DNA of 42,525 nucleotides from NCBI GenBank assembly GCA_022321325.1, contig JAKOEO010000031.1, positions 1 through 42,525 of the forward strand. The letters run 5' to 3'. The position numbers and the translations under genes were made by a program. Shown here in pieces: positions 1 through 42,525 of this stretch. The stretch's first letter is position 1. Each line of letters begins with the position of its first letter. This stretch comes from Candidatus Magnetominusculus sp. LBB02 (GTDB taxonomy: Bacteria > Nitrospirota > Thermodesulfovibrionia > Thermodesulfovibrionales > Magnetobacteriaceae). Under the pieces are notes generated by a model. It was not told where the DNA came from. It saw nothing but the letters and a program-made list of their open reading frames with translations, and ran no database searches.

Positions 1-7
1 CTCTCAT
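1..7 (-). CDS. start of a second copy of the RlpA-like gene, cut by the window edge
   Basis: Only the start codon and the next base or so of the following codons are inside the window. The bases match the start of the RlpA-like gene at 2968, with the same GGAGG ribosome site five bases before the ATG. The gene body would lie to the left, so I cannot tell whether it is complete, diverged or broken. Confidence 0.5.
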
Positions 8-26
8 AACTACCTCCGGGTTTTAC

Positions 27-54
27 AGCAGAGATTCTGCTATGAATATAGCAG
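27..54 (-). promoter_or_regulatory. two overlapping, mutually exclusive hairpins (left copy)
   Basis: AGCAGA-GAT-TCTGCT (27-41) and CTGCTAT-GAAT-ATAGCAG (37-54) are both perfect inverted repeats and share bases 37-41, so an RNA could form only one at a time. They lie between the predicted transcription start (about 58, minus strand) and the ribosome site of the gene starting at 7. Confidence 0.6.
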
Positions 55-64
55 TCCATAGACA

Positions 65-93
65 ATCATAACACGGAATGAATTATTAGTCAA
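65..93 (-). promoter_or_regulatory. sigma70-like promoter, left repeat copy
   Basis: On the minus strand, -35 TTGACT (88-93) and -10 TATGAT (65-70) are separated by 17 bases. It should drive the gene that starts at position 7 and runs off the window. Confidence 0.65.
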
Positions 94-210
94 GATTTAT
101 TTTAGCGTTAATAGAATTATTATTGTATTAGTGTTATGCTTGATCGCTCTGTTGGTTTATGCAGCTTTCTCGCTGTTCACGCACCGCCGGAAAATGTTAA
201 ACTCTACCGT

Positions 211-255
211 ATGTCGGTAACAAGTCATCAGATAATGTTCGGTCCATTCCTTTAG
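211..255 (+). pseudogene. 5' stub of the DNA methyltransferase gene
   Basis: ATG at 211 begins the same reading as the full methyltransferase at 3172: MSVTSHQI here, MSATSHQI there. After base 236 the sequence changes and reading stops at TAG (253-255). It is a duplication remnant rather than a gene. It shows that the repeat boundary lies inside the methyltransferase coding sequence. Confidence 0.8.
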
Positions 256-737
256 TACTGCCTGTCTTTGCATCTTCGTATGTTTAAATCTTTATTTGTG
301 AAATTATATGTAACCTCGCCCTCATATATATCATCGCCGTTAGCGTTGACTGCGCCCTGTTCCACCGTGAAACTAAACGTTATATTTACTTTGTCTAACT
401 CAACGCCAGGGCGAGTCTTTATTACCACGAAATCATCGTAGAAAAATGGCATATAGAACCCTCCCGGGCCATTCCATTTATAGCCATGATAAGTCCCTCT
501 GCCGTTGGTGTATTTATCCACCTCAAAGATAAATCCCGGTGGGTTATGTAATAAGCTATATATTTCGGCATCACTTGCCTGAAAATCTAAACCGACTACA
601 CGGTAAAAGGTTTTGTCGCTCTTGGGCAATTGCTTCAACGCGACGCAGAAGAGGTTATCGTCCCCTTCAGCAACTGAGAAGGCAACCAATACGATTGTCA
701 GGATGATTAATGTCTTCGCGGCTTTTTGGGTAAGCAT
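252..737 (-). CDS. small secreted protein, third member of a tandem paralogous trio
   Basis: 161 residues of unknown function. Residues 1-24 form a signal peptide (MLTQK, then a run of I, L and V ending near VAEG), so the protein is probably exported. The mature part has an early Cys (NLFC), a K-x-FYRV strand, an E-IY motif, then a hydrophobic DDFVVIK strand and a Cys near the C-terminus (RRCKD). The same order occurs in the two upstream neighbours, so the three are paralogs, this one being the most diverged. Its start overlaps the end of the upstream gene by 31 bases, which suggests translational coupling. It is the last gene of the unit and no terminator is visible after it. Confidence 0.7.
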   Translation of the reverse strand: MLTQKAAKTLIILTIVLVAFSVAEGDDNLFCVALKQLPKSDKTFYRVVGLDFQASDAEIYSLLHNPPGFIFEVDKYTNGRGTYHGYKWNGPGGFYMPFFYDDFVVIKTRPGVELDKVNITFSFTVEQGAVNANGDDIYEGEVTYNFTNKDLNIRRCKDRQY

Positions 738-1195
738 TTATTTATCTTTTCCACATCAAAATCAGGGTCATTAAAGTTGTCCAACATGCCAATATCTGTG
801 CCGATGCCACCCTCTTTCTTCATATATATTACGTTAAATATTATAGATATTTTCTCTCCGGCGATATCTTTAGGCTGTCTAAAGATAACAAATTTCTCAA
901 GATCTTTAGCCCTGATGGTATGTTTGTCTGACTTTGCCGTGGCGGTCACATGAGTAGTGTCCCTATCTGAATCGCTGTCAAAAACATATATCCATGAAGA
1001 TGGTAACTTGGGAAAGTCATATATATAAGCATTGTCAACAGTCATATCGAATGCCCTAACTCTATATGTTTTATGATAAAGTCTATAGTGAAACGAGGCA
1101 TAATAGTACGTATCTTCACATTTAGCCGCGACATCGGTAACGGCAGCCAGCATAACCGCCGAAACTATCAGCAAGAAAGTGAATCTGTTAATCAT
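707..1195 (-). CDS. small secreted protein, second member of the trio
   Basis: I chose the ATG at 1195 because it opens a clean signal peptide (MINRFTFLLIV...AVTDVAA), giving about 162 residues; an ATG at 1246 would add 17 hydrophilic residues overlapping the upstream gene. The mature protein begins KCED and continues K-x-YRVRAF, then AYIYDFPKLPSSW, ending in KINKCL. These blocks match the upstream paralog (KCEN, KYKVRAF, IYSMPKIPIGW, IRKCL). The two conserved cysteines could form a disulphide in the periplasm. I recognise no known family. Confidence 0.7.
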   Translation of the reverse strand: MINRFTFLLIVSAVMLAAVTDVAAKCEDTYYYASFHYRLYHKTYRVRAFDMTVDNAYIYDFPKLPSSWIYVFDSDSDRDTTHVTATAKSDKHTIRAKDLEKFVIFRQPKDIAGEKISIIFNVIYMKKEGGIGTDIGMLDNFNDPDFDVEKINKCLPKKPRRH

Positions 1196-1227
1196 TGCCG
1201 CAAACCCATGTTTATGCACGATATCCT

Positions 1228-1671
1228 TTAATACTCCTTCAGGCATTTACGAATTTCCTTTATAATAAAGTTGTCTTTATGAAGAACTTTTATTTCAGGC
1301 GTTCTATTTGGTTTGTAATAAGTCAGCGACATTTCAAAATATATTTCTTTTTCTGGACGGCCTTCGGTGACAGCAAAGGTGAGAAAATCCTTAAAAAAGC
1401 CAATATCAACGGCGTCCTTGTCCGTATACGCCGCGGCAATCAATTCGATTGCACGCTCACCATTAAAGGCATAATGCCAACCTATGGGTATTTTTGGCAT
1501 GCTGTAGATCAGACGGTCTGATTCTAAAAAAAATGCCCTAACCTTGTACTTCTTCTTAAGAAATGAGTCTTTTAGTGAAATGGTATAAAACTTATTCTCA
1601 CATTTTTCTGCAAACCCAGCCGCTGATGAGAACACCACCGATGATACAACTAACAGAACTATTAATCTCAT
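1228..1671 (-). CDS. small secreted protein, first member of the trio
   Basis: About 147 residues from the ATG at 1671; a TTG two codons upstream (1677) is possible. A signal peptide (MRLIVLLVVSSVVFSSAAGFA) precedes KCEN. It shares with its neighbour a KYKVRAF strand, a D-x-x-IYSMPKIP-x-GW block, a DNF motif and a terminal KCL, so one ancestral gene was duplicated in tandem. A G-rich ribosome site (GGGCAGG) lies nine bases before the ATG, and a good promoter lies 54 bases upstream. Function unknown; an exported structural or binding protein is the most that can be said. Confidence 0.72.
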   Translation of the reverse strand: MRLIVLLVVSSVVFSSAAGFAEKCENKFYTISLKDSFLKKKYKVRAFFLESDRLIYSMPKIPIGWHYAFNGERAIELIAAAYTDKDAVDIGFFKDFLTFAVTEGRPEKEIYFEMSLTYYKPNRTPEIKVLHKDNFIIKEIRKCLKEY

Positions 1672-1724
1672 ATACAATGACCTGCCCTTAGCTCCAGTAT
1701 TCGCTTAAAATATTCAACGATCTT

Positions 1725-1754
1725 ATTCTAAACATACGTATAGGTGCATGTCAA
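1725..1754 (-). promoter_or_regulatory. promoter of the secreted-protein trio
   Basis: On the minus strand, TTGACA (1749-1754) and TAGAAT (1725-1730) are separated by 18 bases. The predicted start near 1718 leaves a leader of about 47 bases before the ATG at 1671. Confidence 0.7.
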
Positions 1755-1771
1755 GCATTTTTTTATATAAA

Positions 1772-1802
1772 AAAGAGAGGAGCCTGTTGCGCTCCTCTCT
1801 TT
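1772..1802 (-). terminator. intrinsic terminator of the RlpA-like gene
   Basis: A 12-bp perfect stem (AAAGAGAGGAGC with GCTCCTCTCTTT) closes a 7-base loop. On the minus strand it is followed by a T-rich run reaching 1755. It begins nine bases after the stop codon of the gene ending at 1811, and insulates that gene from the trio promoter just beyond. Confidence 0.88.
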
Positions 1803-1810
1803 CTATCAGA

Positions 1811-2968
1811 TCATTTAGATTTCCGATGGGGCGGTTTTGGGCGTTGATTTTTTGGGCCTTTGGCTCTCTTTCCTTTAATCGCTCTCATTGCGGCATCCAC
1901 TTGTTTTACTAATTCCGGTCTATGCTCAGAAGCCCACCTTTTTTGTTCGTTATAGTCGTGCTCTGCTTCTTCAGGTTTTAGAAACTTAACCGTTACATTT
2001 AAGACGCCTTTGCCCATATTGTCACCCGCAATCTTGGCATATGCCGCACCAGATAGGTCTATGGCTCTTGTTGCGTCTTCATGTGCGTGCTTACCATCTT
2101 TGTCCCCGACGGGAAATGGCCCTACATCATTAACTTTGACTATAACACTCCTTGGAGGTTTGGTATCATTGTTTGTAACCTTGGCATATACAAATTTCCC
2201 TTTATGAATATCGCCAACATAGAGTGGCTGCATTGCCGCGCTATAGCCATACATATCATAATTAGGGCCACTTGCCGTTGGACTATCATGCAAGGACGCA
2301 GCATAAACAGACGCCTGTGTGTCGCACTCATTGCCGTGGCATTTTGTATGCCTTTGCTCGTCAAAAGTACCCCTCTTAACAAGGGTATCCTTATCTTTGG
2401 GATCCTGCCTTTCCACGTTTATTCGTGTCCACTTCTCGTGCGTCGCGTCAATCTGTTCCTTAGTTGCACCCGATGGTATCTTAGGAGGCTCATTATCGCT
2501 GACCTTTTGCACGCCAGCATCCTCATTAGCCGTATTTTTAACGAAGATAAAAGACCCTGGTACCGGTGCGCCGATAATTCCGGCCATAAGTGTATCTACC
2601 TCATCAGTGCCGGCCTTGTCGGCTATGCCGGACCAGAATGGTAGATCCTGCTCTATGAGATTCACTGCCTTTGCGTAAAGTGGATAGGAACGGCCTTTTG
2701 AGAGTTCATTAAGCCCTTCACCAGAAGTCATAGCCCCGCTATTGACATCCCGCCCTAATTCCTCCGCCTTGTCTTTTAGTTCGCTGTCCCTTGGCTCCAA
2801 CTTACCGTCGGCTGCCGCCGCCTCAACTCTGCGTTTAATTGCGGCTTTGTCCTTTTCCACTTTCTCAAGCAGCTTCTCTGACAACTCGCCGCTGCCATGA
2901 GAACATCCCGGCTTGCTTCCAAGAAACCTGCCCGTCTTTGGATCTTGAATATAACAAACTTCTCTCAT
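1811..2968 (-). CDS. RlpA-like double-psi beta-barrel protein without signal peptide
   Basis: 385 residues. Residues 215-330 read as an RlpA-type double-psi beta-barrel: ASVYAASLHDSPTASG, YDMYGYSAA, VTNN, VIVKVNDVGPF, AIDLSGAAYAKI and GKGVLNVTVKF, in the order found in septal RlpA lytic transglycosylases. The His and Asp positions used by lytic RlpA proteins appear kept (H227, D281). RlpA is normally an outer-membrane lipoprotein, but this protein has no signal peptide or lipobox. It begins with a polar DPKTGRFLGSKPGC stretch of a kind often seen in phage proteins. Residues 25-75 are charged and helical, and the last 25 are strongly basic. It could be a phage-derived wall-acting enzyme, an effector exported another way, or a cytoplasmic protein reusing the fold. 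Ribosome site GGAGG; own promoter and terminator. Confidence 0.75.
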   Translation of the reverse strand: MREVCYIQDPKTGRFLGSKPGCSHGSGELSEKLLEKVEKDKAAIKRRVEAAAADGKLEPRDSELKDKAEELGRDVNSGAMTSGEGLNELSKGRSYPLYAKAVNLIEQDLPFWSGIADKAGTDEVDTLMAGIIGAPVPGSFIFVKNTANEDAGVQKVSDNEPPKIPSGATKEQIDATHEKWTRINVERQDPKDKDTLVKRGTFDEQRHTKCHGNECDTQASVYAASLHDSPTASGPNYDMYGYSAAMQPLYVGDIHKGKFVYAKVTNNDTKPPRSVIVKVNDVGPFPVGDKDGKHAHEDATRAIDLSGAAYAKIAGDNMGKGVLNVTVKFLKPEEAEHDYNEQKRWASEHRPELVKQVDAAMRAIKGKRAKGPKNQRPKPPHRKSK

Positions 2969-2987
2969 AACTACCTCCGGGTTTTAC

Positions 2988-3015
2988 AGCAGAGATTCTG
3001 CTATGAATATAGCAG
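2988..3015 (-). promoter_or_regulatory. overlapping alternative hairpins in the RlpA-like gene leader
   Basis: Same pair as at 27-54: a 6-bp stem (2988-3002) and a 7-bp stem (2998-3015) sharing five bases. With transcription starting near 3019, the 7-bp hairpin sits at the very 5' end of the mRNA and the 6-bp hairpin lies between it and the GGAGG site. It could be an attenuator-like switch, an mRNA-stabilising 5' hairpin, or a DNA operator. Confidence 0.6.
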
Positions 3016-3025
3016 TCCATAGACA

Positions 3026-3054
3026 ATCATAACACGGAATGAATTATTAGTCAA
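3026..3054 (-). promoter_or_regulatory. promoter of the RlpA-like gene
   Basis: On the minus strand, TTGACT (3049-3054), a 17-base spacer and TATGAT (3026-3031). Predicted start near 3019, leader about 50 bases. Confidence 0.7.
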
Positions 3055-3171
3055 GATTTATTTTAGCGTTAATAGAATTATTATTGTATTAGTGTTATGC
3101 TTGATCGCTCTGTTGGTTTATGCAGCTTTCTCGCTGTTCACGCACCGCCGGAAAATGTTAAACTCTACCGT

Positions 3172-4479
3172 ATGTCGGCAACAAGTCATCAGATAATCAC
3201 GGGCGATAGCAGGCAGATGAGCCTAATCGCTGACTCATCAGTCCATCTGGCCGTCACATCCCCCCCATACTGGCAGCTTAAAGACTACGGCTCTGTCAAT
3301 CAAATCGGCTTTCATTTGAGCTATGAAAGTTATATCAATAACCTGAATCTCGTATGGAGTGAATGCCACAGGGTCTTACATCAGGGCTGCCGACTCTGCA
3401 TAAATATAGGAGATCAGTTTGCCCGTTCTGTCTATTACGGGCGCTATAAAGTGATTCCAATCAGGACGGAGATTATTAAATTTTGCGAGACCATTGGGTT
3501 TGACTACATGGGCGCCATTATCTGGCAAAAGGTTACCACGTGTAACACAACGGGCGGGGCCTCCATTATGGGCAGCTTCCCATACCCCCGAAACGGCATC
3601 CTGAAACTCGACTATGAATTTATCCTGATATTCAAAAAGCAGGGGACATCGCCCGTGCCGTCAAAAGAGCAAAAGGCACTCTCGGCGATGACTAAGGATG
3701 AGTGGAATACGTATTTCTCCGGCCACTGGCACTTTGCCGGTTCAAAGCAGGACGCCCATATTGCCGTGTTCCCGGAGGAGCTGCCAACGCGTCTTATTAA
3801 AATGTTTTCGTTTTGCGGCGAGACGGTCTTAGACCCGTTTATGGGCAGCGGCACTACCGCCCTTGCCGCCCGTAATTTAGGCCGCAATTCAGTTGGTTAT
3901 GAAATTAATCCCGACTACATTGCGGTAATCAAAGACAAGCTCAACGTGAACCAGTGCGACCTTGCCGGTACAGAATATATTTTCAGAGACGATATTATTA
4001 ACGCTAACTTTGACAAGGATATTGAAAAACTGCCCTACATCTTTAAAGACCCGCATAAACTAAACAAGCAGGTTGATATCAAGAAACTCCAATTCGGCTC
4101 AAAAATAGATAAAGACAGCACCCAAAGAGAGCAATATTATTCAGTTAAAGAGGTAATAAGTCCGGTGCTGCTAAGGCTGAACAGCGGCACGGTCGTGCGT
4201 CTGATTGGAGTGAAAGAAAAAGAGGCCGCTAATGCTCAGGCCGTAAAATATTTGATTGAAAAGACAAAGGGCACAAGGGTGTTTATGAAATTCGACAGCG
4301 AGAAATATGACGACGGCAATAATCTGCTATGCTATCTCTACCTTAGCAATAAGACCTTCATAAATGCCCATTTGATTAAAGGAGGACTGGCTCTGCCGGA
4401 TATGTCTTTCAATTTCAAACACAGAGACAGATTTCAGAAACTAGCCGCGCAATATGACCTAAACAGGGAGGCACGATGA
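3172..4479 (+). CDS. DNA N4/N6 methyltransferase with C-terminal SNase-like domain
   Basis: 435 residues from the ATG at 3172. Motif IV is TSPPYW (residues 29-34) and the AdoMet-binding motif I is DPFMGSGTT (221-229), so motif order is that of the beta class. SPPY favours N4-cytosine as the target, though N6-adenine is not excluded. Residues 325-428 resemble the staphylococcal-nuclease fold: VKEVI, VVRLIGV, then KYDDGNNLLCYLY, then FINAHLIKGGLA. Against S. aureus nuclease, R35 and E43 look kept, but D21, D40 and R87 appear replaced by V, K and N, so it is probably a binding rather than a cutting domain. No restriction enzyme gene is adjacent. An in-frame ATG at 3097 would add 25 residues; neither start has a ribosome site. 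I chose 3172 because IITGDSR then lies close to the N-terminus. A TAAACT box seven bases upstream suggests leaderless translation. Confidence 0.88.
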   Translation: MSATSHQIITGDSRQMSLIADSSVHLAVTSPPYWQLKDYGSVNQIGFHLSYESYINNLNLVWSECHRVLHQGCRLCINIGDQFARSVYYGRYKVIPIRTEIIKFCETIGFDYMGAIIWQKVTTCNTTGGASIMGSFPYPRNGILKLDYEFILIFKKQGTSPVPSKEQKALSAMTKDEWNTYFSGHWHFAGSKQDAHIAVFPEELPTRLIKMFSFCGETVLDPFMGSGTTALAARNLGRNSVGYEINPDYIAVIKDKLNVNQCDLAGTEYIFRDDIINANFDKDIEKLPYIFKDPHKLNKQVDIKKLQFGSKIDKDSTQREQYYSVKEVISPVLLRLNSGTVVRLIGVKEKEAANAQAVKYLIEKTKGTRVFMKFDSEKYDDGNNLLCYLYLSNKTFINAHLIKGGLALPDMSFNFKHRDRFQKLAAQYDLNREAR

Positions 4480-4814
4480 GCATATCAGTTAGACAGCAGA
4501 CCGGGGAGTTAGCGGTGGCCATCATAAACGGGCGCATAGACTCTGCCGCGGCTCTGGATATTGAGAATGGGCTTAATGATATCATAGCAGGCGGTAAGAC
4601 TAAGGTAGTGGTTGACCTGTCGGGGGCGGAGTATATAAGCAGCGGCGGCCTGAGAGCACTTCTTGGGGCGGCAAAGGAATTGAAGGCAAAGGGCGGGGAT
4701 TTGCGCCTCTGTGCCATGACTGCCGGTGTGTTAAAGATATTCAAAATGGCAGGATTTACGCAGGTATTTCAGATATATGACACAGAAACCGGCGCGATAA
4801 AGAGTTTCTCGTAG
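4476..4814 (+). CDS. STAS-domain anti-sigma factor antagonist (SpoIIAA/RsbV type)
   Basis: 112 residues, one STAS domain. The strand VKVVVDLSGA-type core (KTKVVVDLSGAEYISSGG) leads into the Ser pair (S55, S56) where these proteins are phosphorylated by an anti-sigma kinase. The unphosphorylated form binds the kinase and frees the sigma factor; close relatives control other kinase or phosphatase switches. No kinase or phosphatase gene is nearby, so the partner is encoded elsewhere. Its ATG overlaps the methyltransferase stop (ATGA), so the two are probably translated together, which is unexpected company. Confidence 0.9.
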   Translation: MSISVRQQTGELAVAIINGRIDSAAALDIENGLNDIIAGGKTKVVVDLSGAEYISSGGLRALLGAAKELKAKGGDLRLCAMTAGVLKIFKMAGFTQVFQIYDTETGAIKSFS

Positions 4815-4830
4815 TACGGCATGGGGCGGC

Positions 4831-6198
4831 ATGTGGTTCGTAGATAAGATAAAGAATACAGTTGCGAAATACTCAATGCTTAACGCCGGCGACACGGTAA
4901 TTGCCGCCCTATCGGGCGGGGCGGACTCAACTGCGCTGCTTCATTGCCTTGCGTCGCCTGGCTTTGGTCTGAGGCTTTACGCCGTGTACATAGACCACAG
5001 CCTTAGGCCCTTTGAGACGCCGGGCGAGATTGACTTTTGCGCAAATCTGTGTAAGACCGTCGGCGTTTCATTTTATACGGAGCGGATTTCTCTTGCCGCA
5101 GGGAAAAAGTCAAACGCCCAGGATGCTTTAAGAAAGCTTCGGTATGAAGTCCTTGAGCGAATTGCAATTGAGCAGGGGGCGGCAAAAATTGCCGTAGGCC
5201 ATAACAAAGACGACCAGGCCGAGACTGTCCTCATAAATTTCATAAGGGGAAGCGCCCTCGCCGGTCTTGGCGGCATTGCCCCATGCCGCGGAAAGATAAT
5301 AAGGCCGCTGATTGACACTACAAGGGCTGATATAGAAAAATATCTTATCGAAATCGGCACACAATTCGTTACAGATTCGTCTAATCTAACGCAGAAATAT
5401 ACGCGCAACAGGATGCGCCTTTCCCTCTTGCCTGTCCTAAAGACGTATAATCCAAACATCGTTGATACCTTATCCAAAAACGCTGAAATTATCAGAGATG
5501 ACAATACTTACATGGAGAGGCTCTCGATAAAAAAAACCATGACCCTGATAAGCCGCAAGTCTGCCCAAAAGATAGAGCTGTTCCTTGCCCCGCTTCAAAC
5601 TGTTGAAAAGCCAATTCTTAGAAGGGTCTTAAGGACTGCGCTTGGTTCTGTTGAGAGCCTCAGGGGCATAGGCGCCGTCCATATTGACGACATCATTTCA
5701 CTGATAAAAGACTCGCCCACAGGTGCCGTGATTCAATTGCCCAAGGGAATATCCGCCATAAAGGGCTATGCCCTTCTGACCATAACGACCCAACAGAGAC
5801 CGGCGGCAGTTGCCAAAACGTATGCCCTGACAATACCCGGCGAGCTGGTTGTCGAAGAGGTCGGCGTTGTGATAAGGGCGACTATTGCCGGTGGCTTCGA
5901 AAAGAGCGCCGATAAGCAAAGCCTGACAGTGGACGGCAGCAGGCTTGCAAGTTCTCTTACCGTACGGGGGCGTCTTGACGGGGATTATTTTTTCCCGATG
6001 GGCTTTGGAAGAAAAAAGAAGGTGCAGGATTTCTTTGTAGATGAGAAGGTGCCAAAGGATGTACGCAACAGCGTGCCGCTTGTCTTTTCAGGCGGCGATT
6101 TGGTCTGGATAGCCGGCGTCAGAGGCGACGACAGGTTCAAGCCTGACGATGGGACAACGAGATTTGTAAGGCTTGAGCTATTGCAGATGAGGACATAG
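4831..6198 (+). CDS. tilS: tRNA(Ile)-lysidine synthase
   Basis: 455 residues. The PP-loop ATP-binding motif is SGGADS (residues 28-33), followed by the VYIDHSLRP and VGHNKDDQAET motifs of TilS. The enzyme joins lysine to C34 of the CAU-anticodon tRNA-Ile in the cytoplasm, so that it reads AUA codons, and it is essential in most bacteria. The C-terminal part (VRGRLDGDYFFPMGFGRKKKVQDF) matches the TilS substrate-binding region, so the gene looks full length. It lies 16 bases after the STAS gene in the same direction. Confidence 0.96.
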   Translation: MWFVDKIKNTVAKYSMLNAGDTVIAALSGGADSTALLHCLASPGFGLRLYAVYIDHSLRPFETPGEIDFCANLCKTVGVSFYTERISLAAGKKSNAQDALRKLRYEVLERIAIEQGAAKIAVGHNKDDQAETVLINFIRGSALAGLGGIAPCRGKIIRPLIDTTRADIEKYLIEIGTQFVTDSSNLTQKYTRNRMRLSLLPVLKTYNPNIVDTLSKNAEIIRDDNTYMERLSIKKTMTLISRKSAQKIELFLAPLQTVEKPILRRVLRTALGSVESLRGIGAVHIDDIISLIKDSPTGAVIQLPKGISAIKGYALLTITTQQRPAAVAKTYALTIPGELVVEEVGVVIRATIAGGFEKSADKQSLTVDGSRLASSLTVRGRLDGDYFFPMGFGRKKKVQDFFVDEKVPKDVRNSVPLVFSGGDLVWIAGVRGDDRFKPDDGTTRFVRLELLQMRT

Positions 6199-6199
6199 A

Positions 6200-6400
6200 T
6201 TATTGTTCCATCACACGTTGCAGCGCCCACATTAACCGCTCATAGCTCCAACCAACCTGCTCGGCGTGCCTGAGGATTTCCTCATAGACAGACCGTTCGC
6301 TCTCGCCAAGGAATGCCGCGCCGCCGTTGATTATCTTACTAAGAATGGCATGGTCAGTCTGGCTAAGGACTTCAAAAATATCATCGGTGTCGGCGCTCAT
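6200..6400 (-). CDS. small hypothetical protein, probably leaderless
   Basis: 66 residues, acidic N-terminus (MSADTDDIFEVLSQTD), then a helical part rich in E, R and W. No signal peptide or membrane segment, and no family recognised. Its stop is two bases from the convergent tilS stop. There is no ribosome site; instead a promoter with TATAAT ends seven bases before the ATG. The good promoter placement supports it as a real gene despite its size. Confidence 0.55.
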   Translation of the reverse strand: MSADTDDIFEVLSQTDHAILSKIINGGAAFLGESERSVYEEILRHAEQVGWSYERLMWALQRVMEQ

Positions 6401-6407
6401 TATTAAG

Positions 6408-6437
6408 ATTATACCTATTTCACGAAATTTACGGCAA
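6408..6437 (-). promoter_or_regulatory. promoter abutting the start codon of the 66-residue ORF
   Basis: On the minus strand, TTGCCG (6432-6437), an 18-base spacer and TATAAT (6408-6413). The expected transcription start, 6401, is one base from the A of the ATG at 6400, giving an almost leaderless mRNA. Confidence 0.62.
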
Positions 6438-6470
6438 CATCTGCCGCACCTTGGCCGATGTGATTTTGGG

Positions 6471-7841
6471 TTAAGATTTCAGACATCTTTGAAGCAGGGC
6501 GTCAAACAGGTCTATAAACAGGTCAATCTCTTCTTTTGTTATCGTAAGGGGCGGCGCCAGCGTGAAAGTATTTTTATAGTAGCCGCCTACGTCTAAAACA
6601 AGGCCATAGGTCTTTGCGCCCATGTCAATATTGCCGTTAATGCCCTCTTCAAATATCTTTTCAGTCAGCGCCCTGTCAGGGGTTATGCCGTCAGGTTTAG
6701 TCATCTCAACTCTTACTGCAAGGCCAAGCCCGTCCACATCTCCTATTACTTTATGCCGCTTTTGCAAATCCCTGAGAGAATTTAGCAGATACTGTCCTTT
6801 TTCCTTTACCACGGTTTCCATATCGTTTTCTTTGAAGCAGCTCATCGTCGCAAGGCCGGCGGCCGTCCCAAGCGGATTGCTTGAGAATGTAGAATGGGTT
6901 GAGCCCGGAGGGAAGACGTTCGGATTTATCAGCTCCTCTTTCGCCCACATACCAGAAAGGGGATTCATACCGTTTGTAAGGGCCTTGCCAAATACAATTA
7001 TATCTGGCTTGATGTCGAAATGTTCGATAGCCCAGAGTTTCCCTGTCCTGTAAAAACCCATCTGTATCTCGTCGTCCACGACAAGTATTCCATGTCTCTG
7101 AAGGACGGCGTTTAACTTTCTGAAATAATCTGGCGGCGGTATGGCATAGCCGCCGGTACCTTGAACAGGTTCGATATAAAACGCGGCGAACTCGGACTCC
7201 TTTTTCCTGCCGGAGACAACGCCGTAGTATTCAGTCTCAAACAGACGCTCAAACTGCGTTACGCACTCATAGTCGCATTGGCCGCGCCGTTTTCCATAAA
7301 AACACCTGAAACAGTATGGATACGGGACAAACAGTGCCCTGTTTCCGAAGTGCCCGTACTGCTGCCTGTATCTATAGCTGCTTGTTATTTCCGATGCCGC
7401 GAGGGTGCGCCCGTGGTAGCCGCCCATAAAGGCAATCATGAGAGATTTCCCGTTCGCATAGTTTCTGACAAGTTTCAGGCTGTCTTCTACTGCCTGCGAA
7501 CCGCCGACATTAAAGTGCACCCTGCCCTTAGTGCCAAATCTTCGCTCTGTCTCAATGCACAGCTCTGCGCAAAGCAGTATTTTTTCCTTATGCAAATACT
7601 GGCAGGCAAGCTGCGGCAGCCGGGAAAGCTGAGCATTATGGGCAGCTTCAACCGCCTTGTTCCGGTAGCCCAGGCCTACGGCAGAGTACCACATCTGCAT
7701 GTCGAGATATGCCCTGCCGCTGGTGTCATAAAGCCACGCCCCCTAGCACCGGTCAAAGATTTTTGGGGTCTTCAGGTAATGAACCGTATCTCCAAACGAA
7801 CAGTAGCGCGATTCTAAATCCAGTAGTTCAATATCGTCCAT
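6471..7841 (-). pseudogene. class III PLP aminotransferase interrupted by one in-frame UAG
   Basis: The reading starts at an ATG at 7841 with a good ribosome site (GGGAG, five bases away), and runs 32 codons to FDRC. It meets TAG (7743-7745 on the plus strand) and continues in the same frame as GAWLYDTSGRAYLDMQMWYSAV. Both halves read as one class III aminotransferase of about 456 residues. The pyridoxal-phosphate lysine is in FGKALTNG, and the VVDDEIQMGFYRTG and GSTHSTFSSNPLG motifs are intact. The rest has no frameshift or other stop. Either the gene was inactivated recently, the stop is read through, translation restarts at ATG 7700 (409 residues lacking the N-terminus), or the base is a sequencing error. 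Substrate unknown; the gene follows the HAD phosphatase by 33 bases. Confidence 0.85.
7743..7745 (-). other. in-frame UAG codon within the aminotransferase gene
   Basis: Homology-like reading continues directly on both sides (FDRC before, GAWLYD after). TAG also ends tilS, so it is a normal stop in this genome. My recollection of the family is that an acidic residue sits here (RCEG), which would make this a single GAG-to-TAG change. Confidence 0.85.
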
Positions 7842-7874
7842 ATCTCTCCCATCATGCACATTGTACTTAATATT

Positions 7875-8528
7875 TTATTTTAAGCCAAGTCTCACAAATA
7901 AATCTTCTATATCCTTGAAATTGTTAAAGCCATAAAAGTTAATTCCATTTTCACGGCAATAGTCGGAGAGTTTTCCTTTGGACAACACCATGGATGCCTG
8001 CCTCGCCGCACAAAAATCACTATGGCCGTCTCCTATGAGTATGGCGGGCAGACCTGAGTTTCTCATAGCCATACACTTGCAATTTCCGGATGTACAGCCC
8101 TGCGCGCTATACGGGTAGGAAATCCTTAGTCTGCCGTCAGCCTCTGACAGCTCATTTGCATATACTGAAATCCCGTCAACGCCTGCATTAGCGAGCATTC
8201 TCTCTATGACAACCGCAAAGCCGTCGCTCACAACGGCTGCAGATGTCCCGGCCGACTTTAGAAAGCTGTGAAACCCCCTGAAATGCGGGTCAATCGTAAA
8301 ACCATCCACATAGCTCAAAATCGTCTCTAATGTTACGCCTATCAGACCAACCTGTCCTCTAAGACACTCGGCCGAGCCGATTGTACCATTAAGCCACAAG
8401 TTTTCAAACGTCTGCCAGCCCGGCTCTGCAAATTCCTCTATGATAGAATCTACGATATCGTCATCGGTTATTGTGCCGTCAAAGTCTATCGCCACAAAAT
8501 GCCGCATCGCCTCAGTCTGACAATCCAT
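7875..8528 (-). CDS. HAD-superfamily phosphatase, MtnX/SerB-like (subclass IB)
   Basis: 217 residues. The nucleophile motif is DFDGTITDDD, motif II is VVSDGF, and the C-terminal motif is LIGDGHSDFCAA. The overall plan resembles MtnX (a methionine-salvage phosphatase) and phosphoserine phosphatase-like enzymes. A C-x-x-GNCKC cluster (TSGNCKC) in the middle is unusual and could bind a metal. The adjacent aminotransferase suggests that the pair acts on a phosphorylated amino or keto compound, but the substrate cannot be read from sequence. The start could be the ATG at 8528 or at 8507 (MRHFVAIDFDG); neither has a clear ribosome site. Confidence 0.82.
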   Translation of the reverse strand: MDCQTEAMRHFVAIDFDGTITDDDIVDSIIEEFAEPGWQTFENLWLNGTIGSAECLRGQVGLIGVTLETILSYVDGFTIDPHFRGFHSFLKSAGTSAAVVSDGFAVVIERMLANAGVDGISVYANELSEADGRLRISYPYSAQGCTSGNCKCMAMRNSGLPAILIGDGHSDFCAARQASMVLSKGKLSDYCRENGINFYGFNNFKDIEDLFVRLGLK

Positions 8529-8555
8529 TCATACGCGCCATCATAACTGCCGCAT

Positions 8556-8585
8556 ATAGTAGCAAAAATACTTCACAAATGGAAA
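8556..8585 (-). promoter_or_regulatory. possible promoter of the HAD-aminotransferase pair
   Basis: On the minus strand, TTTCCA (8580-8585), an 18-base spacer and TACTAT (8556-8561), about 28 bases before the ATG at 8528. Only a moderate match. Confidence 0.4.
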
Positions 8586-8615
8586 TACGCATGTGATTTC
8601 AATCATAAAATACGC

Positions 8616-8644
8616 TTTACAGAAACAGATAGATCTGTTACAAT
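8616..8644 (+). promoter_or_regulatory. promoter with a palindromic operator in its spacer
   Basis: TTTACA (8616-8621) and TACAAT (8639-8644) are 17 bases apart. The perfect inverted repeat AACAGAT-AG-ATCTGTT (8624-8639) fills the spacer and touches the -10 box, a classic position for a repressor site. It drives the glycoside hydrolase-like gene at 8699, which has a strong AAAGGAG ribosome site. Confidence 0.68.
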
Positions 8645-8698
8645 AGCCATCATCTGTAAGATAGCCGGCGCAATTTAATCGCCGCATAAAGGAGCCGT

Positions 8699-10273
8699 AT
8701 GAAGACTTTGTACTTTTTGTTGTTATTGTTGGCAGCCTCTATGTTTATCCATATGCCCGCGCCGATGGCCGCTCCACTTGCCGAGCTGCCGCCTGTCAAT
8801 GACATCCACTCAAAAATTGCCGAGTTCAAAGACTTGCTTGCAAGGCAGACCGACAGAGAGATAATCAAAAAGGCCGCAGAAATAGACGAAAAATCTAAGG
8901 CGGCATTTGCTGCCGACGACCCCGCCAGGACACTTAGGCTCCTTGCCGCAGGCATTGCCTATCTGAAGGATAAACACAGCATAGACATTGACGCAGTGTT
9001 AAAGGCAGAGGACCCCAGTGCCCCGCTTACAGGGGCCGGAAATCCCATCTATGACGATTCCCCTTTTGGAGTTCTCGGCCCGTACGAGTATTGGATGAGT
9101 TCGCGCGATGTGGCCTCCAAAGAGGAGATTAACCGCATGCTTTCAGACCTCGGCGTCAAGTGGGTTGAGGAAATGCCGTTTGAGCTTAAAAATCTGTCCG
9201 GTAATATTAACATATACACCAGAGTAGGCACTTTCCCCGGCATATTCCCCCCTGAAATTGATTATGCCAAGTTTGAGCCGCTCCTTAAAAATCAGATTCT
9301 GTCTTTTAAAAACAGGGTTAAATACTATGAAATAGACACAGAACCTCTGGGGAAGTTCTCGGCATGGGACGGCCATGCCGACAAATATGCGGAGTTTATG
9401 AGGAAATCCTATGCGGTTATTAAGTCTGCCTGTCCTGAATGTTCTGTCGTGCTTGGCGGCTTGCCGGGGGCTGGTGTTTCAGCCTCTGAAAAAGATAGTA
9501 ACGGCAGATTCTTGCATGATATTATGAAAGGCCGCGGCAATACAGGCAAGTTATTTGATGTGTTTGCATTTAAACAGCATTTCCACAGCCTTCAAGATTA
9601 TAGAATATTAAAGACGCGTCTTGACATCTTTCGGAGGATACTGTCCGGCTATGGCGTCAACATCAGCAAAATGCCTATCTTCATAGAGACAGCTATTTAT
9701 GACGGCAGCCCTCGCTCTCGTATGTTTAACCTGCCGCCCCATACAGAGACTGACCAGGCCGTGGGCGTTGTAAAGACCTACGTATATGCCCTGTCTATCG
9801 GCATATCGAAGATCTACTGGAACGGAGTTATGGAGCTGTATAATTTCGGAGGAAACCCGGATGACCCGTTTAACTTCTACGCCCTTGTAAATAATAGAAA
9901 AAACGACGGCAATTCGCATAAAAAACTTGCCTACTATACCTACAAGAAGATGGTTGAAACCCTCGAAGGCTCAGACTGGAAACACATTGAGACTGTAAAA
10001 GACTCAGGCGGCGTGTTTGTCTGCAAATTCCTCAGAGGCGGCAGGCGCATATGGGTAGTCTGGAACGACACTTCTGGCACTGCCCCTGTAACCATTAACG
10101 TAGACGGCGCCTTAAATCTAAGAATAACCACCTCTGTCCCCACTAAAGTATCATCAGGTAAGCAGGTGACAGACTATAACAGCGCGTTTGTGGTAAGAAC
10201 AGAACCGGCGGATGAAAATGGAGAGTTCTCCATAGACGCAGGCCCTGTGCCGGTTTACATAGAAGAGCTGTGA
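8699..10273 (+). CDS. secreted TIM-barrel glycoside hydrolase-like protein
   Basis: 524 residues with a signal peptide (1-24, ending PMAA). A charged helical segment (35-105) precedes a catalytic core resembling clan-A glycoside hydrolases such as GH39/PslG. The acid/base glutamate would be E215 in KYYEIDTEP, and the nucleophile E330 in MPIFIETAIYDG, both at the ends of predicted barrel strands. The last 100 residues look like a beta-rich accessory domain. It overlaps the next gene (GTGA), an O-antigen ligase/polymerase-like protein, so it probably trims or releases an exported polysaccharide, as PslG does in the Psl system. The sugar is unknown. Confidence 0.72.
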   Translation: MKTLYFLLLLLAASMFIHMPAPMAAPLAELPPVNDIHSKIAEFKDLLARQTDREIIKKAAEIDEKSKAAFAADDPARTLRLLAAGIAYLKDKHSIDIDAVLKAEDPSAPLTGAGNPIYDDSPFGVLGPYEYWMSSRDVASKEEINRMLSDLGVKWVEEMPFELKNLSGNINIYTRVGTFPGIFPPEIDYAKFEPLLKNQILSFKNRVKYYEIDTEPLGKFSAWDGHADKYAEFMRKSYAVIKSACPECSVVLGGLPGAGVSASEKDSNGRFLHDIMKGRGNTGKLFDVFAFKQHFHSLQDYRILKTRLDIFRRILSGYGVNISKMPIFIETAIYDGSPRSRMFNLPPHTETDQAVGVVKTYVYALSIGISKIYWNGVMELYNFGGNPDDPFNFYALVNNRKNDGNSHKKLAYYTYKKMVETLEGSDWKHIETVKDSGGVFVCKFLRGGRRIWVVWNDTSGTAPVTINVDGALNLRITTSVPTKVSSGKQVTDYNSAFVVRTEPADENGEFSIDAGPVPVYIEEL

Positions 10274-11751
10274 AGGGCGCCATTGGCAGAGATCATCTTC
10301 TCTGGGCTGCGGCTCTTATTTATCTGGCCTGTAACGCAGCAGTGTGTGCGCTATACCCGTTTTATATAGTACTGTCTGTTAATGCCCTTCTGCTTTCATG
10401 TCTTGTGTTTTGCATCAAACCAATGTGGGGCGTCTATTTGCTGATATTTCTGGTGCCTGTTGCCAGAGACAATATTTACGTTGCAATTGGCTCACAGTGG
10501 AATTTCAAGGTCAATGACGCCTACACGAATCTATTTCCCGTGTTTACCCCTTTTTTCCTGTTTACATGTGCGGGGTTTCTCATGCACAAGGGGGCGTCGC
10601 TTTGGCCGACAGAGATTAGAAACCCGGCAAGGCCGTTTCTTATTCTCATAGCGCTTTATGCCGCCTTTACACTGTTTTGGTCTAAGAACATTCTTAGCGG
10701 CATTTTCCAATATTACTATCTGATTTCAAATATCATGCTGCTTGTCATAGTGGTTGCGGCGGCGGACACAGAGCAATCTAATAAGAAATTAATGTGGTTA
10801 ACCGCGCTATCATGCCTTATTCAGTCGGTGTTGTCATACTGCTTTCGGTTTGTGCAAACGACAATCGTTGAGCATGACTTTATTGGAAATTCTGTTTGGG
10901 GGATTAGAAATTACGGCGGCATATTGTCTGTAGACGACTCTCCGATTCAGGCGCATGGGCTTCAGGAGGCGCATGAGACATCCATGCTGATGAATATTTT
11001 TATGGGCGTTTCAGCGGGGCTTTTTCTGACTGAGAAATCCCCCAAAAGGAAGATTTTCATAGCGCTGTGTTTTCTCACAGGACTGTCTGTGCTTATTGGG
11101 ACAGAGAGCAGGGGGGCGGCGGCTGCGTTTGTCGCTATGGGCATGTTCTTTATATTTCTCTACCAGAAGACATCGAAACGTCTTGTCAGAAGCGCGATAG
11201 TGTTTCTTGCGGCGCTCTTAGCGTTTTATGCGGTTGAGCAGAAGGTATTTTCTGTTATGGCGGGCAAGGAAGAGACCATAATGAGACTTCTGAGGCTTGG
11301 ACAAGAGACAGTTGCAACGGGCGATGTGTTAGACCCGGGGCTGTCACAAAAGTCCGGCTCAGGTCCTGGCAGAAAGACAATCTGGGGCATAGGATTTTCC
11401 GGATTGGCAGACGGCACATGGCCTGTTGGCCTTGGCATCGGCAACTATAAGTTTACATACAAGACACCGCATTCGCATAGTCTTATGTTTTCCTTTTTAT
11501 TTGACTTTGGCCTTGTCGGGCTTGTCTTATTCTTACTTATCGTTTATGTAATAATTAAATCCTACCTGAAGATATATAAGTTTCAAAACACATATCTTGA
11601 GGTGATGTCGCTCTGCTTAATGTCCGCGCTTGTGGCCGTAGCGTTTCAGGGCTGCTTTGACTTTGACTATACCTACCCTATATTTTGGCTGTTTGGCGGT
11701 CTGTTGTTTTCCACCTTGCTGCTGGCAAATAAACGCAGCCCACAATTATGA
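10270..11751 (+). CDS. O-antigen ligase/polymerase-like membrane protein (Wzy/WaaL family)
   Basis: 493 residues with about ten to twelve hydrophobic segments. The segment LIGTESRGAAAAF and a large periplasmic loop followed by HSHSLMFSFLFDFGLVGL match the pattern of the Wzy_C family, whose members join sugar repeat units or transfer glycans to a carrier in the inner membrane. The GTG start overlaps the stop of the hydrolase gene. With only two genes visible, transporters and transferases for the pathway must lie elsewhere. Which of ligase or polymerase it is cannot be decided. Confidence 0.8.
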   Translation: MKGAIGRDHLLWAAALIYLACNAAVCALYPFYIVLSVNALLLSCLVFCIKPMWGVYLLIFLVPVARDNIYVAIGSQWNFKVNDAYTNLFPVFTPFFLFTCAGFLMHKGASLWPTEIRNPARPFLILIALYAAFTLFWSKNILSGIFQYYYLISNIMLLVIVVAAADTEQSNKKLMWLTALSCLIQSVLSYCFRFVQTTIVEHDFIGNSVWGIRNYGGILSVDDSPIQAHGLQEAHETSMLMNIFMGVSAGLFLTEKSPKRKIFIALCFLTGLSVLIGTESRGAAAAFVAMGMFFIFLYQKTSKRLVRSAIVFLAALLAFYAVEQKVFSVMAGKEETIMRLLRLGQETVATGDVLDPGLSQKSGSGPGRKTIWGIGFSGLADGTWPVGLGIGNYKFTYKTPHSHSLMFSFLFDFGLVGLVLFLLIVYVIIKSYLKIYKFQNTYLEVMSLCLMSALVAVAFQGCFDFDYTYPIFWLFGGLLFSTLLLANKRSPQL

Positions 11752-14562
11752 TCACATCCCGCACATATACTTATACTGGCACTGCGGGCAGATGTCTTTT
11801 GAATTAGTCGTCGGTATAAACGGCGTGTTTGGGTCGTGAATATCGTCTAATATGCCGTTAATCACTTCCAGAAGCGGCTCAAAGCGCTGTCCTTCTTCTT
11901 TAAATAGCGGTATCTCCACCGCCTCGTCCATATATGTGCGCCCAAGCTGGATGAATGCGCCGTTTAGGTCTTGCGGGCTTCGTCCGGTTTTCAGCGCGTA
12001 CAAAAGCAGATAAAACGGCATTTGAATCGTGCCGACTGCCAGAGGCCATGTCGCTTTGTCTTTTGAGTCAAGGCGTTCATGGTGGATTTCAAGGTAGCGG
12101 CGGTCTGCCGTTATCTTATAGTCTGTGATAAAGATGTCTTTCCCATCGCGCAGTTCCACTCTGTCAAGGCGTCCCTTTAGATTATATCCCCTATGGGTAA
12201 TATGGTTAATCTGCTCCTCAAGGGCCAGTATTTTCACTTCATGGCGCTGAATAAGCGGCAGTGTATATTTTATGAGAAAGTCTGACATGCGCTGCCTAAG
12301 CTGCTTCTTTAGCAGATATACCGCCCCCGCCGCGTCTTGCCCGTAAATAACCTCAAACTTTGCATTCACTATTTTAAGCATCCTCACCTCGTCTATTGCG
12401 CCTTCACACAATATTTTGCCAATGTGAGGCTTGAAATACTCATACAGTACTGCGTGAATGAAGTTGCCTATATCAATTTTCTCAAGCGAGCCGGTCAGGT
12501 GTTCCTTCTTCTCAATCTTCAGGACATGCTGATAATAAAACTGAAGCGGGCATTTTAACCATGTGTTAAGGGTTGTAGCGCTATAGTTAAGACCTTTTAA
12601 TACGTCAAGTAGATACGGCGTTTTATCAATGGCGGAGGGCGGGTTGTTTTTCAGGTCAACAGTGTACTGGATAGGGATAATCGTATCGCTTTGACGGCGG
12701 TCTTTCTTTTGCTGGTGCCAGATGATTTTCTCTATGAATCGGCTTTTTTCTTTTTTATTGTTTTCGACAAAGAATATATGAACCTCTTTTGCCCCGGCAA
12801 TAAGGGTCTCAAAATAGGAGGCCGACAGGCGCTCTTTGTCTATGTGTGTTGGAAGGCCAAGTCCCTGGCGCGCCTTAAACGGCAAGAGCGAGTCCTCTTT
12901 GGTCAGGTTTGGCAGAGTGTCCTCATTTACGTCCATGATGTAGACATTATCAAATTTAATATTGCGAGTCTCCAAAAAGCCCAGTATCTGCACGCCGCGA
13001 AGAGGCATTCCCTCAAATGGACAATAGCAGGTGGCCACATACCGCTTGAAGAGATTAAAATACCCCGAAGGCTCGGCAAACGCAATATCGCGCATCATCG
13101 AATTGGAAATCGCATAAGCGGCAAGCGTAAACGCCTCAGAAAACGGGAAGAAAAACGGGTGCAGACGCGCCGTGCTATGCTCATAGATATACTCTATGAG
13201 GGCGATGGTTTTAGAGGCGAAATCCCCCGTGTGCCTGAAAGACATGTAACTTCTTATCGTCTTGTTGTGGATTGCTTTGAGGTGCGCCCTAATCTCATTT
13301 TTGTCTGCTGCAATTCCTGCGTCAGTCATCTGCTTTGTCGCAGAGTCAATGAATTTCTCATCTTCCTCTATCTCATCGAGGCTTAAAAACGTCTTAGTGG
13401 AGTTGTCTGTAAGGATTTCCTCAAGTGTATGGAACATTACTCTGGTGGCGTCCGCCCTGCCGTTGAAATAGATGTTTTTTGTGTATGGATGTAAAATGAA
13501 CTTGACATAGCTTGGCATGTAGAGGCGGTCACCGTCAAGCGACAGGACAAGTTCAATAAGGTTGTCAAAGAAACCAAAGACGGGCGTGCGAAGAAGCGGG
13601 TAGCCCAGAGATACATTATAAGCGTTTGCCTCAAGCATTGAGATACCGTGGTGAAGGATGGGAAAGACAGTCTCAGAAGAGGGCAGGGCGACAACGGTGC
13701 GCTCGTCCCTGTGGTCGGGGTTATCGTTAAGCAGGCGGCTGAGGGCAAATACCTGACCGTGCGTGTCAGGGCTTCTGTAGATTTTGATTGCAGGCGGTGC
13801 GGCCTTCTCATCATAATCATCGCCATCATCGGCAATGCCCAGCGCAGTAAGGGTTTGGGCAATGCCGCTTGTCCTTTGAAAGATAAACAGGGCGTTATCC
13901 CTTTGTGCAAATGCCGTAAATAAATCTTTTTCCGATTTGGTGAGGGCAAAAAATCCGGCAAATATCACCTTTTTGATACCGTCCATTGATATATCTGCCA
14001 CTCTCTCAGATACAACCCTGTATCGTATGGAGCGCGTAGAGAGATTAGATTTTGCAAGGGTTTCATAGAATTCCTTGTAAAATAACGACAAAGACTGGAG
14101 GTTTTTGAGTGTCTCTTTGGGGATTTTCTCATCGGCCAAAAGCTCCGTCTCACGTACTTTCTGATGGGGAATTTTCTCTATGCAGAACTCCTCAAAGTCG
14201 CGGTAGAGCCTCAACCCTAGGGGGAAAAAGATGTCGGCGCTGATAGGCGGCCCGCCGCCTCCGAGCGGGTTTTTCCTGTGTATGTTATACAAAATGGCCG
14301 CAGCGTCAATCGTCTCAGTCTTCCTGTCATAAATCCCCAGCCTTTTCTCATAGAGATAATCTACGAACTCATCCATAGAAAATAGCAAAGGAGGCATAAA
14401 TGCCCCCTTTCGGCGCTGCCCAATGGCCTTCCTTAGAAAATGAGACGGCCTCTTGCCGGGAAATACCACTGCCTCTGCTGAATAATCCCCGTCAAGTCCT
14501 GTCAGGTTATCAAGTGCCTCGTCTATCAGTCCCTTATCAGGCGGGATTATTTTATAGTTCAT
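11752..14562 (-). CDS. addB: AddB-like nuclease subunit of a helicase-nuclease
   Basis: About 936 residues from the ATG at 14562, whose codons overlap the stop of addA by 11 bases; an upstream ATG at 14592 lies within addA and is less likely. The C-terminal third is a PD-(D/E)XK nuclease: KGRLDR and DIFITDYKI supply the acidic residues and lysine. A Cys in LKCPLQFYY and the CPQCQYKYMC cluster at the end supply the four cysteines of the AddB-type iron-sulphur staple. The N-terminal half is an inactivated-helicase-like region with no clear Walker A motif. It works with AddA at double-strand breaks. Its stop abuts the convergent membrane-protein gene. Confidence 0.85.
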   Translation of the reverse strand: MNYKIIPPDKGLIDEALDNLTGLDGDYSAEAVVFPGKRPSHFLRKAIGQRRKGAFMPPLLFSMDEFVDYLYEKRLGIYDRKTETIDAAAILYNIHRKNPLGGGGPPISADIFFPLGLRLYRDFEEFCIEKIPHQKVRETELLADEKIPKETLKNLQSLSLFYKEFYETLAKSNLSTRSIRYRVVSERVADISMDGIKKVIFAGFFALTKSEKDLFTAFAQRDNALFIFQRTSGIAQTLTALGIADDGDDYDEKAAPPAIKIYRSPDTHGQVFALSRLLNDNPDHRDERTVVALPSSETVFPILHHGISMLEANAYNVSLGYPLLRTPVFGFFDNLIELVLSLDGDRLYMPSYVKFILHPYTKNIYFNGRADATRVMFHTLEEILTDNSTKTFLSLDEIEEDEKFIDSATKQMTDAGIAADKNEIRAHLKAIHNKTIRSYMSFRHTGDFASKTIALIEYIYEHSTARLHPFFFPFSEAFTLAAYAISNSMMRDIAFAEPSGYFNLFKRYVATCYCPFEGMPLRGVQILGFLETRNIKFDNVYIMDVNEDTLPNLTKEDSLLPFKARQGLGLPTHIDKERLSASYFETLIAGAKEVHIFFVENNKKEKSRFIEKIIWHQQKKDRRQSDTIIPIQYTVDLKNNPPSAIDKTPYLLDVLKGLNYSATTLNTWLKCPLQFYYQHVLKIEKKEHLTGSLEKIDIGNFIHAVLYEYFKPHIGKILCEGAIDEVRMLKIVNAKFEVIYGQDAAGAVYLLKKQLRQRMSDFLIKYTLPLIQRHEVKILALEEQINHITHRGYNLKGRLDRVELRDGKDIFITDYKITADRRYLEIHHERLDSKDKATWPLAVGTIQMPFYLLLYALKTGRSPQDLNGAFIQLGRTYMDEAVEIPLFKEEGQRFEPLLEVINGILDDIHDPNTPFIPTTNSKDICPQCQYKYMCGM

Positions 14563-17500
14563 TGACCACAACCCCCTCTGATAAATCCACATATGCGATA
14601 ATGCCCTCTACGTGCCGCCCCGTATATAGTTCCTGAAGCAGCTTGATATAGCCCCTTACCTGATACACATAACTGTCGCTTTTTTTCGTACCGGTCTTAA
14701 AATCTATTACCGTTACCGTCTCAGGGGTAATCACTACCCTGTCCATTATTAACAGCGCCCCCAGCGCGTTTGAAAATGTCTGCTCCATTTTTACAGCTAT
14801 ACACGGCCTTTTAGTAAAATATGGGCTAATGAAACCGGCCTTCAGAAACCGGGCAAGTGTAGTTTTTATTTCCGCAATGGGGAATTTAAATGTTGAGGCG
14901 CTAAAGACGCGTGAGATTGCGTTGTCGAGGACTTCGTCTATGCCATCGTCAATATAATCAATAAAAGACAGGACGCGGTGAATGAAATCGCCGCGTTTTT
15001 TTTCTAAGACATTAAGAGACTGCTCGGTATGTACTGCCCCTGAAGGGCTTGCCGCCTCGTGGTGCAGGGTAAAGAACTGGACATCGTCGGCATGGCCTCT
15101 GGCAAGGGCGGCAGGCGGCCTGTCTGTCTTAGGCAGCGCGGCCTCACGAAACATGCCTGAGGTCTGCTGCTTGCCCGCCCGTCCCTCCACGGCAATTACA
15201 TATAGTTCAGACTTTGCCCTTGTCAGGGCGACGTAGAGCGCGTTAAGGCGGTTTACTGTCTCCTTATCCCGCCCTTCGTCATAGAGCAGCTGGTATTTGT
15301 CAGGGTCTGTTATGGCGATTGATTTAAGTATATTTTTGTTTAATTTCAGAAGATTTATGCCGTCAGCGCTCTCATATGAAACATAATCAAGCGGCTTATT
15401 GGCCTCGTCATAGACCAGAACAATTACCACGGGAAAGCCAAGCCCCTTGGCCTTGTGCACGGTCATAACGCGCACGGCGTCAGATGCCATCGGTACGTCT
15501 ATCGTCCATGCGGCATCAGTGTCCTCATCGAGGGCCACGCTGAGGAAATCCCTCAGATTATTGCTGCCCCTGTCTTCAAACTCCTTCACGGCCTCAAGTA
15601 TGCGGGCAAGGACGGCCTCTTTATCGTGGATGGTTTCAAATACGTTGAAGACCCTGTAAATCTCACTGGCCAAGGAGTAGAGAGGGAAAAATCCGGCGGC
15701 CTTAAAAAGGCCGTCGAAGTAGGTGTCCCAAAGGGCGGGAAGATGCGTTTGAAATGCCTTATAAAGCGGTCTGTTTAACCTGTTGTGGAGGAAAAACTCA
15801 TTTATATCTGCCATGCTGTGGCTCTGCTTATCTCTGTGAATTACGGCTGAGAAAATTTCACCAGTGCAAAATGTAATAAAAGACAGGTCATCAATGGGGG
15901 AGTCTAGAAAGTTTAATAGCGCGATAAGCTCTCCGGTTATCTTTGACTGTCTTACGTCAAGGCTGCTGAAGGATATGAAGGGAATGCCCGCGATGTTTTT
16001 TTCGGGAATATCTATCTCATTGAGCCATGAGGCCGCCCGCAGGACGTCGTCATTTTTCCTGGCAATGACTGCTATGTCACCGGGATTATATCCACGCATT
16101 ATAAGGTCTTCGATTATAGCCGCAAATCTGGTCTTCTCAGGGGCGTCCTCTTCTTCAGATTTTGTCAGTACAGAGACCTCGACATGGCCTGCGTTTTCGT
16201 TTCCCTTGCGCACTTTTTGCGTGAAATCTGTGAGGCCGCTTCTTAGTGCACAGTGGCGTAAATCTTCGTTTTGAGCAAGCACTTGCTTAAATACCAGGTC
16301 ATTGAAATCCAGAATCCTCTGGAGGCTTCTGAAGTTTGTATCCAGTTCCCTGACAAAATGGGGAGCCGCCGGAAATGGCGGCACTTGCTCGCAGTGCTTC
16401 ATAATGCTGTAGTCAGCCTCGCGAAAGCCATAAATCGCCTGCTTGGTGTCTCCAACGGCAAATAGGCTGCCGCCCTGAGAGATAGAGTTTTCAATCAGCG
16501 GCTTGAGGACTTTCCACTGAATCGGCGAGGTGTCCTGAAACTCATCTATGAGATAGTGATACACCGTCTCTCCTATCCTGAAATAAACATCGGGCACTAT
16601 GTCGCGTTCAATATAACCGGCAAGCAGCATGTTTATATCTTCGATAAATACAGCGCCGCGGTGCTTTTTTACCTTAATAAGTGTAGTGAGAAAATCTTCG
16701 TAAATCCTGATATACGGGGTGTAGTAATTGTGGGCGTATTGGATTGCGTACTGGCTAATCATCGCCGTAAGACCGTCCCACATACTACAGACCTCGGCAT
16801 AGCCGGCATTTAAATGCCCGTCTTTGGGCCCAGGTTTTTTTACCGGCGGGTAGGCAGCCCCGCGCCCAAGCAGGTTGGCAAAGTTGCCTGCCCTTACGTC
16901 AGGCAGGATATTTTTGTAAGAACTGCCGCCGTGTCTCTGGCAGCCGGAACGTTCAATTGCAACTTCAATCGCCTCAACTTGCCCTTTGATGGAATTCTTT
17001 ATGCCGTTAATCTTTTTTTCGAGATCAAGGACTCGGGGCCGTTTACCGGATGCCGCCAGTTTTTTGTAGAGCTTCTTTATTTCAGAGAGAATTAGTCCTG
17101 ACGGCTCCCACAGAAACGGGCTTTCCGACTGGCGCGACTCAAAGAGCAACCCTATAGCGGTTTCCACTATTTTGCCTTCGTTTGAGCCGTCTCTGACCTG
17201 TCTTAGAAATAGATCAAAGGCATAAGCCATCAGAGGGCCGCTGTTTAATTGAATCTCGAAGTCTTGATTATACCCCAGGTCAATCACTGATGCCTTAAAT
17301 ACCGACGCCATAAAACTGTCAATTGTCTTAACATGAAAGTCCGTGTAGTTGTTAAGTATCTCATCAATCAAGGCAGTCGTAGACAGTTGGAGCGTCTCTT
17401 CGTCTATGCAGAGGTCTTCAAGCAGTTCAGCCCGTTTTGCCCTGTCGCCGAAATAGATATCTTTAAGCCACTGAAGAATTCTCTCTTTCATCTCTTTTGC

Positions 17501-17680
17501 GGCATTGTTTGAAAAAGTAACGGCTACGATGTTCTTCATGCCGTTTCGCGGCACAGAGGCAGACAGCAGGAACTGGACATATCTCTTTGTCAGGGCGTGG
17601 GTCTTGCCTGACCCGGCGGAGGCCTTTAGTATTACAGTATGTGGAAAGGACAGAATATCGTCTTTTTCTGTTACGTCCAT
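14552..17680 (-). CDS. addA: AddA/RecB-like UvrD-family helicase-nuclease
   Basis: 1042 residues. Walker A is ASAGSGKT (residues 20-27), Walker B is LIDEFQDTSPIQW, motif V VMTVHKAKGLGFPVV and motif VI NALYVALTRAKSELYV, all typical of superfamily 1A UvrD/RecB helicases. The C-terminal nuclease domain shows VTVIDFKTG followed by YVYQVRGYIKLLQELY, the active-site Asp, Lys and Gln-Y pattern of RecB nucleases. The enzyme unwinds and trims broken ends for RecA loading. The order here is addA then addB, the reverse of Bacillus. Confidence 0.92.
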   Translation of the reverse strand: MDVTEKDDILSFPHTVILKASAGSGKTHALTKRYVQFLLSASVPRNGMKNIVAVTFSNNAAKEMKERILQWLKDIYFGDRAKRAELLEDLCIDEETLQLSTTALIDEILNNYTDFHVKTIDSFMASVFKASVIDLGYNQDFEIQLNSGPLMAYAFDLFLRQVRDGSNEGKIVETAIGLLFESRQSESPFLWEPSGLILSEIKKLYKKLAASGKRPRVLDLEKKINGIKNSIKGQVEAIEVAIERSGCQRHGGSSYKNILPDVRAGNFANLLGRGAAYPPVKKPGPKDGHLNAGYAEVCSMWDGLTAMISQYAIQYAHNYYTPYIRIYEDFLTTLIKVKKHRGAVFIEDINMLLAGYIERDIVPDVYFRIGETVYHYLIDEFQDTSPIQWKVLKPLIENSISQGGSLFAVGDTKQAIYGFREADYSIMKHCEQVPPFPAAPHFVRELDTNFRSLQRILDFNDLVFKQVLAQNEDLRHCALRSGLTDFTQKVRKGNENAGHVEVSVLTKSEEEDAPEKTRFAAIIEDLIMRGYNPGDIAVIARKNDDVLRAASWLNEIDIPEKNIAGIPFISFSSLDVRQSKITGELIALLNFLDSPIDDLSFITFCTGEIFSAVIHRDKQSHSMADINEFFLHNRLNRPLYKAFQTHLPALWDTYFDGLFKAAGFFPLYSLASEIYRVFNVFETIHDKEAVLARILEAVKEFEDRGSNNLRDFLSVALDEDTDAAWTIDVPMASDAVRVMTVHKAKGLGFPVVIVLVYDEANKPLDYVSYESADGINLLKLNKNILKSIAITDPDKYQLLYDEGRDKETVNRLNALYVALTRAKSELYVIAVEGRAGKQQTSGMFREAALPKTDRPPAALARGHADDVQFFTLHHEAASPSGAVHTEQSLNVLEKKRGDFIHRVLSFIDYIDDGIDEVLDNAISRVFSASTFKFPIAEIKTTLARFLKAGFISPYFTKRPCIAVKMEQTFSNALGALLIMDRVVITPETVTVIDFKTGTKKSDSYVYQVRGYIKLLQELYTGRHVEGIIAYVDLSEGVVVNEL

Positions 17681-17775
17681 CTTGCCTTACCTTTAATCTT
17701 AGCCCTGCATTGTGGTATTATGTTTAAGTAGTGCCAGTATGCTGATACTATACTGATTAATGTTGGAGGTGTCAA

Positions 17776-18753
17776 ATGCTTCAGAAGGCTGGGGGATTGC
17801 CGGAGATACTCAAAGTTGGCAGCAACGAAATGGAGCAGGTGGTGTTTAAGATGCACTGCGTCCATGACGACGGTACTATTGAGACGCGCAACTATGGGGT
17901 CAATGTGGCAAAAGTCAGAGAGATTATCCCGATACCTCCCATTACGACGGTTCCAGACATGCCGGAGTTTGCTGACGCACTGGCAGAGATACGCGGGGAG
18001 ATAATTCCAATCATAGACTTGGGCAAGTGGATGAGGCTGGCTACCCCCGAAGGCTCAGCTGCTTCCAAAGCCATAACCATGAGGCGTAAGGTCATAATCC
18101 TTGAGATTATGGACACAACGCTCGGCATTATCGTACATGAGGTTGAAAGAATACGGAGAATCAGGTGGGACCATATAAAACCGCCGCCTCCTGTAATGCA
18201 GGCCAAACACGGAGGAAGAATAACAGGAGTTACCAGGATAGGCGAAAGCGATGACCTGCTCCTGATACTTGACGTGGAGAGCCTTATTCAGAGTATAAGC
18301 GCGTTGGCGCCTAAATTGGCAAAGTATGAGGAGCTGAAGGCGGCGCCTGAAAAGAAGTTTACAGGAAATGTCTTGATTGTTGATGATTCCCTTGTGGCGC
18401 GTAAGATTTTGAGGGAAACCCTTGAAAATGTCGGCCTCAAAGTGATAGAGGCCATTGATGGCAAACAGGCCATGAAGCTATTAAACGATTTTCTTGGTAA
18501 AATAGGCAGCAAGCCTATCGCCAGTCTCATCAATCTGATAATTACCGATGTGGAAATGCCTGAGATGGATGGCCTTACGTTTACTAAGACCGCAAAAAGC
18601 GACCCAAAACTTCATGCCATTCCAATCATTGTAAATACCTCTTTAAGCGGCGAAGAAAACAAGCATAAGTCAAAAATTGCCGGCGCTGACGGGCATGTCA
18701 TAAAATTTGACGTAGGAAATCTGATTGGCGAAATATCGAGATTTTTTAAATGA
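17776..18753 (+). CDS. cheV: CheV-type chemotaxis coupling protein with receiver domain
   Basis: 325 residues. Residues 20-170 form a CheW-like domain (VNVAKVREIIPIPPIT, EIIPIIDLGKWM) that couples receptors to the kinase CheA. Residues 197-325 form a response-regulator receiver: the acidic pair D203-D204, phosphorylation site D258 in LIITDVEMPEMDG, the conserved Thr in VNTS and the Lys in VIKFD. A GGAGG ribosome site lies six bases before the ATG. No other chemotaxis gene is adjacent. Its stop overlaps the cbiC start (ATGA). Confidence 0.92.
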   Translation: MLQKAGGLPEILKVGSNEMEQVVFKMHCVHDDGTIETRNYGVNVAKVREIIPIPPITTVPDMPEFADALAEIRGEIIPIIDLGKWMRLATPEGSAASKAITMRRKVIILEIMDTTLGIIVHEVERIRRIRWDHIKPPPPVMQAKHGGRITGVTRIGESDDLLLILDVESLIQSISALAPKLAKYEELKAAPEKKFTGNVLIVDDSLVARKILRETLENVGLKVIEAIDGKQAMKLLNDFLGKIGSKPIASLINLIITDVEMPEMDGLTFTKTAKSDPKLHAIPIIVNTSLSGEENKHKSKIAGADGHVIKFDVGNLIGEISRFFK

Positions 18754-19388
18754 CAGGGCGTAGAATGGGCAAGGGCGAAAGGATAGAAAGCGACAGCTTC
18801 AGGATTATCGAAGCCGGTATGCAGGGGCGCTTTGACGGGCAGCATTTACCCATAGTAATGCGGGTAATTCATGCCACAGGAGATTTCCAGTTCGAGGAAA
18901 TCCTGCAATTTCACCCAGGCGCCATAGAAAGCGGCATACGGGCAGTCAGGGCTGGGAAGGACATATTTGTTGATGTGAGAATGGTTGAGGCAGGCATAAA
19001 TAAAAAGGCGTTGTCGCGCTTTGGCGGCAGTGTGGTATGCCATATTTCAGATGACGATGTCGAGAAGGCCGCTTTGCAAAGGGAGATGACCAGGGCGGAG
19101 TGTGCCGTTGAGAAGGCATTTATTAATAATGGCTCTGACGTCAATATTGGAATAGTGGCAATTGGAAATGCCCCTACCGCCCTTATCAGGCTGATGGAAA
19201 TAATTGACAGCGGCATGGCCCCGCCTGAACTTATTGCTGGGGTGCCGGTGGGTTTCGTCAAGGCTGAGGAGTCAAAGGCAGCCCTTGCCAAACAGGACTA
19301 CCCCTTTATCACATGTTTGGGGAAAAAGGGAGGAAGCCCCGTAGCGGCGGCAATTATTAACGCGATAGTGAGACTTGCCGGCCAATAA
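18750..19388 (+). CDS. cbiC: precorrin-8X/cobalt-precorrin-8 methylmutase
   Basis: 212 residues. The family blocks are present: ES-x-SFRIIE, VMRVIHATGDFQF, a conserved His in that block that moves the methyl group from C-11 to C-12 of the corrin, VDVRMVEAGIN, and AIGNAPTALIRLMEI. It makes hydrogenobyrinic or cobyrinic acid in vitamin B12 synthesis. The ATG at 18750 overlaps cheV; ATG 18765 (MGKGERIES) is another possible start. No other cobalamin gene or B12 riboswitch is in the window. Confidence 0.93.
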   Translation: MTGRRMGKGERIESDSFRIIEAGMQGRFDGQHLPIVMRVIHATGDFQFEEILQFHPGAIESGIRAVRAGKDIFVDVRMVEAGINKKALSRFGGSVVCHISDDDVEKAALQREMTRAECAVEKAFINNGSDVNIGIVAIGNAPTALIRLMEIIDSGMAPPELIAGVPVGFVKAEESKAALAKQDYPFITCLGKKGGSPVAAAIINAIVRLAGQ

Positions 19389-20068
19389 TGAAACTTGTCC
19401 TGTTTGATATAGACGGCACGCTGATGGACGCAGGGGGGGCAGGCGGCAGGAGCCTAAGAGACACTTTCTATGAAATGTTTTCGATAAAAGACGCCTTCGG
19501 CAATATCAGATTCGATGGAAAGACAGACCTTCGAATAATTCAGGAGGGTTTGAAATATCACAGCCTGTCAAACGGCGATGTCTTAGTAGACACTATCAAG
19601 GAACAATACCTGAGACGCCTCAGCGTTGAAATCAACACCGACACGAGGCATATCAAGCCCGGCGTTACCGCCCTGATTGACGCCCTAAAGGGCAGGCACG
19701 GCGTAGGGCTCCTTACGGGAAACCTTATGGCCGGGGCAGAGATTAAGCTAACGTCCCTGGGGCTTTGGCGGCATTTCAAGGGCGGTGCCTTTGGAGATGC
19801 CCACACAGACAGAAACCATCTGCTTCCCATCGCGGTGGATGATTTCCACAAGAATACCGGCGTGAGATTTGCCTTCAACCAATGTGTTGTCATCGGAGAT
19901 ACGCCGAAGGATGTAGAGTGCGGCAAGGTACACGGGGCATGTACAATAGCTGTGGCCACAGGTCCATACTCAGCAGAGGAACTAACGCAGGCCGGGGCTG
20001 ACGCGGTATTTGACGACCTCTCGGACACCAACGCCGTCTTGTCGCTTATAGATAGCTGTAATAATTGA
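19388..20068 (+). CDS. HAD hydrolase, phosphoglycolate phosphatase-like
   Basis: 226 residues, HAD subclass IA. Motif I is LFDIDGTLMD, motif II is GLLTGN, and motif IV is VVIGDTPKDVECG, with a helical cap domain at about residues 18-85. Members dephosphorylate 2-phosphoglycolate and similar small molecules; the substrate is not determined by sequence. It starts within the stop of cbiC (TAATG), so it is cotranscribed with cheV and cbiC. Confidence 0.88.
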   Translation: MKLVLFDIDGTLMDAGGAGGRSLRDTFYEMFSIKDAFGNIRFDGKTDLRIIQEGLKYHSLSNGDVLVDTIKEQYLRRLSVEINTDTRHIKPGVTALIDALKGRHGVGLLTGNLMAGAEIKLTSLGLWRHFKGGAFGDAHTDRNHLLPIAVDDFHKNTGVRFAFNQCVVIGDTPKDVECGKVHGACTIAVATGPYSAEELTQAGADAVFDDLSDTNAVLSLIDSCNN

Positions 20069-20094
20069 TTTCCCCATTTCTGATTGGTTATAAT
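20065..20094 (+). promoter_or_regulatory. promoter abutting the coiled-coil gene start
   Basis: TTGATT (20065-20070), an 18-base spacer and TATAAT (20089-20094). The ATG begins only five bases later, and there is no ribosome site, so the mRNA should be leaderless. Confidence 0.65.
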
Positions 20095-20099
20095 AAATC

Positions 20100-20474
20100 A
20101 TGTCAACGACGTTGCCTATAGAGATATACGACCTGCTTGAAAAGAAGGTAGGTAAGGAAGAAGCCCGCGAGGTTGGGAAAATTCTTACGGCCTCGCTTGA
20201 CGCCATCGAAAAAAGGGCAGAGACGCTTGTCGTTCAAAAGAAAGCGGAGATTAAAGAAGAGTTATCGAAAGAACTTGCAACAAAAGAAGATTTAGCGAGG
20301 CTGGAAGGCCGATTAAACGAGAGAATTACTGGCCTTGAAGGCCGTATGAACGAGAGATTCACCGCTATGGACTGGAGAATGAGGGTATATTTTCTAATCC
20401 TCCTTTTTGTAATGCTCTTAACTAACCCAAAGGCGCTTGATCTCATCGCCAAAATGTTTGGTCTGGTGAAATAA
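20100..20474 (+). CDS. coiled-coil protein with C-terminal membrane anchor (DUF1640-like)
   Basis: 124 residues. Residues 5-65 are a charged helix. They are followed by an eleven-residue repeat (LEGRLNERITG, LEGRMNERFTA, MDWRMR), typical of right-handed or straight coiled coils, and then a hydrophobic segment (VYFLILLFVMLL) that would anchor it in the inner membrane. It resembles the DUF1640/CCDC90 group, whose bacterial members are of unclear function. The predicted mRNA has no leader. Confidence 0.72.
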   Translation: MSTTLPIEIYDLLEKKVGKEEAREVGKILTASLDAIEKRAETLVVQKKAEIKEELSKELATKEDLARLEGRLNERITGLEGRMNERFTAMDWRMRVYFLILLFVMLLTNPKALDLIAKMFGLVK

Positions 20475-20516
20475 CAAGCCACCCCCCCACGCACACGCCT
20501 TTATTTTTGGCGGCTG

Positions 20517-20735
20517 TTAAGCCCCTGATTTTACCGATGAGCCGTATATGACGGGCAGTAAGTTTCCTAAATTTATCTTTCTCGAGGCGTTCATGATTTC
20601 TATCCCAGCTATCTTATCGCCTGCCCCTATATCGAGGACAATGTCTTCAGAAATGCGCATGTTTATCAAGTCCTGTACTACATCGTCAAATCTAAGATAA
20701 AGAATGTCGCCTCTGTCATTATATGTTATCTGCAT
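20517..20735 (-). CDS. DUF2283 family protein
   Basis: 72 residues matching the DUF2283 pattern: MQITYNDRGDILYLRF, then EDIVLDIGAGDKIAGIEIMNAS. The ribosome site GGGAGG is six bases from the ATG. DUF2283 proteins are often found beside DUF4258 proteins in toxin-antitoxin-like pairs, but no such partner is present here. It lies 60 bases after the U32 gene and may be its last cotranscribed gene. Confidence 0.85.
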   Translation of the reverse strand: MQITYNDRGDILYLRFDDVVQDLINMRISEDIVLDIGAGDKIAGIEIMNASRKINLGNLLPVIYGSSVKSGA

Positions 20736-20795
20736 TTACGCCTCCCACCTGCCATAAAAAACATAGACTGTTACGGTTATGCTCAACTTGTCCCA

Positions 20796-21980
20796 TCAGA
20801 CGCACCGTCTTATTATATCGTTTTTCCTCACGCCGTCGGGGACTTCCATAAACACTATGTCTTCGTTGCGGGCAACTGTGACGGGCTGCCCCTCGGCGTC
20901 CCGGAGTGCTCCTGCTATGTGCGGGCTGCTGTCAGTTGCAGATGAAAGATATACGATCTCATCGCCTGTGGCTAAGCTGCCCTTCATCAGCACAGTGGCC
21001 GTGCTGCCTTTGACGGCCTTTACCACTCCGGCGATAGCATATTGGGCAGGGGCGTGGGTCTCGTCGTAGCTGTAATCGGCGTCTGGGTGCTTCCCCATGT
21101 ACATGCCCGTTGTAAATCCCCTGTTTGAAAACTGCTCAAGCCCTTTAAGCCATTCATGGTTTACTCTATAGGGAGCTATGGCAAGGGCGTCTATGGCCTC
21201 TCTGTATATCTTCGTAACTCCAGATACGTAGTTAATGCCCTTTGTTCTGCCTTCTATTTTAAAACTGTCCACACCCGCCTCTGCCAGTTTATCGAGATGG
21301 TCTATCATGCACAGGTCGCGCGGGCTTAGTATATACGCCCCTCTGTCGTCTTCGATGACCGGCATATATTCGCCCGGACGTTTCTCTTCTACAAGCTGAT
21401 AGCTCCAGCGGCATGAGTTCGTACATAACCCCTTGTTAGCCCCCCGGTTTGCCAGAAAACTGCTCAAATAACACCTGCCAGAATATGATATACATATCGA
21501 GCCATGAACGAAGCACTCCAGTTCTATCGTTACGGCATCTCTGACTGCCCTTATCTCGTCAATTGAGAGTTCCCGTGAGAGTATGAGCCTCTTGGCGCCA
21601 AGCCGCTGCCATGTGCGCGCCGCCTCGTAGTTCGTGATGTTTGCCTGTGTGCTGATATGTATGTTGATATCGGGGGCAAGCGTCCTTATCATATCGAATA
21701 CGCCGATGTCTGAGACTATTACCGCGTCGGGGCGGAGTTGTCTCAGGTCGCCAATGTGTCTTTCAATTGGCCTGATATCGGCATTGTGCGGGAATATGTT
21801 GATAGTAACATAGGCCCTTTTGCCCGCCGCTGAAACTATAGAAAGCGCGTCTTTAAGCGTATCAAGAGTGAAATTGCCAGCCTTTGCGCGAAGGCTGAAG
21901 TCGGTAAGCCCCAGATATACGGCGTCTGCCCCGTAGTGAAGCGCCGCCCTCAGTTTCTCTGTCGAACCGGCGCACACCAA
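20796..21980 (-). CDS. U32 family peptidase / tRNA hydroxylation (TrhP/YegQ) family protein
   Basis: About 394 residues. The U32 signature ECFVHGSICISYSGRCYLS is complete, followed by GLCTNSCRW cysteines. Family members include collagenase-like peptidases and TrhP, which helps hydroxylate U34 of certain tRNAs; this one is closer in plan to the tRNA group, but the call is tentative. The first clear start is TTG (21980, before VCAGS), yet family-like sequence extends six codons upstream (NKPELLVCAG) and is preceded there by ATA at 21998, with AGAGG eight bases before. No ATG or GTG is available between that point and the upstream TGA. It follows atpC closely on the same strand. Confidence 0.86.
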   Translation of the reverse strand: MVCAGSTEKLRAALHYGADAVYLGLTDFSLRAKAGNFTLDTLKDALSIVSAAGKRAYVTINIFPHNADIRPIERHIGDLRQLRPDAVIVSDIGVFDMIRTLAPDINIHISTQANITNYEAARTWQRLGAKRLILSRELSIDEIRAVRDAVTIELECFVHGSICISYSGRCYLSSFLANRGANKGLCTNSCRWSYQLVEEKRPGEYMPVIEDDRGAYILSPRDLCMIDHLDKLAEAGVDSFKIEGRTKGINYVSGVTKIYREAIDALAIAPYRVNHEWLKGLEQFSNRGFTTGMYMGKHPDADYSYDETHAPAQYAIAGVVKAVKGSTATVLMKGSLATGDEIVYLSSATDSSPHIAGALRDAEGQPVTVARNEDIVFMEVPDGVRKNDIIRRCV

Positions 21981-22008
21981 TAGTTCCGGTTTGTTTATGA
22001 GAGGCCCT

Positions 22009-22272
22009 CTACTGTGTCAACTCTGCGCTGTCGGCAAGTATCAGCACATGGTCATTAGAAACCTGGAAATAGGCCGACTCAACGGTAATAGCCTTTGATA
22101 CGCTGCCGATTTTATATATTATCTGGCCGCTGACCAGTGTGGTAATGAAACTCGCGTGCCCCGGCAGTACGCCAAACTCCCCTACTGTGCCGGGGGCAGT
22201 CAGCTCATCTACCGTCTCTGTAAATGTAAACCCGTCAGGGGTGATTACCTCAAGCGTGAGTTTGTCAGCCAT
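22009..22272 (-). CDS. atpC: F1-ATPase epsilon subunit, short form
   Basis: 87 residues from the ATG at 22272 (MADKLTLEVITPDG). It has the N-terminal beta-sandwich (GEFGVLPGHA) but stops at ILADSAELTQ, just where the C-terminal two-helix domain of most epsilon subunits begins. That domain inhibits ATP hydrolysis, so this enzyme may lack that brake. Similar short forms are known in some lineages, for example green sulphur bacteria. An upstream ATG at 22293 overlaps atpD. Confidence 0.92.
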   Translation of the reverse strand: MADKLTLEVITPDGFTFTETVDELTAPGTVGEFGVLPGHASFITTLVSGQIIYKIGSVSKAITVESAYFQVSNDHVLILADSAELTQ

Positions 22273-22276
22273 ATGT

Positions 22277-23692
<1,416 letters not shown>

Positions 23693-23720
23693 TTATTCAG
23701 ACCTCCTCTGTCAGTTATCA

Positions 23721-24593
23721 TCATTGGCTCAGCGCCTCGGCCCCGCCTACGATGTCCATCAGCTCCGTAGTAATGGTTGCCTGCCTGGCCTTATTGTACT
23801 GGAGCGTAAGTTTGTTCAGAAGTTCTTTTGTATTGTTATTGGCGTTTTCCATCGCTATCATTCTTGAGGCTTCCTCTGAGACGCGCGACTCTAATATCGC
23901 CCTGTATATCTGGTTTTCTACATATTTGGGCAGTAAGGTGTTCATGATTTCGGCCTCTGAAGGCTCAAATATATATTTGTCCAACGCGCCGCTGTCAGAG
24001 CCGACGGCTACCGGCGGCTGGGCGGGCAAGAGCCTGACAGTTTTTGGCGTTTGCAGCATTACCGACTTAAATTCATTATATACTACTATAAGCTCATCAA
24101 TGGACCCATCGGTATAACTTTCAATTATGTCCTCGGCAATTGCCCTGACGTCCTCGTAATTAACCGCTTTATAGAAATCTATATATGTCTTTCTGACGGG
24201 GATTGAGAAGCGGTGGAAGTAGTCCCTTGCCTTCTTCCCCACGGACACGATAGATACTTGAATCCCCTCATTCTTGAGCTCCCGCATCACTTTGGCTGTC
24301 TCTTTCAACACGTTTGTATTAAAAGCGCCGCAAAGCCCCTTGTCCGAGGTCAGCACCATCAGCTCTACAGTCTCTCTCTCCCTCAAATTCAGAAGAGTGT
24401 GCGATTCAGTGTCAACGGCTGCGGTAACCGCTGATAGCATCTCGACAAGTTTGTTGGAATATGGGCGGGCGGCAAGTATATTGCTCTGGGACTTTCTTAA
24501 CTTGGCAGCAGATATCATCTGCATAGCCCTGGTTATCTTGCCGGTGTTCTTAACCGACGTTATACGGTTTCTTATATCCCTTAGACTAGGCAT
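23721..24593 (-). CDS. atpG: F1-ATPase gamma subunit
   Basis: 290 residues. The N-terminal helix is [22 protein letters not shown] and the C-terminal helix is [21 protein letters not shown]; together they form the rotating shaft. The GLCGAFN block in the middle is standard. Its ATG overlaps the end of atpA. Confidence 0.97.
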
Positions 24594-26109
24594 TTATACC
24601 GCTGGTCTTGTATTCTGTTATGGCCGCGCTCATTCTTTGTTTCAGGTCGTCGTCGAGGGCCTTTTTATCTGTAATTTCTTTCATAATGTCGGCCTTTCTA
24701 CCGTTTGCAAAGGAAAGCATGCCCTTTTCAAACTGTACCACCTTTTCAACCGGCACATCGTCTAAAAACCCTTCGCTTCCGGCGAAAAGGACAAGTACCT
24801 GCTCGGCAATTGACATTGGCACGTACTGTGACTGCTTGAGCAGCTCGACCATACGCTTTCCCCGTGAGATCATTGCCAGCGTGGACTTGTCTAAATCAGT
24901 GCCGAACTGCGCAAACGCGGCAAGTTCTCTAAACTGTGCAAGGCTTAATCGCAGAGTTCCGGCCACCTGTTTCATGGCCTTCGTCTGGGCGGCGCTGCCG
25001 ACGCGGCTTACAGAAAGACCCACGTTTATCGCCGGCCTTATGCCCGCATAAAACAAATCAGGTTCAAGATATATCTGGCCGTCCGTTATTGATATGACAT
25101 TTGTCGGAATATACGCAGAGACATCGCCTGCCTGCGTTTCAATAATGGGAAGGGCAGTTAACGAGCCGCCCCCCTTTTCAGCCGACAACTTGGCAGACCT
25201 TTCAAGCAGCCTCGAATGAAGAAAGAACACGTCGCCGGGATATGCCTCACGACCTGGCGGACGCCTGAGCAAGAGCGAAAGCTGCCTGTATGCAACCGCC
25301 TGTTTGCTTAAATCATCATATACTATAAGGGCATGTCTGCCAGTGTCTCTGAAATACTCTCCCATAGCGCAGCCCGTAAACGGTGCAAGATACTGAAGCG
25401 GGGCAGGTTCGCTTGCCGATGAGCATACCACTATTGTATGAGCCATAGCGCCGTGCTCTTCCAGTGTCTTTACCACACGCACGACATTGGAGAGTTTCTG
25501 TCCTATGGCTACGTAAATGCAAATCACATCGCCGCCCTTTTGATTGATTATGGCGTCAACACCGACCGCGGTCTTGCCAGTCTGGCGGTCTCCTATGATT
25601 AGCTCCCTCTGTCCTCTGCCGATTGGCACCATGCTGTCAACGGCCTTTAGCCCGGTCTGAAGCGGCTCGTGCACCGGCTGCCTGTCAACAATGCCTGGGG
25701 CCATTATATCAACATGCCTGATATGCGGCGTATCTACCGGGCCTTTGCCGTCTATCGGTATTCCGATTGCGTTTACTACCCTGCCAAGCAACTCCTCGCC
25801 GACGGGGACTTCCATAATCTTTCCAGTTCGTTTCACTATATCGTTTTCATTTATCAGCTCCGACTGGCCAAATAACACGGCGCCGACGGCGTCTTCCTCA
25901 AGATTTAAGGCCATGCCGACAAGATTGTTGGGAAATGTGAGCAGTTCGCCTGACATAACGTTATCAAGGCCGTAGATCTTGGCTATTCCATCTCCTACAG
26001 TCAACACCGTGCCGATTTCGCTTACGTCTATCTTGTCTTCGAAACCGTGGATGCCCTTTCTGATTAATTCACTTATCTCCTCGGGCTTTATTTCCGTCTT
26101 GATTTCCAT
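24586..26109 (-). CDS. atpA: F1-ATPase alpha subunit
   Basis: 507 residues, full length. The non-catalytic nucleotide site has the P-loop GDRQTGKT, and [30 protein letters not shown] is the expected conserved region. It pairs with beta in the F1 head. Confidence 0.98.
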
Positions 26110-26113
26110 TGCA

Positions 26114-26656
26114 TCACTCCTTTGTGAGCGCCTCTGTTAAAAGCCTCAATTGGCCCTTTATACTGCTATCTATGATTAGATTTCCTACTTTAGCAACTAA
26201 GCCGCCGATCAGAGATGTGTCTATGGCGGTCTCTATGGTTATAGACTTCTTCAGACGACTGCCCAAGGCATTTTTAAGCGCGAGCGTCTGCTCTTCTGTC
26301 AGCGGCACAGGGGATGTTACAACAGCATTCGCTGTTTTCATGCTTTCGCGCTGCATTACCGCCAATATTGTTAAAATTTGCGCGAGGCCATTGATTTGCC
26401 TCGATTCTACCAGCTTAGCAAGGATTTTTACAGTCATGTTATCAAGGGCAAGGCTGTCGGCGATAATATCCATCGCCTTCATTCTGTCCTCACTGTTGAA
26501 AAATGGATTCATAAACAAGGCGGTAAGATGTTTTTTCCCGCACATCAACCGGCTGATAACGGTCAGCTCTTTAATGACCACATCCAGCTTGTCAACAGCT
26601 ACCGAGGCGAAGATTGATCTGGCAAATCTGATTGCCAACTTACCGCTTATTTTCAA
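26114..26656 (-). CDS. atpH: F1-ATPase delta subunit
   Basis: 180 residues, helical N-terminal domain and a C-terminal part ending in [21 protein letters not shown], the delta family signature. It links the top of F1 to the b stalk. It starts within the last codons of atpF (ATGA overlap). Confidence 0.95.
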
Positions 26657-27243
26657 TTTACGCCGCCCTTGTCTATTTTCGCGATTGAGTCGTTTATTAG
26701 CTTTTCGGCCATATCGCTATTCATAGATTTCATGATTTTATCTGTGGCCAGTTCCAATGCCGCCGCCGCTGCCTTTTGCCTTATCAACTGCTTCGCCTTT
26801 TTCAGCTCATAGGCGATGTTTTCAGAAGTAAGCTTTTCTATTGCGGCGCTGGCCTCTTTACCATCTGCGATGAGGCCGTCACGGGCTGCCTCTGCCGTTT
26901 TAGCTGCCTCTTCGAGTATCTTTCTTATCTCTTCGTCTTTGAACTTCAGCTTATGTTCTATCTCGTTAAGCGCCTTTTCGGCAAGCGACTTGGCCTCCTG
27001 CGCCTCGCTTAGCGCGCTTTGCAGCAACTGCGTCCTTTCTTTGAAATACGATACAAGCGGCTGCTTCAGGAAAAACCCTAAAACGCCGACAAGGATAAGA
27101 AAATTAACAACCAGCCAAAACCACTCCTTTAAATGCGAACCATGCCCGGCGCCGCCCTCCTCGGAGGCATACGCCAACGCGGCGCTAAACATCGCCGCGA
27201 TAAACGCGATTATGAGTGTTTTAGTTGTTTTTGACATATCCAT
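26653..27243 (-). CDS. atpF: Fo b subunit with signal-peptide-like N-terminus
   Basis: 196 residues. Residues 1-27 look like a signal peptide (FIAAMFSAALAYAS), then a membrane helix (WFWLVVNFLILVGVLGFFL) and a long charged helix of the peripheral stalk. The cleavable-looking extension ahead of the membrane helix is typical of deltaproteobacterial and related b subunits. It overlaps the b' gene by 23 bases. Confidence 0.93.
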   Translation of the reverse strand: MDMSKTTKTLIIAFIAAMFSAALAYASEEGGAGHGSHLKEWFWLVVNFLILVGVLGFFLKQPLVSYFKERTQLLQSALSEAQEAKSLAEKALNEIEHKLKFKDEEIRKILEEAAKTAEAARDGLIADGKEASAAIEKLTSENIAYELKKAKQLIRQKAAAAALELATDKIMKSMNSDMAEKLINDSIAKIDKGGVN

Positions 27244-27658
27244 GCGTGAGTTTGGCTGCGATTTCGTTCGAGTATTTTTCTATATCGCCCTTGATGGAGG
27301 CCGCAGCCTTATCCACCTCTAAGGAGATCTCTGAAAGGGCGTTATTGAGCTTGGTAACGGCCTCTTCATGACTCTTTTTGATGAGTTCATGCTGCGTGAC
27401 GAGGCCCTCTTGCCTTATGGTTGTATAAATGTCTATTGCTTTTTCCTTGACGCCCGCCATCTCATCTTTTAGCCGCAACAGGGCAGTCTCTTTCTTCTGT
27501 GCCAGCGCCTCGGCCTCTTCTAACAGCTCACTTCTCATTCTCCTGCGCTCTTTCACCAGCCCTATAACGGGCTTAAACAGCAGAGTGTTTAATACCAATA
27601 TCAGTATCAGAAAATTAGCAACAAGGACGCCAAACCACAAAACATTGAATTCTATCAT
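27221..27658 (-). CDS. atpF': Fo b' subunit
   Basis: 145 residues. An N-terminal membrane helix (VLWFGVLVANFLILILVLNTLLF) is followed by KPV and a long charged helix. Because it lacks the signal extension and precedes the other b gene, I read it as b'. The two would form a heterodimeric outer stalk. It is the first gene of the operon; atpB (a) and atpE (c) are not in the window. The ribosome site is weak. Confidence 0.88.
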   Translation of the reverse strand: MIEFNVLWFGVLVANFLILILVLNTLLFKPVIGLVKERRRMRSELLEEAEALAQKKETALLRLKDEMAGVKEKAIDIYTTIRQEGLVTQHELIKKSHEEAVTKLNNALSEISLEVDKAAASIKGDIEKYSNEIAAKLTHGYVKNN

Positions 27659-27718
27659 AACCGGCAGCCCCGATAATGCCGCTGAATTCCAAATACTTCA
27701 ATTAAGCACATATTTAAG

Positions 27719-27777
27719 TTAACCCCTCTTTAAATTAACCCCTCTTAAAATGAACCCTCTTTAAATCAACCCCTAAG
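27719..27777. repeat. imperfect 16-bp tandem repeat in the atp leader
   Basis: Units are TTAACCCCTCTTTAAA (27719-27734), TTAACCCCTCTTAAAA (27735-27750), TGAACCCTCTTTAAA (27751-27765) and a partial TCAACCCCTAAG (27766-27777). On the atp mRNA each unit would read as an AGAGGGGTT core. It lies 60 to 120 bases upstream of the first atp gene and downstream of the predicted promoter, so it should be transcribed. Confidence 0.85.
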
Positions 27778-27842
27778 TACGCACAGTCGGAAGCACACTC
27801 TCACACATCCTTTGCAAGAATATTTGGAACACCGAGTTGCTA

Positions 27843-27872
27843 ACACTACCATATTAAAAAAAAGTTTGTCAA
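27843..27872 (-). promoter_or_regulatory. promoter of the atp operon
   Basis: On the minus strand, TTGACA (27867-27872), an 18-base spacer and TAGTGT (27843-27848). It gives a leader of about 180 bases that includes the tandem repeat. The 261-base gap between 27658 and 27920 otherwise shows nothing more. Confidence 0.6.
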
Positions 27873-27919
27873 GGCAAATCTACCGATATGCCAAATAATT
27901 GCCATGCAGTCTTGACATC

Positions 27920-29347
27920 CTATACAAATTTAATGCGGTTTGCGGCAAATAAAACCATTTTCAGCAAGAGCCAGCCGTGCCGCCAGCGCTGAATGTTGGT
28001 TGTGCCGTAGAGGCGCTGCCTGTATCTTATAGGCATCTCGACGATTTTCAAGTTCAACCTCGCCGCTCCAAAAAGCAGGTCAAAATCGCCGAATGGGTCA
28101 AAATCCCCGAAATATGGCCTGTTTAGGGCGATCTTCTCATAGTCAGCTTTTTTGATCACCTTGGTGCCGCAGAGCGTATCCTTAATCGGCTGCCCCAAGA
28201 GCCATGAAAAGGCAAGGCTGAAAAACTTATTCCCAATTTGATTTAAAAAGCGCATGGCATTGTCTTCCATCGAGTAAACAAGCCGCACGCCGTTTATGAA
28301 CTCGCCCTTGCCTGACCACAAGGCATTATAAAACCGGGGCAGGTCCTCAGGGGCCACCGTCATATCGGCGTCAAGTATCATCAGCACATCCCCCTGTGCC
28401 TTCTCAAAGCCGAGGCGCACGGCGTCTCCCTTGCCGCTTCCACTCTGCCGGTAAAGTCTCGCCCGTGTGCCGGGGCGTTTTCTTATCTCATCTTCGATGA
28501 CTTCGTATGTGTTGTCACTGGAGTGACCCTCGACGAAGATCAACTCTGAGAATTTCCCCATCTGCGGAGTCCTGTCAAATATTGCAGCAATATTACCGGC
28601 CTCGTTTCTGGCCGGCACCACTATGGATACCACTGACGCCTCTGCGGGGCTGACTTGTGGCATAGGGCGGCAGACGATAAAATTCGACAGCGCCAGTTCG
28701 CTAAACGGCCATGTCTTGACAAGGCCGCGATTTAACAGGCCGCTTAACAGAGACCCGGGAAGCGGCCACAGTATCTCTTTCCTTGCCGAGACAACCTCAA
28801 ATCCCTGAAGATAGAGCATATTGGCAATATCCTCCACGGTCAGCCAGTTTTGCTCTATACGCGGGTTAGTTAAGCCAAGAAGCGATGCCGCCTTCAAGGG
28901 CAGCTCCCACAGTCGGCTATATACATTGATAATTATCCTTGTGTGCGCCGCGGCAATCTTTGACAGCCGATTAAACGCCGCCTCTACGTCCCACAGGTCA
29001 TGGAGCAGGTCTGAGAGAATGATAACGTCGAATTTCTCTTCAACATCGGGGAAATGCGCATCACCCTGCATAAAGTGAAGATGGGGATAGCTATCGCGGG
29101 CGCGATTGACCATCTCCCATGAGAGGTCTATGCCAAGTCCATAGGATGGCTTAAGTGCGGCAAGCAGGTCTCCTTGTGCTGAGCCAAGCTCAATTACCCT
29201 GAGACCCTCGGAAACCAATTGCCTGTAAATCTCCACAACCCTGCGGCGATAATACGTGCCCAGGCCTGGCCGTAAGTCGGCACGAAGGGCCAGCGCGTCA
29301 TAGTATTCAATGCGCCTCTGCGTATATGTCTCAAACGGGTTGTTCAT
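27920..29347 (-). CDS. fused AdoMet methyltransferase and family 2 glycosyltransferase
   Basis: 475 residues in two domains. Residues 1-200 are a class I methyltransferase: the AdoMet motif VIELGSAQGD and the LGIDLSWEMV acidic strand. Residues 240-475 are a GT-A fold family 2 glycosyltransferase: SIVVPARNEAGNI, then the metal-binding LILDADMTVAPED. The glycosyltransferase half resembles dolichol-phosphate-mannose-synthase-like enzymes. It has no long C-terminal membrane helices, although LLLKMVLFAANRI is hydrophobic. It may make a methylated lipid-linked or surface sugar; the substrate is unknown. It follows spoT by 73 bases. Confidence 0.86.
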   Translation of the reverse strand: MNNPFETYTQRRIEYYDALALRADLRPGLGTYYRRRVVEIYRQLVSEGLRVIELGSAQGDLLAALKPSYGLGIDLSWEMVNRARDSYPHLHFMQGDAHFPDVEEKFDVIILSDLLHDLWDVEAAFNRLSKIAAAHTRIIINVYSRLWELPLKAASLLGLTNPRIEQNWLTVEDIANMLYLQGFEVVSARKEILWPLPGSLLSGLLNRGLVKTWPFSELALSNFIVCRPMPQVSPAEASVVSIVVPARNEAGNIAAIFDRTPQMGKFSELIFVEGHSSDNTYEVIEDEIRKRPGTRARLYRQSGSGKGDAVRLGFEKAQGDVLMILDADMTVAPEDLPRFYNALWSGKGEFINGVRLVYSMEDNAMRFLNQIGNKFFSLAFSWLLGQPIKDTLCGTKVIKKADYEKIALNRPYFGDFDPFGDFDLLFGAARLNLKIVEMPIRYRQRLYGTTNIQRWRHGWLLLKMVLFAANRIKFV

Positions 29348-29420
29348 ATTTTATTGCGCAATCTTATTACAAAACCAGTCCATAGTAACGCTCTCCTAAG
29401 CGGCAGGTTCATAAAGCTAA

Positions 29421-31574
29421 TCATCTGTTGACGCTTATGACGCCTTCAGATGACAGGAGCTTGGAGCTAAGGTTCATAAGCTGGGGCTTGTCTCTTACGT
29501 CGAGAATAAATACGAAATGGGCGTGTTTGTCTTGCGATGAGCGAGCCTCCAGCTGCGACAGGTTGATGTTGAAGCCTGTGATAACGCTTGTCAGGGCGGC
29601 AAGCATTCCAGGCTTGTCCATTGTCTCGACATAGAGTTTGGCCTGGGCAACGGAGCTGTCTTCAGACTGCCATGTGACAGAGACAATTCGGTTTTCGTCA
29701 ATGAGGGCGGAACGCTTAAAATTATGGCAGTCAGTGCGGTGAATCGTCACCCCCTTGCCTTTTGTGATAAACCCATAGATGCTGTCACCGGGCACAGGGA
29801 AGCAGCACTTGGCGGTTGTGTAGAGCATATTATCTACGCCCGTGATTCGTACCCCCTTGTCCGATGCAGCGGCGGCCCGCTTACGAGGCTTGGACGGCTC
29901 TGCCGGTTCAGTTTTATTGGCAGCCTTTTCAGGACTTAAAATGTTCACCACATGGCGCGGCGAGAGTTTGCCGTAACCTATTGCCATCAGTAAATCGTCG
30001 AGGGTTTTATAGTTTAAAAGCGCTATTGCATCGAGCATTTTTTGGGATTTCAACGTGGCCAGCTTAATCTTATTTCTTATCAGCATGTCTTCTAAAATAG
30101 ACGTGCCAAGCTCTATGCCCTGTTTGCGCTGCTCAACCTTTATGTGCTGCCTGATGCGATTTTTCGCTTTGTGGGTAACGACAAAATTCAGCCAGTCTCT
30201 GCTGGGGCTGTGTGTGTTTGAGGTGATTATCTCGATAGTATCGCCGTTTTTTAACTGATATTTAAGAGGCACTATCCTGCCGTTACACCTTGCTCCGACA
30301 CATCGGTTTCCAATGTGGGTATGAATGGCGTAGGCAAAATCCACGGGCGTGGCCCCGGCTGGAAGCTCCCGTATCTCTCCGGCAGGGGTAAAGACAAACA
30401 CCACCTCGGAGAAAATCTCGCCCTTGAACATCTCAAGAAACTCGCGCGCGTCCTTTGAGTCCTTCTGAAGATGTATCAGCTCTCTCAGCCATTCAATGAT
30501 CTTGGCATCTTTTTTCTCTACCTGACGGCCTCGTTCCTTATAAAGCCAATGTGCGGCTATCCCTTTTTCGGCTATCAAGTTCATCTCCTCTGTCCTTATC
30601 TGAAACTCCATGCGCTCGGCACTCGGGCCTAAGACAGTGGTATGAAGCGATTGATACCTGTTTGACTTTGGCATGGCAATGTAGTCCTTAAAGCGCCCCG
30701 GCACAGGCATCCAGAGCGAATGAATCAGGCCAAGCGTAATGTAACACTGTTCCGGCGTCTGCGTTATGATTCTCAGGCCAAGCATATCGTTGACCTCGTC
30801 AAAGGTTACGCGCTGAGACTGCATCTTCTGGTGTATGCCATAGAAATTCTTCACCCTGCCGCTTACGCGCGCGGGGATGTTGTGCTGCTTTAACTTCTCT
30901 GATATAGTGGCGGCAAGGCTCATGACGGATTCTTCGCGCATCTGCCGCTTAGCGGATACTTTCGCAAAAAGGTCTTCGTAAATCTCCGGGTGCAGGTATT
31001 TAAAACCGAGGTCCTCAAACTCCGACCTTAGCCAACCCATGCCAAGACGATTAGCCAGCGGCGCATAGATGTCCAGCGTCTCTGCGGCAATCAATTTCTG
31101 CTTATGCAGCGGCATAAACCGAAGCGTCCTCATGTTGTGAAGCCTGTCAGCAAATTTAATGAGTATCACCCTGACATCCTCGGCCATTGCGATAAACATC
31201 TTTCTGAAATTCTCGGCCTGGGCCTCCTCTCTTGTCCTGAACTCTATTTGCTTTAATTTAGTAAGGGCGCCGACCATAAAGCCTACATCCTCGCCGAAGA
31301 TTTCAACAATCTCATTTACGGTCGTCTCCGTATCTTCTACTGTGTCGTGCAAGAGGCCGGCTGCCACCGTTTTACAGTCAAGGTGCATGTCGGCCAGTAT
31401 GGAGGCAACCGCAAGCGGGTGTTCAAAGAAGGGCTTGCCCTCTTTTCTTTTCTGGTCGCAGTGCGCCTCCTGAGTAAAATAATATGCCTTGCGAATAAGA
31501 GACACGTCGGCATCCGGGGCGTATGCCGTAATCTTGCCAAGCAGGTCGTCTAATTTTAGAAGTTCGCTCTCCAT
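29421..31574 (-). CDS. spoT: bifunctional (p)ppGpp synthetase/hydrolase, Rel/SpoT family
   Basis: 717 residues from the ATG at 31574, or 726 from the ATG at 31601. Domains in order: an HD hydrolase with the HDTVEDT motif, a synthetase with RFKDYIAMPKSNRYQSLHTT, a TGS domain (VFVFTPAGEIRELPAGATPVDFAY), a zinc-finger/RIS region with the CC pair, and a C-terminal ACT domain. The RFKD (RxKD) motif is the bifunctional type, so it should both make and degrade (p)ppGpp. I prefer 31574 because a TATAAT box overlaps the other start. Confidence 0.94.
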   Translation of the reverse strand: MESELLKLDDLLGKITAYAPDADVSLIRKAYYFTQEAHCDQKRKEGKPFFEHPLAVASILADMHLDCKTVAAGLLHDTVEDTETTVNEIVEIFGEDVGFMVGALTKLKQIEFRTREEAQAENFRKMFIAMAEDVRVILIKFADRLHNMRTLRFMPLHKQKLIAAETLDIYAPLANRLGMGWLRSEFEDLGFKYLHPEIYEDLFAKVSAKRQMREESVMSLAATISEKLKQHNIPARVSGRVKNFYGIHQKMQSQRVTFDEVNDMLGLRIITQTPEQCYITLGLIHSLWMPVPGRFKDYIAMPKSNRYQSLHTTVLGPSAERMEFQIRTEEMNLIAEKGIAAHWLYKERGRQVEKKDAKIIEWLRELIHLQKDSKDAREFLEMFKGEIFSEVVFVFTPAGEIRELPAGATPVDFAYAIHTHIGNRCVGARCNGRIVPLKYQLKNGDTIEIITSNTHSPSRDWLNFVVTHKAKNRIRQHIKVEQRKQGIELGTSILEDMLIRNKIKLATLKSQKMLDAIALLNYKTLDDLLMAIGYGKLSPRHVVNILSPEKAANKTEPAEPSKPRKRAAAASDKGVRITGVDNMLYTTAKCCFPVPGDSIYGFITKGKGVTIHRTDCHNFKRSALIDENRIVSVTWQSEDSSVAQAKLYVETMDKPGMLAALTSVITGFNINLSQLEARSSQDKHAHFVFILDVRDKPQLMNLSSKLLSSEGVISVNR

Positions 31575-31584
31575 CTCAGGTATA

Positions 31585-31625
31585 AATGTATTATAATACA
31601 TTGCGCTGTTAATATATAATATTAA
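31585..31625. promoter_or_regulatory. divergent spoT/MidA regulatory region with two palindromes
   Basis: A perfect 18-bp palindrome AATGTATTATAATACATT (31585-31602) covers the upstream spoT start codon and contains TATAAT on both strands. A second inverted repeat, TTAATAT-ATA-ATATTAA (31609-31625), sits beside it and holds the plus-strand -10 TATAAT (31615-31620) for the methyltransferase gene. They could be operators, or simply overlapping -10 boxes; no clear -35 is seen for either direction. Confidence 0.5.
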
Positions 31626-31636
31626 TTTGAGGGCAT

Positions 31637-32797
31637 ATGCTAAAAAAAATAATCATCAAACGAATCAGGGAAAACGGCCCCATGCCGTTTAAGGACTTCA
31701 TGCAGGAGGCCCTCTACCACCCAGGCTGCGGCTATTATATGTCAAAAGAGACAATGCCGTTTGGGCGCGAGGGGGATTTCTTTACCGCATCTCATCTTCA
31801 CCCGGCCTTTGGGGCCTCTATAGGCAGGCAAATAGAGCAGATGTGGATGATTATGGGAAGGCCCTCGCCTTTTTACATCATAGAGTTCGGCCCTGGAAGG
31901 GCGCTTATGGCCGGCGACATGCTTCGCTATTTAAAAAACACAGAGTTTTTTGCCTGTCTTTCATATGTAATCATAGAGGCCAACCCGGCGATGGCAGCAC
32001 TCCAGAGGCAGGGTCTCAAAGATTTTTCAGAAACTAAGATATCGTGGGCGGCAAGGGCGGACGAATTATCGCCTGTCTGCGGCTGCATCTTGTCTAACGA
32101 GCTTCTGGATGCGTTTCCAGTACATCTTGTACAAATGGAAAACGGGGCGCTAAAGCAGGTTTGGGTTGGAAGCGACGGCGATAATCTCATAGAAATACTG
32201 GTTGAACCGTCAAAAGAGATCATCTCCTATGTGGAAGAGTTTGATATTGATATGTTAAGAGATTCAACCGCAAAGGCCGCAATCCAGTCAGGTTACAGGA
32301 CAGAGATAAACCTTGCCGTCAGGGATTGGCTTAAAGACTGTGCGGCAATTCTAAGAGAAGGATTTATTCTGACAATAGATTATGGATTTCCGGCATGGAA
32401 GTATTATCATCCGGCACGCACACGCGGCACGCTGGTCTGCTACCATCGCCATAAAACCTCCGAAAATCCATATGAACACATAGGACAGCAGGACATAACC
32501 GCCCACGTCAACTTCTCGGCGGTCTCTAAGTGGGGGCAGCCTCACGGCTTTAGCCCTGTGGGATATGCCTCGCAGGGGCAATTTCTCATATCCTTAGGAA
32601 TTGACGAGCTGTTGTCTCAGATTTCTTTGGACGAAAACTACCAGTTCGAGGCCATAAAGATTAAACGGCTGATAGTTCCCGACGGCATGGGAGAGACTCA
32701 CAAGGTAATGGTTCAGTACAAAGGGACAGCCGCAGCAAATATACCGCAGCTAAGAGGGTTTACGATAAGAAATCAACTCGCCGACCTTGGCTTGTAA
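31637..32797 (+). CDS. MidA/NDUFAF7-family protein methyltransferase
   Basis: 386 residues, family PF02636/COG1565. Blocks: MPFKDFMQEALYHPGCGYY, FFTASHLHPAFGASIGRQIEQ, the AdoMet motif IIEFGPGRALMAGD, SNELLDAFPVHLVQ and TIDYGFPAWKYY. The mitochondrial member methylates an arginine of complex I subunit NDUFS2; bacterial roles are unproven. The ribosome site GAGGG lies five bases from the ATG, after a leader of about ten bases. It is divergent from spoT. Confidence 0.9.
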   Translation: MLKKIIIKRIRENGPMPFKDFMQEALYHPGCGYYMSKETMPFGREGDFFTASHLHPAFGASIGRQIEQMWMIMGRPSPFYIIEFGPGRALMAGDMLRYLKNTEFFACLSYVIIEANPAMAALQRQGLKDFSETKISWAARADELSPVCGCILSNELLDAFPVHLVQMENGALKQVWVGSDGDNLIEILVEPSKEIISYVEEFDIDMLRDSTAKAAIQSGYRTEINLAVRDWLKDCAAILREGFILTIDYGFPAWKYYHPARTRGTLVCYHRHKTSENPYEHIGQQDITAHVNFSAVSKWGQPHGFSPVGYASQGQFLISLGIDELLSQISLDENYQFEAIKIKRLIVPDGMGETHKVMVQYKGTAAANIPQLRGFTIRNQLADLGL

Positions 32798-32802
32798 GGT
32801 AA

Positions 32803-32828
32803 CGCCGACGACATCTCTGCCGTCGGCG
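32803..32828. other. 8-bp stem-loop between convergent genes
   Basis: CGCCGACG (32803-32810) pairs with CGTCGGCG (32821-32828) around a ten-base loop, just after the MidA-like gene and before the tpx stop. There is no T-run on either side, so it is at best a Rho-independent terminator without its tail, or an mRNA-end stabiliser. Confidence 0.4.
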
Positions 32829-32850
32829 CGCCTGCTTTATGGGAAACAAT

Positions 32851-33354
32851 CTACTGTATTGCGGCAATGGCCTTGTCGTAGTCCGGGTGGTTCGTTACCT
32901 CAGGGACTATCTCTATGTACTTAATTTTGCCGGATTTGTCTATTATCACTATGGCGCGGGTAAGCAGACGCAGTTCCTTAATCAACAGGCCATAGGCCAT
33001 GCCGAATGAGGCGTCCTTGTAGTCTGAGAGGGTCTTTACCCTGTCAATGCCGGCTACAGCGCAAAATCTGGCATTGGCAAACGGCAGGTCCATGCTGATG
33101 TTCAACACCGCTACATCGGTACCCATTGCGGCTGCCGATTCGTTAAATTTTCTAAGCTGCGTGTCGCACACCGGCGTATCCAGAGACGGCGTTACGCTGA
33201 TTACAACCGTCTTGCCGGCAAAATCTTTTAGGGAAACAGCCCCCAGCCCGTTGTCTGATACGGTGAAGTCCGGCGCCTTTGCCCCGGCTTTTACCTCATT
33301 GCCGGTGAGCGTCAGGCCGCCGCCTTGAAATGTAATTACCCCTGTCCTGTCCAT
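32851..33354 (-). CDS. tpx: thiol peroxidase (atypical 2-Cys peroxiredoxin)
   Basis: 167 residues from the ATG at 33354, chosen because AGGAGG lies seven bases before it; the longer ORF adds twelve codons upstream of that site. The peroxidatic Cys is C63 in TPVCDTQ and the resolving Cys is C98 in ARFCAVAG, the spacing of Tpx. It reduces lipid and hydrogen peroxides using thioredoxin in the cytoplasm or periplasm (no signal peptide is seen here). Confidence 0.95.
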   Translation of the reverse strand: MDRTGVITFQGGGLTLTGNEVKAGAKAPDFTVSDNGLGAVSLKDFAGKTVVISVTPSLDTPVCDTQLRKFNESAAAMGTDVAVLNISMDLPFANARFCAVAGIDRVKTLSDYKDASFGMAYGLLIKELRLLTRAIVIIDKSGKIKYIEIVPEVTNHPDYDKAIAAIQ

Positions 33355-33405
33355 CGCAGACCTCCTCATTAATACATCTGGAACCGACAAATGCCGGATG
33401 ACATG

Positions 33406-33434
33406 ATTTTACAATATATCAGCGCCTTTGTAAA
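33406..33434 (-). promoter_or_regulatory. promoter of tpx
   Basis: On the minus strand, TTTACA (33429-33434), a 17-base spacer and TAAAAT (33406-33411). The leader carries a short imperfect CCGRC-AAAT repeat, possibly an operator. Confidence 0.65.
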
Positions 33435-33468
33435 GCGATTTGTGATATAAGTACGGTTGAGGACAATT

Positions 33469-33496
33469 TTGACAGACAAGTATTGCACAATATAAT
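33469..33496 (+). promoter_or_regulatory. near-consensus promoter of the ylxR-infB operon
   Basis: TTGACA (33469-33474), a 16-base spacer and TATAAT (33491-33496), both hexamers perfect. The predicted start, 33503, is the A of an ATG that begins a three-codon reading (MIP, then TGA). The real gene starts 18 bases later. Confidence 0.75.
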
Positions 33497-33520
33497 GGAT
33501 TTATGATACCATGACAGATA

Positions 33521-33808
33521 GTGATGTTGCGGGTGCCGGAAAGAACATGTGTCTGTTGCAGGAAAAAGAGCGCCAAAGACAGGCTCTTAAGAGTAGTAGT
33601 ACCAGAGGACGCCCCAATATTTGATAAAGTCCAGAGAATGCCTGGCAGAGGGTTTTACCTATGCCCTGATGACAAGTGTATTGAAAAATTTGTGGATGAG
33701 AAAAAAATAAATAAGATATTAAAAAGAAAAATAACTGTACTGTCGGCATTGAGGGAGTTATTGAAAACGGAGGTTGAGGCTTCATGCACGCAAAACAAAA
33801 AAGGGTAA
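33521..33808 (+). CDS. ylxR: YlxR-family RNA-binding protein (DUF448)
   Basis: 95 residues. It opens with VPERTCVCCRKKSAKDRLLRVV, the YlxR hallmark with its Cys cluster, and ends in a basic ISTVLSALRELLK-like helix. Members bind RNA and sit beside infB in most bacteria; YlxR has been proposed to regulate RNase P in Bacillus. GTG at 33521 or ATG at 33524 can start it, and no ribosome site is visible. nusA and rimP, its usual upstream partners, are absent, so the operon starts here. Confidence 0.9.
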   Translation: MMLRVPERTCVCCRKKSAKDRLLRVVVPEDAPIFDKVQRMPGRGFYLCPDDKCIEKFVDEKKINKILKRKITVLSALRELLKTEVEASCTQNKKG

Positions 33809-36402
33809 ACGAAATTACCAAGGAACTACAAGCGGACGGAAAGAACATACACAATAACGACCTGCTTGTTAAGATAAAAGAGTGGCGCATTGAAGGCATT
33901 ACATCTCACTCGCACAGCGTACCTCCAGAATTGGAAGCAAGGCTCAAGGCCTTCTTTTGGGGAAAGGAACCCCCTCAATCGGTTAAACCGCCTATGCCGC
34001 CTTCACCGGCGAGGCTGTCCACGCCGTCGCCGCCGTTTGTAAATCAGCCTCAGGCAAAGCAATACACAACGTTGCCACCGTCGTCATCTTCGCCGGCAAG
34101 GCCGCATCATACGCAGCCGCAACAGCATGTGTCGGCAAAACAATATACGCCGTCGTCATCGGCAGGGGCAGCCACAGCGCCGACAAAACAAGGCGGCTAT
34201 CAGGAAAAAAGATATTCTTCCGGCGCCAGGCCGCCCTCACATCAAAAAAAGTACACGCCGCCGCAGGGAAAGCCACAGCAGCAACAGGCTAAACCGCCAC
34301 AGGGAAAGCCGCAGCAGACCGCTAAGCCAGTCCAGTCAGCCCGGCCGGCCACTGCGGCTCAACCGGAAAAAGATAAGGAAAAACTCATCATCCCTCCTGG
34401 CGTGGTCGTTGCAAAGACCTCCGAGGAAGAGGATGAGATAACCATCCCTGATAGATTTAAAAAGAAAGTCGAAGTGGAAAAGGCCGAGAAGGCCAAACCA
34501 AAGGTCAGCATGCAGCGCGCCTTTCAGTCTATACGAAAGGTTGAGCAAAAAAAGATATTTGATTCGCGCTCTGGCAAAAAAGGGATGCGCATGAGGCCGT
34601 CAGGGCAGAGGCCAATGCCTGTAAAACAGCAGATTCCGGCAACCGCCCCACGCAAAAAGGTAATGAAAATTCAGGAAGGCACTACTGTCAGCGAATTTGC
34701 AAAGGCCATCGGCCAAAAAATCGCCGAGGTGATTAAGAAATTCATGGAACTGGGCACAATGCCCACGATAAATCAGCCGATTGACATCGAGGCCGCGGCG
34801 ATAGTGGCCGAGTCCTTTGGAGTGAAAATAGAGGTAGCCGAGGTAGAGGATTTCGAGATGGCCGAGGAGCAGGAAGATGCCGAAACCCTTATTCACCGCC
34901 CTCCTGTTGTGACTATCATGGGGCATGTTGACCACGGCAAGACCTCGCTGCTTGACGCCATAAGAAAGACCAAGGTGACGGAGTCCGAGGCAGGCGGCAT
35001 AACCCAGCACATCGGCGCGTACAAGGTTACGCTCAAAGGCAAGGAGATAGTCTTTCTGGATACCCCTGGCCATGAGGCATTTACGACAATGAGGGCGCGC
35101 GGGGCAAAGGTCACCGACATAGTCGTTCTTGTCGTAGCGGCGGACGACGGTGTAATGCCGCAGACTATCGAGGCCATAGACCACGCCAGGGCCGCCGGAG
35201 TACCCATCGTGGCGGCTGTGAATAAAATAGACAAGCCCAACGCAGACATTGACAGGGTGAAAAAAGAACTCGCCGAGCATGGAGTTATACCTGAGGCGTG
35301 GGGTGGCAAGAATATATTTGTCGAGGTATCGGCAAAGAAAAAAATAGGCATAGAGGACCTGCTTGAGATGATAATCTTGCAGGCTGAGATGATGGAGCTA
35401 AAGGCCAACCCAAAAAAGCAGGCGCGCGGCATAATAATTGAGTCAAGGCTTGACAAAGGACGCGGCGCCATAGCGACCGTGCTGATTCAGTCGGGGACGC
35501 TAAAAGTCGGAGACATATTCGTAGCCGGCGTGAATTTTGGCCGTGTCAGAGCGCTCATAGACGATGTCGGCGTTAAGACCGTTGCCGCCACGCCGTCAAC
35601 CCCCGTTGAGGTCATAGGATTTTCAGACGTGCCCAACGCCGGCGAGTTGTTTCTGGTAGTGGACGACGAAAAGAAGGCGCGCCAGATAACAATGTCAAGG
35701 AAACAAAAGACGCAGTCCGTTACCGTGTCGCACGCAAAGAAACTCAACCTTGACGAGCTGTATGCCCGAATCAAAGAACTTGAAATCAAGGAACTCAATA
35801 TCATTATAAAGGCGGACGTACAAGGCTCTGCCGAGGCCCTCAGGTCGTCTTTGGAGGGAATAAAGCACGAAGAGGTAAAGGTCAAGGTAATACATACCTC
35901 TATGGGCGGCATTAATGAATCCGACGTGATGCTTTCCTCGGCGTCAAACGCGATAATCATAGGGTTTAATGTCCGGGCGGATGCAAAGAGCATGAAACTT
36001 GCCGACAGAGAAGGCGTTGACATCAGGTTCTATAATGTCATATACGACGCTATAGACGATGTAAGAAAGGCGCTGGAGGGCCTGCTTGAGCCAACGCTGA
36101 AAGAGACTATTCTTGGCAGCGCAGAGGTGCAGAAGTTATTTACTATCTCGAAGATCGGCACTATTGCCGGCTGTCAGGTGACCGAAGGGATTATCCAAAG
36201 AGGAAGTGACGGCATCAGGGTAATCAGGGATAACATTGTTATTTACGACGGTAAAATTTCCACGCTGCGCAGGTTTAAAGACGACATAAAAGAGGCCCAG
36301 AAAGGCTACGAATGCGGTATTTTAGTAGAGAATTTCAACGACCTCAAAGTCGGTGACATCCTTGAAAACTATAAGATAGAAAAGATTGCCGGCAAGCTGT
36401 AA
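33784..36402 (+). CDS. infB: translation initiation factor IF-2
   Basis: 872 residues. The N-terminus ([10 protein letters not shown]) is the usual IF2 N-domain. Residues 60-200 are a Pro, Gln, Ser-rich linker with repeated KQYT, KRYS and PPQGKPQQ units. The GTPase begins at residue 380 ([11 protein letters not shown]), with DTPGHEAF and NKIDKP following. The C-terminal domains bind fMet-tRNA. It overlaps ylxR by 25 bases and has GGAGG ten bases before the ATG. It brings initiator tRNA to the 30S subunit. Confidence 0.98.
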
Positions 36403-36421
36403 CGCTAAGGCCGAGGCAAGC

Positions 36422-36700
36422 ATGATATTGGGGATAATGCGTGTGAGCATATTCATACCTGAGGCTGGTTCGCTGAAGGCCAAGAGGTTTGTTGTTAAAT
36501 CAGTGAAAGACAGGATTAAGAATAAGTTCAACGTCTCGGTCGCTGAAGAGGCAAACGACCTATGGCAGCGCGTCGAGCTTTATGCGGCCTGCATATCCAC
36601 GGACACTCAACACGTAAACAGCACGCTTGAAAATGTAAAAAATCTGATTGAAAAGGACCCGCAGATAGAAATACTTGATTATTCGCTGGAGCTGTCCTAA
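36422..36700 (+). CDS. ylxP: YlxP-like protein (DUF503)
   Basis: 93 residues from the ATG at 36422, which has GAGG five bases before it; the longer reading from 36386 overlaps infB. Blocks SLKAKRFVVKSVKDRIKNKFNVSVAE and LWQRVELYAACIS match DUF503, found between infB and rbfA in many bacteria. The molecular role is unknown. Confidence 0.88.
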   Translation: MILGIMRVSIFIPEAGSLKAKRFVVKSVKDRIKNKFNVSVAEEANDLWQRVELYAACISTDTQHVNSTLENVKNLIEKDPQIEILDYSLELS

Positions 36701-36701
36701 G

Positions 36702-37079
36702 GTGCTGCCCTACAAGCGCAGCCAGCGAGTTGGCGATATAATGAGGCAGGAGATCTCGGAAATTATCCTCACCAGAGTGAAAGACCCGCGGCTGGGGTTT
36801 ATCACTGTTACTGATGTAGAGCTAAGCGACGACCTTAAGACAGGGCGTGTATATATAAGCGTCCTGAAAAAAGATGAGCTTGCGCGAACACTGAAGATAC
36901 TAAACGCAGCGGCTGGTTTTATTCGGCACGAGGCCGCAAAAAACGTAAAGCTGCGGCAAATTCCAAACATTGTGTTTTCAGAGGACAAGTCTATTGAATA
37001 TGGAATGAAGATAGACGGCCTGTTAAATAACATAAAACATTCAGACGAAAGGAAAAGGGACGACCATGATACCACCTGA
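36702..37079 (+). CDS. rbfA: ribosome-binding factor A
   Basis: 125 residues from the GTG at 36702, one base after the ylxP stop, giving VLPYKRSQRVGDIMRQEISEII; earlier codons overlap ylxP. DPRLGFITVTDVELSDDLKTGRVYISVL is the KH-fold core. RbfA matures the 30S subunit by acting on 16S rRNA helix 1. The tail is highly charged (DERKRDDHD). Confidence 0.95.
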   Translation: MLPYKRSQRVGDIMRQEISEIILTRVKDPRLGFITVTDVELSDDLKTGRVYISVLKKDELARTLKILNAAAGFIRHEAAKNVKLRQIPNIVFSEDKSIEYGMKIDGLLNNIKHSDERKRDDHDTT

Positions 37080-38028
37080 AACACTGCTGTCATATATAAA
37101 AGAAAATGACAAATTCTACATCTTGCCGCATGTCTTTCCTGACGGTGATGCGCTGGGGTCGGCCCTGGCGCTTGAGAGCGCACTGTGCTCTATCGGTAAA
37201 AAGGCAATCGTCTTTTCGCGCGACACCGTGCCTGACATGTTTGACTTCCTGCCTGAGGCGCGCCGCATTGCGCCGCTAAGCGATATGACTTGCCCAGAGC
37301 AGGCCGTCTTAATCCTCGTTGACTGTAACGCCCCCAACAGGGCGGAGATAGAGAGGATAAAGTTTAAATACACCATTGTCATTGACCACCATGAAACAGA
37401 GTCCAGCTTCGGTGATATCAGATGGATTTTGCCAAAATCGCCCGCTACCGGTCTGATGATATATTTTCTCATTAAGGCCCTCGGCGTTGAAATAACCGGC
37501 GCAATGGCGCTAAATATTTATACCGCGCTTGCCGTAGATACGGGGATATTCAGATATTCAAATACGACAGCGGAGTCTTTGTTTGTGGCCGCCGATCTGG
37601 TCTCAAAGGGAGTGAGGCCGTCGTTTGTCGCCGACCGCCTGCATAATAACTGGACAGAGGCGAGATTCCTGCTCCTGAAACATATGCTTAACAGCATTGA
37701 GATACAAAAGGACACGGCCATATGTTTTATCACCAACGATATGTTGAAAAAAACCGGCGCTAAACCGGAAGATGCAGAGAACTTCGTCAACTTCCCCATT
37801 ATGATAAACACTATAAAAGTAGCGGCTCTGTTTAAAGAGACGGGAAAGGACTTCTGGAAGGCGTCCCTGAGGTCGCGCGGCGACGTGAATGTGGCCAAAA
37901 TAGCTGAGAAATTGGGCGGCGGCGGCCATAAAAACGCAGCCGGCTTCAGGATATCGGGAGATATAGAGACATCAAAAAAGGCGCTGTTAGAATCTCTTGA
38001 CGGAGTTGGAGAGTCATCCGGGGGGTGA
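37066..38028 (+). CDS. nrnA: DHH-family oligoribonuclease/pAp phosphatase (NrnA)
   Basis: 320 residues. Metal-binding motifs are PHVFPDGDALGS, LVDCNAP, VIDHHETE and, in DHHA1, GGGGHKNAAG. NrnA degrades short RNAs and dephosphorylates pAp from sulphate activation. AAGGG lies seven bases from the ATG; the start overlaps rbfA by 14 bases. It commonly sits between rbfA and truB. Confidence 0.95.
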   Translation: MIPPETLLSYIKENDKFYILPHVFPDGDALGSALALESALCSIGKKAIVFSRDTVPDMFDFLPEARRIAPLSDMTCPEQAVLILVDCNAPNRAEIERIKFKYTIVIDHHETESSFGDIRWILPKSPATGLMIYFLIKALGVEITGAMALNIYTALAVDTGIFRYSNTTAESLFVAADLVSKGVRPSFVADRLHNNWTEARFLLLKHMLNSIEIQKDTAICFITNDMLKKTGAKPEDAENFVNFPIMINTIKVAALFKETGKDFWKASLRSRGDVNVAKIAEKLGGGGHKNAAGFRISGDIETSKKALLESLDGVGESSGG

Positions 38029-38915
38029 TTAACGGCGCGATAAATTTCAATAAACCGGAAGGTATCTCATCCCATACGGCTGTACAACGAGTAAAGTCAG
38101 CTCTTAAAGTGGCAAAGGCCGGCCATGCCGGAACGCTTGACCCTCTGGCCGAAGGGGTGCTTGTCGTCTTATGCGGCAAGGCTACAAAGCTCAATCCATA
38201 TCTTTCCGTGCTGGATAAAAAATATACTGCCATAGTAAAACTTGGAGCGGCCACCGACACCCTTGACAGGGAAGGGAAAATCATCAGGACAGCCCCCATA
38301 TCGGGGATTAGCGCCGAGGGCATAACAGAGGCGTTAGGGCAGTTTTCCGGCGTTATTTCCCAAACGCCGCCAATGTACTCAGCCCTGAAAGTAAACGGTA
38401 CGCCGCTTTATAAACTTGCCCGCAAAGGGCTTGAGTTAGAGCGTAAAGAGCGCACCATTACCATATTCGCTATCAGCCTTACGGCCTTTGAGCTACCGTT
38501 TATTACGCTGGACATACACTGTTCGAAGGGGACATATGTCAGGACGCTATGCAGCGACCTTGCCGAAAGCCTCGGCGTCTGCGGCCATGTCCACGCGCTC
38601 AAACGTACAGCCGTCGGGCATTTCGACATAAGCGGCGCAAGCGGCCCTGACGGCCTTGATGGCGCGCGAGTTTTTTCAATGGATGAGACGCTCTGCCATC
38701 TAAGCGAAAGAACGCTGACTGCCGGTGAACAACAAAAGATAGCGGCAGGCGCTATGCTCGACGATTACGCCCATGGCAGGAAAAACGGTGAAGCCATCAG
38801 ATTGAAGGACATTAGAGGAAATTTATTTGCTGTCGGCGCTTACGCGGACAATAAAATTAAGCCGATAACATTTCTAAGCGGCTTGTCTTTTGAAAAAAGA
38901 GGGGGCAATAGTTAA
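38025..38915 (+). CDS. truB: tRNA pseudouridine-55 synthase
   Basis: 296 residues, GTG start overlapping the nrnA stop (GTGA). INGAINFNKPEGISSH opens the family, the catalytic Asp is D39 in AGHAGTLDPLAEGVL, and CSKGTYVRTLCSDLAE is the C-terminal core motif. A PUA-like tail follows. It converts U55 in the T loop of all tRNAs. Confidence 0.96.
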   Translation: MINGAINFNKPEGISSHTAVQRVKSALKVAKAGHAGTLDPLAEGVLVVLCGKATKLNPYLSVLDKKYTAIVKLGAATDTLDREGKIIRTAPISGISAEGITEALGQFSGVISQTPPMYSALKVNGTPLYKLARKGLELERKERTITIFAISLTAFELPFITLDIHCSKGTYVRTLCSDLAESLGVCGHVHALKRTAVGHFDISGASGPDGLDGARVFSMDETLCHLSERTLTAGEQQKIAAGAMLDDYAHGRKNGEAIRLKDIRGNLFAVGAYADNKIKPITFLSGLSFEKRGGNS

Positions 38916-38967
38916 AGCAAAATTTCACAATAAATCATTAAGTAGCTAAAAAAAATGAAAAAAACAC

Positions 38968-38996
38968 TTGACAAGAGTTTAAAATTATGTTAGAAA
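38968..38996 (+). promoter_or_regulatory. promoter of the pil operon, start codon at the predicted +1
   Basis: TTGACA (38968-38973), a 17-base spacer and TAGAAA (38991-38996). The expected transcription start is 39003, the first base of the GTG start of pilM, and there is no ribosome site. Confidence 0.6.
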
Positions 38997-39002
38997 TATA
39001 CT

Positions 39003-40061
39003 GTGTTGGATATATTTGGACCTAGATCGCTGCTTGGGCTGGACATAGGGTCGTCCAGCATAAAGGCCGTGCAGTTGAAAGATGCCAAAACAGGGTATGA
39101 ATTAGAGCTGTTTGATGTCATTCCGATACCGTCTGATTTGATAATTGAAAATGTGGTTGCCGACCAGCAGAAGCTTTCCGAAGCCATCAAGTCGCTGATT
39201 AAAAAGGCAAAGATAAAGGCCAAAAACACTGTAATATCAATCTCCGGGCACTCCTCAGTGATAATCAAACGTATCACGCTGCCAGACATGACAGAGGAGG
39301 TGTTAAATGAAAACATACGTTACGAGGCGGAGCAGTACGTGCCGTTTGGCATAGACGATGTAAATCTTGATTATCAGATACTTGGCCCGGCCGAGGAGCC
39401 AGGTCAAATAGACGTCATCCTTGTAGCGGTAAAGAAAGACGTGTTAAACAGCTATCTTAGCGCTGTCAAAGGGGCTGGGTTAGTTCCTGTCATAGTGGAT
39501 GTGGATGCCTTTACGCTTGAGAACATGTATGAGGCAAACTATCAGTCCGAAGGGGCAAAGAGCGTGGCGCTGCTTAATGTGGGCGCTTCCAACACGACGA
39601 TAAACATATTGAAAAACGGCGTGTCGGCCTTCACCAGAGACAGCTCTATTGGAAGCAAACATCATACTGACGCCTTGATGAGAGAATTCGCGGTATCATA
39701 CGAGGAGGCTGAGCAGATAAAACTTGGCCAAACCGTAAATGGAGTTACCCCCGAACAGGCGGCCCCGGTTATTGACGGGGTATCAGAGGAAATAGTAATG
39801 GAGATAAACCACTCCCTGGACTTCTTTAGCGATTCGCCTGAGATGGAGGCAATAGAGGGCTTGTGGCTTGGCGGTGGCGGCGCTCTGGTAAAGGGATTAA
39901 AAGAGAAGTTATCTGAGATGACAGGCTATCCGGTGTCAGTGATAAATCCGTTTAAAGAGATAAAGCTGCCTAAGGGCATTGACGCAGGCTATATAGAGTC
40001 CATAGCGCCTGTTGCCACGATTGCAGTCGGCCTGGCAACGAGAAGGCTTGGAGACAGATGA
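39003..40061 (+). CDS. pilM: type IV pilus assembly protein PilM
   Basis: 352 residues. LLGLDIGSSSIKAVQLK is the actin-like phosphate-1 loop of PilM, and GGGGALVKGLKEKLSE the later one. ENIRYEAEQYVPF is the typical helix. PilM is a cytoplasmic ATP-binding ring that grips the N-terminus of PilN. The start is GTG (39003) or TTG (39006); no later start precedes the conserved core. Confidence 0.95.
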   Translation: MLDIFGPRSLLGLDIGSSSIKAVQLKDAKTGYELELFDVIPIPSDLIIENVVADQQKLSEAIKSLIKKAKIKAKNTVISISGHSSVIIKRITLPDMTEEVLNENIRYEAEQYVPFGIDDVNLDYQILGPAEEPGQIDVILVAVKKDVLNSYLSAVKGAGLVPVIVDVDAFTLENMYEANYQSEGAKSVALLNVGASNTTINILKNGVSAFTRDSSIGSKHHTDALMREFAVSYEEAEQIKLGQTVNGVTPEQAAPVIDGVSEEIVMEINHSLDFFSDSPEMEAIEGLWLGGGGALVKGLKEKLSEMTGYPVSVINPFKEIKLPKGIDAGYIESIAPVATIAVGLATRRLGDR

Positions 40062-40630
40062 TCAAAATAAACCTCCTTCCATCAGACGGAAAGGCTAAAA
40101 GAAGAAAAAAACCACCCGCCGCAGTACCACTGCTGTATGCAATCACCGTATTAGTGCTTATAATTTCTTTAGCCGGCGGAGGTTTTGGCTATAAGATTTT
40201 GTCAGACCGGTTGAGTGCGGCTCAGAAGGAAAAGACGGAGAAAACTGCGCAGCTTGAGGCATTGAAGAAAAAGACAAAAGATGTCGAGGCGCTTGAAAAA
40301 ACAATCAAGACTATCACTGATAACAAGAAGGTAATCGAGCAGTTAAAGGCCAATCAAAGCACCCCCGTGAGGGTTCTTGATGAGATTAGCAGGCTCTTGC
40401 CGGACAATGTCTGGCTTACAAGGATGAACGTGACAGAGCAAGGCTTGACATTAAGCGGCGTTGCAAAGAAAAATGACGATGTAGTTATATTCGTAAATCA
40501 CCTGAAGGACTCGAAACTATTTATCAACGTATATTTAAGCAAATCCCAAAGCGGCGCTATGGGGGAACTTTCAGTGTACAATTTTGAGATGCAGATGAGC
40601 ATAAATGTCGCACCTAAGGCGGCTGCGTAG
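40058..40630 (+). CDS. pilN: type IV pilus assembly protein PilN
   Basis: 190 residues. The PilM-binding N-terminus IKINLLPS is followed by a membrane helix at about residues 23-46, a coiled coil and a ferredoxin-like periplasmic domain. It overlaps pilM (ATGA). It pairs with PilO in the inner-membrane alignment complex. Confidence 0.94.
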   Translation: MIKINLLPSDGKAKRRKKPPAAVPLLYAITVLVLIISLAGGGFGYKILSDRLSAAQKEKTEKTAQLEALKKKTKDVEALEKTIKTITDNKKVIEQLKANQSTPVRVLDEISRLLPDNVWLTRMNVTEQGLTLSGVAKKNDDVVIFVNHLKDSKLFINVYLSKSQSGAMGELSVYNFEMQMSINVAPKAAA

Positions 40631-41229
40631 TGGGCCTCGTAATGCCGGATGTAAACAAGCTTCACCCGGCTCTTAAGGCGTTGATAGCATTGTTGCCGGC
40701 AATCATTATAGCTGTCCCATTTTACATGCTGGTTTACAGCCCGAACACTGAACAAATCGAAAAAATAAAAGTGGAACTGAAAAAAACTGACGATGAGATT
40801 GCCACTGCCACCAAAAGAGTGGCGAAACTGCCGACGCTGCTGGCAGAGAAGAAATTAGTAGAGGCTGAATATCAGAGAATCAGGCGTTACCTGCCCGAGG
40901 AAAATGAGATAACGACGCTTCTAAAACAGGTATCTGACAATGCGATAAGCTCCGGGCTGAAGGTTGACTTGTGGCAGCCGCAGCCGAAGAGAACTCATCC
41001 GAGCAATATTCTTTATGAAATTCCGGTTACCGTGAAGGTTACGGGCACATATCACAAACTTGGCGATTTCTTAAGCAGAATAACGGCTCTGGACAGGATA
41101 GTCAACACATCGCAGATTGATCTGGCCACAAAAACAACGGACAAAGAGGCCACTCTTGCCATCGGCCTTGAAGCCCGCACTTTTTCGGCGATACCGGAGC
41201 CGGAACCGGCTAAAGAACCGGCCAAATGA
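40630..41229 (+). CDS. pilO: type IV pilus assembly protein PilO
   Basis: 199 residues, one membrane helix (ALIALLPAIIIAVPFYMLVY), then a coiled coil and a periplasmic domain (LPEENEITTLLKQVSDNAISSGL). The start is the GTG at 40630, whose G is the last base of the pilN TAG stop, with an ATG five codons later. The C-terminal PEPEPAKEPAK tail is Pro-rich. Confidence 0.93.
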   Translation: MGLVMPDVNKLHPALKALIALLPAIIIAVPFYMLVYSPNTEQIEKIKVELKKTDDEIATATKRVAKLPTLLAEKKLVEAEYQRIRRYLPEENEITTLLKQVSDNAISSGLKVDLWQPQPKRTHPSNILYEIPVTVKVTGTYHKLGDFLSRITALDRIVNTSQIDLATKTTDKEATLAIGLEARTFSAIPEPEPAKEPAK

Positions 41230-41795
41230 GCATGAACTACAGAGATAAATTATGCCTTTTAGCGGTGATATTATTGGGTGTGGCCGCCCCGTCTGGCGCA
41301 TCTGCCGACCCGGCTGCAAACCCGCCCGCCGCAGCGGCGCCACTGATGGATAACGCCACAAAAATGGATAACTCCACGGCAATGGACAATGCTATAGCCG
41401 CGGCCTTAGCCCCTCTGACAGTAGAGCGGTATGTCTATGAGTCCAGCGCAAGGAGAGACCCTTTCATGCCCTTGTTGACGGACAAGAAGGTGCCTGCCCC
41501 ATCTGCTGCGCGGCCAAACAGGGCGCCTCGGGCGCATTCCCCTCTTGAGGAGCCTGACCTTAGCGCCATAGCCCTGAAAGGGATAGTGGCAGACGCTAAG
41601 AAGACATACGCTGTCGTTGACATTAACGGAAAGACATTCGTAATCACCGTCGGGACATATATAGGCAATGACGGCGGAAGGGTTATCAAGATAAACGCGG
41701 ACAATCTCGTAGTCGAAACGTTGAAATATGACGATACCAATAAAGAGTTTAAGTTATATCAAACTATTCCATTAAGAAAAGAGGACCAGGAATGA
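41226..41795 (+). CDS. pilP: type IV pilus protein PilP
   Basis: 189 residues. A signal peptide (1-27, ending SGASA) precedes an Ala/Pro and MDN-rich spacer (NATKMDNSTAMDNA). The PilP fold is SSARRDPFMPLL, then LSAIALKGIVADAKKTYAVVDINGKTFVITVGTYIG. Most PilP proteins are lipoproteins; no lipobox Cys is seen here. It links PilN-PilO to the secretin PilQ. It overlaps pilO. Confidence 0.92.
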   Translation: MSMNYRDKLCLLAVILLGVAAPSGASADPAANPPAAAAPLMDNATKMDNSTAMDNAIAAALAPLTVERYVYESSARRDPFMPLLTDKKVPAPSAARPNRAPRAHSPLEEPDLSAIALKGIVADAKKTYAVVDINGKTFVITVGTYIGNDGGRVIKINADNLVVETLKYDDTNKEFKLYQTIPLRKEDQE

Positions 41796-42525
41796 TCATG
41801 ATGAAAAGATTAGCGCTAACCGGTCTATTTCTGATATTTCTTTGCGGCTGCGCGTTTGCAATGGAATCCACAAATACCGCGGCAGACAAAAATGATGTCA
41901 TTACAATAGACCTGGCAAAAGAACCGATAAGCGAGGCATCGTCGCCAGATTCCACAGAGGCCGACTCCCCCGCCTATAAACAGGCTGACAACGCCATCAC
42001 GGCCATAGAGGTGGCCAATGAGTTTGTAAACATTACGGCGGCCAAACCATTTAAGTATAAGGTTATGGACAAAGACAACCAATTCATAAAGAAGATAGAT
42101 CTCATCGGCGTCTCTGCCGGGCGATTCGAAAATGTCATACTGCCTGGAAGCGCAAAGGTAGCTGACGTAACTCTCAAACCAGCGGACGGCCATGTTGTTG
42201 TGGTTGTAACGCTGGCCTCTGCCGCCTCGATAAAAGCCAATTACTCGGACAACACCCTCTCTCTGGTGTTTAATAAGCCGGAGGCAGCCGTAAGCCATCC
42301 AGCCCCGGCACCGCTTCCAGAACCTAAAAAGGGACATGGGAAGAACATCACCGGCGTTGCGTTTTACAAGGACTCTGATAATGCCGCCAGGCTGGAGATA
42401 GCGGCTGACGGTTTGATAAGTTCGGACGTATTCACCCTTGATGGAAGGGTTGTCGTAGATGTTCATGACATAAAGATGTCAGCTGTTGTGCCGAAAGATA
42501 TCGCGCCTCCGCTTAATGCAGTTCG
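41792..42525 (+). CDS. pilQ: type IV pilus secretin PilQ, 5' part only
   Basis: The first 244 codons from the ATG at 41792 (ATGA overlap with pilP) run open to the window end. A signal peptide (LALTGLFLIFLCGCAFA) precedes two beta-rich AMIN-like repeats, about residues 60-165 (LIGVSAGRFENVILPGSA, then VVVVVTLASAASI) and from 190 (ITGVAFYKDSDNAARLEIAADG). AMIN domains bind peptidoglycan in PilQ. The secretin domain itself must lie beyond the window. Pil order confirms the call. Confidence 0.9.
   Translation, partial: MIMMKRLALTGLFLIFLCGCAFAMESTNTAADKNDVITIDLAKEPISEASSPDSTEADSPAYKQADNAITAIEVANEFVNITAAKPFKYKVMDKDNQFIKKIDLIGVSAGRFENVILPGSAKVADVTLKPADGHVVVVVTLASAASIKANYSDNTLSLVFNKPEAAVSHPAPAPLPEPKKGHGKNITGVAFYKDSDNAARLEIAADGLISSDVFTLDGRVVVDVHDIKMSAVVPKDIAPPLNAV

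Follow-up and report, generated by a model that had tools for sequence, protein, structure and literature searches.

Introduction

Many in-frame stop codons in conserved prokaryotic genes have been proposed to be read through, and the evidence consists of stops that are common to orthologues (PMC7918605). Programmed readthrough is recognised by a stop conserved in orthologues and a stimulatory RNA structure 3' of it, pyrrolysine recoding by PylS together with tRNA-Pyl(CUA), and reassignment of UAG by the loss of RF1 and of UAG as a terminator. Young bacterial pseudogenes can carry a single nonsense codon in an otherwise conserved accessory gene. Here we compare these systems with a class III aminotransferase gene of Candidatus Magnetominusculus sp. 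LBB02 that contains one internal TAG. The window, i.e. the whole stretch of DNA that was analysed, comprises 42,525 nucleotides.

Results

The features of the locus are as follows.

6471..7841, minus strand: class III (PF00202) aminotransferase gene, broken at codon 33, 456 codons with readthrough (translation, profile match, motifs, fold)
7743..7745, minus strand: in-frame TAG, codon 33; E, D, Q, K or N in homologues, mostly encoded by GAA or GAG (translation, alignment, codon counts)
7844..7850, minus strand: Shine-Dalgarno-like GGGAGAG ahead of the true start, ATG 7841 (sequence)
7698..7700, minus strand: internal ATG (codon 48), a possible yet unlikely restart; Leu in 76% of homologues (alignment)
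7773..7802, minus strand: N-terminal family motif CSFGDTVHYL, codons 14-23, upstream of the stop; residues 17-21 invariant in 80 homologues (alignment)
7875..8528, minus strand: intact MtnX-like HAD-IB phosphatase, the conserved partner directly upstream of the aminotransferase (profile matches, alignment, locus comparison)

Translation of the minus-strand frame from 7841 to 6471 gives M1...R31-C32-*-G34...S456-*, in which the TAG at 7743-7745 is the only internal stop and no further lesion was seen. With X put at codon 33, the Pfam family Aminotran_3 yields one match that spans the stop (residues 26-448, E 3.9e-78), in agreement with an earlier note on this DNA, which had described one in-frame TAG inside an otherwise intact aminotransferase gene. 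No NCBIfam cut-off was reached among the models listed. A structure model, for which the TAG was replaced by a placeholder residue, has the predicted fold of a class III aminotransferase (mean pLDDT 80.3, pTM 0.84), and its best structure matches are the amino-acid racemases and GABA aminotransferase 6gio, 5wya and 1szk (Z about 41). The copy retains its catalytic motifs, as the note had stated, including the PLP-lysine motif FGKALTNG. The start at ATG 7841, 33 bases after the HAD gene, is convincing, given the good Shine-Dalgarno sequence GGGAGAG.

Two homologue searches returned relatives of up to 73% identity, mainly from Nitrospirota, Omnitrophota, Acidobacteriota and Proteobacteria. In all 80 aligned homologues the protein starts upstream of the TAG position (matches begin at residue 1-13), and conservation begins at residue 13 or earlier in every close homologue. 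None of the 80 has an internal stop. Column 33 is occupied by E (50), D (11), Q (8), K (5), N (4), S (1) and H (1), so that codon 33 is a variable, mostly acidic and otherwise polar site. The earlier suggestion to look for GAG in relatives was fruitful, as the codon is GAG in 21 and GAA in 29 homologues, with others in the rest, and lies one base from TAG in 29/80, the 21 GAG among them.

Of 176 highly conserved columns, 3 differ in the window copy, a number that is within the range of intact homologues and accords with the claim that there are no other lesions. Differences from six relatives amount to 0.55-0.82 before and 0.55-0.64 after the stop at third codon positions, and to 0.00-0.18 and 0.12-0.17, respectively, at second positions; this comparison shows purifying selection ahead of the stop as well as behind it. 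Since the Pfam match, the conservation and this selection all extend across it, the TAG truly sits inside one gene, within a region that aligns to intact homologues. A chance join of two adjacent genes is ruled out by the domain and the conservation crossing the stop. Selection may have kept the gene until very recently, the stop may be absent in the organism, or it may be tolerated; all three fit the data. The 3/176 deviation and the lack of other lesions are expected if the stop is very young, and therefore neither support nor exclude a loss of function.

Four cysteines at 7263-7313 (minus strand, codons 177-193) are invariant in an alignment of 30 sequences, are spaced C-x2-C-x8-C-x3-C in the window copy and are retained there. 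They suggest that this aminotransferase subfamily may bind a metal or an Fe–S cluster. Near this region the structure model is of low confidence. A search for a redundant close paralogue found other class III enzymes of the same genome, which are only 30-38% identical over the matches.

The HAD phosphatase and the aminotransferase occur together in 79/84 homologue loci of many phyla. The pair is also present on Rhizobium plasmids, where genes for arginase, EamA, desaturase, alpha/beta hydrolase and GNAT-like proteins follow. Its variable, biosynthetic-looking clusters contain arginase, EamA, alpha/beta hydrolase, acyl carrier protein (ACP) and ketosynthase, and FemAB/GNAT-like genes. The window has the pair on its own: none of its usual neighbours (alpha/beta hydrolase, FemAB/GNAT-like, EamA, arginase) lies beside it. 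An orthologue of the hydrolase is located on another contig (C73) and shares 56-76% identity with those of Nitrospirota carriers; in the stretch read from that contig (L166, 9170-12242) it adjoins reductase-like and ketosynthase-like genes, with a masked N stretch alongside. A genome search for the GNAT-like partner found none; it had no positive control and is therefore weak. We found no paper on the HAD-aminotransferase pair.

Both genes are absent from 6/6 genomes of the same genus, three of which reach only 64-75% completeness and one 84%. Counting the window's own genome, the aminotransferase is present in 3/19 genomes of the family and 9/176 of the order. The same-genus genomes keep the block of STAS, tilS and a small ORF, beyond which the flank runs into other genes in the three longer stretches read. 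Due to the absence of the pair from these six genomes, the operon is accessory here, as judged from gene content, and its loss is plausible; together with its rarity in family and order, this indicates that lacking the aminotransferase is tolerated. The small ORF (6201-6400, minus strand, about 66 codons) lies tail to tail with tilS, is found beside it in all six same-genus genomes at 53-63% identity and has no Pfam match. Elsewhere in the window, 3097-4479 joins a DNA methylase (N6_N4_Mtase) to a C-terminal part with an SNase-like match; such a fusion is unusual.

The decoding of UAG was assessed in the assembly and in a genome sample of 401.5 kb (the window plus 18 stretches). TAG terminates 53 of 261 long ORFs of the sample (about 20%), next to 112 with TAA and 96 with TGA, and RF1 is present above its cut-off. 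An Rfam tRNA search found 32 tRNAs, for all of which ARAGORN gave anticodons, and none is CUA. Two of them are cut by contig ends and could have hidden a suppressor; they proved to be Ala(CGC) and Thr(TGT). Searches for PylS and PylB, each of which passed its cut-off in one of 14 control genomes, gave only sub-threshold matches in this assembly, which is 91.6% complete. It is possible, though not indicated, that a pyl gene or a CUA tRNA is absent through this incompleteness.

Discussion

We propose that the TAG arose recently, most simply from GAG, by substitution of a single base in codon 33 of this accessory aminotransferase gene (class III), which would form a two-gene operon with the MtnX-like HAD phosphatase. 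RF1 would read the UAG as stop, so that a peptide of 32 residues would be made and the enzyme be lost or greatly reduced, and too little time would have passed since the mutation for other signs of decay to build up. We consider a recent nonsense mutation, one of the options of the earlier note, the most likely reading, with a probability of roughly 0.62. It is favoured by the single TAG, the stop-free homologues with 29/80 codons one base from TAG, RF1, the use of TAG as a stop and the lack of CUA tRNA, PylS and PylB among what was found. The tolerated lack of the operon in related genomes also speaks for it, as do the usual neighbours missing beside the pair and the GNAT-like partner that the genome search did not find. 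Against it count the lack of decay beyond the stop, with catalytic and cysteine motifs and the HAD partner intact, as a consensus error or a tolerated or read-through stop would look the same, and the hydrolase partner orthologue that is still present on another contig. Two points of this reading are inferred, namely that the base is no consensus error and that the gene yields no working protein.

The main rival, clearly less probable than the nonsense mutation and still to be taken seriously, is that the TAG stems from a consensus error of sequencing or assembly, or represents the rarer allele of a mixed population, and that the real gene is intact; sequencing error was also among the options of the note. 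One substitution suffices for this, the rest of the gene is lesion-free and strongly conserved, and the assembly is a draft (142 contigs, 91.6% complete, 2% contaminated). However, substitution errors are rare in a well-covered short-read consensus, and the assembly shows no visible excess of them. A coding-potential scan for internal stops in the 401.5 kb returned mainly neighbouring genes in one frame, and for 0/10 other in-frame stops tested was one protein family shown to be interrupted; the scan was crude, 6/10 lacking any Pfam match. Functional readthrough, in which near-cognate tRNAs decode the UAG and some full-length enzyme is made, seems improbable. Near-cognate decoding of UAG can insert Q and K, both of which occur at site 33, where several polar residues are tolerated. 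The selection on both sides of the stop also speaks for readthrough, as does the argument that in-frame stops in conserved bacterial genes are often read through (PMC7918605), but past conservation fits equally a mutation too young to show decay. Moreover, none of the 80 homologues shares the stop, RF1 is present, the tRNA searches revealed no suppressor, and folding of the 103 nt that begin with the TAG is no better than that of shuffled sequences (z -0.51), so that the programmed readthrough considered in the earlier note gains no supporting signal from orthologues or from unusual RNA structure 3' of the stop. Slightly more doubtful still is a stable, tolerated UAG with useful low-level readthrough, by which the aminotransferase would be functional at reduced dose in this species.

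Two further readings carry very little weight. A restart at ATG 7700 (codon 48), also raised in the note, would leave 409 open codons with the PLP-lysine motif. This is highly unlikely to give a functional shortened enzyme, since all close homologues reach further upstream and the lost part holds the SxGDTVHY motif with its invariant GDTVH (residues 17-21). The lost strands align to the N-terminal region of class III enzymes of solved structure and belong to the predicted fold, the first Met of the shortened form is Leu in 76% of homologues, and the only resemblance to a ribosome site is AGGG, 11 nt upstream. A natural start at MQMWYSAV, for which the note had advised checking homologues, is ruled out, as none of the close homologues starts there. 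Reassignment of UAG or its use for pyrrolysine is the least probable of all: the frame stays open past the UAG, the codon for pyrrolysine, but homologues carry mostly E or D at the site, and the tRNA, RF1, PylS/PylB and stop-usage data speak against both; the note, too, had thought reassignment unlikely.

By itself the finding carries little weight, being a further case of an accessory gene interrupted in a draft genome. It illustrates cleanly that a single internal stop in a conserved gene calls for a look at homologues, tRNAs, release factors and reads before recoding is proposed. Arguably, more interest attaches to the conserved pair of phosphatase and aminotransferase, together with the variable biosynthetic genes around it.

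Compared with the class III aminotransferases of the GABA aminotransferase and amino-acid racemase group, the enzyme is alike in fold and Pfam family, but represents a distinct subfamily that is paired with an MtnX-like HAD phosphatase. With pyrrolysine recoding the locus has the in-frame UAG in common, whereas no PylS, PylB or CUA tRNA was found in this genome. It resembles the proposed readthrough stops (PMC7918605) in its internal TAG and in the purifying selection on both sides; those stops rely on sharing among orthologues, while here no orthologue has the stop. Most likely, the interrupted gene is an ordinary case and not evidence for a special reading of the genetic code. From the young pseudogenes of bacteria with a single nonsense codon we found no difference in this locus, which is known from assembled sequence alone: in both, an accessory gene is conserved apart from a single stop in its frame.
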